Shown here: positions 1 through 53,658 of the stretch, piece by piece | Position numbering within the stretch: the first letter of the stretch is position 1 | Layout: every line of letters starts with the position of its first letter | Source of the DNA: Nitrospinales bacterium | GTDB taxonomy: Bacteria > Nitrospinota_A > UBA7883 > JACRGQ01 | NCBI GenBank assembly: GCA_023248535.1 | Contig: JAHFEJ010000012.1 | Location: 1 to 53,658, forward strand | Reading direction: 5' to 3' | Length of the DNA: 53,658 nucleotides | The notes under the pieces: generated by a model | The model's database searches: none | Seen by the model: the letters and a program-made list of their open reading frames with translations, nothing else | Told to the model about the DNA's origin: nothing | Made by a program: the position numbers and the translations under genes

Positions 1-546
1 TTTCTCGATACATGCCCCATTTTCCACGCTCCTTTCGGTTACATGGAATATGAGGCAACGAAGCATTTTCCGTAAAATCAGACCAATCCTTCGGTTACAT
101 TTAATATGAGGCAATTCGCCTCTTGCGTCGGTGCCATCCGGCTTTAATACCTCGTGGTGCAGATGATGGCCTCCATTCGCCCCTTCATGATGGCCTGTGT
201 TGCCAACCTCGCCAATTTTGCCTCCCGCTTTAACATCGGCCCCATGCTTGATCGGCGTCTTATCTTTCATGTGGGCATACATGGAGTAGACCTTGTTCCC
301 AAGCCGGTCGGAATGCTCAAGGATCACCGTATTGCCATATCCGCTGTCGTTATTGCCCGGTTTTTTGTCCGGGTTTTTTCCGAAGTTCCGGCCGGAATAA
401 ATCACTTTTCCATCCGCGCTGGCGCGAATGTCCGTCCCTTCAGGGGCGGCATAATCAACGCCATCATGTTTCTCGCCATTTTTTCGTTCAACGGCAAATC
501 CGTCGGTTTGGGTATATTCGGGGCCGGGATAATAGTATCTTCTCAT
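1..546 (-). CDS. M23 (LytM-type) metallopeptidase, truncated by window edge
   Basis: An open frame starts at an ATG at 546, preceded by GGAGG with a 4-nt spacer, and runs 182 codons off the left edge without a stop. Residues 27-31 (HDGVD) and 128-130 (HLH) match the zinc-binding HxxxD and HxH motifs of the M23 family, and the YAH at 90-92 supplies the usual catalytic His. M23 enzymes cut peptide bridges in peptidoglycan. No signal peptide or membrane segment is visible before the catalytic domain, which is odd for a cell-wall enzyme. The domain appears complete by about residue 146; the tail beyond it reads through a 27-bp DNA repeat in two different frames, so its coding status is doubtful. 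It lies 35 bp downstream of the beta-propeller gene, probably in the same transcript. Confidence 0.8.
   Translation of the reverse strand, partial: MRRYYYPGPEYTQTDGFAVERKNGEKHDGVDYAAPEGTDIRASADGKVIYSGRNFGKNPDKKPGNNDSGYGNTVILEHSDRLGNKVYSMYAHMKDKTPIKHGADVKAGGKIGEVGNTGHHEGANGGHHLHHEVLKPDGTDARGELPHIKCNRRIGLILRKMLRCLIFHVTERSVENGACIEK
31..114. repeat. Two copies of a 27-28 bp direct repeat, 29-bp spacer
   Basis: Positions 31-58 and 88-114 share CGGTTACAT, two variable bases, then AATATGAGGCAA, differing by one inserted T and two substitutions. The unit period is about 57 bp. The copies lie in different frames of the M23 reading frame, so this is a DNA repeat and not a protein repeat. The array may continue to the left of the window. 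Confidence 0.7.
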
Positions 547-581
547 AATTCCTCCAAGGCGGGTTTACGGGCTGGGCGGGG

Positions 582-1757
582 TTATTGGGCGGGGGTTTTG
601 GTTTTTCGCTTCATAGAAATGACTTTGTCTTTCGCAATACCATTAGGGCCCGCGATGCGGTTAAAAAGAATGGCATCCTGCTCCTTCCAATAATACGGAG
701 CGAAATCATACGTCCCTTTGGTGACGCGCCGAAGGATCTTTCCGTCGAGGGTGGCGAGGAATATCCCGTTGTACTCTTCGGGGAACAGGTCCCCGTCCAT
801 CATGTTTAAAGTCACCATGGTGAAGATGATCGTATTATCCGGACCAAAACTGAATCCGGCGAACACATCCCCCACGCGCTTTGCGATAATCTTGATGTCC
901 TTTCCACCCTTGGGGATCGCCGCCGGATCGAGTGAAAAGAGATATTTGCATGAATAAATATCATAGCCTTCCGGAATGCCCCCTTGGATATAGATTCTTC
1001 CCGTTTCAGGATGCACCATCATTTCCGTTGCACTAAACTTCGGCAGGTCGAATTTCAGCCAGAAAGTCTCAAGCTTTTTGGTTTGAACGTCGTAGATAAA
1101 AAGCCCATGACGTTTAGCGGCGGGATTGGCGAACATTTTCGAATAAATATAGACCTTGCGGCTATCGGGGGACCATACAAGATAGCCGTTATTGAACGCA
1201 ATATCCCTGAGCAGCGGAATGGTTTTCAGCTTCCAATCGCCCCCCAGCATGATCTCCTCGTCCGTATACCAGGCTAGGTAATGGCCGTCTGGAGAAAGAA
1301 TCTCCGGGATATATCCGGGCCATTTTCCCCACTGCCATGAATGCACTTTCCGCATTGTCCGCGTGTCAAATACTTCAAGCAAACTCCCTTCTTCCCTGTG
1401 TCTAATAAACAGATACCGGGAGTCAGGGGTGCAGCCTCTAAAGTCGAAATGTTCATCATCCGGAATGGGCGTTTCCCGCACAGCATTTGTTTCCACATCG
1501 CGCACGCTGATCCTACTGTGGGTGACTATTTGTCCGTCATCGTCAAAGAAAGCCCCCCACCCCTCGTACAACAAATTCTTTCCACAGGAGGCGCTGTTGT
1601 CTTCGGAGACACGGGACTCTTCCCAGCCACCATCCATCGGAACCTTTTCCGGGTCAAAGGGATGTGGCAGGGCACGGCCGGCAAAGGCAGGAGTTGAGAG
1701 GGCGAAACATACAAGCATCGCGCCAATGCGCCAAACACCATAACATTTAGCATCCAT
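582..1757 (-). CDS. Secreted beta-propeller (TolB/WD40-like) protein of unknown function
   Basis: This is a 391-residue protein with an N-terminal signal peptide (hydrophobic core about residues 11-26, cleavage after AFA), so it should be periplasmic or secreted. The mature part has repeated blade-like strands with SPDG, SPDS and GPDN turns (for example SPDGHYLAWY and SPDSRKVYIY), as in TolB/PD40 propellers. I chose the ATG at 1757 because it places the signal peptide at the N terminus; a TTG at 1796 would add 13 residues. No catalytic motif is evident and I do not recognise the family more precisely. It precedes the M23 gene by 35 bp, so the two may work together. A short inverted-repeat element sits just upstream. 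Confidence 0.75.
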   Translation of the reverse strand: MDAKCYGVWRIGAMLVCFALSTPAFAGRALPHPFDPEKVPMDGGWEESRVSEDNSASCGKNLLYEGWGAFFDDDGQIVTHSRISVRDVETNAVRETPIPDDEHFDFRGCTPDSRYLFIRHREEGSLLEVFDTRTMRKVHSWQWGKWPGYIPEILSPDGHYLAWYTDEEIMLGGDWKLKTIPLLRDIAFNNGYLVWSPDSRKVYIYSKMFANPAAKRHGLFIYDVQTKKLETFWLKFDLPKFSATEMMVHPETGRIYIQGGIPEGYDIYSCKYLFSLDPAAIPKGGKDIKIIAKRVGDVFAGFSFGPDNTIIFTMVTLNMMDGDLFPEEYNGIFLATLDGKILRRVTKGTYDFAPYYWKEQDAILFNRIAGPNGIAKDKVISMKRKTKTPAQ

Positions 1758-1811
1758 GGTAGTGACATATATACCGAAATAAAAGCGAAAAGTCAATGCC
1801 TGTCAGAAAAA

Positions 1812-1943
1812 GGTAGTGTCTCAGTTTGGGATCGATTCGGCCACCTTCGGCGGCCTCACGATGACAACTTCTTGTCATTGTGAGCGAAGCGAATCAATCG
1901 CTTTCTTAATGGCAAACGCTGTTTTTCAAACTGAGACACTGCC
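1812..1943. mobile_element. Short inverted-repeat element (MITE-like), copy 1
   Basis: This 132-bp stretch is bounded by AGTGTCTCAGTTTG (1815-1828) and its exact reverse complement (1927-1940). It contains a second nested palindrome whose arms read GATTCG...TGACAA and TTGTCA...CGAATC. The terminal sequence matches the element at 3967-4230. The flanking octamers (CAGAAAAA left, CGGGAAAA right) agree at 6 of 8 positions, which would fit an aged target-site duplication. It has no coding capacity and lies between the mglA-like gene and the beta-propeller gene. Confidence 0.7.
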
Positions 1944-1974
1944 CGGGAAAACGGGATGACAGCAGGGGAGGGGG

Positions 1975-2931
1975 CTACTTTTTTTCGCCCATCACTTTCA
2001 CCAGCTTGTTGATCTGGCGCATCATCGTTTGATAGCGGAATTCCACGCGGCGCTGGTCTTCGATCAATCCCGCCACGCTCTTGCGCAATTCGCCTATCAG
2101 GGTGGCGGTCTCTTCGTCGCCGCTGGCGCGCAGCTTTTCGGCCAGCTTGCCCAGCTCTTCCACATGCCGCTTGCCCCCCTCGATGCCGTGCGCCTCCAGC
2201 GACGCCTCCGCCTTAACCTGCTCGGCGCTGGCGGCCCCCTGATAATGCTGCTCGGTCTGCACCTTGAGCGGCGCGGCGTCGGCCCGCTCCACTTTTTTGG
2301 GGGCTATCGGCGCGGCGGCGGCAGCGGCGGCTCCGGCCTGGCCCCCAAGCTTTGCCTGCAACGCCTTCATCACCTCGCGCGAAATCAGCTTGAACGTCTC
2401 CAACACCCCGTCGCCCCGGAAAGCGACCGCCTTGTTCGTGGGCACCTTGCGCGGATTGACTTTTTCCTCCAGCGTTTCAAACGGGGCCAATTCGGGCAGA
2501 TCCGTCTTGTTCCACTGGATCACCAGCGGGATGGTATTGATGTCCAGCCCGTTTTCCTTGAGATTTTCGGCCAGATTCTGATAACTGTCGATATTCGCCT
2601 GCAACTGCGCCGCCTGCGAATCGGCGACGAACACCACGCCATCGGCCCCTTTCAGCACCAGCTTGCGGGTGTTGTTGTAGTAAGTCTGGCCCGGCACGGT
2701 GAACAGCTGCAACTTGGTGCGGAAGCCGCCGATGGTGCCGAGATCCACCGGCAACAGGTCGAAGAACAGCGTCCGGTCGGTATCGGTCGCCAGCGAGACC
2801 ATTTTGCCGCGCGTCGCCGGGTTCATCTTTTTGTGAAGTTCTTCCAGATTGGTGGTCTTGCCGCAAAGGCCGGGGCCGTAATACACGATCTTCGCCGTCA
2901 CTTCGCGGGCGGCGTAATTGAACGAAACCAT
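1975..2931 (-). CDS. mglA: MglA-type small Ras-like GTPase with C-terminal coiled coil
   Basis: This 318-residue protein is a cytoplasmic molecular switch. The Walker A motif is GPGLCGKT (19-26), the switch-2 region is TVPGQ (78-82) and the guanine-specificity motif is NKTD (141-144). Thr in place of the usual Asp in the second motif is a hallmark of MglA rather than canonical Ras. MglA GTPases set the leading pole in Myxococcus and direct polar localisation of motility machinery. Residues from about 200 are Ala/Lys-rich and then helical, a probable coiled coil not found in the roughly 195-residue classic MglA. It is translationally coupled to the upstream receiver/TPR gene (TAATG overlap at 2931). 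No mglB (roadblock GAP) gene is adjacent. Confidence 0.85.
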   Translation of the reverse strand: MVSFNYAAREVTAKIVYYGPGLCGKTTNLEELHKKMNPATRGKMVSLATDTDRTLFFDLLPVDLGTIGGFRTKLQLFTVPGQTYYNNTRKLVLKGADGVVFVADSQAAQLQANIDSYQNLAENLKENGLDINTIPLVIQWNKTDLPELAPFETLEEKVNPRKVPTNKAVAFRGDGVLETFKLISREVMKALQAKLGGQAGAAAAAAAPIAPKKVERADAAPLKVQTEQHYQGAASAEQVKAEASLEAHGIEGGKRHVEELGKLAEKLRASGDEETATLIGELRKSVAGLIEDQRRVEFRYQTMMRQINKLVKVMGEKK

Positions 2932-3836
2932 TATTTCTGCGCCGCCTTGAGCGTGTTGTTGATCGTCACCAGCCGGGTGGCCGCATCGCGGTATGTTTTG
3001 TCGGTCTTGTAGACCGCTCCCAGGAAATTAAAAGCCTCTTTGAGCATCCCCATCTCTTGCAATGTTACACCAATTTCATAGCGGAAACCCATGACCTGCA
3101 CCGGGTCCTGCGTGGATTGCGCGCCGGCCTTGAACCGCTCGATGGCCTCTTTATGCTTCTTCAGGTGGCGCAAGCAGACCCCGGCCATGCTCAGCGCCTC
3201 CACGCGGTAATTGGGATCGCTGGCCGCGCGTTCAAATTCCGCCAGCGCCTGTTCGTGCAGCCCCATGTCCATGTAGCTCACCCCGAGGTTGTATATCGTC
3301 TCGCCGTCGTTCTCGCCCAGATGTTCGTGCACCTTTTCGGAAAAATCGGCGAACATCTTCTTGAAGCTGTCGGTATCCATATCCTCCGGCGTGGCTGAAG
3401 AGGCGGCGGCGGGCGCATGGCTGGCCGCGGGCGCCGCCGCCTGCCCGTAGAACTGCTCCTCCTGCATCTCCTCCTCCACCACCGGGTTGAAAACCCCCTT
3501 GGCGCTGTTGACGATGAACTCGGTATTGGTATCCTTGGTGAAATAGCTGGAGAGCTTGAGCTTGCGCAGCTTCACCTCCAGCGACACGTCGATCTTTTCG
3601 GCATACACGAAAATCTCCACCCCCTTGAGGGCGGGATTGCCTTTCAACTCTTCAAGGAAATGCATGGGATTGGCGTTCTTCGCGTCGATATCGGTGACGA
3701 TGATGCCCGGCTTGGCGGCCACGATCGCCGCTGCATCCGGGCCGCCGGTGACAACTTCGTATCCCGCTTTCTGATACAGCCCGGCAAGCCCCACCTGTTT
3801 GGTGAAGCCGTCGTCCACGATATAAATTTTTCCCAT
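2931..3836 (-). CDS. Receiver-like domain fused to TPR repeats, MglA partner
   Basis: This is a 301-residue protein. Residues 1 to about 115 resemble a CheY receiver: acidic pair DD at 8-9, a phospho-acceptor-like Asp in TDID near 49-51, and Lys in the FTKD segment near 100. An Ala-rich linker follows, then two to four TPR helices (about 175-300, for example NLGVSYMDMGLHEQALAEF). No DNA-binding or enzymatic output domain is present, so the TPR part probably binds a protein. Its stop overlaps the mglA start, which suggests stoichiometric synthesis and a role in regulating or localising the GTPase, by analogy with the receiver protein RomR of Myxococcus. That partnership is inferred from context only. 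Confidence 0.75.
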   Translation of the reverse strand: MGKIYIVDDGFTKQVGLAGLYQKAGYEVVTGGPDAAAIVAAKPGIIVTDIDAKNANPMHFLEELKGNPALKGVEIFVYAEKIDVSLEVKLRKLKLSSYFTKDTNTEFIVNSAKGVFNPVVEEEMQEEQFYGQAAAPAASHAPAAASSATPEDMDTDSFKKMFADFSEKVHEHLGENDGETIYNLGVSYMDMGLHEQALAEFERAASDPNYRVEALSMAGVCLRHLKKHKEAIERFKAGAQSTQDPVQVMGFRYEIGVTLQEMGMLKEAFNFLGAVYKTDKTYRDAATRLVTINNTLKAAQK

Positions 3837-3966
3837 TATCCCGCTTATTCTTCGTTTGGCGTTTTTCTGCGGACATTCCTAATCGCACATTTTATCTTAA
3901 CCGGCTCCCCCCCCGGTAATGCTATTTACCGGCTTCCGGCGATCCCGCCGGAGTAATTCCCCGGCC

Positions 3967-4230
3967 GGTAGTGTCTCAGTTTGAAAATATTACCTCCCCT
4001 TAGCCGTGGGCGATAAGGGGAGGTCGCGGCGCGCATTTTTGCGCGGCGCGGGTGGGGTTGTTCAAATGAATGTTTTCAGGTTGTTAGAGAAAACACATTT
4101 GGGAAAACAACCTCCCCTGGATCCCCTCCTGCCCACTGCGGTGGATTCCGGCCCGGTTTGGATATTTTCTTTCCGGGCCTCCGGCAAAGGAGGGGATGTT
4201 TTTTTGAAAATTTCAAAATGAGACACTACC
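3967..4230. mobile_element. Inverted-repeat element (MITE-like), copy 2, with 8-bp target duplication
   Basis: The ends are GGTAGTGTCTCAGTTTGAAA on the left and its reverse complement with one mismatch on the right. Identical octamers CCCCGGCC flank both ends (3959-3966 and 4231-4238), the signature of transposition. The 264-bp interior has no open frame of note. It carries a pair of CCTCCCCT/AGGGGAGG arms that can form hairpins. No transposase is in the window, so a trans-acting enzyme is expected. This element accounts for most of the 482-bp gap between 3837 and 4318; the remainder holds only presumed promoter sequence for the flanking genes. Confidence 0.8.
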
Positions 4231-4318
4231 CCCCGGCCGTTCGCGGGGCGCGGGAAGAAAAAACCGGCTAGAATACAAAGGGGACGGGCTACGGGCCGTA
4301 CCGCAAAGGAGATACCGC

Positions 4319-5545
4319 ATGACCCCGAAAAAAGGGATTTTTCACGGATTCGGGCGCAACGTCTATGCCGCCGGGTTCGTCAGCCTGTTCATGGACATCA
4401 GTTCCGAGATGGTCTATTCGCTGGTGCCGCTCTTCCTGGCCAACACGCTTGGCGTGAACAAATCCATCATAGGCTTCATCGAGGGGGTGGCCGAAAGCAC
4501 CGCCAGCGTGCTGCGCGCGTTTTCCGGCTACCTCTCCGACCGGATGGGCACCCGCAAGTGGGTGATGGCGGCGGGATACGGCATCTCGGTGCTGTCGCGC
4601 CCGCTGATCGCTATGGGGAACAACTGGGGCGAGGTGATGGTTTACCGCTTCACCGACCGGTTCGGCAAGGGGATCCGCTCCGCCCCGCGCGACGCCATCA
4701 TCGCCGAATCGACGCACCGCGATTCGTTCGCGCGCGCCTTCAACTTCCACCGCGCGATGGACACCTTCGGCGCGGTGCTGGGGCCGCTGTTCGCCTTCAT
4801 GCTCCTCGCGGCGTATCAGGACAATTACCGGCTTGTCTTCTGGCTGTCGATCATCCCCGGCATTTTCGCCGTGGCCCTCATCATCATCTTCATCCAGGAT
4901 GTGCCGGTTGCGGCCCATCAGCGCGACCGCAAGGCCGGGTTGTCGCTGAAAAACTTCGACTGGAAGTTCCGCCTCTTCCTCATCATCGCCACGCTTTTCG
5001 CGCTGGGGAACGTCAGCGACTTTTTCCTGATCCTCCGGGCACAGGATGTCGGCATTCCCGTCGTCACCATTCCGGTGGTCTACCTCTTTTTCAACCTGAT
5101 CTATTCGCTCTTCGCCATTCCCGCCGGCATTTTGGCGGACAGCTACGGCAAGCGGCGGTTGATCCTCGCGGGTATGATACTCTTCGCCTTGCTCTTTCTC
5201 GGCTTTGCGCAGGCCCAAACCCCGCGCGCCATCTGGTTCCTCTTCGCCCTGTACGGCATCTTCATGGGGCTGACCGAGGGGATACAAAAAGCGTACCTCG
5301 CCACCATCATCCCGGCGGAATACAAGGCGACCGCCTACGGCATTTTCAACGCGGCGGTCGGCATGGCGATGCTGCCCAGCGGCATCATCGCCGGATGGCT
5401 GTGGGACAACTATTCCCCGGCGGCAACCTTCTATTTCGGCGCGGTCACCGCCACGCTTTCGGCGTTCGCCTTCGCCGTCTACATCGGCTGGGTGAACCGC
5501 GAAAAGGCGCTGCGCCAACACCGTCCCGGCACGGTACAACTGTGA
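4319..5545 (+). CDS. Major facilitator superfamily transporter
   Basis: This 408-residue inner-membrane protein has about 12 hydrophobic segments in two halves. The loop after helix 2 reads GYLSDRMGTRK, the MFS signature GxLaDRxGrkR. The DRFGKGIRSAPRDAIIA stretch is typical of a widespread uncharacterised drug/metabolite:proton antiporter subfamily. Substrate cannot be told from sequence. An AAGGAG Shine-Dalgarno lies 9 nt before the ATG. The 3' end is notable: codons for EKALRQHRPGTVQ are duplicated 1.66 kb downstream as EKALSQRRPGTVQ followed by TAG, so the present terminus (VQL, TGA at 5543) is probably not the ancestral one. Confidence 0.85.
   Translation: MTPKKGIFHGFGRNVYAAGFVSLFMDISSEMVYSLVPLFLANTLGVNKSIIGFIEGVAESTASVLRAFSGYLSDRMGTRKWVMAAGYGISVLSRPLIAMGNNWGEVMVYRFTDRFGKGIRSAPRDAIIAESTHRDSFARAFNFHRAMDTFGAVLGPLFAFMLLAAYQDNYRLVFWLSIIPGIFAVALIIIFIQDVPVAAHQRDRKAGLSLKNFDWKFRLFLIIATLFALGNVSDFFLILRAQDVGIPVVTIPVVYLFFNLIYSLFAIPAGILADSYGKRRLILAGMILFALLFLGFAQAQTPRAIWFLFALYGIFMGLTEGIQKAYLATIIPAEYKATAYGIFNAAVGMAMLPSGIIAGWLWDNYSPAATFYFGAVTATLSAFAFAVYIGWVNREKALRQHRPGTVQL
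5499..5539 (+). repeat. 41-bp direct repeat, left copy (inside MFS 3' end)
   Basis: This matches 7159-7199 at 39 of 41 positions. It encodes the last residues of the MFS transporter in frame. With the right copy it brackets the AT-rich AAA ATPase gene. Confidence 0.9.
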
Positions 5546-5619
5546 GACTGGCGGCCGCAACCGAACAAATATGGCAAAATTAGCACAAAATTACATCAAT
5601 GAAATAAATGAGTTACACC

Positions 5620-5648
5620 TTGTTTGCCATTTAAGCTCATTATGATAA
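5620..5648 (+). promoter_or_regulatory. Putative sigma-70 promoter for the AAA ATPase gene
   Basis: A TTGTTT (-35, 5620-5625) is followed after 17 bp by TGATAA (5643-5648); TATGAT at 5641 is an alternative -10 with 15-bp spacing. It lies in the AT-rich 130-bp gap upstream of the gene and within the inserted segment, so the island seems to carry its own promoter. Confidence 0.4.
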
Positions 5649-5675
5649 GATTAGATTGAAAAATAGGACTGAAAC

Positions 5676-7103
5676 ATGAAATACAAAGATATTTTAGCAC
5701 CCTATAATGCTTGGTGGGATGAAGGGGAAAAAGCCTTCATTCATTTACCTACATTTCATAGGCCTGTATTCAATGAAATCTATTCTGGAATAAAAAACCT
5801 TCGGCAGGCCATGTCCATCACAGGTCCGCGGCGAGTTGGTAAAAGTACATTATTAAAACAGGCCATTCACAGTCTCATACAAGATGGGGTTGCTCCATCA
5901 GACATCATTTATTATTCAATGGACGACCCGGCTTTACTCCGGCCAGAGATTAATCACGAAACTTTTTTCGATTCCATGATGACAGATGCCAGAAAAACCG
6001 CGGGCAAAATCATTTATTTTTTCATCGACGAAATCCAACGCTTCGAAGGATGGGAACTCTTCATAAAAAAATACTACGACTTGGATTACAACGTTCGATT
6101 TATCATTTCGGGTTCCGCCTCTTCACCGATTTTTAAAAAAAGCAGGGAAAGCTTGCTGGGACGCATAAAAGACTTTCACATCCTGCCCTTTTCCTTCAGG
6201 GAATATTTACTATTTCGGAAACATGGCGATCAGGCAGCCACCGAAGAAATACGTGGGCTTTACGAATGCGGCCAGCAAATGGTCGGGATGCACACTTCAC
6301 ATCCTTTGCATGCTGACTTGCGGTCCGTAAACGTTCAGCACCCTTCAGTTGAGCTTCGCCCCGAAATCGAACTGCATTTTAAACATTATTTGATTGAGGG
6401 GGGGTTCCCGGAAGTTTGGTCATTGCCTGACTGGGAAACCAAGCAATCCTATCTTTATGATAACCAGGTTAAAAAAGTCATTTTGGAGGACTTGGTTTTA
6501 GCGGTTGAAATAAGGAAGCCGGAAAATCTGAAGAAATTCTACATTTCCCTACTTGAAAAACCAGGCCAGGAAATCAATTTTAAAGCGCTCTCAAAGGAAA
6601 TCGGCGTCAATGAAGCCACTATTCAAAAATATTTCCCCCTTCTTGAAATGACTGATTTATTACGCCATGTGGAGAAATTCTCCAAAAGCCTTCATAGGGT
6701 GCGCAAAGGGAATGTAAAGTGTTACCTTGTTGACCTTGCTCTGCGAAATGCCATAATGCGGGTAAATAGCGAAACGCTTATTGATCCGGATATCATGGGA
6801 TTTTATGCGGAGAACCTTGTCTTTAATGCCTTGAAAAAATGGCAGGGAACGATGGGAATATCCTACTTCCGTGAAAAAAATTCCGAGATAGATTTTATAG
6901 TCCATATGGGGTCAAAAAAATTCCTTCCTGTCGAAGTGAAATACCGCAATAAAATCCTGCCAAAAGATTTGAACGCCATCGCCAATTTTGTTAAGCGGAA
7001 CAAGTTTTTCGGAATGGTTGTTACAAAGCAGTGGGAAGATGTGGGTTGGCATGGAAATTTCTTCTATTTACCCTTGCCACACTTTCTCCTCTTATTTGAT
7101 TAG
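5676..7103 (+). CDS. AAA ATPase with C-terminal DUF4143 domain
   Basis: This is a 475-residue protein. Walker A is GPRRVGKST (50-58), Walker B is FFIDEIQ with Asp118-Glu119, and a sensor-like IISGSAS follows near 143-149. The C-terminal third has the DUF4143 layout, ending in SEIDFIV...PVEVKYR, a PD-(D/E)xK nuclease-like core. These orphan ATPases are common, patchily distributed and mostly uncharacterised; roles in mobile-element or defence biology have been suggested from distribution. Base composition is far more AT-rich than its neighbours, and it sits between 41-bp direct repeats. An AGGA lies 8 nt before the ATG. A CAACGG/CCGTTG hairpin (7135-7157) follows the stop. Confidence 0.85.
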   Translation: MKYKDILAPYNAWWDEGEKAFIHLPTFHRPVFNEIYSGIKNLRQAMSITGPRRVGKSTLLKQAIHSLIQDGVAPSDIIYYSMDDPALLRPEINHETFFDSMMTDARKTAGKIIYFFIDEIQRFEGWELFIKKYYDLDYNVRFIISGSASSPIFKKSRESLLGRIKDFHILPFSFREYLLFRKHGDQAATEEIRGLYECGQQMVGMHTSHPLHADLRSVNVQHPSVELRPEIELHFKHYLIEGGFPEVWSLPDWETKQSYLYDNQVKKVILEDLVLAVEIRKPENLKKFYISLLEKPGQEINFKALSKEIGVNEATIQKYFPLLEMTDLLRHVEKFSKSLHRVRKGNVKCYLVDLALRNAIMRVNSETLIDPDIMGFYAENLVFNALKKWQGTMGISYFREKNSEIDFIVHMGSKKFLPVEVKYRNKILPKDLNAIANFVKRNKFFGMVVTKQWEDVGWHGNFFYLPLPHFLLLFD

Positions 7104-7158
7104 TGAATGTTTGCGGGATTAAGAACACTCCCGTCAACGGCTCGGGAATATCCGTTGG

Positions 7159-7199
7159 GCGAAAAGGCGCTGAGCCAACGCCGTCCCGGCACGGTACAA
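7159..7199 (+). repeat. 41-bp direct repeat, right copy (remnant MFS 3' end)
   Basis: In the MFS frame it reads EKALSQRRPGTVQ and is followed by TAG (7200-7202), i.e. the probable original end of the transporter gene. The only differences from 5499-5539 are at 7173 and 7180. Confidence 0.9.
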
Positions 7200-7209
7200 T
7201 AGCCGCGAT

Positions 7210-8280
7210 ATGGAACTGACATTCACCGGCATTTGGGGGCAGGAGAGGGCGCTGGACGTGCTGGCCCAGAGCCTGCGGCGCGGCGCCGTGGCCAGCGCCT
7301 ACCTCTTCGCCGGTCCGCGCGGCACGGGCAAGACAACCGCCGCGCTCGCCTTCGCCAAGGCGCTGCTCTGCACCGGCGCCGATGCCGTGCCGTGCGGCGT
7401 CTGCCGCCCCTGCAAGATGTATGAGGCCAAATCCCACCCCGATTCGGTGCATGTACATGTGAAGGATTCGCTGGTGCATTTGATCCCCGATTTCACGGAA
7501 GAGGTACCGGAACTGAGGGGAAAGCCGCCCGTAAAAACGTTGCGGGTAGACGAAATGCGGAAGATCATCTCCGCCCTTTCCATGAAATCGTACATGGGGG
7601 GGCGCAAGGTCTGCGTCATTGAAGAAGCCGATTCGATCATGCGGAAGGAAACCGCCAACGCGTTCCTCAAAACCCTGGAGGAACCGCCGGGGGACACCGT
7701 CATCATCCTCATCTCATCCAATCCGGCGGGGCTGTTGCCCACCATCGTCTCGCGCTGCCGCCAGATCCGTTTTGTGCCGATGCCCCCCGAAAAGCTCGCC
7801 CAGCTGCTGGAGGAAACGCTGGGCACGCTGCCGAACGAGGCGCTGCGCCTGGCCCGGCTTGCCGAGGGGTGCCCCGGCACGGCGCGCGGCGGGGGGATGG
7901 AGAAAATGAAAGAGATAGACGCCGCGGCGCGTGAGCTGACGGCGATGCTGCCGGACCTCGCCCCGGAGGCGATAATCCGCTTCGCCGAGAGATGGAAGGA
8001 CCGCCGGATCGACATCCCGGCCCTGCTTGAACGGATGCTCGAAACCCTGCGAATTGCGCAACATAGCGCTTTAAGCGTGTCATCGGACGCAAACAATGAT
8101 ATTGTAAGGACTTATAACGGCATCCCGGATGAACGGGTGATGGACGGCTTTGACGCTATTTTGGCGGCGCGGCCCCTATTGGTCTTTAACCCGAATGTGC
8201 AGTTGTATCTGGAAGCCTTGCTTTTTAATGTGCAATCGATAATTAAATATGGATACCCGCTTGGAAACACAACTGATTGA
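7210..8280 (+). CDS. holB: DNA polymerase III clamp-loader subunit delta-prime
   Basis: This 356-residue clamp-loader protein has Walker A GPRGTGKT (35-42), four zinc-knuckle cysteines (C54, C62, C65, C68), Walker B VCVIEEAD, and an SRC sensor motif (IVSRCRQIRF). Delta-prime works with delta and tau/gamma to load the sliding clamp. A delta-prime that keeps Walker A is seen in many non-enteric bacteria, and a short gamma-like DnaX is the alternative reading. The gene overlaps the next one by 32 bp, and holB next to a PSP1-domain gene is a conserved pairing. A thymidylate kinase gene often found upstream is absent. A TACAAT sits only 9 nt before the ATG and no Shine-Dalgarno is evident. Confidence 0.88.
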   Translation: MELTFTGIWGQERALDVLAQSLRRGAVASAYLFAGPRGTGKTTAALAFAKALLCTGADAVPCGVCRPCKMYEAKSHPDSVHVHVKDSLVHLIPDFTEEVPELRGKPPVKTLRVDEMRKIISALSMKSYMGGRKVCVIEEADSIMRKETANAFLKTLEEPPGDTVIILISSNPAGLLPTIVSRCRQIRFVPMPPEKLAQLLEETLGTLPNEALRLARLAEGCPGTARGGGMEKMKEIDAAARELTAMLPDLAPEAIIRFAERWKDRRIDIPALLERMLETLRIAQHSALSVSSDANNDIVRTYNGIPDERVMDGFDAILAARPLLVFNPNVQLYLEALLFNVQSIIKYGYPLGNTTD

Positions 8281-9310
8281 AAACGACTTCACCATCGGCG
8301 TAACCTTCCGCCACAGCGCCCGCGCCGCCGAGTTCCGTTGCAACCACCTTGACCTGCGGGTCGGCGACGCCTGCGTGGTGGACACCGAACGGGGCCCCTG
8401 CATCGGCACCGTAAACCGCTCCCGCATCAAGGCGGAAGGACGCCGTTGCCACAAGCAGTTGCGCAACGTGCTGCGCAAAGCCACCCCGCGCGATATCGAG
8501 GTGGATAAGCGCAATGTCGAAAAAGAAAAAGGGATTTACCGCGGCGCCCGCCAGAAGATACAGGAATACCGGCTCCGGATGAAGCTCTCGCAGGTGGAAG
8601 TGACCTTCGATGAACGGCGGGCCATCATCTATTTCACCTCCGAAGACCGGGTGGACTTCCGCGAAATGGTGAAACAGCTCGCCGCCGAATGCAACGTCCG
8701 CATCGAGATGCGGCAGGTCGGCGTGCGTGACGAGGCCAAGCAGCTTGGCGGCAACGGCATCTGCGGCGTCAAACTCTGCTGCAGCTCGTTCCTGCAGGAT
8801 TTCGCGCCGGTGTCCATCAAGATGGCCAAGGACCAGAACCTGTCCCTCAATCCGGTAAAAATCTCCGGCGTCTGCGGCAGGCTTATGTGCTGCCTCACCT
8901 ACGAGCAGGATTTTTATAAAGAGATGCAAAAGATCGTCCCCCGCACCGGCAAAACGGTCATTACCCCCGAGGGACGGGGCAAGGTACTGGTCGCGGACTT
9001 TTTACGGCAACGCGTCACCGTGATGGTGGAAGGGGAGAAGGGGATCATGGTTTTTGAGGCGGCGCAGGTGCAGCTTGCTTTTCCGCCACAGCAACAGCAG
9101 CAGGGGAAAAGGCCGGGCGGCCAGCAGGATGGCAAACGGCGCGACCGCGACAACCGGGACAGGGACCGCGGACCACGCCCGCCGCGCGAGCAGCAGCAAC
9201 AGACGCGCCCCCCGGCGGCGGAAAAAGACCTCCCCCCCGAGCAGCTCATCAAAGAGTTGGAAGCGGACGGCGAAAACGGCGGCAACGGTTCCAATGGGGA
9301 ACCGGCATAG
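8249..9310 (+). CDS. PSP1-domain protein, RicT/YaaT-like
   Basis: This is a 353-residue protein. Residues about 10-260 form the PSP1 domain, with the conserved cysteine clusters CGVKLCCSS and CGRLMCC. In Bacillus, RicT (YaaT) and partners hold Fe-S clusters and promote RNase Y-dependent RNA maturation; in other phyla the role is unknown. The C terminus (about 275-353) is Gln/Arg/Pro-rich low complexity and probably disordered. It overlaps the holB 3' end by 32 bp, so translation is probably coupled. No clear Shine-Dalgarno precedes the ATG. Confidence 0.85.
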   Translation: MDTRLETQLIENDFTIGVTFRHSARAAEFRCNHLDLRVGDACVVDTERGPCIGTVNRSRIKAEGRRCHKQLRNVLRKATPRDIEVDKRNVEKEKGIYRGARQKIQEYRLRMKLSQVEVTFDERRAIIYFTSEDRVDFREMVKQLAAECNVRIEMRQVGVRDEAKQLGGNGICGVKLCCSSFLQDFAPVSIKMAKDQNLSLNPVKISGVCGRLMCCLTYEQDFYKEMQKIVPRTGKTVITPEGRGKVLVADFLRQRVTVMVEGEKGIMVFEAAQVQLAFPPQQQQQGKRPGGQQDGKRRDRDNRDRDRGPRPPREQQQQTRPPAAEKDLPPEQLIKELEADGENGGNGSNGEPA

Positions 9311-9354
9311 CGTCGCCCCCTTACCGCGCCCTACGGAACTGGCGAAGAACGAAA

Positions 9355-9476
9355 AACCACAGAGACACGGAGCCACAGAAAATTCTGTCCTCCATAACCA
9401 AAACCTGACCGGCATATTTTAAGAATGAAATTAGAAAATTTGTTTTGTTACTCCGTGCCTCTGGGCCTCTGTGGTT
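9355..9476. repeat. Imperfect palindrome of the CACAGAG type
   Basis: The left arm AACCACAGAGACACGGAG (9355-9372) is the reverse complement of 9451-9476 except that the right arm carries one extra 8-bp CAGAG unit. Similar dispersed repeats recur in many environmental bacterial genomes. It fills most of the 218-bp gap before metG and could fold as RNA in the metG leader. No other feature is evident in that gap. Confidence 0.7.
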
Positions 9477-9528
9477 ATATTTCTCCACGGGAACTCGGGA
9501 AAATCCCGCAACATCTTGGCGGAAAACA

Positions 9529-11460
9529 ATGAAACGGTTTTACATAACCACCCCCATCTATTACGTGAATGACGTGCCGCACCTCGGCCACGCGTACACC
9601 ACCGTGGCGGCGGACGTGCTGGCCCGTTACCACGACCCCCAGAGGGATAAGAAGGACAAGAATGACCGTGAGGTTTTTTTCCTCACCGGCACCGACGAGC
9701 ACGGCCAAAAGGCCGAGCAGGCCGCGAAAAAAACCGGCGAACCAATACAGGAGTATGTGGACAGGCATGCCAAGGTCTTTCAAGACCTTTGGCCCAAACT
9801 GAATATCACCAACGACGATTTCATCCGCACCACCGAGCCGCGCCACACAGCCAAAGTGCAGCTCGCCCTGCAAACGCTGAAAGACAAGAGGCTTATCTAC
9901 GCCGCCGATTATGAAGGGTGGTACTGCGTCCCCGACGAACGCTTCTGGACGGAAAAAGACCTGAAAGAAGGCAACTGCCCCGACTGCGGGCGTAAGGTGG
10001 ATCAGATACGCGAGAAAAACTATTTCTTCAGGATGAGCGATTACCAGAAACGGCTGATGGAGCACATCATCCAAAACCCCGATTTCATCCAGCCGCCATC
10101 GCGGCGCAACGAAGTGCTTGGCTTTCTCCAAAAGCCGCTGGGCGACCTTTGCATTAGCCGCCCCAAATCGCGCCTGCCGTGGGGGATAGAGCTGCCGTTC
10201 GACCATGAATACGTCGCCTACGTCTGGTTCGACGCGTTGGTCAATTATATTTCCGTGCTGGATTATCCCGATGGCAAAAACTTTAAAACTTATTGGCCGG
10301 CCAGCGTCCATCTCATCGGCAAAGACATTCTCACCACCCACGCCGTCTACTGGAGCGCCATGCTGATGGCGCTGGAACTGCCGCTACCGGAAAAAATTTT
10401 CGCCCACGGCTGGTGGACGGTTGACGGGAAAAAGATGAGCAAATCGCTCGGCAACGTGGTGGCCCCCGGCGCGGCCGCGGAAGCGGTGGGGGCGGATCAG
10501 TTCCGCTATTTCCTAATGCGCGAAGTGCCGTTCGGCCTGGACGGCGATTTCTCGGCCGCCGCGCTGGTGAGCCGCATCAACGTCGACCTCGCCAACAACA
10601 TCGGCAACCTCGCCTCGCGCGTTCTTTCGATGATAGAAAAATATAGGAATTCCAAAATACCCGCGAAATCAAAAGAAAAAGCAGTTGATTGGATAACATA
10701 CATAATCAAATATAGAAACGGGATGCAATTAGTAGTTCCTTCTACCCCTTATCATGCATTGGATCACATGATAGCTTTCTGTGACGATACTAACCGTTTC
10801 ATCGTGGAGAATGCGCCGTGGACGCTGGCAAAAAACGAAGCGGATAAAGAAAAACTTGATGACGTGCTTTACACGGCCGCCGAGTCGGTGCGCATCATCG
10901 GCGTGATGTTCGCCCCGTTCATGCCGGATGCGGCGGAACGGCTGGCAAAAAAACTGGGTTTAGCCAATATTGGCACCCTTGATTGGGGCGAACTGGAACC
11001 GGGAACCGCCGTCAGCGCGGGCGAACCGCTTTTCCCCCGTATAGACGAAAACAAAGCCAAGGAGATAGAAGCCATGCTCACCCCCAAAACCGGCGAACCG
11101 GCGGCGGCCCCCGCCGCGCCCGCCACGCCGCTTGCCCCGCAGATAACCATCGACGATTTCATGAAGGTAGACCTGCGCACCGCCAGGGTGCTGCACGCCG
11201 AGCCGGTTCCCAAAAGCAATAAACTGCTCAAGCTCAAAGTCGATCTCGGTTTCGAGCAGCGGCAGGTGGTGGCCGGCATCGCGCAGCATTACAAGCCGGA
11301 GGATATCACCGGCAAGAACGTGGTGATGGTGGCGAACCTGAAGCCCGCCACGCTGATGGGAGTGGAATCGCATGGCATGTTGCTCGCGGCCAACGATGAG
11401 GGTAGACTGGTGCTCTGTGGGACCTGGGAAACGGTACAGGGAGGTATTAAAGTAAAATGA
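9529..11460 (+). CDS. metG: Methionyl-tRNA synthetase with C-terminal tRNA-binding domain
   Basis: This is a 643-residue class I aminoacyl-tRNA synthetase that charges tRNA-Met. The HIGH-type motif is HLGH (18-21) and the KMSKS loop is at 302-306. A single CxxC knuckle (CPDCGR) lies in the connective peptide. Residues about 545-643 form an EMAP-II/Trbp111-like OB fold for tRNA binding and dimerisation. I start at the ATG at 9529, which gives the conserved MKRFYITTPIYYVND N terminus; the frame is open from 9445, but those codons lie in the repeat region. Codons at about 10624-10803 are strikingly AT-rich compared with the rest. The stop overlaps the next start (ATGA). Confidence 0.97.
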   Translation: MKRFYITTPIYYVNDVPHLGHAYTTVAADVLARYHDPQRDKKDKNDREVFFLTGTDEHGQKAEQAAKKTGEPIQEYVDRHAKVFQDLWPKLNITNDDFIRTTEPRHTAKVQLALQTLKDKRLIYAADYEGWYCVPDERFWTEKDLKEGNCPDCGRKVDQIREKNYFFRMSDYQKRLMEHIIQNPDFIQPPSRRNEVLGFLQKPLGDLCISRPKSRLPWGIELPFDHEYVAYVWFDALVNYISVLDYPDGKNFKTYWPASVHLIGKDILTTHAVYWSAMLMALELPLPEKIFAHGWWTVDGKKMSKSLGNVVAPGAAAEAVGADQFRYFLMREVPFGLDGDFSAAALVSRINVDLANNIGNLASRVLSMIEKYRNSKIPAKSKEKAVDWITYIIKYRNGMQLVVPSTPYHALDHMIAFCDDTNRFIVENAPWTLAKNEADKEKLDDVLYTAAESVRIIGVMFAPFMPDAAERLAKKLGLANIGTLDWGELEPGTAVSAGEPLFPRIDENKAKEIEAMLTPKTGEPAAAPAAPATPLAPQITIDDFMKVDLRTARVLHAEPVPKSNKLLKLKVDLGFEQRQVVAGIAQHYKPEDITGKNVVMVANLKPATLMGVESHGMLLAANDEGRLVLCGTWETVQGGIKVK

Positions 11461-12026
11461 GATTTGCAAGCTGCGTATTCGCGTTCATGGTTTTCCTCTC
11501 GTCCGCCGCCCGCGCGGAATCGGTGATGGCCAGCAACAAGGAATCGAAGATCCGCAGCGGCCCCGCCACCCACTACACGGTGCTCTGGCGCCCCCGCCTG
11601 TACACCCCCTTCGAGGTGCTGGCGAAATACGAAACGTGGTACGCCGTGCGCGACGTGGAAGGCGATGTGGGCTGGATTCACGATTCCGGCGCCAGCAAGG
11701 ATAACGCCGCCATCGTCACCGCCGATGTCATCAACGTGCACGAATCGGCCGATGCCAACAGCCGCATACTCTACCAGGCCCCGAAGAACTACACCTTTAA
11801 AGTTGAAGAATCAAAAGAGGGGTGGCTCAAGGTGCTCGATCCGGACAACGAGACCGGATGGATAGCCGACAAGGGGATTTGGAAGGGCGAAAAGCGCGCC
11901 GAAAGCAAAGCGGAGATGAAAGACGATAAAAAGGCCGATAAAAAATCGGAAAAAAAGGGCGAAAAGCAGGCCAAAAAGAAGGCCGGCAAGCACGATAAAA
12001 AATCCGGCAAAAAGAAAAGCGATTAA
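11457..12026 (+). CDS. Secreted SH3-domain protein with Lys-rich tail
   Basis: This 189-residue protein has a signal peptide (residues 1-20, ending ARA) followed by two bacterial SH3-like domains (about 22-80 and 88-145), each with the W/G pattern of such folds (DVGWIHDSG and ETGWIADKG). SH3b domains usually bind cell-wall peptides. From about residue 150 the chain is almost only Lys, Asp, Glu and Ser, a highly charged low-complexity tail. The start codon overlaps the metG stop (ATGA), so the two are translationally coupled. Related SH3 proteins follow metG or sit alone in several Gram-negative lineages. The exact role is unknown. Confidence 0.8.
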   Translation: MRFASCVFAFMVFLSSAARAESVMASNKESKIRSGPATHYTVLWRPRLYTPFEVLAKYETWYAVRDVEGDVGWIHDSGASKDNAAIVTADVINVHESADANSRILYQAPKNYTFKVEESKEGWLKVLDPDNETGWIADKGIWKGEKRAESKAEMKDDKKADKKSEKKGEKQAKKKAGKHDKKSGKKKSD

Positions 12027-12061
12027 GTAACCGCCGGGGCGGCCAACCGGCGGACGCCGGG

Positions 12062-12257
12062 TTATTGACTGGCGCATGAATAATGTCCTGGTTATGAAAG
12101 CTGCACTTGGTGGCACGGGCACTCCTGCCCGTGACGCGCCCGGCAGGGCGCGCAATACGCATGCGGCCATAAAACGCTTGTGCCTTTGTGGGCACAACGC
12201 GGACAAGAGTGTCCGCGCCACCTAGGCATGGGACATTGCTTATGCAGGAGTCAATAA
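12062..12257. repeat. 196-bp palindromic (MITE-like) element
   Basis: The outer arms TTATTGACT...AATGTCC (12062-12088) and their reverse complement (12231-12257) agree at 21 of 27 positions. Inner arms with the GGTGGC core (about 12107-12120 and 12211-12224) are also inverted, and small perfect hairpins such as CACGGGC/GCCCGTG sit inside. It has no coding capacity and its right arm overlaps a possible start of the downstream glycosyltransferase gene. This element explains the 12027-12268 gap. Confidence 0.7.
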
Positions 12258-12268
12258 GCGCCACAGGT

Positions 12269-13762
12269 ATGACCCCATTTAAAAAACTGGTTCTCTTTCT
12301 CTCGGCTTTCACGCTGGTGCGGCTTCTCGTGGCCGGCTCGTTCGAGCTGGCGCTGGACGACGGTTACTACTGGCTCTGGTCGCAACATCTTTCGTTGAGC
12401 TATTTCGACCACCCCCCCATGGTCGCGCTGGTGATGGCGGCCACCACGTTGCTTGGCGAATCGGAAATCTTCGTCCGCCTTGGGGCGGTTGCCGGGGCGG
12501 TCATCGCCACCTTCCTGCTCTACCGTCTCACCGCGCGGCTGTACAAAAACGAAGAGGCGGGCTGGCATGCCGCCTGGATGCTGAACCTTTCGCTGATCTT
12601 TTGCGCGGGGGCGCTGGAAGTGACCCCCGACACCCCGCTGGTGCCGTTCTACCTTCTGGCGATGATCCTGTTTCACGATGCCGCGCACGCAACCGATGGC
12701 GGGTGGGGCAAGTGGCTTGCCGCGGGGGCGGCCATCGGGCTGGCCATGCTGAGCAAATACACGGCGGTTTTTTTCTTTCCGGGGGCGGTCCTGTACCTTC
12801 TCCTCTCGCCCGGAAAACGGGGATGGCTCCTGCGGCCCCAACCCTGGGTGGCGGCCGCGGTGGCGGCCCTCGTGTTCACTCCGGTGATCATCTGGAACAT
12901 GCAGCACGGCTGGATATCCATCTCGTTCCAGGCCAAGCACGGGCTGGAACAGGCGCAGGGAAATCCGTTGGGGCGGTTTCTGGAATACGCGGGATTTCAG
13001 ATGGCGCTCTATTCCATCGGCATCTTCTTTTTCCTTGTGGCGGCGGCGGCCGATTCCGTAAAAACATCGTTTACCCGTTTCGCGCAGGGCGCGTCCGATG
13101 CAGCTATTGACGCAAACCGGTTTCTCTTTTCGTTCTGGATCCCCACCCTTTTATTCTTCACGCTCAACTCGTTCCGCGCGACCGTAGAGGGGAACTGGCC
13201 CATACTGGGATTTCTGCCGCTCTTCGCGCTGGCGGGCGGTCTTGCCTCCGGTTGGCTTGAAAATCCGCGCACCCAAAAACCGCTTAAGGCAAGCGCGGCG
13301 GCGGCGCTGCTACTGATCGCCTTCTTCCACATACAGATCGTCGATCCCGTGATACCGCACCCCAAACGGTTCGAGATAAGCAGAAGGATATACGGATGGA
13401 AAAAACTGGGGAATGAGGTGGACGATGAACGCAAGACCTTATCCGCGAAATTCATCGTTGCCGACCGGCACCAGACCGCCGGGCTTTTGACCTATTACAC
13501 CGCCCCGCATCTGCCCGCTTACCTGATCGGCGGCTACAACCGGCTGCGGTACACCTTCCTGCCGCCGGTCGACAGCTACACGGGCGGCGACGCGCTGTAT
13601 GTGGTGGAGGAGGGGCGCGACAACACCGCCGCGATGCAAAAAGTTTTCGAACGGATCGAAATGGCGCGGACGGTGGTCATAGAGAGAAAAGGGGAACTTA
13701 TCCGCCGATTCGTGATTTACCGGTGTTACAATTACCGCGGCGGATTAAGCGATATCAATTAA
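12269..13762 (+). CDS. GT39-family (ArnT/PMT-like) membrane glycosyltransferase
   Basis: This is a roughly 497-residue polytopic inner-membrane protein. The first periplasmic loop has the PMT_2 signature (LDDGYYWLW, then YFDHPPM), with an acidic residue before YYW. Such enzymes transfer sugars from polyprenyl-phosphate donors to lipid A, glycans or proteins on the periplasmic face. About 10-12 hydrophobic helices are followed by a soluble C-terminal domain from about 375. I prefer the ATG at 12269 because the in-frame ATG at 12242 lies inside the palindromic element; that start would add nine residues. Neither start has a good Shine-Dalgarno. A GT9 gene follows after 46 bp. Confidence 0.82.
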   Translation: MTPFKKLVLFLSAFTLVRLLVAGSFELALDDGYYWLWSQHLSLSYFDHPPMVALVMAATTLLGESEIFVRLGAVAGAVIATFLLYRLTARLYKNEEAGWHAAWMLNLSLIFCAGALEVTPDTPLVPFYLLAMILFHDAAHATDGGWGKWLAAGAAIGLAMLSKYTAVFFFPGAVLYLLLSPGKRGWLLRPQPWVAAAVAALVFTPVIIWNMQHGWISISFQAKHGLEQAQGNPLGRFLEYAGFQMALYSIGIFFFLVAAAADSVKTSFTRFAQGASDAAIDANRFLFSFWIPTLLFFTLNSFRATVEGNWPILGFLPLFALAGGLASGWLENPRTQKPLKASAAAALLLIAFFHIQIVDPVIPHPKRFEISRRIYGWKKLGNEVDDERKTLSAKFIVADRHQTAGLLTYYTAPHLPAYLIGGYNRLRYTFLPPVDSYTGGDALYVVEEGRDNTAAMQKVFERIEMARTVVIERKGELIRRFVIYRCYNYRGGLSDIN

Positions 13763-13808
13763 GCAAGCCATGCGGCGAAAATAACCGGTCAAAAAGGATA
13801 GGGATACG

Positions 13809-15026
13809 GTGAGGCTGTCAACGATACGGAAGGTGGATTTTTGGCTGGGGGTTCCGCTCTGCCTTGTGCTGGATTTTTTTTCGCTTCTTCTTTCCCCGTT
13901 TTTATCCCGGCGGAGAACCATAAAAAATATCCTCCTGATGGAGCTTTCAGAGGCCGGTAGCCTCATCATCGGCTATTCGGCCATCAAGCGGCTGAAGACC
14001 GCCCTGCCCGAAGCCAACCTTTACTTCATCATTTTCGAGCGGCACGCCAACGGCCTGAAGCTGCTTGATGTTATCGACCCTGAAAAAATACTCACCATAC
14101 GCGATTCTTCGATGGGGGCGTTTCTGTGGGACGTGCTGAGGGCGGTCTGGAAGATGAGAATGGCCGGGATCGACTCGGTGATAGACATGGAGCTTTTCTC
14201 GCGGGCCTCGTCCATCCTCACCTTCCTCTCCTTCGCCCGGAACCGGGCCGGTTTCTACGCCTACACCAACGAAGGGCTGTACCGGGGGAGGCTGATCCAC
14301 AACTACAAGGTCGCCTACAACCCGTACAAGCACATGGCGCTTAATTTCATGGCTCTGGTGGAAACGTTTTTGGGAGATGAAAACGGCGTTCCCAACCTGA
14401 AACGCCACCTTCCCGAAACGCTCATCACCCCCTTCCAGCTTCCGCCATCCGCCGCGCGGCGCGAAAACGGCGCGGCGCTGATACGGAGCAAGTATCCCCA
14501 ATTGACGCCGCAACACAAGATCGCCATCATTAATCCCAACGCTGGCGAGTTGCCGATACGGGCGTGGGAAATCGAAAATTTCGCCCAAACCGCAAAGAGG
14601 ATATTGGACAGCGGGCCGGACCGCCTGGTCGTCATCATGGGGCTGCCCGACGCCATGAACGACGGCCTGTTCATCGAGCGGCACGTTAAGGATCCCCGCT
14701 GCATCAACCTGATCGGCGTCACGAAAAGCCTGGGCGATGTGGTGGATATCTGCTGCGTCTCGAAACTGCTTCTCACCAACGACAGCGGCCCCGCGCAATA
14801 CGCCTCCATCACCCCCGCGCATGTGGTGGTTCTGTTCGGCCCCGAAACGCCGCAATTGTACAGCCCGCTGGGCGCAAACGTGCGGGCCGTCTATTCGGGG
14901 GTCTCCTGCTCGCCGTGCGTCACGGCGGCCAACCACCGGAACACCGTCTGCACCGACAACCAGTGCCTGAAGATCATCCCGGTGGAGACGGTGGCGGACA
15001 TCTGCCTGGAACTGCTTGCCCGGTGA
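13809..15026 (+). CDS. GT9 (heptosyltransferase-like) glycosyltransferase
   Basis: This is a 405-residue protein. The N terminus has a hydrophobic stretch (about 12-31), then the GT-B fold of the WaaC/WaaF family begins near residue 38. The C-terminal half carries the donor-binding region LLTNDSGPAQYAS and FGPETPQLYSP, close to the canonical NDSGPMHLA and FGPT. Family members add heptose or related sugars during LPS core assembly. Four cysteines near 363-382 (CSPCV...CTDNQC) match a cysteine-rich tail also present in the GT9 protein at 52089-53156. Start is GTG with an AGG-rich Shine-Dalgarno (AAGGATAGGG). It probably cooperates with the adjacent GT39 enzyme. Confidence 0.85.
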   Translation: MRLSTIRKVDFWLGVPLCLVLDFFSLLLSPFLSRRRTIKNILLMELSEAGSLIIGYSAIKRLKTALPEANLYFIIFERHANGLKLLDVIDPEKILTIRDSSMGAFLWDVLRAVWKMRMAGIDSVIDMELFSRASSILTFLSFARNRAGFYAYTNEGLYRGRLIHNYKVAYNPYKHMALNFMALVETFLGDENGVPNLKRHLPETLITPFQLPPSAARRENGAALIRSKYPQLTPQHKIAIINPNAGELPIRAWEIENFAQTAKRILDSGPDRLVVIMGLPDAMNDGLFIERHVKDPRCINLIGVTKSLGDVVDICCVSKLLLTNDSGPAQYASITPAHVVVLFGPETPQLYSPLGANVRAVYSGVSCSPCVTAANHRNTVCTDNQCLKIIPVETVADICLELLAR

Positions 15027-15139
15027 CGCCCCCCCGTTAGTACATTTTCAAATTAATTATTTTGTGACTTGGTTTTTTGATATAAAACTGTAGTGGGTAG
15101 TCCGTGAACTCGGCACTCTCAAGGTGGTAAGGGGGATGT

Positions 15140-17176
15140 GTGGCGGAAAGTTTGATTGAACAGCTTCCGAAGATAGTGGCGGAAGGGAAGAAGGAAGTTG
15201 AGAGGATTTTGGAGCGGCTTTCAAGCCCCAATAAGCTCACCTTGCAGACGAATGAATATGTGCTTCCGTCGAAGGACAAGTCCGGCCTCTTTCGGGGAGA
15301 GGTAAAAGAGCTTAACGAGAAGGAATGGCATAACCGGCTGGTCTATGGCGATAATCTGCTGGTGATGCAAGCCCTCCTTGCCGGAGATGCGGCAACCGGC
15401 CTTCCCTCCATGCGCGGCAAGATAGACCTGATTTATATAGACCCGCCTTTTGACAGCAAAGCAGACTATAGGACGACAATCACTCTGCCGGGGATTGCCG
15501 TAGAAGCTAAGCCAACCGTTCTGGAACAGTTCGCATATTCGGATACTTGGAAGGACGGGACATTCAGCTATCTGCAAACCATATATTCCCGACTGGTACT
15601 GATGCGGGAGCTGTTAAGTGATAACGGTTCAATCTATGTTCACTTGGATTGGCATGTGGGGCACTATGTAAAAATATTGTTGGATGAAATTTTGGGGAAA
15701 GAAAATTTCCGAAACGATGTAATTTGGAAAAGTGCGCCCGGACATAGTGATGCTGGCCTAATGGGGATAGCTCATAACAACATTATGCTTTACTCCAAGA
15801 CATCTAACGCTTTTTGGAAGCAACAATATCAGCCCTATGATGACGATTACTTGGCATCCCATTACCAAAAACAAGAGCCTGACGGTCGTTGCTTTGAAGA
15901 CCAGGATTTGACCGCCGCTGGCCTACAAGGTGGCGGGTATGAATACGAATGGAAAGGCCACAAAAAAATTTGGCGGTGTCCGATTGAGACAATGCGTCGT
16001 TATGAAAACGAAAATCGAATTTATTACACGCGAAATAAATTGGCTAGATATAAACGCTTCCTTGACGAAATGGAAGGTGCTCCTCTGTCAGACATGTGGT
16101 TAGATTTGCCTAGAATCAACTCCCAAGCTGAAGAACGAGTTGGTTATGGAACTCAAAAACCCGAAAAACTTCTTGACCGCATCATCCAAGCCTCTTGTCC
16201 AGATGGTGGTATCGTAGCCGATTTATTTGCCGGTTCCGGCACAACAGGAGCGGTGGCGGAAAAACTTGGCAGACGTTGGATAATGTCCGACATCGGCAAA
16301 CCCGCCATTATGATCACGCGCAAACGGATGATAGACCAAGAGAGCAAGCCGTTCATCTACCAGTCCATTGGCGATTACCAGAAAGAGGCTATGGCGGCTG
16401 GCCGGATTTTCCGGCGCGTGGGCGATCTCTCAACCGTTGTCTTAAACCTTTACGGCGCGCTCCCTTTTCCCGACGAACAAAACCCCGGCAGGAACTTGGG
16501 TTACATTAAAAACAGCCGCACCCTTGTGTTGGTGGATTCTCCTTCAAAATTAACAGGCCATGCCACATTGAAAAGGGCGCAGGAATTGCGTGAAACATTT
16601 CTGGGCGGCTGGGAGAAGGTGGTTGTTCTTGGCTGGAACTTCGCTTTCGACATTGCCACCATAATAAAAAATCTGAATGACCCTAACCTTGAAGTGCTGG
16701 TTATTCCGCCCGATCTATTGGATAAGCTGAAAACGAAGGCCAGCTACCAAAGCCTTTTGAAAAGCGGGAAAGTCCGCTTCTCCTCCCTGCAATATCTTTC
16801 CATCAAGAAGCCGGTGGTAGGCAACTATTCATCGGACATAGATGAAATAACCATAGAGCTTGATAACTACGTTTTGCTTTCCCCCGATGCTTTGCCGCTG
16901 GACGAGGCGAATAAGGAAAAGTTGCAGGAGATTATCGCCACCGAGCCGCTGGTGCTTATCGAATATTGGAGCGTTGACCCGGATTATGACGGCGTAACCT
17001 TTCGGAGCAAGTGGCAGGACTACCGGGAGAATACGGAAAACGACGGCGACCCGTTCCGCGTGGTGAAATCCGTAAAGATCATGGCCCCAAAGGTAAAGGG
17101 CAAGCGGAAGATATGCATCAAAGCCGTGGACGTTTTTGGCTTTGAAAGCGTCGTGGTGGAGGAAATAGCCGGATGA
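15140..17176 (+). CDS. mod: Type III restriction-modification system methyltransferase (Mod)
   Basis: This 678-residue protein is an N6-adenine DNA methyltransferase. The catalytic motif is DPPF (101-104) and the AdoMet-binding motif is FAGSGTTG near 362-369. This catalytic-before-AdoMet order defines the beta class used by type III Mod and many N4/N6 enzymes. The variable stretch between them is the likely target-recognition domain. The C-terminal third is typical of type III Mod. Start is GTG with AAGGGGGA about 4 nt upstream. It heads a three-gene operon with ATGA overlaps at both junctions. Base composition is more AT-rich than the flanking genes, consistent with horizontal acquisition. 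Confidence 0.92.
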
Positions 17177-17697
17177 GCGGTAAATCCATAATGCCATCGG
17201 AGCGGATTGAGCGTGGCATTTTATTGATACGCGGCGAGAAGGTGATGCTGGACAAAGACCTTGCCACCCTGTACGGCGTTAGCACCAGCAATTTAAATAA
17301 AGCTGTAAGCCGCAATATAGAAAGATTTCCGGCCGATTTTATGCTTCAACTCTCCAAAGAGGAGCATAAAAACTTGAAGTTCCATTTTGGAACATCAAGT
17401 TGGGGCGGCACCCGCAAACCGCCAAGGGCGTTTACCGAACAGGGGGTCGCTATGCTTTCCAGCATTCTTCGCAGTAAACGCGCCGCGCTTGTAAATATAG
17501 AAATCATGAGGGCTTTTGTCCGGCTGAGACAACTTATCGCGTCACATTCCGACCTGGCCCGCAAGCTTGCCGACCTTGAAAAGAAATATGACCGCCAATT
17601 TAAAGCGGTATTTGACGCAATACGCCAACTGATGACCCCGCCCGCCTCCAAACGCCATAAAATCGGGTTTAGTAAAGAGCCGGAAGATAGCCGATGA
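17173..17697 (+). CDS. ORF6N-domain DNA-binding protein between mod and res
   Basis: This is a 174-residue protein. Residues about 12-100 fit the ORF6N domain: [30 protein letters not shown], then [16 protein letters not shown]6N and the related KilA-N domains are DNA-binding modules frequent in phage antirepressors and mobile elements. A coiled coil (about 115-155) follows and may mediate oligomerisation. It overlaps both mod and res by 4 bp (ATGA), so all three proteins are probably made together. It could regulate the operon or modulate the restriction complex; sequence alone does not decide this. Confidence 0.85.
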
Positions 17698-20615
17698 CCA
17701 CATCTTTGAACACAGGCACAAGGGATATACCGCTAAAATTCGCCAAAGCGTTATCCTCAATAGTTAATGAAGAATGGGAAGGCGGCAGGCTGGCCGAAAA
17801 GGTAACGCCTGTTACGCGGGACTTGCTTCGGTTCTGGTTTAACGATTCATTCTGCGAAGCGCGGACGATCAACTTTCACGAGGGGCAAAAACAGGCGATT
17901 TTGAACACCATCTATCTGCACGAGGTATTAAAAACCGATTCGGTCTTTGATATGTACAGCGCGGTAAGCAATGAAATCACCGCCGAGATGGATATCGCCT
18001 ACCTGAATAAGGACAAGTTCAGCCATCCGAAATATTGCATGAAACTTGCCACCGGCACTGGTAAGACGTGGGTATTGAGCGCGTTGCTGATTTGGCAATA
18101 TCTCAACGCCAAGCATGAGGAAACCCCCGGCGGACGATTTTTTAAGAACTTCCTGATAGTGGCTCCCGGCCTGATTGTTTACGAGCGGCTTTTGGATGCC
18201 TATCAAGGCAAGGAAGACCAAGGAGGAGGGAGCAGGAATTTCGACACCTCCGATTTCAAGATGTTTGAAGAGCTTTTTATCCCACCCTCTTACAAGGAGG
18301 AGGTTTTCGGCTTCATCCAATCCAATGTAGTTAAGAAGGACGAAATAGGCCGGAAAGTAACCGGGGATGGGCTTATTGCCATTACAAACTGGCACCTTCT
18401 GTCAGGGGAAGATGAGCAAGCGGACGAAATTGAGGTGTCGCCGCTGGAAGACCCTTCCGGCGCCATTAAGGAATTATTGCCCGTTACACCCGGCACATCG
18501 GCGGGACATTCGTTGGAGACGCTAGATAACAAGTATCTAAGCGGCGGGGAGATCGAATATCTGGCCTCATTGGATAATTTAGTGGTTATCAACGATGAAG
18601 CGCACCATATACACGAGACAAAAAAGGCGGGGATAGTATCGGAAGTGGAATGGCAGAAATCACTAAACAGGATTGCCGAGGGGAAAGGAAACAAGTTTAT
18701 TCAGATAGACTTTTCCGCAACGCCTTACGATGTCACCGGAAGCGGACAAAAGCGCACCAAACATTATTTTGCGCATATCGTTGCGGACTTCGATCTAAAA
18801 ACCGCCATCCATCGTGGGCTGGTAAAAACCCTGACGCTTGATAAGCGAAAGGAAATAGCCACGATGGAACTGGATTTTAAAGCCATCAGGGACGGCAACA
18901 AGGTTATGGGGCTTTCGGACGGACAAAAACTTATGCTTCGAGCCGGGCTGCAAAAGCTGAAAATCCTTGAGCAACAATTTGTAGAGTTAACGAAAGATAA
19001 AACTGGATCGTCGGACAAATATCCCAAGATGCTGGTTATCTGTGAAGATACCCAGGTTTCACCTCGTGTAGTCGAGTTTATGGTTAATGAGGGATTAGCC
19101 GCCGAAGACGTGATGCAAATTGATTCCGACAAAAAGGGCAGCATCCCAAAAAAGGAATGGCAGGAAGTAAAACAGCGTCTTTTTAATATGGACAAACACT
19201 CCAATCCAAAAATTGTGGTTTCGGTGTTGATGCTTCGTGAAGGGTTCGACGTAAATAATATCTGCGTAATAGTGCCGCTGAGGGCGACGCAAGCTCCAAT
19301 TCTTTTGGAACAGGTGATCGGACGGGGGCTTCGCCTTATGTGGCGTGAGCCGGAATATCAGGAAGTGAAAAATGAGAACCGGATAGCGATTTTAAAACAC
19401 AAGAAAGAGCCGGGCAATTACCTGGATATTTTGAGCATCGTTGAGCACCCCGCTTTCATGGAATTCTATGACGAACTGGATAAGGAAGGTGTGCTTGGCG
19501 AATCCCACGAAACACCTGACGGAGGAAGCGTATTAGGCGACATTATCCGGGTTGGGCTAAAGGGCAACTATAAGGAATACGATCTTTATTGGCCGGTTAT
19601 TTTGCATGACAAGGACGAGACATTGGGGGAAATAGAATTTCCCTCCGATAAAATGACACCTTTCGACTGGCACAGCCTTGATAAATTAAAAAAGCTGGTT
19701 TCCAAGGAGGGGGAAGTATTTTTCTCCGAGGAAGTAACCGTGAAAACCCGCTTTGGGGAATACCGCGTTACCGCCGATTTGTTCACCGCAAAAAGCTATA
19801 ACGAGATTTTGGCAAAGCTGGTTAAAACCGTTACCAGCGCGTTAGGCAAAGTTGCCGGGCGGGCGGCGAAGGATTTTCCTGTAATGCAGATAAATAACGT
19901 TGCGATTGTGAAGGTAATTGACGATTTCATAAGGAATAGACTTTTCAAGGAGCCGTTTGACCCCTTCGTTGATAACAATTGGAAGGTTTTGCTTTTGTCA
20001 AAGGGCGGCATCGCGGAGCATATCGTAAAAGAAACGAGCCAAGCCATTTATGAGATGCAAAACAACATCCACGTCGAAGACGCGGTGATTCAAAAAATAT
20101 GGTTTTCGGAAATAGATGGATTGAAAATGCGGGAGAACTACTCCCTCGCCGTGGCGAAATCTATTTATGAGCGGCTCCCTTACCCTTCAAACAAGGGAGA
20201 GCTGGAGAAGAACTTTATCCTTTTTTGCGATACTGATTCTGGGGTGGACAGCATCATAAAGATAAATGAAAACTACCATTACTTTGCACATTTCAACTAT
20301 ATCCGCACTGATGGAATGTTGACCTCCTACTACCCGGATTTTATCGTGAAGGTTGGCGAAAATATTTATCTTGTGGAAACAAAGGCGCAAAAAGACGTTA
20401 ATGATCCAAACGTGAAACAAAAGGAACTTGGCGCATTGGACAGGCTTAAAAAGATAAACGAACTGGCGCCGGAAAACCGGATGGAATGCGAATGGAACTA
20501 TGTATTACTTGGCGAGAACACCTTCTATTCCATGAAGGAGCGCGGAGCCTCCATCAAAGAAATAATGGAGTTCGCAAAACTCACCAGCCAAAAAATATCG
20601 GGCATGCTGTTTTAA
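17694..20615 (+). CDS. res: Type III restriction endonuclease subunit (Res)
   Basis: This 973-residue protein is an SF2 helicase-nuclease. Walker A is ATGTGKT near 118-124, the DEAH box is INDEAHH near 299-305, and helicase motif VI is represented by [11 protein letters not shown] near 542-552. The C-terminal nuclease core reads PDFIVKVG...LVETKA (about 879-897), the PD-(D/E)xK active site. Type III Res uses ATP to find paired head-to-head unmethylated sites in complex with Mod and cuts about 25 bp away. All key residues appear intact, so the system looks functional. It is AT-richer than the chromosomal neighbours on both sides. Confidence 0.92.
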
Positions 20616-20739
20616 GATTGGATCAGTCGAGGAGCATCATTGAGAAACTGGCCGCAGGAATGCAAGCACTATCGAACACACACGCGCCTTTTCCCCCAAC
20701 GCGGCAAGCCGGACTGATGGCCGGATTGACCGCTACCGG

Positions 20740-20748
20740 TGCTACAAT
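20740..20748 (+). promoter_or_regulatory. Putative extended -10 promoter for aroK
   Basis: TGCTACAAT (TG at 20740-20741, hexamer 20743-20748) matches an extended -10 element. It lies 13 nt before the aroK ATG, which would leave a leader of only about 7 nt. No correctly spaced -35 hexamer is visible. Confidence 0.35.
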
Positions 20749-20761
20749 TACCGGAACGAAT

Positions 20762-21304
20762 ATGAAGAAAAAATACGGCAAGATCGTGATGCTGGGCTTC
20801 AAGGGGAGCGGCAAAAGCAGCGTTGGCAAACAGCTGGCGAAGCAATGCGGTTTCGCCTTCGTTGACATCGACGCGGTGATAGAGTCCGCCCACGCCAAAG
20901 GGGGACGCCGGAGCGGCGTGCGCGCGATCTATAAAAAGCACGGGCGGGAGTACTTTTTGAAAATGGAAGGAAACGCGCTGAAAAAAACCGCGCGGATGGC
21001 AAAAGCGGTGATTTCGCTGGGCGGGGCATCCCCCCTCAACCCGGCGTTCGACAAGGCGCTGTTCACCAACGCCCGCTTCGTCTACCTGAAGGCGAGACGG
21101 GATGTGCTTTTCGCCCGCATCATGGAAAAAGGGATACCGCCGTTTTTCGACAAGGAAAATCCGCGCCGCTCGTTCAACGCGCTTTTTAAACAGCGGACGC
21201 CCGTCTACGAACGGATCGCCGACATCATTGAGGAAAACAGCGGTACGCGCACGCCCGGCGAAGTGGCCGGCGGAATCCTGAAAAAATTGGAGGGGGATCA
21301 ATGA
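20762..21304 (+). CDS. aroK: Shikimate kinase
   Basis: This 180-residue enzyme phosphorylates shikimate, step five of the shikimate pathway. The P-loop GFKGSGKSS is at residues 10-18, DID (29-31) forms the Mg/shikimate site, and GGAS near 84-87 matches the shikimate-binding GGG segment. The usual F-R-E of EXXFR is represented by REYFLKMEG. Start ATG at 20762 gives the expected family length; longer frames would use codons in the preceding gap. Its stop overlaps the aroC start (ATGA), and the next enzyme but one in the pathway is therefore co-translated. No convincing Shine-Dalgarno is present. Confidence 0.9.
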   Translation: MKKKYGKIVMLGFKGSGKSSVGKQLAKQCGFAFVDIDAVIESAHAKGGRRSGVRAIYKKHGREYFLKMEGNALKKTARMAKAVISLGGASPLNPAFDKALFTNARFVYLKARRDVLFARIMEKGIPPFFDKENPRRSFNALFKQRTPVYERIADIIEENSGTRTPGEVAGGILKKLEGDQ

Positions 21305-22359
21305 ACAACAGTTTTGGACGGATATTGCGGTTGACAAGCTGGGGGGAATCGCACGGCCCCGCCATCGGCGGCGTATTGGACGGCGTGCCGGCGGGGATCG
21401 CGCTGGCCGAGGCCGACCTGCAAAAAGAGCTAGACCGGCGCAAGCCGGGGCAGAGCCGCGTCAGTTCCCAGCGCAAGGAACCGGATACCGTGAAGATACT
21501 CTCCGGGATCTTTGAAGGGACGACGACGGGCGCCCCCATCGGCTTCATCATCGAAAACGTGGATAAAAACTCCGGCCACTACGACGCCATCAAAGACATC
21601 TGGCGTCCCGGCCACTCCGATTACACCCTCGACGTGAAGTACGGCATCCGCGACCACCGCGGCGGCGGCCGGAGCAGCGCCCGCGAAACGGCGGTCAGGG
21701 TGGCAGCGGGGGCCATCGCCCGCAAGATCATCCCGGAGATATGGATCACCGGGTACACCGTCCAGATCGGGGACATCAAGATCGAAAAATTCGATGAAAC
21801 CGAAATAGGGAACAACGCCGTCCGCGCGCCGGATGCGGCCGCCGCGGCGAAAATGATCGCGCTGATAGACGAATTGCGGAAAGAGGGGGATTCGGCCGGC
21901 GGCATCGTGGAGATCATCGCCGAGAACGCGCCACCGGGATTGGGCGCGCCGGTCTACGGCAAGCTGAACGCCGACATCGCCGCCGCATTGATGGGGATCA
22001 ACGCGGTGAAAGGGGTGGAGATCGGCAGCGGGTTCAAATGCGCGTCGATGCGGGGAAGCAGGCATAACGATCAGATGGAAATGCGCGACGGCAAGGTGGC
22101 CTTCCGCACCAACAACGCGGGGGGCATCCTCGGCGGCATCTCCAACGGCGATACCATCGTCGCCCGCATCGCGGTCAAGCCGACCCCTTCGATACTCATG
22201 GAACAGGATGCGGTCGACAAGAACGGATTCGGCCGCAAAGTGAGCGTGGAAGGGCGGCACGACCCCTGTATCTGTCCCCGCGCGGTTCCCGTGGCCGAGG
22301 CGATGATGGCGCTGGTGCTGGCCGATCACGTCCTGCTGCAGCGCGCCGCGAGGATGTAA
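21301..22359 (+). CDS. aroC: Chorismate synthase
   Basis: This 352-residue enzyme makes chorismate from EPSP with reduced FMN and is the last step of the shikimate pathway. It has the three family signatures: GESHGPAIG (16-24), GGGRSSARET (about 121-130) and RHDPCICPRAVPVAEAM near the C terminus. Length is normal for the short bacterial form. It is coupled to aroK through an ATGA overlap and followed 7 bp later by maf, so aroK-aroC-maf-coaE form one operon. Confidence 0.97.
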   Translation: MNNSFGRILRLTSWGESHGPAIGGVLDGVPAGIALAEADLQKELDRRKPGQSRVSSQRKEPDTVKILSGIFEGTTTGAPIGFIIENVDKNSGHYDAIKDIWRPGHSDYTLDVKYGIRDHRGGGRSSARETAVRVAAGAIARKIIPEIWITGYTVQIGDIKIEKFDETEIGNNAVRAPDAAAAAKMIALIDELRKEGDSAGGIVEIIAENAPPGLGAPVYGKLNADIAAALMGINAVKGVEIGSGFKCASMRGSRHNDQMEMRDGKVAFRTNNAGGILGGISNGDTIVARIAVKPTPSILMEQDAVDKNGFGRKVSVEGRHDPCICPRAVPVAEAMMALVLADHVLLQRAARM

Positions 22360-22366
22360 GCGGGGC

Positions 22367-22960
22367 ATGAAGCCTATCGCGGTGGTGCTCGGCTCCTCCT
22401 CCCCCCGGCGCAAGGAGATTCTGGAGGATATCGGCATCCGGTTCACCGTGGCGCACGCCGATATCGACGAATCGGCCCTGCCGGGAGAGGCGGTGGATCA
22501 AACCGCCCTGCGGCTGGCGCGGGAAAAGGCGCTGAAGATATCGTTACGGCATCCCGGCGCGCTGGTCATCGGGGCCGATACGCTGGTGGCGCTGGACGGG
22601 GAAATGCTGGGAAAGCCGGACGACGCCCCGCACGCGGCGGCGATGCTGGAAAAGCTCAGCGGCAAAACGCACGATGTGTTCACGGCGGTCGCGTTCGCGC
22701 TCGCCAGCGAAGGGCGGGAGGAGAGCTTCCTCTGCCAATCGCGGGTGGCGTTCAAAAATCTCGGCCGCGCCGCCATCGACGCCTACGTCGCCACCGGCGA
22801 ACCGCTGGGCAAGGCGGGGGCCTATGCCATCCAGGGCCAAGGGGCGGCGCTCATCGAAGGCCATGCGGGATCGTTCAGCAATATCGTCGGCCTCCCCGCG
22901 CGGGAGGTCTTGCGTTTTTTCATGGCGTTCGGCATCGAACGCCTGCCGTGGAAAAACTGA
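22367..22960 (+). CDS. maf: Maf-family nucleotide pyrophosphatase
   Basis: This is a 197-residue protein. SSSPRR (10-15) with the following K/E, the catalytic GADTLV (about 67-72), GKAGAYAIQG and GSFSNIVGLP are conserved Maf motifs. Maf proteins hydrolyse dTTP, UTP or modified NTPs, cleansing the nucleotide pool; some are linked to septum inhibition. The GxAGxYxIQG form suggests the dTTP/UTP-specific YhdE-like subgroup. It lies between aroC (7-bp gap) and coaE (2-bp gap). Confidence 0.93.
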   Translation: MKPIAVVLGSSSPRRKEILEDIGIRFTVAHADIDESALPGEAVDQTALRLAREKALKISLRHPGALVIGADTLVALDGEMLGKPDDAPHAAAMLEKLSGKTHDVFTAVAFALASEGREESFLCQSRVAFKNLGRAAIDAYVATGEPLGKAGAYAIQGQGAALIEGHAGSFSNIVGLPAREVLRFFMAFGIERLPWKN

Positions 22961-22962
22961 CC

Positions 22963-23565
22963 ATGCCGGTCATCGGCCTCACCGGCGGCATTGCATCGGG
23001 AAAATCCACGGTCCTCAGGATTTTCAAACGGATGGGGGCGGTCATCATCGATGCCGATCTGCTCGCGCGCAAGGCGGTTGAACCCGGCACGCCGGGGTGG
23101 CATGCCATCAAGGCGCGTTGGGGCAAAAAGGTTTTCCATAAAAACGGCCGCCTCGACCGCGCCGCGCTGGGGGCCATCGTTTTCAAAAATCCGGCGGAAC
23201 GCGCGGCGCTCAACGCCATCGTCCACCCCGAAGTTTTCCGGATGGAAAAGGAACAGATCGCCGCGCATCGGCGGCGGAATAAAAATGCCGTCATCGTGGT
23301 GGATGCCGCCGTGATGCTGGAGAGCGGATCGCAAAAATGGAAAGACGCCGTGGTGGTGGTGGCGGCGGACGAAAAAGAACAGTTGGCCCGCCTTATGGGC
23401 AAGGGGATGAAAAAGGCCGACGCGCTGGCGCGGATGCGCGCCCAGATGCCGTTGCGTGAAAAGCGTGAAATGGCGGATTACGTGGTGGAGAACAACGGAT
23501 CGCTGGCGGAATGCCGCAAAAACGCCGCCGCCGTATACCGCCAAATCCTCCGCGGCCGCCCCTGA
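22963..23565 (+). CDS. coaE: Dephospho-CoA kinase
   Basis: This 200-residue P-loop kinase catalyses the last step of coenzyme A synthesis, phosphorylation of the dephospho-CoA ribose. Walker A is GGIASGKST (7-15), the conserved DAD follows near 29-31, and IVHPEVF near 83-89 matches the CoA-binding HP motif. I start at the ATG at 22963, two bases after the maf stop, giving MPVIGLTGGIASGKS; a GTG at 22948 would add five residues and overlap maf. It is the last gene of the aroK operon. Confidence 0.93.
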   Translation: MPVIGLTGGIASGKSTVLRIFKRMGAVIIDADLLARKAVEPGTPGWHAIKARWGKKVFHKNGRLDRAALGAIVFKNPAERAALNAIVHPEVFRMEKEQIAAHRRRNKNAVIVVDAAVMLESGSQKWKDAVVVVAADEKEQLARLMGKGMKKADALARMRAQMPLREKREMADYVVENNGSLAECRKNAAAVYRQILRGRP

Positions 23566-23612
23566 ACCGCATCCATTAGCACAACAGGCCGCCGCCATGT
23601 TAAGGTAATGGC

Positions 23613-25067
23613 GTGGGGAAAAACAAAGGCTTAACCATTCTCTTTGCCGCGTCCGAAGCGCTTCCGTTCGCCAAGACCGGCGGGCTGGGGGATGTTGCCG
23701 GCGGGTTGCCGCGTGCGCTGGCCGAAGCCGGCTGCTCGGTCGCCGTGCTGTTGCCGCTGTACGGTTGCATCGATAAAAACAAGCTGCAAAAAACCGCCTC
23801 CTCAATCACCGTGATGATTGGCGGCCGCCCTTACATCACCACGCTGTACAAAAAAGAGGTGTTTCCCGGTGTCACGCACTGGTTCCTGCACCAGCCGGAA
23901 CTTTACTACAGCCGCCCCAACATCTACGGCGACCAGAACGGCGACTACCCGGACAACGACGCGCGTTTCATTTTTTTCAACCGGGTGCTGGCCGAATTTC
24001 CCGCCGCCGCCAATTTGCGCCCCGATGTGGTGCATGTAAACGACTGGCATCTGGGCTTGGCGCCGCTGTACCTGAAACTGTTGCCGCAGGGGCATCCGAT
24101 GCGCGGCACGCCAAGCGTTTTTTCAATCCACAACCTCGCCTATCAGGGATTGTTTCCCCGCGAATCGTATCCGCTCACCGGCCTGCCGGAAAAATACTTT
24201 TCGGATGACGGCGTGGAGATATGGGGAAAGATCAACTTTATGAAGGCCGGTATCCTTTTCGCCGATGCGGTGACGGCGGTGAGTCCGACGTATGCAAAAG
24301 AGATATTGGGCAAGGAACTCGGCTTTGGGCTGGAAAAACCGCTTAACCGGCGCAAGAAATCACTGTTCGGCATTTTGAACGGCATTGACGCCGATGAGTG
24401 GAACCCCGCCACCGATAAACATCTCCCCGCCGCCTACAGCGCGAAAAAGATGGCCGGGAAGGTAAAGTGCCGCGAAGCTCTGCTGAAAAAGTTCAGCCTG
24501 CCGGACGTGCCGGGACGGGCGGTCGTCGGCATCGTTTCGCGCATGGTGGAACAGAAGGGTTTCGGCCTCATCACCGCCGCCGAGAAAGAGCTGATGAAGC
24601 TGAATATCGCGCTGGTGGTGCTCGGCACGGGTCAGCCAAAATACGAAAACGAACTCCGGGATATCGCCAAAAAGCATCCCGGCCGGGTAGGGCTCACCAT
24701 TGGCTACGACGAGGGGCTGGCCCACCTGATCGAAGCGGGGAGCGACCTCTTCCTGATGCCGTCGCATTTCGAGCCATGCGGGCTGAACCAGATGTACTCG
24801 CTGCGCTACGGCACGGTGCCGGTGGTACGGGCGACCGGCGGGCTGGCCGATACGGTGGTGAATTGGCAACCGGCTGGCAAAAAGGGGAACGGCTTCCTGT
24901 TCAAGGCCGCAACGCCGCAGGCGTTCGTTGCCTCGGTGAAGAATGCGCTCAAGGCCTTCGGCAATAAAAAAGAATGGAACCGCATCGTCCAAAACGGCAT
25001 GGCGGAAGACCACTCGTGGCGCAAAAGCGCCGAACGGTATCTGGCGCTCTACCGCACCCTCGTATAA
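23613..25067 (+). CDS. glgA: Glycogen (starch) synthase, ADP-glucose type
   Basis: This 484-residue GT5 enzyme extends alpha-1,4-glucan from ADP-glucose. The N-terminal KTGGLGDVAGGLP (about 21-33) is the ADP-glucose binding signature, and the C-terminal HFEPCGLNQMYSLRYG with ATGGLADTV is the family catalytic/donor region. Start is GTG with AAGG upstream. No other glycogen gene (glgB, glgC, glgP) is adjacent. The protein is full length with all motifs intact. Confidence 0.95.
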   Translation: MGKNKGLTILFAASEALPFAKTGGLGDVAGGLPRALAEAGCSVAVLLPLYGCIDKNKLQKTASSITVMIGGRPYITTLYKKEVFPGVTHWFLHQPELYYSRPNIYGDQNGDYPDNDARFIFFNRVLAEFPAAANLRPDVVHVNDWHLGLAPLYLKLLPQGHPMRGTPSVFSIHNLAYQGLFPRESYPLTGLPEKYFSDDGVEIWGKINFMKAGILFADAVTAVSPTYAKEILGKELGFGLEKPLNRRKKSLFGILNGIDADEWNPATDKHLPAAYSAKKMAGKVKCREALLKKFSLPDVPGRAVVGIVSRMVEQKGFGLITAAEKELMKLNIALVVLGTGQPKYENELRDIAKKHPGRVGLTIGYDEGLAHLIEAGSDLFLMPSHFEPCGLNQMYSLRYGTVPVVRATGGLADTVVNWQPAGKKGNGFLFKAATPQAFVASVKNALKAFGNKKEWNRIVQNGMAEDHSWRKSAERYLALYRTLV

Positions 25068-25162
25068 TCGCCCATTCCTTTAATCCCGGCCCCGGCTTTA
25101 CAAAACTCCACGGCGGACGTATGGTGGAAGTGGGTACATTGCACCCCCCAGAAGGAGCCGCC

Positions 25163-25975
25163 ATGACCAGCTCATACACTATCCGGCCTTCCGCGGTGGC
25201 GGGAATGTTCTACCCCGGCGATCCACAAACCTTGCTGGATGATCTGCGGGGGTATATAAACGCCGCGCCGCAAGGAAACGCCCGTCCGCTCGCCGCCATT
25301 TCGCCCCACGCCGGATGGCACTACTCCGGGCATGTGGCGGGAGCCGTTTTCGCCTCCATTGAGGTGCCGAACCGGGTGATACTCATCGGGCCGAATCACC
25401 GCGGACGCGGGGCGGCGCTGGCTCTCGACCCGCATGATGCATGGGAGTTCCCGTTTGGCGAGGTGCCAGTGGACCGTGAACTGGGCGCCCTGCTGCTGCA
25501 ATACTGCCCGCAATTGAAGGAAGATTCCGCGGCCCATGCCCAGGAACACTCGCTGGAAGTGATCGTGCCGTTTCTTCACGCCAAGAACCCGGCGGTGAAG
25601 ATCGCGCCGGTCTGTGTTGGCACGCACGACGCGCACAAACTCGCGGCGTTGGCCGCCGCCGTGGCGCGCGCCGCGAGGGAGACCGGCGCTCTGGTGGTGG
25701 CGAGCACCGACATGACCCACTACCTTTCCGATAAAACGGCACGCGCCATTGATGGCAAAATGATCGAAACGCTTACATCGCTCGACCCGGAAAAAATCCT
25801 TGCCGCCGCCCTGGGGGAACAGGCGCTCTGCGGCGCGGGACCGGTCTATGTGACGGTGTCCGCCGCGCGTGAAAACGGCGCACGGAACTTTGAAGTGATC
25901 CGCTATGCCACGTCGGGGGACATCGAAGGGAATCGGGACGCCGTGGTGGGATACGGCGGATTCGTTATTTCCTGA
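25163..25975 (+). CDS. MEMO1-family protein (AmmeMemoRadiSam system protein B)
   Basis: This 270-residue protein matches the MEMO1 family: RPSAVAGMFYPGDP near the N terminus, SPHAGWHYSGHVAG with its metal-site His, GPNHRGRG, the EHSLEVIVPFL segment and STDMTHY. The fold resembles LigB dioxygenases with a conserved His/His/Cys-type metal site. In bacteria it usually travels with an AMMECR1 protein and a radical SAM enzyme in an uncharacterised system; neither is next to it here. An AAGGAG lies 5 nt before the ATG at 25163, which fixes the start. Its 3' end overlaps the convergent zinc-ribbon gene by 11 bp. Confidence 0.9.
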   Translation: MTSSYTIRPSAVAGMFYPGDPQTLLDDLRGYINAAPQGNARPLAAISPHAGWHYSGHVAGAVFASIEVPNRVILIGPNHRGRGAALALDPHDAWEFPFGEVPVDRELGALLLQYCPQLKEDSAAHAQEHSLEVIVPFLHAKNPAVKIAPVCVGTHDAHKLAALAAAVARAARETGALVVASTDMTHYLSDKTARAIDGKMIETLTSLDPEKILAAALGEQALCGAGPVYVTVSAARENGARNFEVIRYATSGDIEGNRDAVVGYGGFVIS

Positions 25976-26366
25976 AGAAAACTCCCCAGGAGTTGCGCAA
26001 CGCCGCGCCGCCATAGATCAACAGAAGAACGCCGACCGTCCAGTTGAAATACCCTCCGTGGTGTACGCCGCGGAGGGCGAACGTCGTGCCGAGGCCGATA
26101 AAACCGGCGGCAAGCAGCAACGTGAGGCCCGACCTCAACCATCCATTAACCTCGTCCGGCGGCTGCTGGAACGCAAAAAACGCGCGGATGTTGTTCAAGT
26201 AAGGATAGAGATGCCCCTTGATCGCCGCGGCAGGCCCCTGCAATTCCGCTTGGCAGTACATGCATTTCTGCTCGCTGGGGCGGTTGGGACAGCCACAACC
26301 GGGACATTCGATGAAATGAAGTTTATCGGTGCCGCCGCCGGGTTTGCCCCCACGTCTGTATATCAT
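25965..26366 (-). CDS. Zinc-ribbon membrane protein of unknown function
   Basis: This is a 133-residue protein. Cysteines at 21, 24, 35 and 38 (CPGC...CMYC, with an extra Cys at 26) form an N-terminal zinc ribbon. Two hydrophobic segments (about 78-100 and 107-123) anchor it in the membrane. No known family name comes to mind. The start overlaps the stop of the Hda-like gene (ATGA), so its translation is probably coupled to that gene. Its last 11 bp overlap the convergent MEMO1 gene. Confidence 0.7.
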   Translation of the reverse strand: MIYRRGGKPGGGTDKLHFIECPGCGCPNRPSEQKCMYCQAELQGPAAAIKGHLYPYLNNIRAFFAFQQPPDEVNGWLRSGLTLLLAAGFIGLGTTFALRGVHHGGYFNWTVGVLLLIYGGAALRNSWGVFFRK

Positions 26367-27133
26367 GATACTTCTGAATCTAACACGCGTTTTAAAAGTT
26401 GTAAACCGATACGTTTACTCCCCGGCGCGAGGCTCTTCTCCAGCCGCCCGGCAAGCGCCAGCAGATCGCCAACGGAGCGGCCGCTCCGTTCCAGGATGTA
26501 GCCGAGCGCGCGGGGGGTGAGGCTGATGCTCCGGTCCTGCGCGATTTTCCGCAGAATGATGGCCCGTTCTTCGTCCCCGGGCCGTTTCAAAGTCACCACC
26601 ATACCGGTCAACAGGCGGCTGGAGAGGTAATCGGGCATCTCCGCTTTCGTGGGGGAACTCTTCATCGTTACCGCGATATGTCCGCCGGCGGAGACGAGCG
26701 TGTTGAAAAGGTTAAAGGCCTCCTCGTGCAAATTGCCGGGGGCGGGCGCGGCATCAAGGTTGTCTATGCAGACTAGCGGAAAAGCGGCGGCCTCCCTGAA
26801 CAGCCGGGCGGTATCCCGCTCCGTCAACCCCGCCATCAGGGCGGCGTCGATAAACGCCCCCTTTTTCCAGTTAAGCAGAATTCCTTTCAACAGATGCGTT
26901 TTGCCGCTTTGCCGCCGGCCGACGATGACGAAGGCGGCGGGACTTTTAACGGTGAAGGAGCGGGCGGCGGCGAGCGCGACCCGGTTTTCAACACCGGGGT
27001 AAAACCGGTCCAGCGCGAACAGTTTTTCCTCCGGCAACAGCAGAGGCATCGCCAGCTGCTTTGATGGAATAGTTCTTTTCCCGCCCACCGGCCCCCCTTT
27101 CAGCAAGGTTTTAAATTTACTATTATTAAGCAT
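26363..27133 (-). CDS. Hda-like DnaA-family ATPase
   Basis: This is a 256-residue protein. Walker A is GRRQSGKT (72-79) and Walker B is VCIDNLD (121-127), followed by a DnaA-like AAA+ lid. It lacks the DnaA domain IV that binds DnaA boxes. QLAMPL (26-31) fits the beta-clamp binding motif at the N terminus of Hda, and LDRFYPGVEN matches the Hda region that follows. Hda with the clamp stimulates ATP hydrolysis by DnaA to limit re-initiation. A much longer frame continues upstream but only as antisense to mutL. The ATG at 27133 is the first plausible start. It is coupled downstream to the zinc-ribbon gene. Confidence 0.8.
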   Translation of the reverse strand: MLNNSKFKTLLKGGPVGGKRTIPSKQLAMPLLLPEEKLFALDRFYPGVENRVALAAARSFTVKSPAAFVIVGRRQSGKTHLLKGILLNWKKGAFIDAALMAGLTERDTARLFREAAAFPLVCIDNLDAAPAPGNLHEEAFNLFNTLVSAGGHIAVTMKSSPTKAEMPDYLSSRLLTGMVVTLKRPGDEERAIILRKIAQDRSISLTPRALGYILERSGRSVGDLLALAGRLEKSLAPGSKRIGLQLLKRVLDSEVS

Positions 27134-27208
27134 ACAATACTCTTGACATATCCGGCGGTTGCGTATAGCATCCACCGTGAAAGAACTATTGTAACTAAAA
27201 AGGGGGCT
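27134..27208. promoter_or_regulatory. Divergent promoter region, hda-like gene / mutL
   Basis: On the plus strand TTGACA (27143-27148) lies about 15 bp before TATAGC, a possible mutL promoter. On the minus strand TACAAT and TATACG hexamers could serve the Hda-like gene. Only 75 bp separate the two start codons, so the promoters must overlap or abut. Confidence 0.4.
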
Positions 27209-28999
27209 ATGCCGCCATCGATGACCGAAATCATGCATATAAAAATACTCCCCCCGGCTCTGGCCAGCCAGATCGCCGCCGGCGAAGTGGTGGAGCGTCC
27301 CGCCAGCGTCGTCAAGGAATTGGTGGAAAACGCGCTCGATGCGGACGCCGGCAGCATTGAGGTGGAAATCTCGCTGGCGCGCCGCCGTATCCGGGTAAAA
27401 GACGATGGCTACGGCATCGCGCCGGATGAGGTGGAGCTTGCCTTGAGCCGCCACGGCACCAGCAAAGTGGGGGAGACGGCGGACATCTTTGGCATCGGCA
27501 CCTACGGCTTCCGTGGCGAGGCGTTGCCTTCCATCGGCTCGGTCAGCCGCCTGACTCTCACCAGTTTCCGCGCGGGCAATCCCGCGGGAAGGCGCATCGT
27601 GGTGGAAGGGGGGGAGACGCTTAGTGTCAAAGACGCCCCGCCGCTCCAGGGAACCGAAGTACTGGTCGAAAACCTTTTCTACAATACGCCGGCACGGCGG
27701 AAATTTACCCGCTCCGACGCCACCGAGATGAGCCAGATAACGGCCAAGGTTGTGCAGGCGGCCCTCAGCGCCCCGGCGGTGCGGTTCAATTTCATCAAGG
27801 ATGGCAAGCGGGTGCTGGAGCTTCCTCCCGCCGCGGCCCAGTTTGAGCGGGTGCGGCAGATTTTCGGGGCGGAATATGCGCAAAATCTTGTCCCGGTGGC
27901 GCATAAAGAATTCAATATCGCCGTTGACGGCCTGGTGGGAAAGCCGGAATTCACCCGCGCCACCGGCATCGACCAATACTTTTTTATCAATGGCCGGCCG
28001 GTGAAGGACATGCAGATCCGTTCGGCGGTGTTGCGCGCCTTCGAGGATCTGCTGCCGAAGGGGCGCAAGCCGGTGGCATTCCTCAATATCTCGATGCCGC
28101 TTGAGGTGGTCGACGTGAACGTACACCCCACCAAGGCGGAGGTGCGGCTGGCCGACCCCGGCAAAGTGTCGGAGGCGGTGGTACGGGCGATACGCGGCTC
28201 GTTCGGGCGCTCCGCCACGGCACATATGCCGCAAAGCGGGGCGGCGCAGTGGAGCGGCGATTTTTCCTCCCGCGGGGAAAGCCCCCTCCCGGAAGGGGAT
28301 GGCAAATCGGCGTTTGTCCGTACCTTCGAACTGTGGCGTCCGGCGCAACAGCCGGCGGCGCCCGGCGGCCCGGCGGAGGGGACGGGGCAGCTGCAACTGG
28401 AACATGCCCATGGCCGGCTTTCACCGGACGCGGTGGTCATCGGACAGGCATTCGACACATTCCTCCTTTTTGAAGAGGGGGAGAGGATCGTCATTATGGA
28501 TCAACACACCGTTCACGAGCGGGTGCTCTATGAGCGGCTGATGAAACGCTACCTCGATCGCAAAATCGAGCGGCAGGGGGTTTTGGTGCCGGTTACCTTC
28601 TCCGCCGATCCGCAGCTTGCCGGGATTATCCGCGCCCACCTGAAAACTTTCACCGATATGGGGTGGGGGCTGGAGGAATTCGGCGAACGGACGTTTGTGA
28701 TACGCGAAGTGCCGGCCATTTTGGAGGGGAAGGACTTCCCCCCGATCATAACGGAAATGGCCCAGACGCTCGCCCATGGACGGGACGAGGACTACAAAGA
28801 CGTAATGGCTGATTGCGTATCGCGCCTGGCCTGCCGCGCGGCAGTGAAAGCGGGGGATGCGCTTAACCGGGGGGAAATAGGCGAACTGGCGAAAGAATTG
28901 GCCAAAACCGCGCTGCCATACACCTGTCCACACGGAAGGCCGATCGCCTTTTCCCTTTCGCGCAACGAGCTTTGGCGCTTTTTCAACCGCGGGCGGTAA
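27209..28999 (+). CDS. mutL: DNA mismatch repair protein MutL
   Basis: This 596-residue protein has a GHKL ATPase N terminus: ELVENALDADA, DDGYGI and YGFRGEALPSIGSVS. The C-terminal domain has DQHTVHERVLYE, which fits the endonuclease motif DQHA(x)2E(x)4E, plus ACR and CPHGRP motifs. It is therefore an endonuclease-type MutL that nicks the daughter strand after MutS recognition. A Gly/Pro/Ala-rich linker (about 320-385) joins the halves. Start ATG 27209 has AAAGGGGG immediately upstream. No mutS gene is nearby. Confidence 0.95.
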   Translation: MPPSMTEIMHIKILPPALASQIAAGEVVERPASVVKELVENALDADAGSIEVEISLARRRIRVKDDGYGIAPDEVELALSRHGTSKVGETADIFGIGTYGFRGEALPSIGSVSRLTLTSFRAGNPAGRRIVVEGGETLSVKDAPPLQGTEVLVENLFYNTPARRKFTRSDATEMSQITAKVVQAALSAPAVRFNFIKDGKRVLELPPAAAQFERVRQIFGAEYAQNLVPVAHKEFNIAVDGLVGKPEFTRATGIDQYFFINGRPVKDMQIRSAVLRAFEDLLPKGRKPVAFLNISMPLEVVDVNVHPTKAEVRLADPGKVSEAVVRAIRGSFGRSATAHMPQSGAAQWSGDFSSRGESPLPEGDGKSAFVRTFELWRPAQQPAAPGGPAEGTGQLQLEHAHGRLSPDAVVIGQAFDTFLLFEEGERIVIMDQHTVHERVLYERLMKRYLDRKIERQGVLVPVTFSADPQLAGIIRAHLKTFTDMGWGLEEFGERTFVIREVPAILEGKDFPPIITEMAQTLAHGRDEDYKDVMADCVSRLACRAAVKAGDALNRGEIGELAKELAKTALPYTCPHGRPIAFSLSRNELWRFFNRGR

Positions 29000-29100
29000 T
29001 TCGAGTCTTTGCTTTCAAAGCCGAAATCCCAAAATTTTTCGCCAATTTTTCGCCAGCGCGTTTTTTAGCGAATTTTGCGTCATTTCAATCAAAAATCGGG

Positions 29101-29106
29101 TAAAAT
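29101..29106 (+). promoter_or_regulatory. Putative -10 hexamer upstream of efp
   Basis: TAAAAT at 29101-29106 lies in an AT-rich 150-bp gap that also has two tandem AATTTTTCGCC copies (about 29034-29053). A TTGCGT lies about 20 bp upstream. An AAAGGAG Shine-Dalgarno follows at 29134-29140. Confidence 0.35.
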
Positions 29107-29149
29107 GTGCCCTCGTATTTGATTTTTGCTTAAAAAGGAGTTGGAAAAA

Positions 29150-29704
29150 ATGGAAATTACCGCCTTGCGGTCAGGAATGAAAGTGGAGCTTGCGGGTAAA
29201 CTTTATGTTGTGGTCAGCGCGCAACATGTAAGCCCGGGCAATAAACGGGCGTTTGTCCGAGCGCGCATAAAAGACCTCAAAACCGGACAACTGCTGGAGC
29301 AGACAGTACGGGAAGGGAACGAATTCCGCGTGCCCGATTTTGAAGAACGCGAAATGCAATACCTGTATAAGGATGCGCAAGGGTACCATTTCATGGACAA
29401 CGAAAGCTACGAACAGACGTTTCTCACCGACGGGCAGGTGGGGGACAGCTGGAAATGGATGCAGGAAAACACCATGGCGAAGATCCTGTACCACAACGGG
29501 ATCATCATCAGCCTCGAAATGCCGCTCTTCGCGGAACTGGTAGTGACGGAGACCGATCCGGGCTTCAAAGGGGATACCGCCAGCACCGCTACCAAAGCGG
29601 CGAAACTGTCAACGGGGGCAAGCATTCAGGTGCCGCTTTTCATCAACGTCGGGGACAAGCTGAAAATAGATACGCGAACCGGGGAATACCTTTCGCGGGT
29701 ATGA
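29150..29704 (+). CDS. efp: Translation elongation factor P
   Basis: This 184-residue factor relieves ribosome stalling at polyproline. The three-domain layout is intact, with a normal KOW-like domain I and OB-fold C-terminal domains. The domain I loop that contacts the P-site tRNA reads SPGNKRAF, aligned without gaps to KPGKGQAF of E. coli: Asn31 sits where the modified lysine (K34 in E. coli) would be and Lys32 follows. Start ATG at 29150 has AAAGGAG 9 nt upstream; a frame from 29126 reads through that Shine-Dalgarno. It heads an efp-accB-accC cluster, a common arrangement. Confidence 0.95.
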   Translation: MEITALRSGMKVELAGKLYVVVSAQHVSPGNKRAFVRARIKDLKTGQLLEQTVREGNEFRVPDFEEREMQYLYKDAQGYHFMDNESYEQTFLTDGQVGDSWKWMQENTMAKILYHNGIIISLEMPLFAELVVTETDPGFKGDTASTATKAAKLSTGASIQVPLFINVGDKLKIDTRTGEYLSRV

Positions 29705-29765
29705 GGGGACGGCCGGTTGGCAACCGGCCAAAGTAACGGCTGATACGCCCATATAGGGGGAATAC

Positions 29766-30257
<492 letters not shown>

Positions 30258-30289
30258 CAGGCCCTTCCGCGCTTTAGAAAGGACCTGAC

Positions 30290-31651
30290 ATGTTCAAAAA
30301 AATACTTATCGCCAACCGCGGCGAGATCGCGGTGCGCATCATACGGGCATGCAAGGAGATGGGTATCCGCACCGTGGCGGCCCATTCCACCGCCGACACC
30401 GAATCGCTCGCAGTCCGCTTCGCCGACCAAAGCGTCTGCATCGGCCCGCCGGAGGCCACCAAAAGCTACCTCCGGATACCGTCGCTCATCTCCGCCGCGG
30501 AAGTGACGAGCTGCGACGCCATACACCCCGGTTACGGGTTCCTGTCGGAAAACGCCGGCTTCGCCGAGGTCTGCGGCGAATGCAACATCACTTTCATCGG
30601 GCCATCGCCCGACGCGATACGCCAGATGGGGCATAAGAGCGTGGCCAAAGACACCGCAAAAGCGGCCGGAGTACCCACGGTGCCGGGGAGCGACGGCCCG
30701 TTAACCTCCGAAGACCAGGCCATCGAGACCGCCAAACAGATCGGCTACCCGGTCATGCTGAAGGCGGCGGCGGGCGGCGGCGGGCGCGGCATGCGCATCG
30801 TCCGCGAAGAAAGCGAAATCGTGAGCCAGCTCAGGCTGGTGCAGGCCGAGGCGGGCGCCGCATTCGGCGACAACACCATTTACATGGAAAAGTACGTGCT
30901 GAACCCCCGCCACGTGGAAGTGCAAATCATCGGCGACAAGCACGGCAACGTGGTGCATCTGTTCGAACGGGACTGCTCCATCCAGCGCCGCCACCAGAAG
31001 CTCATCGAAGAGGCTCCGTCTCCCGCGCTGGACGCCAAACTGCGCCACAAAATGACCGATGCCGCCATCAAGCTGGCGAAGCATATCAACTACTTCACCA
31101 CCGGAACGCTGGAATTCCTCCTGGACGAACGCGGCCACTTCTATTTCATGGAGATGAACACCCGCATCCAGGTGGAACACCCGGTCACCGAGTTCATCAC
31201 CGGCATCGACCTCATCAAGGAACAGATCAACGTGGCGGCGGGAAAGCCGCTGTCGTTCAAGCAGGAAGACATCAAGATGTCCGGCCATTCCATCGAGTGC
31301 CGCGTGAACGCCGAGGACCCGGACAAATTCCTCCCCTCGGTCGGCACCATCAAGGAACTCTATATGCCGGGCGGTCCCGGCGTGCGGGTGGACAGCGCCA
31401 TATATCAGGGCTACAAAATCCCCCCCTACTACGACAGCATGATCGGCAAGGTGATCGTTCACGCCAACACGCGCGACGAAGCGATACACCGGATGATGCG
31501 GGCGCTGGGGGAAATACATATCGCCGGAGTGAAAACCACCGTGCCGCTGCTGCACAAGATCATGCATAGCGCCGAATTCAAGAGCGGCAAGGTGAGCACC
31601 AGCTTCCTCGAAAATTTCCTGAAGAACCAGACGCCGGGCGGCGCGGGCTGA
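30290..31651 (+). CDS. accC: Acetyl-CoA carboxylase biotin carboxylase subunit
   Basis: This 453-residue ATP-grasp enzyme carboxylates biotin on AccB with bicarbonate and ATP. Motifs are intact: [19 protein letters not shown] at the N terminus, the glycine-rich lid [11 protein letters not shown] (about 159-169), the catalytic [14 protein letters not shown] (about 287-300) and [12 protein letters not shown]. Length is typical. GAAAGGA lies about 8 nt before the ATG. Confidence 0.98.
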
Positions 31652-31654
31652 CGC

Positions 31655-31682
31655 TCCCTTTTCCTCAAATAAGGGGAAGGGA
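31655..31682 (+). terminator. Possible hairpin after accC
   Basis: TCCCTTTTCCT and AGGGGAAGGGA can pair over 11 bp (two G-U pairs) around a 6-nt loop, 4 bp after the accC stop. There is no U-tract, so intrinsic termination is uncertain; it could instead stabilise the mRNA 3' end. Confidence 0.35.
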
Positions 31683-31800
31683 CGTTTGGCGCCGGATACG
31701 GGATGTATTCTTGAGCCGTGCGCGCATTTCATGTTCTAATAGCGTATCCTGCGCCGGAACGTGAACGGCGCGGGTTAACCATTTATTGCAGGAGCCGCCT

Positions 31801-34011
31801 TTGATCCCTTTGCGTGACGCGCTGGACCGCGCCCTCAGGTCGGTCAGGCTGCAAAACATTTCCACCCTCGCCAAAATCAGCGCGGCTTGGCCCGCTATCG
31901 TGGGCAAGCAGCTCGCGGCGGTCTGCACTCCGGCTTATATCGCCAAAAACACGCTGGTGATCCATGTTTACGACCGGGCGTTCCTCGCGCCGCTGGATTA
32001 CGCCCGCCTGCAAGTACTGGAAAAAACGCGCAACATCATTGGAGAAACCACAAACGTGCAAAGCGTAACCGTGAAATTTGCCGAGCGGCCGGTGCTGCCG
32101 TTTCCCGTTGCCGGGAAGCAGGCGGCTGCCGCCCCCCTCGCGCCAGCCGACGAACAGAAGATAGACGCGGCCGTGGCGGATGCCGCCGGGCCGGATTTGC
32201 AAGGATCGCTCAGGGCGCTTTTCCGCGCAGGCGCCAGCAGCGGTAGAAAATGCGCGCTCATAACCGCCATTTGCCTTATGCCGATGCTGGGCGCGTGCGT
32301 ATCGGCCGGGAAGCCATCGCACAAGCCGCTTTCCCCGTCGGCGGCCTCCGCCAAAGGGGAAAAACCCCCGCCTTCCCCCGGCGATGCCGCGTTAAAAGCC
32401 GGGATTGAACAGGAGGGGTATGCCCACTATCTCGCCGCCCAGATAATGATAAGCCAAAACAAACTCCCCGAGGCGCTGGAGGAACTGCGTAAAGCGGTGA
32501 AAGCGGATCCCAACGCGTTGCCGGTTTATCTGGACATGAGCCGCGTCTCGCTGGCGATGGGGAAATTCCGCGATGCGATAGATGCGGCCCAGGAAGGGCT
32601 TGTCATCAATCCCAACTATGCGCCGCTCAACGCGCTGTTGGGAAGCATCTACCACAGCTCCAAAAACTACGCGCAGGCGGAGAAATATTTCAAAAAAACG
32701 CTTGAGCTGGATCCCGCGCGAGCCGACATCAGGCTGAACCTCGCGGTGAACTACCTGGAAATGAAGCGGTACGATGACGCCGAACGGGAATTGCTTAAGG
32801 GGTTGAAGGAAGACCCCCAGTCGCAGTCGTTCATCTTCTACCTCGCGCGGGTCTATGTGGAGATGAAACAGTACGTCAAGGCGGAGGAATTCCTTACCAC
32901 CCTTATTCGGGAATACCCCAGCTTCACCAAAGCCTATGAAACTCTCGGCTGGGTCTACCTGGCCCAGGAAAAGTACGATTTGGCCATTGATACCTATAAA
33001 AAATACCTGGAAGGGGATCCGGGAAACGAAACGGTGCAGCAGCGCCTTGCCAATGCCTACCTGATGAAAAAAGATTACGGCCAAGCCCTTGACGTGTACA
33101 AGGAAATCGAAAAAATCGACCCCGGCACCATCGACCTTGCGCTCAAAATGGGGTTGCTCTACTTCCAGCGCGGCGAATGGAAAGAGGCGCTGGAAAAATT
33201 CCAGCTGGTAAAACTGAAAGACCCCGCCAACGAAACGGCGCCGTATTACATCGCCCGGATTTACGAGGAAATGGGCATGTTCAATGAATCGCTGGAGGTG
33301 TGGGGAGAGCAGGTAAAAAAAATGGGGGATACCGAAGCCGCCGAGGTGTTTGTCCACATGGGGAGCATTTACGAAAAAATGGGCCGGTTGGACGATACAC
33401 GGGCGATGCTGGAAAAAGCGCTGTCGAAAAAAAAGGACGACCCCGATATTCATTATCTGATGGGGGTGATACTGGTAAAGAAGGAGGACTATGCCGCGGC
33501 CGTTAAAAGCATAAGCCGGGCAATAGAATTGGCTCCCACGCGCGCCGAATTGGTCTTCTACCTCGGGGCCACCTACGAAAAAATGAAGGAGTACGCCAAA
33601 TGCGAGGCCGCCATGCGCAAAGCCCTGGAATTAAATCCCGGCCATGCCGACGCAATGAACTATATCGCCTACCTCTACGCGGTGCAAAACCGCAATCTGG
33701 ACGAGGCGTTGCAACTCATCCACCGCGCGCTTGAGGCGGAAGGAAGTAACGGGTATTACCTCGATACGCTTTCGTGGATATATTACCGCCAGGGGAAAAT
33801 GGAGCTTGCCCTTGCCACTATCAAAAAAGCCATCGCCAACACCAAAGAAAAGGACGCCACCGTTTATGAACACCTGGGGGATATTCATCTTTCCCTCGGT
33901 AATTATGACGAAGCAACCGCCGCCTTCTCCATTTCGGTTGAGGTGAAAAACGACCCCGCCGTAAAGTTAAAACTGGACAACGCGAAAGCCAGGTTAAAGG
34001 GGATAAAATAG
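31801..34011 (+). CDS. DUF721 (DciA-like) domain fused in frame to TPR lipoprotein
   Basis: This 736-residue open frame starts at TTG 31801 with GCAGGAG 6 nt upstream. Residues 1 to about 105 match DUF721/DciA (RDALDRALRS...ISAAWPAIVGKQLA), a domain tied to replicative helicase loading. After an Ala-rich linker, a charged-then-hydrophobic stretch ends in MLGAC (Cys about 167), which looks exactly like a lipoprotein signal with a lipobox. The remaining about 550 residues are some 14 TPR repeats, a large Gram-negative outer-membrane-type TPR lipoprotein. No stop separates the parts. Either this is a true fusion, or the TPR lipoprotein starts internally (an in-frame TTG at 32198 would suit). A LolB-like lipoprotein gene follows after 17 bp. 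Confidence 0.75.
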   Translation: MIPLRDALDRALRSVRLQNISTLAKISAAWPAIVGKQLAAVCTPAYIAKNTLVIHVYDRAFLAPLDYARLQVLEKTRNIIGETTNVQSVTVKFAERPVLPFPVAGKQAAAAPLAPADEQKIDAAVADAAGPDLQGSLRALFRAGASSGRKCALITAICLMPMLGACVSAGKPSHKPLSPSAASAKGEKPPPSPGDAALKAGIEQEGYAHYLAAQIMISQNKLPEALEELRKAVKADPNALPVYLDMSRVSLAMGKFRDAIDAAQEGLVINPNYAPLNALLGSIYHSSKNYAQAEKYFKKTLELDPARADIRLNLAVNYLEMKRYDDAERELLKGLKEDPQSQSFIFYLARVYVEMKQYVKAEEFLTTLIREYPSFTKAYETLGWVYLAQEKYDLAIDTYKKYLEGDPGNETVQQRLANAYLMKKDYGQALDVYKEIEKIDPGTIDLALKMGLLYFQRGEWKEALEKFQLVKLKDPANETAPYYIARIYEEMGMFNESLEVWGEQVKKMGDTEAAEVFVHMGSIYEKMGRLDDTRAMLEKALSKKKDDPDIHYLMGVILVKKEDYAAAVKSISRAIELAPTRAELVFYLGATYEKMKEYAKCEAAMRKALELNPGHADAMNYIAYLYAVQNRNLDEALQLIHRALEAEGSNGYYLDTLSWIYYRQGKMELALATIKKAIANTKEKDATVYEHLGDIHLSLGNYDEATAAFSISVEVKNDPAVKLKLDNAKARLKGIK

Positions 34012-34028
34012 CGCGCGCTGGTTATGGC

Positions 34029-34718
34029 ATGAAAAAATCAGCCGCGCTTTTGCCGCTTCTGCTCCTCTCGTGCGCCGCCGTTACTCCTTCCGCCACACCT
34101 CCCGCCGCGCGGGATCTCGCCCCCCTGTTCTCCCAAAACCATTGCGCGCCCCATGCACTAATGACCGGCCGCGCCACAATCACCCTTGGCGGGGACAAGC
34201 TGGCCACCCAAGCCGCGCTTCTAATTTCACGCCCGGCGCGGCTGCGCCTGACGTTGGCCGATACGCTGGGAAGCACCTGGTTCCTCGCCACCGCCGATGA
34301 AGAGAACCTTTTTTACGCGGCCCCCACCCAAGGGACAAGCGAAATGCTCCCCCGCCAAGGCGGTTCGCCAATACGGCTTGGAGGGGAACGATATTGGGCC
34401 GAGGATTTTATCGGCAATCTCCCCCCCTGCCTGGACTCCGCCCTGTTACGCGATGGAAGTGTCCGTTATTCAAATGGGGCATTGGTGCATGAACAGGGGG
34501 GGGTGCGGCGGCGCTGGGAATTTTATCCCGATGGGCGGATAAAAAACCTTTCGCTGCTCCGCCCGGCGGCGCCCCCCGCACGGTTCGAGTTCACATACGC
34601 CGGGGAAGGGATGGCATTCAACGTGACTATTAACCACGCCGCGGAATTTCATTTTACCCGCGTGACGGAGGTGGATCCGCCGCCGGATTCGGCGTTCCGG
34701 CCGCCGGAAACAAAGTAG
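34029..34718 (+). CDS. LolB/DUF4292-like outer-membrane lipoprotein
   Basis: This 229-residue protein has a lipoprotein signal (residues 1-15, LLLSC, lipidated Cys15). The mature chain alternates short beta strands and ends with FRPP, as in LolA/LolB-type folds that bind lipid acyl chains. Pairing with the TPR lipoprotein gene 17 bp upstream recurs in related lineages by my recollection. A lipoprotein-sorting or LPS-related role is likely but not proven; DUF4292 is the closest label. Confidence 0.65.
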   Translation: MKKSAALLPLLLLSCAAVTPSATPPAARDLAPLFSQNHCAPHALMTGRATITLGGDKLATQAALLISRPARLRLTLADTLGSTWFLATADEENLFYAAPTQGTSEMLPRQGGSPIRLGGERYWAEDFIGNLPPCLDSALLRDGSVRYSNGALVHEQGGVRRRWEFYPDGRIKNLSLLRPAAPPARFEFTYAGEGMAFNVTINHAAEFHFTRVTEVDPPPDSAFRPPETK

Positions 34719-34724
34719 GCGTGC

Positions 34725-34752
34725 TTGAATTCAATCCATTTTGCCCTATAAT
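34725..34752 (+). promoter_or_regulatory. Strong sigma-70 promoter for the response regulator
   Basis: TTGAAT (34725-34730) is followed after 16 bp by a perfect TATAAT (34747-34752). Transcription would begin about 7 nt later, at or next to the ATG at 34760, predicting a leaderless mRNA. An in-frame ATG at 34751 overlaps the -10 and is unlikely to be used. Confidence 0.6.
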
Positions 34753-34759
34753 GAACCGC

Positions 34760-35167
34760 ATGCCGCAAAACATTAAACTTTCGAAAAATGCCCGCCCGGT
34801 TCTTGTTGTCGACGATGAATATTACGTCACACGGGGTATTTCGTACCTGCTGCAGGACGAAGGGTTGTCTTGCATAACCAAAAACGATTCCGATGGCGTG
34901 ATCGAACTGGTCGCCAAAGAACGGCCCCAGGTGATCGTGCTGGACATTAACATCCCGAAAGTCGATGGTTTTCAGGTACTCAAAGAGGTCCGCCAACGTA
35001 AGGATTTCGATGATGTGGTTATCATGATCCTCACCGCGCGCGGCCACGAGGAGGACATTCAGGCCGGGCTTGCCCTGGGAGCGAATGAATATATCCTGAA
35101 ACCGTTCAATCCGCTGGAACTGCGCGACAAAATAAAAGCGGTCTACGCGGCAAAACAGGGCCACTGA
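34760..35167 (+). CDS. Single-domain response regulator (CheY-like)
   Basis: This 135-residue receiver has the acidic pair DD, a phospho-acceptor Asp in VLDINIPKVDG, the Thr in LTARG and the Lys in LKPFNP. No output domain follows, so it acts by binding a partner. I chose the ATG at 34760 because the strong promoter just upstream would place the transcript start there; a GTG at 34721 would read through the promoter. It ends 18 bp from the convergent diguanylate cyclase gene. No kinase gene is adjacent. Confidence 0.85.
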   Translation: MPQNIKLSKNARPVLVVDDEYYVTRGISYLLQDEGLSCITKNDSDGVIELVAKERPQVIVLDINIPKVDGFQVLKEVRQRKDFDDVVIMILTARGHEEDIQAGLALGANEYILKPFNPLELRDKIKAVYAAKQGH

Positions 35168-35185
35168 ACCGCGCCCGGTTCACCG

Positions 35186-36568
35186 CTATTTTTTCTGGTA
35201 GACCGTGACGCGGTTGCGCCCGCCGGATTTTGACTGATAGAGCGCCTGATCGGCCAGTTCGATGATATCCGCCACGCTATCGGCGGCAATGCAATCGTCA
35301 GGATACGATGCCACCCCGATACTGACGGTAAGCCTCTTCAACGGTTGGGATTCCGCGCCCGGAAAGTTGAGTTCTTCAACCGCTTCGCGCATGCGTTCGG
35401 CAAGCGCAGCCGCCTGGGCTTTGCTGGTCTTTGGCAGAATGACGGCGAACTCTTCGCCGCCGTACCGGGCGACGACATCGGTTTCACGCATCGCCGTCCG
35501 CATGATCCTTGCGATTTCGATCAGCACCTCGTTCCCCTTCAGGTGGCCATGTTTATCGTTGAATTTCTTGAAATGATCCACATCGATCATGCAAAGCCCA
35601 AGCTGTTCTCCATGCCGTTCGGCGCGTTTAAGCTCCGTCAAAAGCGACCGCGCGAAATAGCGGTGGTTGTATACCTTCGTCAGTTCGTCCGTTACGGCCA
35701 TCTCCTCCGCCCGTTCCAACATCAGCACTTTTTCCACCGCGCTGGCCGCAAGGGCGCCCAACAGCCCCATCAGGTTCAGTTCGCGGTCGGCAAACCTGCG
35801 CGGGCGGAAATCGTCAACGTACAGGATGCCGACGATTCTCCCCTCGGCCCTTAGCGGCACGGCCACCAGCGAGCGGAATCCCTGATCCTTGAGGTGCGAC
35901 GTATCGAACTTGGGATTATTGTCCAGCTCTTCGATAACGGTCGGCTGGTTGTTCGAAAGAATGTGGGCGGTCAGCCCGCCGGGCCGCACCGTCCAAACGT
36001 GAAGGGGGGGCTTTTCACCGCGAAAGCCCCGTAACGCCGCCATCCGCATCTCCCCCCTCTCTTCGTCGAAGAGGGCGGCGGAGCCGGCCGCCATTTCCAA
36101 CAGGCTCATCGCGGCCTCGACAATAAGTTGGAGGGCATGTTCCGATTTTTCCGCGTTCGCCAGCAAAATACTGATGTCGTAAAGCAACATTTGCTCTTCG
36201 AGCGTCCGCTTGGCGGCCCGTTCCCGCGCTTCACGCTCTTCCACCATGCGCCAGAGCAGATTGGCGGTCATTCCTTTCACCACTTCGGTTTCGGGGCGGT
36301 GGAGGTCTTTTAGAAAATCCTCCACCTCCGGATTGCCGGTGGCGTCCACAACAATATCGATGCGGGGGAGTTTGAAAAGTTCCTTAAAGTCGGGGGTGGT
36401 GGCAATACCGATCTGCCGGGCCCATTTGATTCCGGGTGAAGACTGGTTGCGGCTTGAGACGCCCACGATTTCTATGTCGGGGTCTTCGGCGAACATCTTG
36501 GCCAGCGGCAGCCCCCCTTTACCCATCCCGATGATGGCGACTTTAAAGCGGCCCGCCGGTTCCCTCAT
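35186..36568 (-). CDS. Rossmann-GAF-GGDEF diguanylate cyclase
   Basis: This 460-residue cytoplasmic protein has an unusual order. Residues 8 to about 105 form a dehydrogenase-type nucleotide-binding Rossmann fold (IIGMGKGG, GxGxxG at 14-19; then VSSR at beta 2 and VVDATGNPEV). A coiled coil (about 106-128) leads to a GAF domain (about 130-285), then a GGDEF domain (about 290-460). The active site is GGEEF (370-374) and the inhibitory I-site is RETD (361-364), so it should make c-di-GMP with product inhibition. The Rossmann part may sense NAD(P)(H) or another nucleotide. Its start overlaps the stop of the diheme cytochrome gene (ATGA). Confidence 0.88.
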   Translation of the reverse strand: MREPAGRFKVAIIGMGKGGLPLAKMFAEDPDIEIVGVSSRNQSSPGIKWARQIGIATTPDFKELFKLPRIDIVVDATGNPEVEDFLKDLHRPETEVVKGMTANLLWRMVEEREARERAAKRTLEEQMLLYDISILLANAEKSEHALQLIVEAAMSLLEMAAGSAALFDEERGEMRMAALRGFRGEKPPLHVWTVRPGGLTAHILSNNQPTVIEELDNNPKFDTSHLKDQGFRSLVAVPLRAEGRIVGILYVDDFRPRRFADRELNLMGLLGALAASAVEKVLMLERAEEMAVTDELTKVYNHRYFARSLLTELKRAERHGEQLGLCMIDVDHFKKFNDKHGHLKGNEVLIEIARIMRTAMRETDVVARYGGEEFAVILPKTSKAQAAALAERMREAVEELNFPGAESQPLKRLTVSIGVASYPDDCIAADSVADIIELADQALYQSKSGGRNRVTVYQKK

Positions 36569-36888
36569 GGTTCCTTTACACCAACCCAGTGCGTACCGCG
36601 CACCTCATCCCCCATCCAGGTTACCGAATAGGTGTGGCAGGCGCGGCATTCCGTCGCATGGGCATTTGCTGAACCGGCATATGATTCTTGCGCCTTGGGA
36701 ATATGCACCGCCGCGTCAAACGATTGATGCGTGTGACAACTCATGCAATATTTGATGATGACCGCGTTTGATTCCTTGCCCGCGGTTCCTGAACCGAAAG
36801 CGCGCTCCACATCGTTGGTGGCGCATGCCGCGGAAAATAACAGCAACCCCACTGCCATGACGGCTGAAATACCGGACCGATTCCCCAT
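36565..36888 (-). CDS. Small diheme c-type cytochrome lipoprotein
   Basis: This is a 107-residue protein. An N-terminal export signal (residues 1-21) ends in a lipobox-like SAAC (Cys22). Two heme-attachment motifs follow: CMSCH (48-52) and CRACH (81-85). The product should be a lipid-anchored periplasmic diheme cytochrome. Start ATG 36888 has AGGA directly upstream; a longer frame to 37029 would bury the signal sequence. It is translationally coupled to the diguanylate cyclase gene. No oxidase or reductase lies alongside, so a sensory or electron-buffering role is possible. Confidence 0.8.
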   Translation of the reverse strand: MGNRSGISAVMAVGLLLFSAACATNDVERAFGSGTAGKESNAVIIKYCMSCHTHQSFDAAVHIPKAQESYAGSANAHATECRACHTYSVTWMGDEVRGTHWVGVKEP

Positions 36889-37320
36889 TCCTGCTAATCT
36901 CCGAAAAAATTGCGGCGCCCAAGCTGCGATATCCGCCCATCCCCACGCGAAAGCTGTCCACCCCACTTTGCGGGGGAACGGAAATCCAATGGAGAGCATT
37001 CTACTACCAAATGCTAAAATGCGAGCCATCTTTTGCGGTTCGGCCCCCGTTCGCTATCGTCACGATGCGAAAACCCGGACGAATCAGGCCTCCCCCATTT
37101 CCAAACCCCTCGACACCCCCTTATTATACCATTTTAGTCCCATTAGAATAATATTACATTCACCTTATTAATGTCAATTTTATATTTTTTAATTCGGCCT
37201 GTTCCCGGGAACCTCTAATGCAAGTTACTACGGCAAAAGGCGTCCAACGGTTATGGCACCGCTTTTGCTCCTTACCTGCCACAGAGAGTATTTCTGACGG
37301 TCTTTGAGGAGGAGTTAGTT
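36889..37320. other. 432-bp divergent intergenic region upstream of flagellar operon
   Basis: This gap separates the cytochrome gene (minus) from fliO (plus). Its right part holds a sigma-54 promoter at 37254-37269 and an inverted repeat, GCAAAAGGCG (37233-37242) with CGCTTTTGC (37260-37268), overlapping the -12 element. Positions about 37125-37190 are very AT-rich and could bind an activator or bend. No open frame with coding character and no recognisable riboswitch was found. Confidence 0.6.
37254..37269 (+). promoter_or_regulatory. Sigma-54 (RpoN) promoter for the fliO operon
   Basis: TGGCACCGCTTTTGCT matches the TGGCAC-N5-TTGCT consensus at every key position, with GG and GC exactly 12 bp apart (-24/-12). 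Transcription would start near 37281, about 40 nt before the fliO start and its GAGGAGGAG Shine-Dalgarno (37306-37314). Sigma-54 control of flagellar export genes, driven by an FlrC/FleQ-type activator, is known in polar flagellates; the activator is not in this window. Confidence 0.75.
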
Positions 37321-38580
37321 TTGAAAAAGATAGTTATTTCCCTGACGTTATTGGTGGCGTTGATGACGGGAGCCATCCCGGATGCGGCTGCCGCTCCCAA
37401 CACATTCAAGGATATCGCCTCCTTTACAGCCGGAGATCAGTTCCGCGTGGCATTGGCATTTGAAGCCAACCCTAAAACCATTGTTAAATATTACGAAAAG
37501 TCCGTCCAGGTTGATGTACCGGGGGGCTTTGTCCACCCCGCCAAACGCCAGTTTGCGGTCAATCACGCCGGAATAAAGGATATCGATCTATACCAGATCA
37601 ATCCCTCCCTCTTGCGGATACGCATCTTCCCGCAGGAATCGGTGGCTGCCCTGAAAAAGAGCCTTTCGCTTGAAGCGAACGCCGAAAAACTTGTGTTTGT
37701 GGTCGGGCCTAAAACTGCGCCGGTGCCGGAAACTTTGACGCCCGCCTCTGTTGAAGCGTCAAAGAATCAGGCGGTGGATGAAGCCGTCCCCACAAATAGT
37801 GGCAAAACACTGGAAGCGGATGTTGTTCGATCCGCCGCCGCGGCCGCCCATGAAGAAGCCGCTGCCGGAAACAGCGCCCCAGTGGCCGCGGAAGATGCTG
37901 AACTGATTGCGCACCTGCAGGCCACGCTGAACCAGATCAAAACGGAAAGCGATACGGACAAATCAAGAAACGGGAACGGGGTGAAGGAAGCCGGCATGCT
38001 TTCGTCATTGGATAAACCGGCGCTGCCGCAAGCGCCGTCGCTGGGAGAAGCGTTCGTGAAAATCGGCAGCGCGCTGGCGGTGGTTCTGGCGCTTATCCTC
38101 GTCATCTCCTTTGGGGCCAAAAAATACCTCGGGGCGCTGGAAGGGGGATTCGGAGCCAAAAGGCAGCTGAAGGTGTTGAGCAGCCACTTTATCGGCGTAA
38201 AGAAAAACGTCACCATCATCGAGGTGGCGGGGGAGGTGCTGGTGCTCGGCGTAACCAACAACAACATAAACCTTCTGGCCCGCTACACCGAACCGGAAAA
38301 AATAGAAGAATTAAAGTTCGCCCACCGGCTGCCGGACAAGCCGTTGGGGGTATTTAAAAAACTGCCGTTCTTGTCATGGCTGGAACGCCGCCGCAACGCC
38401 CAAAAACCGGTTAACCCGGCGTTTGCCCGGCAAATCGCCAGCTACGAGGAAACCCTCAAAACCACCGCCCGCGCGGAGGAAGCGGAGGGGAACGGCATCC
38501 AGACCCGGAAAGATGAGATGGTTTCCAATGTGGCCCGTTCAATTGCCGGCAAACTACGGACAATACAGGCCCAAAGCTGA
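37321..38580 (+). CDS. fliO: Flagellar biosynthesis protein FliO with large periplasmic AMIN-like domain
   Basis: This 419-residue protein is far longer than usual FliO (about 100-150). A signal peptide (1-24) leads to an AMIN-like beta domain (about 30-130), an Ala/Glu-rich linker (about 135-240), one membrane helix (about 245-266), and the FliO cytoplasmic domain (about 280-320: [30 protein letters not shown]). FliO is a scaffold that helps assemble the FliP/FliR export-gate complex. AMIN domains bind peptidoglycan or secretins. Start is TTG with a strong GAGGAGGAG 6 nt upstream. It heads the export-gate operon. Confidence 0.85.
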
Positions 38581-38585
38581 CAAAA

Positions 38586-39338
38586 ATGAAAAATAAAACC
38601 CTGTTGGCGGGCGCGGCTTTGGCCGGGTTGCTGCTGTGCGGCGCGCCCGCGGCCGAAGCGGCGGGCCTGCCGACCATCAGCATCGGCATGCAGGAGGCGG
38701 GCCAGCCCGACCAAGTGGCCGCCGGCATCAAAATACTCCTTATCCTCACCATCCTTTCGCTCGCTCCGGCGTTGCTGATCATGATGACCGCGTTCGCGCG
38801 GATCGTGATCGTCCTTTCCTTTCTGCGGCAGGCTCTGGGCACCCAGCAGGTGCCGCCGAACCAGATGATGATAGGGCTGGCCCTCTTTTTGACGTTCTTC
38901 ATCATGGCGCCAGCCTTCAAGCAGATAAACGAAAACGCGTTCCAGCCGTATTCGGAAAACAAGATCAGCCAGGAAGAAGCACTGACGCGCGCGATGAAGC
39001 CGCTGCGCTCCTTTATGCTGCGCCAGACGCGCGAGAAGGATTTGGGGCTATTCATCAGCCTGGCCAAGGAAAAAAAACCCAAAACCATCGAAGACATCCC
39101 CACGTATGTGGTGATCCCGGCGTTCGTGATCAGCGAGCTGCGCACCGCCTTCCAGATCGGGTTCATGATCTACATCCCCTTCCTGGTGGTGGACATGGTG
39201 ATCGCGTCGGTGTTGATGAGCATGGGCATGATGATGCTGCCGCCGGTCATGATATCGCTGCCATTCAAGCTGATGCTCTTTGTGCTGGTGGATGGCTGGT
39301 ACCTCATCGTCGGATCACTCGTAAAAAGCTTTGGATAA
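38586..39338 (+). CDS. fliP: Flagellar type III export gate protein FliP
   Basis: This 250-residue protein has a cleavable signal (1-26) and four membrane segments; FliP forms the pentameric core of the export gate. [23 protein letters not shown] and [32 protein letters not shown] are family signatures (quoted as two separate blocks around residues 60-85 and 185-216). It starts 5 bp after fliO. Confidence 0.97.
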
Positions 39339-39356
39339 ACGGACAAGGAGAACGCC

Positions 39357-39626
39357 ATGACCCCGGAATATATTGTTGACGTGGCCAAACGCGCGCTGGA
39401 AGTGACCATTCTGGTGAGCGCGCCGATGCTGGGCATAGGACTGGTGATCGGCGTGGCGGTGTCCATCTTCCAGGCGGTGACCTCCATCCAGGAAATGACC
39501 CTCTCCTTCATCCCGAAAATTCTGGGGGTGATGGTGGCCATCGTGGTCTTCTTCCCCTGGATGATGCAGATACTCCTCTCTTTCACCGCGGAAATCTTCA
39601 TTAACATCCCGCAATACGTAAAATGA
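39357..39626 (+). CDS. fliQ: Flagellar export gate protein FliQ
   Basis: This 89-residue protein has two membrane helices and four copies build the lower ring of the FliP5-Q4-R1 gate. The VSIFQAVTSIQEMTLSFIPK stretch is a strong family signature. AAGGAG lies 8 nt before the ATG. Its stop overlaps the fliR start (ATGA at 39623-39626). Confidence 0.97.
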   Translation: MTPEYIVDVAKRALEVTILVSAPMLGIGLVIGVAVSIFQAVTSIQEMTLSFIPKILGVMVAIVVFFPWMMQILLSFTAEIFINIPQYVK

Positions 39627-40402
39627 ACCTGTACAATCTCGACTATGGCGCGTTCATCGGCTTTACGCTGGTGCTGGTGCGGATGAGCGGGCTGATGCTC
39701 ACCATGCCGGTGCTGGGAGCCACCACCATACCGGTTCAGGCGCGGATAGGGCTGGTCGCCATTACTTCGTACATCGTTTTCAGCGTGGCCAAGCTGCCGC
39801 CGGTGGATACGGGAATACCGATGGGCCGATACACGCTCATGCTGGCGGGGGAACTCGCCATCGGCCTTATCATCGGCTACGCCAGCCAGCTCATCTTCAC
39901 CTCGGTGCAGTTCGCGGGGCAGCTCATCGGCTTCCAGATCGGGTTCGGTATCGTGAACGTGCTCGACCCCACCACCAATTCGCAGGTATCCATCACCTCG
40001 CAGTTCTGGAACATCGTCGCCCTGCTGGTATTCATGGCAATTAACGGCCACCATTGGCTTATCGCCGCCGCGGCGAAAAGCTTTGACCTCATTCCGGTGC
40101 TCGGTTTCACGCCGCACGCGGGGCTGGTGGACCTGATCACCACCCTCACCGCCGATGTATTCGTGCTGGCCATCAAGCTGGCGGCGCCGGTCATGGCCAC
40201 CATGCTGTTGTTGAACGTGGCTTTGGGCCTCATCGCCCGCACCGTGCCGCAGATGAACGTCTTCATCGTCGGGTTCCCGGTGCAGATCGCGCTGGGACTG
40301 TTCATGATCGGGGTGGGATTGCCGGTCTTTTACCATGTATTCCGCGGTTCGGTCTTCAATCTTTTTGAAAACATCATCGGCCTGATGAGACTCATGGCTT
40401 GA
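39623..40402 (+). CDS. fliR: Flagellar export gate protein FliR
   Basis: This 259-residue membrane protein has about six helices; one copy closes the export-gate ring and contacts FlhB. Family motifs include GFQIGFGIVNVLDPTTNSQ near 105-123 and the TVPQMNVFIVGFPVQI region near 207-222. It is coupled to fliQ by a 4-bp overlap. Confidence 0.97.
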   Translation: MNLYNLDYGAFIGFTLVLVRMSGLMLTMPVLGATTIPVQARIGLVAITSYIVFSVAKLPPVDTGIPMGRYTLMLAGELAIGLIIGYASQLIFTSVQFAGQLIGFQIGFGIVNVLDPTTNSQVSITSQFWNIVALLVFMAINGHHWLIAAAAKSFDLIPVLGFTPHAGLVDLITTLTADVFVLAIKLAAPVMATMLLLNVALGLIARTVPQMNVFIVGFPVQIALGLFMIGVGLPVFYHVFRGSVFNLFENIIGLMRLMA

Positions 40403-40425
40403 TGGAATAGAGAACGGGGGATCCC

Positions 40426-41496
40426 ATGGCCGAAGACGATTCAGAGCAGCGTACAGAAGACCCATCAGACCGTAAACGCGAAGAGACGATAGAGAAAGGT
40501 CGCACGGCCCAGAGCAAGGAGATAGGCTCGACAGCCGTGCTGCTGGCGGCCCTGGCCATCCTCAACGCCTCGGGCGGCTACATGCGCGAACACATTTCCG
40601 ACATGATGCGCCACAGCTTCACCATCAGCGCTTCATATCATCTCGACATCACCTCTATACAGCCGTTGATGATTTATTACATGAAGTCTCTCGCGGTCAT
40701 TCTGTGGCCGCTGATGGCCGGCGTGGCGGCGGCGGGTGTGGCGGCGGCCATTTTTCAAAACGGCGGGCTGATATTCACTGTCGAACCGCTCATGCCCAAA
40801 ATGGACAAGCTCAACCCCTTGAACGGTTTCGGCCGCTTTTTCAGCCCTTCCGCGGTGGCTGAACTGCTGAAATCGATGGTAAAAATCGCTATTGTCGGCT
40901 ACATCTGCTACCTCGTGCTCCGGAATGAGATCGAATCCATCCCGCTGCTTTCCGACCAGAGCGTTGAGCAGATCATCCTCTTCGTCTCCCATGTGGCGGT
41001 GAAGCTGATGTTTTACGTGTTGCTGCTGATGCTGGCGCTTTCGGCCGCCGACTACGGTTTCCAGAAATACACGTACGAACAAAGCATCAAAATGACCAAG
41101 CAGGAGGTCAAGGACGAACGGAAGAACACGGAAGGCGACCCGCTGACAAAACAACGGATACGCACCGCCCAATACGCCATGTCCCGCAGGCGGATGATGC
41201 AGGAAGTCCCCAAAGCTGAAGTGATCATCACCAATCCCACCCACCTCGCCATCGCGCTGGCGTATGACCGCGGGAGGATGGCCGCGCCGACAGTGGTGGC
41301 AAAAGGGGCGGGACACATTGCGGAAAAAATTAAATTAATTGCGCGGGAAAATAACATTCCCATCGTGGAAGACAAGCCTTTGGCACGGCTATTGTTTAAG
41401 ACACTGGATATAGGCAAGGCGATACCCGAAGAACTCTACCGGACAATCGCGGAAATCCTTGCTTATGTGTACAAGCTGAAGGGAAAGATTAAATAA
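40426..41496 (+). CDS. flhB: Flagellar export switch protein FlhB
   Basis: This 356-residue protein has four membrane helices (about 28-210) and a cytoplasmic domain. The self-cleaving NPTH motif is at 270-273; cleavage between Asn and Pro switches export from rod/hook to filament substrates. The N terminus EDPSDRKREETIEKGRTAQS is typical. GGGGGA precedes the ATG. Confidence 0.97.
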   Translation: MAEDDSEQRTEDPSDRKREETIEKGRTAQSKEIGSTAVLLAALAILNASGGYMREHISDMMRHSFTISASYHLDITSIQPLMIYYMKSLAVILWPLMAGVAAAGVAAAIFQNGGLIFTVEPLMPKMDKLNPLNGFGRFFSPSAVAELLKSMVKIAIVGYICYLVLRNEIESIPLLSDQSVEQIILFVSHVAVKLMFYVLLLMLALSAADYGFQKYTYEQSIKMTKQEVKDERKNTEGDPLTKQRIRTAQYAMSRRRMMQEVPKAEVIITNPTHLAIALAYDRGRMAAPTVVAKGAGHIAEKIKLIARENNIPIVEDKPLARLLFKTLDIGKAIPEELYRTIAEILAYVYKLKGKIK

Positions 41497-41537
41497 AACA
41501 GCGTGTTAAACAATGAAAGGCCCTGAAACGAAATTTT

Positions 41538-41570
41538 GACGGGGTTTTGACCCTGTCGGCTTTTTGACAG
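41538..41570 (+). promoter_or_regulatory. Mutually exclusive hairpins in the flhB-flhA spacer
   Basis: GACGGGG (41538-41544) can pair with CCCTGTC (41551-41557), or CTGTC (41553-41557) can pair with GACAG (41566-41570). The two stems share bases and cannot coexist. They lie in the 90-bp spacer between flhB and flhA, 17 nt before the flhA start. This could tune flhA expression; folding evidence is by eye only. Confidence 0.3.
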
Positions 41571-41586
41571 AGGAATGAGGTAAAAC

Positions 41587-43668
41587 ATGGCGTCGGCGAC
41601 TGAAACTAGTTCAATGCCTAAATTCGCCAAATTCAGCGATATTGGCATGGCCATCGGTCTTTTGGGCGTGGTGGCCCTTATGGTCATGCCGCTCCCCGCC
41701 TTCATGCTGGACCTTTTCCTCGCCCTCTCCATCACCACGGCGGTGATCATCATGATTATTTCCATATACATCAAGTCGGCGCTGGAGCTTTCCTCCTTCC
41801 CGTCAATCCTTCTGGTGGTTACGCTGTTCCGGCTCGCCCTGAACGTGGCGACCACCCGGCTCATCCTGCTCCACGGCAGCGAGGGTACCTCGGCGGCCGG
41901 AAAAGTGGTGGAGGCGTTCGGCAATTTCGTGGTCGGCGGCAACTACGTTGTCGGCACCGTCATTTTCCTCATACTGATCATCATCAATTTCGTGGTTATC
42001 ACCAAGGGCGCTGTCCGCACCTCGGAAGTAGCGGCCCGCTTTACGTTGGACGCCATCCCCGGCAAACAGATGTCGATCGATGCCGACCTCAACGCCGGTC
42101 TCATCACCGAAGTGCAGGCGCGCCAACGCCGCCGCACACTCGAGCGCGAGGCCGATTTCTACGGCTCTATGGACGGCGCCATCCGCTTCGTCCGCGGCGA
42201 TGCGATAGCGGGCCTTATCATCACCGGCATCAACATCCTTGGAGGCTTTGCTATCGGCATCCTCCAGCAGGGAATGAGCCTGTCCGACGCGTTAACCGTT
42301 TACACCCTGCTCACCATCGGCGACGGCCTGGTGAGCCAGATACCGGCGTTGGTCATTTCCACCGCCGCCGGCCTCATCGTCACCCGCGCCGCCAGCGAAT
42401 CCGACATGGGAACCGATGTGGCCAAGCAACTGTTGCTGCATCCGCGCGCGTTTGCGGTGGCATCGGGGGCGCTCGGCTTTTTCGCCATCGTGCCGGGTCT
42501 GCCGCACATTGCATTTTTGGTCTTATCGGCCATTACCGGCACTATCTCCTACCTCACCTTCCAGGCGAGAACTGAAATGGAAGCGGTAACTAAGATCGAA
42601 GCCGAGAAGGCGGCGCAGGCTCCGGTACAGGAAAAAGTGGAAGCGCTTCTGCCGCTGGACACGATGGAACTGGAGATCGGCTATGAGCTGATCCCGCTCG
42701 TCGACGCCGCGCAGAACGGCGAACTGCTTGACCGGATAAAGAGCATCCGCCGCCAATTCGCCCTCGAATACGGGTTTATCGTGCCGCCGCTGCACATCCG
42801 CGACAACCTGCAGCTCAAGCCGAATGAATACTCCATCCTCATCAAGGGGGTGAAGGTGGCCGGCGGCGATATTTACATGAACCATTACCTCGCCATGGAT
42901 CCGGGCACGGGCGTTGAGCCGATACCGGGCATCCGCACCGTCGAGCCGACCTTCGGCCTGCCGGCGCTTTGGATCTCGGAAGCCAACCGCGACCGCGCCA
43001 AATCGGCCGGTTACACGGTGGTGGATGTGGCGACCGTGCTTACCACGCACGTAAAAGAAATAATCCGCAGCCACGGCCACGAACTGCTGGGCCGCCAGGA
43101 AATCAACGGCCTGCTGGACAACTACAAGACCACGGCCCCGAAAGTGGTGGAGGAACTGGTGCCAAACGTCCTGACGCTGGGGCAGGTGCAGAAGGTGCTG
43201 CAAGGCCTGCTGCGCGAAAACGTCTCCATCCGCGACCTCGGCACCATCCTGGAAACCCTGGCCGATTGGGGCCACGTGACCAAGGATACCGACGTTCTGA
43301 CGGAGTATGCGCGCCAGGCCCTGGCCCGCCCGATCAGCAATCAATATATGACCGCCGATGGAAAACTCCCGGTACTGACCCTCTCCCGCAAGACGGAAGA
43401 CATGATCGCCGAATCGATCAAGCAAACGCAGCATGGCAGCTATCTGGCGATGGAACCGTCGGCGGCCCAACGTCTGATCGACACGGTCAAAAAGGAGATG
43501 GAAAAGTTTTCAATACTGAACTACCAGCCGGTCGTCATGGTATGCCCCGCGGTGCGGATGCACCTGCGGCGGTTGACGGAACGGTTTGTAAGCAACCTGG
43601 TGGTGCTGAGTCACAACGAAGTGATCCCCACCGTTGAAATAGAAACCCTTGGCGTGGTGAACATCTAA
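41587..43668 (+). CDS. flhA: Flagellar export platform protein FlhA
   Basis: This 693-residue protein has eight membrane helices (about 15-325), the FHIPEP-type loop (GAVRTSEVAARFTLDAIPGKQ region, about 139-160) and a large cytosolic domain (about 350-693) that forms a nonameric ring docking export chaperones. FlhA also uses the proton motive force. It is 90 bp downstream of flhB and overlaps flhF by one base (TAATG). Confidence 0.97.
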   Translation: MASATETSSMPKFAKFSDIGMAIGLLGVVALMVMPLPAFMLDLFLALSITTAVIIMIISIYIKSALELSSFPSILLVVTLFRLALNVATTRLILLHGSEGTSAAGKVVEAFGNFVVGGNYVVGTVIFLILIIINFVVITKGAVRTSEVAARFTLDAIPGKQMSIDADLNAGLITEVQARQRRRTLEREADFYGSMDGAIRFVRGDAIAGLIITGINILGGFAIGILQQGMSLSDALTVYTLLTIGDGLVSQIPALVISTAAGLIVTRAASESDMGTDVAKQLLLHPRAFAVASGALGFFAIVPGLPHIAFLVLSAITGTISYLTFQARTEMEAVTKIEAEKAAQAPVQEKVEALLPLDTMELEIGYELIPLVDAAQNGELLDRIKSIRRQFALEYGFIVPPLHIRDNLQLKPNEYSILIKGVKVAGGDIYMNHYLAMDPGTGVEPIPGIRTVEPTFGLPALWISEANRDRAKSAGYTVVDVATVLTTHVKEIIRSHGHELLGRQEINGLLDNYKTTAPKVVEELVPNVLTLGQVQKVLQGLLRENVSIRDLGTILETLADWGHVTKDTDVLTEYARQALARPISNQYMTADGKLPVLTLSRKTEDMIAESIKQTQHGSYLAMEPSAAQRLIDTVKKEMEKFSILNYQPVVMVCPAVRMHLRRLTERFVSNLVVLSHNEVIPTVEIETLGVVNI

Positions 43669-44927
43669 TGCAAATCAAAACCTATCAGGCCCTCGACATG
43701 GCGGAAGCCATCGTCCGCATCAAGGCAGAACTGGGACCAAACGCCATTATCATGAGCAGCCGGAAGATCAAAAATGCCAATGGCGGCTACGGCATACTCG
43801 GCCGCCCTCTTATCGAAGTGACCGCCGCGGCCGACGATGAAGTGCGGCAGGATCAGCAGCAGCGCCGCCGCCAACCACAAAAACAGGCCGCCCCCCCAAA
43901 GCCTGAAACCCGCGCCACCGGCACTCCCGAGGCGTTGGCCGCCGCGCTTGATCCGCTGCGCGAAGAGATACGGGGACTGCGCGAATTGATAGGCGCCGCC
44001 GCCGAAACGGGGGCCGTGGGCCGTAACGAGATGACCCGCGCCGCCGGACTTTCGGAGGATCTCGGCTCACTCAAATCGATGATGTCGTTCATGCTGGAAA
44101 ACACAAAATTCTACAAGGGACTCAACCTTGAACCGAACTACCTCGTCTGCTTCCGCCGCCTGGTCGAGCGCGGGGTGGAACATGAATTCGCCCTGAAATT
44201 GATAACGGAAGTGAAAGAGTGCGTTCCGGGCGGACGCGAACTGGATTTGAAAAACATAGTCGATCTCGTTATCGCCCGGATACAGGAAACAATGATCGTG
44301 GGCGAGCCGCTTACCGCCGCCACCGCCGCCACCGCCGCCGATGGGCCGCGCGTCATCGCGCTGATCGGGCCGACAGGAGTGGGAAAAACCACCACGCTGG
44401 CGAAAATCGCGGCGCAACTCGCCATGCAGGGAAAAAAGATCGGGCTTATCACCATAGATACCTACCGCATCGCCGCCGTGGAACAGTTGCGGACCTACGC
44501 ACATATACTGGGATTGCCGCTGGAAGTGGCGCTCACCCCGCAGGATGTGCCGAAAGCATTGACCGCCCTGGCTGACCGCGACGTGATTCTGATCGATACC
44601 GCCGGACGCAGCCAGCGTGACGGAAAAAAACTGGCGGAGCTTGCCGGATTCGTGGGCCACGCCGCCATCGAGAACTATCTGGTGCTTTCGGCAGGAGCCG
44701 ACGCCGCCTCACTGGATGAAGCGGTGCGCAACTTCGGCTGCGTGAATATTGCCGGCCTTATCTTCACAAAACTGGATGAAAGCGCCAAGCCCGGTGTGGT
44801 GGTGGCGCAAAATTACAAAACCGGCCTGCCCGTGGTGTATTGCACCACTGGCCAGCGTGTGCCGGAGGATATCGAAGCGGCGTCTGGCAGGCGGATCGGC
44901 GCGCGTTTGTTTAAAAAAGAGGCATAA
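43668..44927 (+). CDS. flhF: FlhF, SRP-type GTPase for flagellar placement
   Basis: This 419-residue protein has a basic, variable N domain (about 1-130), an N helical bundle and an SRP-type G domain. The P-loop GPTGVGKTTT starts at 234; DTYRIAAVEQL, DTAGRSQRD and TKLDES follow. FlhF dimerises with GTP and recruits the first basal body component to the pole. The next gene, flhG, encodes its activator. Confidence 0.96.
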   Translation: MQIKTYQALDMAEAIVRIKAELGPNAIIMSSRKIKNANGGYGILGRPLIEVTAAADDEVRQDQQQRRRQPQKQAAPPKPETRATGTPEALAAALDPLREEIRGLRELIGAAAETGAVGRNEMTRAAGLSEDLGSLKSMMSFMLENTKFYKGLNLEPNYLVCFRRLVERGVEHEFALKLITEVKECVPGGRELDLKNIVDLVIARIQETMIVGEPLTAATAATAADGPRVIALIGPTGVGKTTTLAKIAAQLAMQGKKIGLITIDTYRIAAVEQLRTYAHILGLPLEVALTPQDVPKALTALADRDVILIDTAGRSQRDGKKLAELAGFVGHAAIENYLVLSAGADAASLDEAVRNFGCVNIAGLIFTKLDESAKPGVVVAQNYKTGLPVVYCTTGQRVPEDIEAASGRRIGARLFKKEA

Positions 44928-44963
44928 AACGCCGATGTGGCTTAGAATTTAGGAGAACATGGT

Positions 44964-45824
44964 ATGGATCAGGCGGAAACGCTCAGAAGGATGAGGCCGG
45001 CAATGCGCGAAACGGGAACCTTGAAACAGCAGATCAAAGGGATCGCCGTCGCCAGCGGGAAAGGGGGAGTCGGCAAGACCAACCTCGTCGCCAACATGGC
45101 CCTGCACCTCGCCAAGAGGGGCAACCGCGTGCTGATATTCGATGCCGACATGGGGTTGGGCAATATCCATATCCTGCTGGGCCTCGCCCCCCGCTTCAAT
45201 GTGGCGCATGTGCTCACCGGCGTTAAACGGATGCGCGACATCCTTATCGATGGACCGGGCGGCATCAAGATACTCCCCGCCTCCACCGGCAACAAAAAAT
45301 ACAGCGAACTGACCGCCGAAGAGCGGCTGGTGCTCAAAACCGAAATGGAAGTGATCCAAAACGATTTCGACTACATCCTTTTCGACATAGGCGCGGGCAT
45401 TTCATCCAACGTCATGTTCTTCTGCTCGGCGGCCCAGGACATTCTGGTGGTCGCCACGCCGGAGCCGACATCGTTCTCCGACGCATATGCCATCATGAAA
45501 GTGCTCTCGCGCGACTACAAGGTGAAAGGCTTCCGCCTTGTCGTCAACAGCGCGCGGGACCGCATCGAGGCGGTCAACATCTACAAGCGGCTGGTGATGG
45601 TGGCGGATAAATTCCAGCTCGGCGTAAAGATCGATTTTCTGGGGCACCTCTCCATGGATGTGGCCGTGCCGAACGCCGTGCGCAAACAGAGGCTCTTTTC
45701 CGACCTTTTCCCGAACGCCGAAGCGACCAGGAATGTCGCCAGCATCGTTGACACCCTGGTGAAGACCGCCGCCACCGCGGGCGACATCAATTGGGCTAAC
45801 GTGCTGGGGGCCGAGGGCGCATGA
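44964..45824 (+). CDS. flhG: FlhG (FleN/YlxH), MinD-like ATPase controlling flagellar number
   Basis: This is a 286-residue protein. The deviant Walker A is SGKGGVGKTN (about 31-40) and DADMGLGN follows. The N terminus MDQAETLR contains the DQAxxLR motif known to stimulate FlhF GTPase. FlhG limits flagellar number, often by inhibiting the master regulator or removing FlhF. AGGAG lies 8 nt before the ATG. The stop overlaps the next small gene (ATGA). The sigma factor gene fliA, often next, is absent. Confidence 0.95.
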   Translation: MDQAETLRRMRPAMRETGTLKQQIKGIAVASGKGGVGKTNLVANMALHLAKRGNRVLIFDADMGLGNIHILLGLAPRFNVAHVLTGVKRMRDILIDGPGGIKILPASTGNKKYSELTAEERLVLKTEMEVIQNDFDYILFDIGAGISSNVMFFCSAAQDILVVATPEPTSFSDAYAIMKVLSRDYKVKGFRLVVNSARDRIEAVNIYKRLVMVADKFQLGVKIDFLGHLSMDVAVPNAVRKQRLFSDLFPNAEATRNVASIVDTLVKTAATAGDINWANVLGAEGA

Positions 45825-46072
45825 CCTCGTTGGCGAAGAAAATCCCCGTGGGGGTGGGGCTTCTGCTCTTCGGCGTTGCGGCCTGCGTGGCAATGCTGAA
45901 AGGGGCCGGACTTCCCACCGCGATGATCCGCGGTATCATCGCCGGCGTCATCGGCGCGCTGTTCGCCTTGTTTCCCGCCTATCTGATATTCTCCGAACCG
46001 CTTCCGCAACCCAAAGCCCCGCCGGGATTGGAGAACCTCGAGGAACAGTTCAAGCCGAAAACCGGGCAGTAA
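45821..46072 (+). CDS. Small two-helix membrane protein coupled to flhG
   Basis: This 83-residue protein has two hydrophobic helices (about 9-27 and 33-56) and a short Pro-rich tail. It overlaps flhG by 4 bp (ATGA), so it is probably co-translated as the last gene of the flagellar operon. I do not recognise a family. A membrane role near the flagellar machinery is inference from position. Confidence 0.65.
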   Translation: MTSLAKKIPVGVGLLLFGVAACVAMLKGAGLPTAMIRGIIAGVIGALFALFPAYLIFSEPLPQPKAPPGLENLEEQFKPKTGQ

Positions 46073-46078
46073 CCTTTC

Positions 46079-46108
46079 TTGGTGGCCCCGCGATGCGCGT
46101 CGTATAAT
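46079..46108 (+). promoter_or_regulatory. Putative sigma-70 promoter for the TMTC-like gene
   Basis: TTGGTG (46079-46084) and a perfect TATAAT (46103-46108) are 18 bp apart. The -10 ends 13 nt before the ATG at 46122, so the leader would be about 7 nt. An ATG at 46107 overlaps the -10 and is not a credible start. Confidence 0.5.
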
Positions 46109-46121
46109 GGGCGTAACCCTT

Positions 46122-47867
46122 ATGAAACGACATGCCGCGCCGGTTCTGGCGCTTATCGCCTTCTCTTTCGCGTTATACGCTAACACTTTCCACAACGAAT
46201 TCGTGTGGGATGACTTCCTGTTTATCGTCAACGCGAAGGATATCCGAAACATCGACCTTCCGCGCTTTTTTAGCGAAGGGAGCGCGAGCCTTTACCGCCC
46301 TTTGCGCACAACCCTTTACGCTTTGACATATCACTACGGCGGGCTAAATCCGGCGGCGTATCACCTGGTCGGAAAAACGATGAACGCCCTGACAATTGCG
46401 GCGCTCTATGCCTTGCTGACCCTTCTGTTTGAAAACAGGGGGGCCGCTTTTTTGGGAGCGCTCCTTTTCGCGGCCCACCCCATTCACACCGAGAAGGTTG
46501 CATTCATCGCTTCCGCTTACGATAGTCCCGCCGACCTCTTGTGGCTCTTGGCGTTCGCGCTTTATCTGCTTCACCGCAAGCGGCAACCACCGTTTGCGCT
46601 GACCGTATCAGTGCTCGTTTTCGCCGTGGGCCTCCTCTTTGGGGAAAACGCGGCGGTGCTGCCGCTGGTGATCGTATTGTACGATTTCACTTTTGGCAGA
46701 CGGGATAAAAATGCGGCGCGATGGATTCCCTATTTTGCGGTACTGGCCGCGTATCTGGCCTTGCGGACATCCGTGTTGGGCGCGGTGGCCCGCGAAGGGG
46801 GGCATACGCTGAATCCCGACATGCTTGGAAATTTCCTGACAATGTCGAAAGTAAGCCTTCTATACGCCAAACTTTTGCTCTGGCCCTGGCCGCTGCTCGC
46901 CGTCCGCGAAGTGAAACAGGCCGTTTTCCCTTATCCGCCGCAACTGTATTTGACCGCCATCGCTGTGACGGCTTTGCTGATCGCCGCGTGGCGTCAACGA
47001 CTTGAGCGGCCTTGGGTTGCATTTACCGCATTCTGGTTTTTTGTGGTCATTTCACCGAATCTCAACTTCATTCCGACTGGCAACCTGATGGCGGAACGGT
47101 ACCTGTATCTCCCCTCGGCCATCCTTTCTTTCACGGTGGCCGCGGGTTATCTGGCCGTTGAAGCGGACCGCCGCCGGTGGACGGCGTTCCTCCTGACGGC
47201 TATTGCCGTCATTGCCGCTTTCTCTGTTCTCACCATGCGGCGTAACGGCGATTGGCGCAATGAAACGCTGCTGTGGAACCGCACGTTGCTCATAAAACCG
47301 GATGCTACCATAGCCCTGCTCAACCTTGGAGTGGCCGCGCAGAATAACCGCGAATGGGCGGCATCAGAAAGCCTGCTAAAGCACGCGGTGGCATCGGAGC
47401 CTGAAAGTGACGGCCCGCTGGAACATCTGGCCGATCTTTATATGGAGCAGGGACGGGGAAATGATGCGTTACCCGTATTGGAAAAGGCTTACGCGGTCCG
47501 CAAGCGGGATACCCTCCTGCTCAAGATCGTCCAGGTGAAGATAAACCAACAGGAATATGCCTTGGCCGAAGCGATGCTCGATGGTCTTTTGCGGCGATAT
47601 CCCAAATCTTCACGGGTTTGGATGGCATACGGAGGGTTGCGCTATTTTCAGGGAAAGGAAGGGTGGACGGCGGCATACGTCCGCGCCCACGCGTTGTCGG
47701 ATGATAAACAGGATGTGATCTACAGGCTGGCCACCGCCTGGCGCATGCGGGGAAAACCGGCGGCGGCCTTGCGGATCGTGGAAATCGGGCTTGAAGAGGC
47801 CCCAGCCAGCAGACAACTGCTTGGGCTGGCCGCCGAACTGAAATCCGAAAAACCAGAGAGACCATGA
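46122..47867 (+). CDS. Polytopic membrane protein with TPR repeats (TMTC-like)
   Basis: This is a 581-residue protein. About 11 membrane helices occupy residues 1-375, and several TPR repeats follow (about 395-575). The first loop has FVWDDFLFIV and later YRPLRTTLYAL, a pattern shared with TMTC-type O-mannosyltransferase-like proteins of the GT-C fold, where the DD acts in sugar transfer. Bacterial members are often linked to protein or surface glycosylation; the substrate is unknown. The ATG at 46122 is chosen from promoter position. It begins a plus-strand group of envelope genes. Confidence 0.75.
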   Translation: MKRHAAPVLALIAFSFALYANTFHNEFVWDDFLFIVNAKDIRNIDLPRFFSEGSASLYRPLRTTLYALTYHYGGLNPAAYHLVGKTMNALTIAALYALLTLLFENRGAAFLGALLFAAHPIHTEKVAFIASAYDSPADLLWLLAFALYLLHRKRQPPFALTVSVLVFAVGLLFGENAAVLPLVIVLYDFTFGRRDKNAARWIPYFAVLAAYLALRTSVLGAVAREGGHTLNPDMLGNFLTMSKVSLLYAKLLLWPWPLLAVREVKQAVFPYPPQLYLTAIAVTALLIAAWRQRLERPWVAFTAFWFFVVISPNLNFIPTGNLMAERYLYLPSAILSFTVAAGYLAVEADRRRWTAFLLTAIAVIAAFSVLTMRRNGDWRNETLLWNRTLLIKPDATIALLNLGVAAQNNREWAASESLLKHAVASEPESDGPLEHLADLYMEQGRGNDALPVLEKAYAVRKRDTLLLKIVQVKINQQEYALAEAMLDGLLRRYPKSSRVWMAYGGLRYFQGKEGWTAAYVRAHALSDDKQDVIYRLATAWRMRGKPAAALRIVEIGLEEAPASRQLLGLAAELKSEKPERP

Positions 47868-47913
47868 AGCCCAAAATGGGGGATAATAGCGAAACAAGGA
47901 GTGGTGGCCGATA

Positions 47914-48540
47914 ATGGAATGGAGCGGTTTCGTTAAACAGTTTGTGGCGATTTTCGCCGTAATCGACCCGGTGGGAGCCGTCTTTTTTTTCATCATGTTT
48001 ACCCGGAATCTCCCCCCCCGCGAAAAAGCGCGTACCGTCTACGTGGCCCCGGCGGCAATGGCGCTGACCCTGATGCTGGCCTTCTTTTGGGGTGAGAACC
48101 TGCTCTGGCTGTTCGGGATAAGCATTTATTCATTCATGGCGGGCGGGGGAATACTCATCCTTCTCACGGCAATCGCGATGATGGGGGCCTACGCCCCGCT
48201 TCTCAAAAGCACCGCCGCGGAGGAACGGGAAGCGGAAGAGAGCCAGAATGTGGCGGTTGTTCCGTTGGCGGTGCCCTTGCTCGCCGGCCCCGGCGCCATT
48301 ACCACGGTTATCATTGCCCACAACGCGGCGCAAAGCTTGGCGGCCGGAACCATGATGGTGGCTATCATCGCGGTTATCGCCGTCATCACGCTGCTGCTGT
48401 TCATGCAGGCGGACCGGATTGCCGCGCTGCTGGGCAGAACCGGCATGAACATCTTTACCCGGCTGCTCGGCCTGATCCTCACCTCCTATGCCGTGGAGAT
48501 TATCGCCGCCGGGATCAAGGGGCTTTTCAGCGGCCATTAG
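47914..48540 (+). CDS. MarC-family (UPF0056) integral membrane protein
   Basis: This 208-residue protein has six predicted helices. FAVIDPVGAVFFFIMFT (about 13-29) and VAVVPLAVPLLAGPGAITTV (about 111-130) are typical of the MarC/UPF0056 family. Function is unknown; an earlier link of MarC to multiple antibiotic resistance was not upheld. AAGGAG lies 12 nt before the ATG, with GGTGG nearer. Confidence 0.9.
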   Translation: MEWSGFVKQFVAIFAVIDPVGAVFFFIMFTRNLPPREKARTVYVAPAAMALTLMLAFFWGENLLWLFGISIYSFMAGGGILILLTAIAMMGAYAPLLKSTAAEEREAEESQNVAVVPLAVPLLAGPGAITTVIIAHNAAQSLAAGTMMVAIIAVIAVITLLLFMQADRIAALLGRTGMNIFTRLLGLILTSYAVEIIAAGIKGLFSGH

Positions 48541-48665
48541 CCTTTACCGGTTAAAACGGAACAACGGCGCCGGCCGCTCTTAATGCGGGGCATATTTCAC
48601 CCGGCAGAGGCATACATTCCGGGTTACAATGCCCCGCATGGTCATTAAGGCAGCGGAAACAATAC

Positions 48666-49823
48666 ATGAAATTGCTTGACCGGTATCTTTTCAGCGAGAT
48701 TTTCAAGCTGTTCGGGCTCTGTCTTTTCGTCCTCATGGCGATTTTAACCCTGGAAAAGGTCAACTTTATCGCCAATATGACGGTGGGAAGCGCGATAAGC
48801 GGCGGCGAGCTGGGACGCCTGCTCCTTTACACCGCCCCCGCCTTCCTGGTGCTTACCATCCCGCTGGCGGTGCTGTTGGCCACGTTGATCACCTTTTCCC
48901 GCTTGTCGGGCGACAGCGAAATTATCGCCATGCGCGCTTGCGGCGTCAGCTTTTACCGTGTCCTTTTCCCGGTCATGTTGCTGGCTACGGCCGCCGGATT
49001 GCTCTCGCTGTGGCTTTCGCTGGACGTGCTGCACCGGGGCAACTATCTTTTCAATTCCCAAATCGCCGATTTCGTCAGCCGCCGGTTTACCGCCGCGCTG
49101 GGCGAGCACACGTTCTTTGACCGGTTTCCCGGCACCGTCATTTACGTTGACGAGAAGGAAAGAGGAAGCGGCCACTTGAAAGGAGTTTTCATCTTCGATG
49201 GCGCCGGCAAAAACAATCCCCGCCTGATAACGGCACGGGAGGGAATCCTGTCGCGCAGCCCATCCGATGAAATCGTATTCCGCCTTGCCGGCGGCACCTT
49301 GTACAGCGGCGACGCAAAAACGTGGCGCACCATACAGTACGGCGAATACGAAATGGTCATGGACACCGGCGGCAAACGGCATGCCTTCATAAAAGGGGAA
49401 CGGGAACTTTCATTTGGCGAACTTCGGGATGAAGCCGCGCGGGCGCAAAATGCGCCGCAACGAAACGCCTTTCTGGTGGAGATGCAAAAGAGGCTGGCGC
49501 TGCCGTTCGCCTGCGTCATCCTCGCGCTGCTGGCCGCCCCCCTGGGCCTGCAAGTGCATCGCGGCGGGGGAAGGGGAGGCATCGGCATGGGGATCATGCT
49601 TATCATGGTTAATTACCTGCTGCTGATGTTTGGCGAGAGCATGGGGCGCGAGGGGAAGTTGCCGCCCGTATTCGCGATGTGGGTGCCGAATCTGGTGATG
49701 GGCCTGCTGGCCGCCGTGTTTCTTGTGCGCGCCGGACGCGAAACGGGGCCGTTGGCGTTGCAGCTATGGTTTGATGAAACCCGCGCCCGCGCGGCCCGGT
49801 TGTTCAGGAAAAACGGCGGCTGA
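48666..49823 (+). CDS. LptF/LptG-family permease (YjgP/YjgQ), LPS export
   Basis: This 385-residue inner-membrane protein has helices near both ends and a central periplasmic beta-jellyroll domain (about 125-255). LDRYLFSEIFKLFGLCLFVL and RLSGDSEIIAMRACGVSFYR are family signatures. With LptB and LptC it extracts LPS and passes it to the periplasmic bridge. Only one of the usual LptF/LptG pair is here; I cannot say which. The stop shares a base with the next start (TGATG). Confidence 0.92.
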   Translation: MKLLDRYLFSEIFKLFGLCLFVLMAILTLEKVNFIANMTVGSAISGGELGRLLLYTAPAFLVLTIPLAVLLATLITFSRLSGDSEIIAMRACGVSFYRVLFPVMLLATAAGLLSLWLSLDVLHRGNYLFNSQIADFVSRRFTAALGEHTFFDRFPGTVIYVDEKERGSGHLKGVFIFDGAGKNNPRLITAREGILSRSPSDEIVFRLAGGTLYSGDAKTWRTIQYGEYEMVMDTGGKRHAFIKGERELSFGELRDEAARAQNAPQRNAFLVEMQKRLALPFACVILALLAAPLGLQVHRGGGRGGIGMGIMLIMVNYLLLMFGESMGREGKLPPVFAMWVPNLVMGLLAAVFLVRAGRETGPLALQLWFDETRARAARLFRKNGG

Positions 49824-50407
49824 TGTTCACGGCGTTTAACGAAAAGCTTTTCTGGATCATCAACGGGGCGCATGCGCCGCTGCTTGATCCTCTCATGCAC
49901 CTCATCTCTTTCACCGCCTATTCCGTTCCGGCAGCCATTATCGCGATAGCCGCATTCCGGATGTATGGCGGATCGGGATGGCGTAATGTGGCGTTGCTGG
50001 CTGCCGCGATGCTGCTGGCCGGCGGGATCGTTCACGCCGTAAAGCAAAATGTCGCCGTGGACCGCCCACTCACCCGTTTCGCCGCGAAAAATCCCGCGGA
50101 GAAAACCGTGGTTCACGCCCCGTACGAACAGCTGTATCACGGTTCGTTTCCTTCGGGACACACACAGACCGCTTTCAGCGTTGCGGCCCTCATGGCTCTG
50201 CTGTTCCGCCGCCACCGCGTCTGGTGGTTTTCGTGGGCGGCGCTGGTGGGAATCTCCCGCGTCTACCTTGGCTCCCACTTTCCCGTCGACGCGCTGGCCG
50301 GGGCATGCATCGGCGCGGCGGTTTCAGCCGGCACGTTCTACGGATTCATGGCAAAGGGGTGGATCGCCCCTCCGCAACGCAGGTCTGCCTTTTTCCTCTG
50401 GGAGTAA
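49823..50407 (+). CDS. PAP2-superfamily membrane phosphatase
   Basis: This 194-residue protein has about five membrane helices and the three phosphatase motifs KQNVAVDRP (K-x6-RP), PSGH and SRVYLGSHFPVD (SR-x5-H-x3-D). Such enzymes dephosphorylate undecaprenyl diphosphate, phosphatidic acid or lipid A. Overlap with the LptF/G gene suggests a link to envelope lipid metabolism. It is convergent with the transaldolase gene. Confidence 0.92.
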   Translation: MFTAFNEKLFWIINGAHAPLLDPLMHLISFTAYSVPAAIIAIAAFRMYGGSGWRNVALLAAAMLLAGGIVHAVKQNVAVDRPLTRFAAKNPAEKTVVHAPYEQLYHGSFPSGHTQTAFSVAALMALLFRRHRVWWFSWAALVGISRVYLGSHFPVDALAGACIGAAVSAGTFYGFMAKGWIAPPQRRSAFFLWE

Positions 50408-50441
50408 CCGCTCCGCCACGACGTTATGTCGGCAACGAAGA

Positions 50442-51089
50442 CTATTTCTTGGGGACTTTTTCCCAGTCTTTCAGAAACCGCTCGATGCCCACATCGGTGA
50501 GCGGATGCTTCGAAAGCTGCTGGATGACGCTGAACGGAATGGTCGAAACATCCGCGCCCATCAGGCAGGCCTTCACGAAGTGCATCGGATTGCGGATCGA
50601 GGCGACGATCACCTCGGACTGATAGCCGTAGTTGCCGTATATTTGGACGATCTGTTCCACCAATCCCATGCCGTCTTCGGAAATGTCGTCGAAGCGGCCG
50701 ACGAACGGGGAAACATAGGTGGCCCCGGCTTTGGCCGCCAGAAGCGCCTGGCTGGGGGAAAAAATAAGGGTGACGTTCGTTTTGACACCTTCGGCGGTGA
50801 GGGCTTTGCAAGCCTTCAGGCCGTCGACAGTCATCGGAAGCTTCACCACGACGTTCTCGCCCAGCTTGGCCAGCACGCGGGCTTCCTTCAACATGCCGCC
50901 GGTATCGAGCGAAATAACCTCCAGGCTCACCGGCCCTTTGACTTCAGCGAGTATCTCTTTCGCCACGCTGTCGAAATCCCGGCCGGTCTTGGCGATAAGG
51001 GACGGGTTGGTGGTGACGCCGTCCAGAATGCCGATGCGGTTGGCTTCCTGTATCTCTTTTATGTCCGCCGTATCGATAAATATCTTCAT
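50442..51089 (-). CDS. tal: Transaldolase (TalC/Fsa type)
   Basis: This 215-residue short-form transaldolase has [11 protein letters not shown] near the N terminus, [11 protein letters not shown] (24-34), the Schiff-base Lys83 in VVVKLPMT, and PFVGRFDD. It exchanges dihydroxyacetone units between sedoheptulose 7-phosphate and glyceraldehyde 3-phosphate in the pentose phosphate pathway; some relatives are fructose 6-phosphate aldolases. Its start overlaps the upstream GT2 stop (51086-51089), an unusual coupling to a glycosyltransferase operon. Confidence 0.95.
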
Positions 51090-52096
51090 CTGTGCTCTCC
51101 CAATCTTTTCAAAGTTTCCAGCGGCTTTGCCAGGATATCGCGGTCACGCAAAACCCAGTGTTGTTTATCGGCCTGCCGGTAGGCGCGAATGGCTGGCAAC
51201 AATTGTAACGCTTCCACCAACGCCAGCAGGAATTTTTTTTTGAACGTGATCAGCGAAAAAAGGGTGCGCCAAAAAAGGAAAAAAAAGTGCCAGAAAAGCA
51301 GGTTTCCGTCCGCAATCAGCTTCCAGTGGAAAATAAGCCGGTTGCGCTGGCTGACGTAGAGCATCCGCGAACTGGGGGGGAGCTTTTGGGCGGTGCCATG
51401 CACCTTGTGATACACGAGGCAGCGCGGCTCGAAGACCGTCTTCCATCCCCGCTTCCACGCCCGGTAGCCCAAATCCGTATCCTCCCATATATACGGGGAG
51501 TAGAGCGGATCGAACCCCCCCATTTGAGTGAACATCGATTTGCGGAACGCCACATGCGCGGTGATGCCATAGAGGGAATAAAGGGTTCCCGCCGCCGCGC
51601 GTTGCTGTTCCGGTACATCGTAGTTTTCCCACGCGCGGATGAATCCGCGTGAAAAACGCCCCACCTGCCCGCCGCTTTGGAACGTGGTTTTATCGAAGCG
51701 GTGGGCGCGCATGGTCACCGCGAAAACCGAAGGGTCGTCGAAGTGGGGCAGGGCGGGCGCGATGAAATCCTTTTCCACTTTCACATCGTTATCCATGAAA
51801 ATGATGATCTCGTTCCTGCATTGGGCAATGACGGTGTTGCTGGCGATCGGGCTGCCGCTGCGTTGCTCAAGCCGGAAAAACCGCACCTGTGGAAATTTGA
51901 CCCGCATCATCTCAGCCGTGCCATCGTCTGAGCCGTCGTCCGACACGCATACCTCGTTGTCCGGATGTCCGTGAAAGGCGGCGGCTTCTAAAAGCGATGG
52001 CAGGCATTCCTCCAGCAGTTCGCGGCCGTTGTAGGAACGCGTGGCGATGGAAACGCCGCAACGGGCGTGATCGGCCGCCGGAGGGGAATCAGACAC
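51086..52096 (-). CDS. GT2-family glycosyltransferase
   Basis: This 336-residue protein has a GT-A fold. The N terminus reads [21 protein letters not shown], with the acidic SDDGSDDGT donor site near 51-59 and the metal-binding DNDV near 97-100. [14 protein letters not shown] (about 206-219) is the usual ED base-motif region. A hydrophobic, amphipathic C terminus (about 260-300) could touch the membrane. It resembles rhamnosyl or other surface-glycan transferases. It overlaps the upstream GT9 gene by 8 bp and the downstream transaldolase by 4 bp. Confidence 0.88.
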
Positions 52097-53156
52097 GCTG
52101 TGCCGAGCGGTGCGTGAGAATGTTGATGACCGCCCGTTTTGCTTCCGCCAGCTTGATCTTGGTCATGCAATGAACACCGGTGTGGGGGCAGGCTTTCTGG
52201 TCGCATGGCTGGCATTCCATCAACGGCGCGTTGCGTATCACCTTGGCATTATCGGATACCGGCCCCCATATGGCGGGGTTGCTGGGCCCGAAGAAGGAAA
52301 CAACCGGCACGCCGAGCGCGGCCGCCATATGCATCGGCCCCGAATCGTTGCCGATAAAAAGGTCGCATGAGGCGATAAGCGCCGTGAGATGCCCCAGCTT
52401 GAGGTTGGTGGCGATAAGCCCCCGTTTGCCGCTGTAGGACACGATGCTGGCAATTTCCGCGATATCGGCGTTATTGCCCGCGTAAACCACTTTTACCCCC
52501 AGCTCGTCGGCCATCCAGCAGGCCATCTGGCCCATTTTTTCCGCCGGAAGCCGTTTGATATCCACCCGCGCGCCGGGATGTATCATCACCAGGCGGTCTT
52601 TTTCCGATACGCCGAACTTGCGCAAAAATCCGGTGACGAACCCCTTGTCCTCCGGGCGGTAGCCGAGATAGAGCTTTTTTTCCTCCGGCATTACGCATCC
52701 AACCGCACGTACGGCGTTCAGAAGCACATCGGAGGTGTGCGAGGCCGGATCGGCCGCTGGAATGGAAATATTGTAAAACAGCTTGCTGCGCAGCCGCAGC
52801 CGGTACCCCACCCGGTAGCGCGCCCCCGAAAGCCAGGCCAGCGGGGCGCTGCGAGGCCCCCCATGCAGGTCGATCACCAGGTCGTATTTTTGTTTCCGGA
52901 TTTTCGCGATAAATTTGAATCCCATCGCCATTTTTTGGAACCACGTCATGCCCGAGGTGTCGCGCTTGTGCAGAATAAGATAGTCGATGTTCGGATGGCC
53001 GACGCAGATGTCTTCAAACACGTCGTCAATCACCATGTCGATCCGCGCGGCCGGAAAGGTGAGCCGCAACGCTTCCAGCGCCGGAGAGCTTAAAATAATG
53101 TCTCCGATCGAGCGGTAACGCAAGACCAGAATCTTCTTTATAAGATTCTTTTGCAT
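52089..53156 (-). CDS. GT9 heptosyltransferase-like glycosyltransferase
   Basis: This roughly 355-residue GT-B enzyme of the WaaC/WaaF family starts KKILVLRYRSIGDIILSSPA, the acceptor-domain signature. GNDSGPMHMAAALGVP and FFGPSNPAIWGP form the ADP-heptose donor site, and a Cys-rich block (CQPCDQKACP...C) lies near 315-328. I start at 53156 because AAGGA lies 5 nt upstream; the ATG at 53162 has no spacing to that site. It is the first gene of the GT9-GT2-transaldolase operon and probably builds LPS core. Confidence 0.9.
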   Translation of the reverse strand: MQKNLIKKILVLRYRSIGDIILSSPALEALRLTFPAARIDMVIDDVFEDICVGHPNIDYLILHKRDTSGMTWFQKMAMGFKFIAKIRKQKYDLVIDLHGGPRSAPLAWLSGARYRVGYRLRLRSKLFYNISIPAADPASHTSDVLLNAVRAVGCVMPEEKKLYLGYRPEDKGFVTGFLRKFGVSEKDRLVMIHPGARVDIKRLPAEKMGQMACWMADELGVKVVYAGNNADIAEIASIVSYSGKRGLIATNLKLGHLTALIASCDLFIGNDSGPMHMAAALGVPVVSFFGPSNPAIWGPVSDNAKVIRNAPLMECQPCDQKACPHTGVHCMTKIKLAEAKRAVINILTHRSAQRV

Positions 53157-53162
53157 GTCCAT

Positions 53163-53209
53163 CCTTGGCCCATTCTCCGGTTATTTATTGCGCATAATTG
53201 TATACTAAC
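53163..53209. promoter_or_regulatory. Divergent promoter region, GT9 gene / terminal membrane protein
   Basis: The gap has TATACT at 53201-53206 on the plus strand, and on the minus strand a TATACAAT about 18 bp downstream of TTGTCC. Both could be -10 elements for the two diverging genes. Confidence 0.35.
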
Positions 53210-53658
53210 ATGGCAGATATGGGGACAAAAATAATGGCGGTAATCATTGATTATTCGGCGGTGGCGCTCCTTGCCGCAAGCCCCGCCGGTGAAGAGCTTA
53301 TTTCAATTCCCGCCGGATGGGCGCTGGGATTGCCGCTGTGGAGCGTGGTTGCGGTATCGCTTGTATTCAATTTTTTGCCGGTACCGGTGTTGCTGAAATT
53401 AACGGATATTGCCGGTGCGCACCCGTATATAGCCCGTTTCACCGGTTTTTTCCGGCGGGAAAAGGTCTTGAGGCTGGCCCAAAAATACGGCTCGGTGGGG
53501 ATCGCGTTGCTTGCGCCGCTCGTCGGGGTGTATGCAATGAGTGTTGCCGCATGGGTGCTCGGTATTCCGAAATGGAAAACGATGCTTTACATCGCGCCAG
53601 GATTATTGCTGTACGCCGCAGGGTGTGTGGCGGTGCTTACCGGGGGGGGGGGGGGGGG
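53210..53658 (+). CDS. Small multidrug-export-type membrane protein, truncated by window edge
   Basis: The open frame runs about 149 codons to the right edge; ATGs at 53210, 53219 and 53234 are all possible starts. It has alternating hydrophobic helices and a conserved-looking amphipathic middle (KYGSVGIALLAPLVGVY), which fits the small multidrug-export (Sm_multidrug_ex) or related small membrane protein families. Function cannot be fixed from the partial sequence. The last 17 bases are all G, so the end of the frame is probably an assembly artefact. Confidence 0.55.
   Translation, partial: MADMGTKIMAVIIDYSAVALLAASPAGEELISIPAGWALGLPLWSVVAVSLVFNFLPVPVLLKLTDIAGAHPYIARFTGFFRREKVLRLAQKYGSVGIALLAPLVGVYAMSVAAWVLGIPKWKTMLYIAPGLLLYAAGCVAVLTGGGGG

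Follow-up and report, generated by a model that had tools for sequence, protein, structure and literature searches.

In the window, by which we mean the whole 53,658-nucleotide stretch of Nitrospinales DNA analysed here, a gene for a predicted diheme lipoprotein cytochrome overlaps a gene for a diguanylate cyclase headed by a dehydrogenase-like Rossmann domain. Comparison across genomes indicates that the two genes most likely form an operon of long standing, inherited vertically within a single bacterial class; the analysis established the anatomy, fold, motifs, topology and class-wide linkage of the pair. The diguanylate cyclase of the window has an undescribed input, and the gene paired with it throughout the class is an unusual one.

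The cyclase gene (minus strand, 35186-36568) encodes a soluble protein of 460 aa. From the N-terminal end it consists of a Rossmann domain (residues 8-100; 36269-36547) with a GMGKGG loop and SSR at the end of beta 2, a helical linker (residues 101-140; 36149-36268) with an invariant Trp106 and a modelled helix at residues 99-120, a GAF domain (residues 143-279; 35732-36142; Pfam E 6e-18) and a GGDEF domain (residues 291-453; 35210-35698; Pfam E 2.5e-50), all on the minus strand. The GGDEF domain is full-length and contains the intact GG(D/E)EF of a diguanylate cyclase in the form GGEEF (residues 370-374; 35447-35461, minus strand), as do all 16 orthologues. Five residues ahead of it lies the I-site RETD (residues 361-364; 35477-35488, minus strand), and this RxxD site, characteristic of feedback inhibition, was likewise found in 16/16 orthologues. 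Pfam and the alignment of the 16 orthologues agree with the first-pass annotation on the Rossmann domain, GAF, GGEEF and RETD and on their order. The best PDB matches of the cyclase by phmmer were GGDEF proteins, and the orthologue in G010 is 61% identical to it. No hydrophobic stretch resembling a membrane span was found in any of the 16 orthologues. A gene for a single-domain response regulator (34721-35167) is convergent with the cyclase gene and is kept there only within the genus.

The Rossmann fold, originally called from the letters of the window, held up in both profile and structure searches. Pfam GFO_IDH_MocA matched residues 8-87 with an E-value of 5.7e-6 (27.5 bits, cut-off 24), and DapB_N matched as well (26 bits, cut-off 25.6); GFO_IDH_MocA was matched by all 16 orthologues at E<=0.01. 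A profile built from the N-terminal domains of the cyclases matched dehydrogenases in the PDB. The AlphaFold model of the domain, for which the window sequence and one relative were the AlphaFold2 input, showed an alternating strand-helix fold with a pLDDT of 83.8 and a pTM of 0.74. Foldseek searches with this model matched NAD(P)-binding domains (best E about 1e-5, TM 0.65-0.69); these were coenzyme-binding domains from enzymes such as acetaldehyde dehydrogenase, GenD2 (with NAD) and biliverdin reductase (with NADP+). The cyclase thus has a beta-alpha-beta Rossmann fold with a glycine-rich loop. Pfam detected no C-terminal catalytic domain of the Gfo/Idh/MocA type after it, GAF and GGDEF standing there instead. 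Because no catalytic dehydrogenase domain follows, the Rossmann part is an isolated binding domain.

The cytochrome gene (minus strand, 36565-36888) encodes a protein of 107 aa, predicted to be a lipoprotein. Its N terminus has a signal peptide and a lipobox (SAAC or SAAC-like; 36823-36834, minus strand) ending in Cys22, which, like the two CXXCH motifs, is invariant in the 15 aligned members. The two heme motifs follow on the same strand, CMSCH (residues 48-52; 36733-36747) and CRACH (residues 81-85; 36634-36648), so that the earlier description as a lipoprotein-type diheme cytochrome is upheld together with the position and strand of both genes. His54 and His62, invariant residues after the first motif, are candidate distal (second) heme ligands. 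Genes for cytochrome c maturation were found in the same genome. No specific Pfam or NCBIfam family was found for the protein, all profile matches falling below the cut-off. The ATGA overlap of the cytochrome stop and the cyclase start is located at 36565-36568 on the minus strand, as first reported, and a ribosome-binding-like stretch for the cyclase, AAAGGAA (36571-36577, minus strand), is found within the cytochrome gene, 2 nt upstream of the ATG. A sigma-70-like promoter, TTGACA-18-TATTAT (37148-37177, minus strand), matches the consensus at 11 of 12 positions upstream of the cytochrome gene; this call is a consensus match only.

Of the 24 genomes of the phylum that were searched, 17 have the Rossmann cyclase and 21 have the cytochrome. 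Within the class, the cytochrome gene was directly upstream of the cyclase gene on the same strand in each of the 16 cyclase-bearing genomes, which span families f1 to f6, and the two genes overlapped or were separated by no more than about 5 nt in each of the 16 pairs (the junction in G016 lies on contig C170). The pairing proposed for the window therefore withstood the survey of relatives. In the cyclase tree the sequences group by family, so the ancestor of the class most likely already had the pair. G023, which lies outside the class, has the cytochrome and cyclase genes on separate contigs, and its cytochrome gene precedes an unrelated gene. The gene upstream of the pair is not constant: three genomes of the genus have fliO there and the fourth has DUF4403, several families have rlmN, and others have groEL or selB, these neighbours being named partly by Pfam and partly by plain resemblance.

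The pair had also been described as standing head-to-head with a sigma-54 flagellar operon. This is true at the locus, where the divergent fliO flagellar export operon has a perfect sigma-54-type site outside the pair (37254-37269, plus strand), but fliO is a genus-level neighbour with a promoter of its own, found head-to-head with the pair in three of the four genomes of this genus only. The flagellar link is one of neighbourhood only, because the cytochrome gene has a sigma-70-like promoter and the fliO operon its own sigma-54 site; a functional tie between pair and operon was rejected as evidence on the same grounds.

As judged from topology and gene content, the coupling of cytochrome and cyclase shown here is one of co-expression, not of signal transfer. 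The inner membrane would separate the two proteins, and the cyclase, having no span in that membrane, cannot reach the cytochrome except by way of a third protein; direct contact was rejected because no membrane span was found in any of the 16 cyclases. No conserved membrane gene that might bridge the pair was found across the class, and none at the window's own locus. The first-pass proposal, read as a circuit in which the periplasmic cytochrome reports to the cyclase, is not supported in that form: the cyclase is soluble in all 16 orthologues, a conserved bridging membrane gene is lacking, and the cytochrome occurs alone in other phyla. The reading that we prefer, tentatively and at slightly less than an even chance, is a soluble cyclase gated by cytosolic NADP(H) and made from one operon in step with a diheme electron-transfer lipoprotein of the envelope; its ligand, the direction of its response and any functional tie between the two proteins are what we infer. 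The Rossmann domain would bind a pyridine dinucleotide, most likely NADP(H) rather than NAD(H), and nucleotide occupancy or redox form would be passed through the helical linker and the GAF domain to the GGEEF active site of a product-inhibited soluble diguanylate cyclase. The lipoprotein, with two probably bis-His hemes, would handle electrons outside the inner membrane. The overlapping genes would hold cytochrome and cyclase in fixed proportion, so that the cell's capacity for electron transfer in the envelope would be tied to a readout, in the form of c-di-GMP, of the reducing power of the cytosol.

The candidate ligand was assessed from an alignment of the Rossmann domains. In the window cyclase the end of beta 2 lacks the acidic residue of the NAD type and has Ser39 followed by Arg40; a non-acidic position 39 followed by Arg40 was found in all 14 class members aligned, whereas nine of 11 relatives outside the class retained Asp or Glu at position 39; L148, for instance, has ADI where the window cyclase has SSR. 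The glycine loop of the class cyclases is G-x-G-x-x-(A/G), and in most class members outside the window's family it is GxGxxA, not GxGxxG. Loss of the acid at beta 2 together with a basic residue, and GxGxxA, are textbook marks of NADP(H) rather than NAD(H) binding. With the NAD-type acid lost and the arginine invariant, NADP(H) is the better guess for the ligand. The input had been given as possibly NAD(P)(H); of this suggestion NADP(H) appears to fit the residues, and NAD(H) fits less well. The coincidence of the residue switch with the gene pairing amounts to a single data point, because one ancestral event explains all 14 sequences. The Rossmann domain may instead bind another nucleotide or none: it could sense CoA or a metabolite or serve only as a dimer scaffold, with the signal perhaps entering through the GAF domain. 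We consider this rather unlikely, since the best profile and structural matches of the domain are NAD(P)-dependent dehydrogenases, and the invariance of G14 and G16 and the fixed Arg40 in the class argue against a ligand other than a pyridine nucleotide. On its side are the many ligands bound by Rossmann folds, the CoA_binding scores of some members, a distant relative (L155) that has lost the glycine loop and kept its GGDEF domain, and the binding of cyclic nucleotides or GDP by GAF domains of cyclases (PMC8846402).

The Rossmann profile was matched at E<=1e-12, and down to 6e-35, in 10 of 168 genomes outside the phylum. The proteins found were Rossmann-sigma-54 activator-HTH (L148, L149, L151), Rossmann-HisKA-HATPase-REC (L150, L158), Rossmann-PAS-kinase-REC-GGDEF (L154), Rossmann-GGDEF-HD (L152, L153), a GGDEF protein with a GAF-like stretch (L155), a triple GAF-GGDEF protein (L156) and an MCP-like fragment (L159). 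This shared signalling module has no Pfam family of its own. Among those examined outside the class, no Rossmann signalling protein had a cytochrome beside it. Since these examples have varied outputs and no cytochrome, the Rossmann domain is best regarded as an input used in signalling at large, and its link to a cytochrome as peculiar to the class. Because it also heads sigma-54 activators, histidine kinases, GGDEF-HD proteins and an MCP-like protein, the domain cannot be called an input dedicated to c-di-GMP or to cytochromes. Rossmann domains had been called rare on GGDEF proteins, and they do look uncommon there, with one per genome here, but the module is shared with other outputs. In two other genomes a Rossmann-headed GGDEF gene is directly upstream of genes resembling rpsO and pnp (L021, 5977-7296; L155, 3314-4585), a gene context that one would not expect the two to have in common.

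The cytochrome also occurs without the cyclase. In three genomes of one family that lack the cyclase (G004, G006 and G009), a soluble HATPase protein of 249-255 aa is encoded 3' of the cytochrome gene on the same strand, after gaps of about 96, 310 and 16 nt, respectively (L141, 5815-6564; L142, 2880-3629; L143, 4145-4912). The HATPase core is intact, and Pfam recognised no H-box in these partners. From this gene order, another cytosolic signalling-type gene replaces the absent cyclase behind the cytochrome in that family. That the partner is a common paralogue was rejected: in full length, and with an N terminus of its own, the gene was seen only next to the cytochrome gene of these three genomes, although a related HATPase core occurs elsewhere in larger kinases. 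G014 has the cytochrome with neither cyclase nor HATPase partner, and G005, G007 and G008 have no cytochrome. In G014, G015, G016 and G019 a COX1-like membrane protein with DUF1858 is encoded either convergently to the cyclase or adjacent to the cytochrome (examples: L144, 5468-6451; L010, 475-1446), the calls in G016 and G019 being made by sequence resemblance. Lone relatives of the cytochrome in other phyla (L182, L183, L185, L187, L188, L189) have no signalling partner and stand beside unrelated genes resembling obg and recJ. These lone cytochromes, together with that of G014 and the unlinked genes of G023, count against the NADP(H)-gated reading, as does the separation of the two proteins by the inner membrane. 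The relatives in other phyla, and the exclusion of direct contact by membrane topology, favour the view that the cytochrome is an ordinary electron carrier of the envelope that shares a transcript, but no circuit, with the cyclase. We regard this as unlikely, because the linkage, translational overlap included, has outlived several rearrangements of the surrounding genes within the class, and because a second cytosolic signalling-type gene is found behind the cytochrome where the cyclase is missing in the same family. It is very unlikely that sensing is really done by the cytochrome, with an unlinked membrane protein such as the COX1-like/DUF1858 protein relaying its signal to the cyclase or HATPase: the cytochrome's exchange of partner between two unrelated cytosolic signalling proteins and the COX1-like genes near cyclase or cytochrome in the four genomes named above would suit such a route, but no membrane gene at the locus is conserved in the class and none is present in the window.

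If the NADP(H)-gated reading is true, c-di-GMP would integrate cytosolic reducing power with envelope electron transfer. Heme, flavin and disulfide sensors are known to turn redox or energy state into c-di-GMP decisions; with a Rossmann coenzyme-binding input the NAD(P)(H) pool would be read directly. In the open literature we found no diguanylate cyclase or kinase described with a Rossmann or NAD-binding input, and in a 2022 review of the sensory inputs to c-di-GMP signalling the words "Rossmann" and "cytochrome" do not occur (PMC8846402). A wider proposal, which we hold to be rather doubtful, is that a diguanylate cyclase gated by pyridine nucleotide, whose input is an undescribed Rossmann sensory module of wide occurrence, was retuned within a single class from NAD(H) to NADP(H) and became locked in an operon with the cytochrome, so that c-di-GMP integrates reducing power in the cytosol with electron transfer in the envelope. 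A class-wide gene pair, one soluble cyclase and a clear mutable residue, Arg40, make these ideas cheap to test, and the wider module could suggest candidate ligands for many of the sigma-54 activators and kinases without a known input.

Compared with known systems, the window cyclase resembles GAF-GGDEF diguanylate cyclases in having GAF followed by GGDEF with active site and I-site intact, and differs from them by its additional N-terminal Rossmann domain. That domain shares its fold, glycine loop and the D-A-T-G of beta 4 with the NAD-binding domains of Gfo/Idh/MocA proteins, DapB and acetaldehyde dehydrogenases; unlike those, it heads a signalling protein and has no catalytic half, and in the cyclases of this class the acidic beta 2 residue of Gfo/Idh/MocA-type domains is replaced. 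By profile and alignment the same module heads the sigma-54 activators, histidine kinases and GGDEF-HD proteins of other phyla (L148-L154, L158), which have other outputs, mostly Asp or Glu at beta 2, and no cytochrome neighbour. The cytochrome resembles multiheme cytochromes (MtrC/MtrF domain II/IV, cytochrome c3/c7), by weak matches only, in CxxCH with a histidine after it, but has two hemes only and is a predicted lipoprotein. In its way of working, homology being no part of the likeness, the cyclase may be compared with the redox repressor Rex, whose Rossmann domain reads the pyridine-nucleotide state and drives a regulatory output (PMC2883068, PMC8836258). Rex binds DNA and senses NADH/NAD+, whereas the output of the cyclase would be c-di-GMP synthesis and its residues point to NADP(H).
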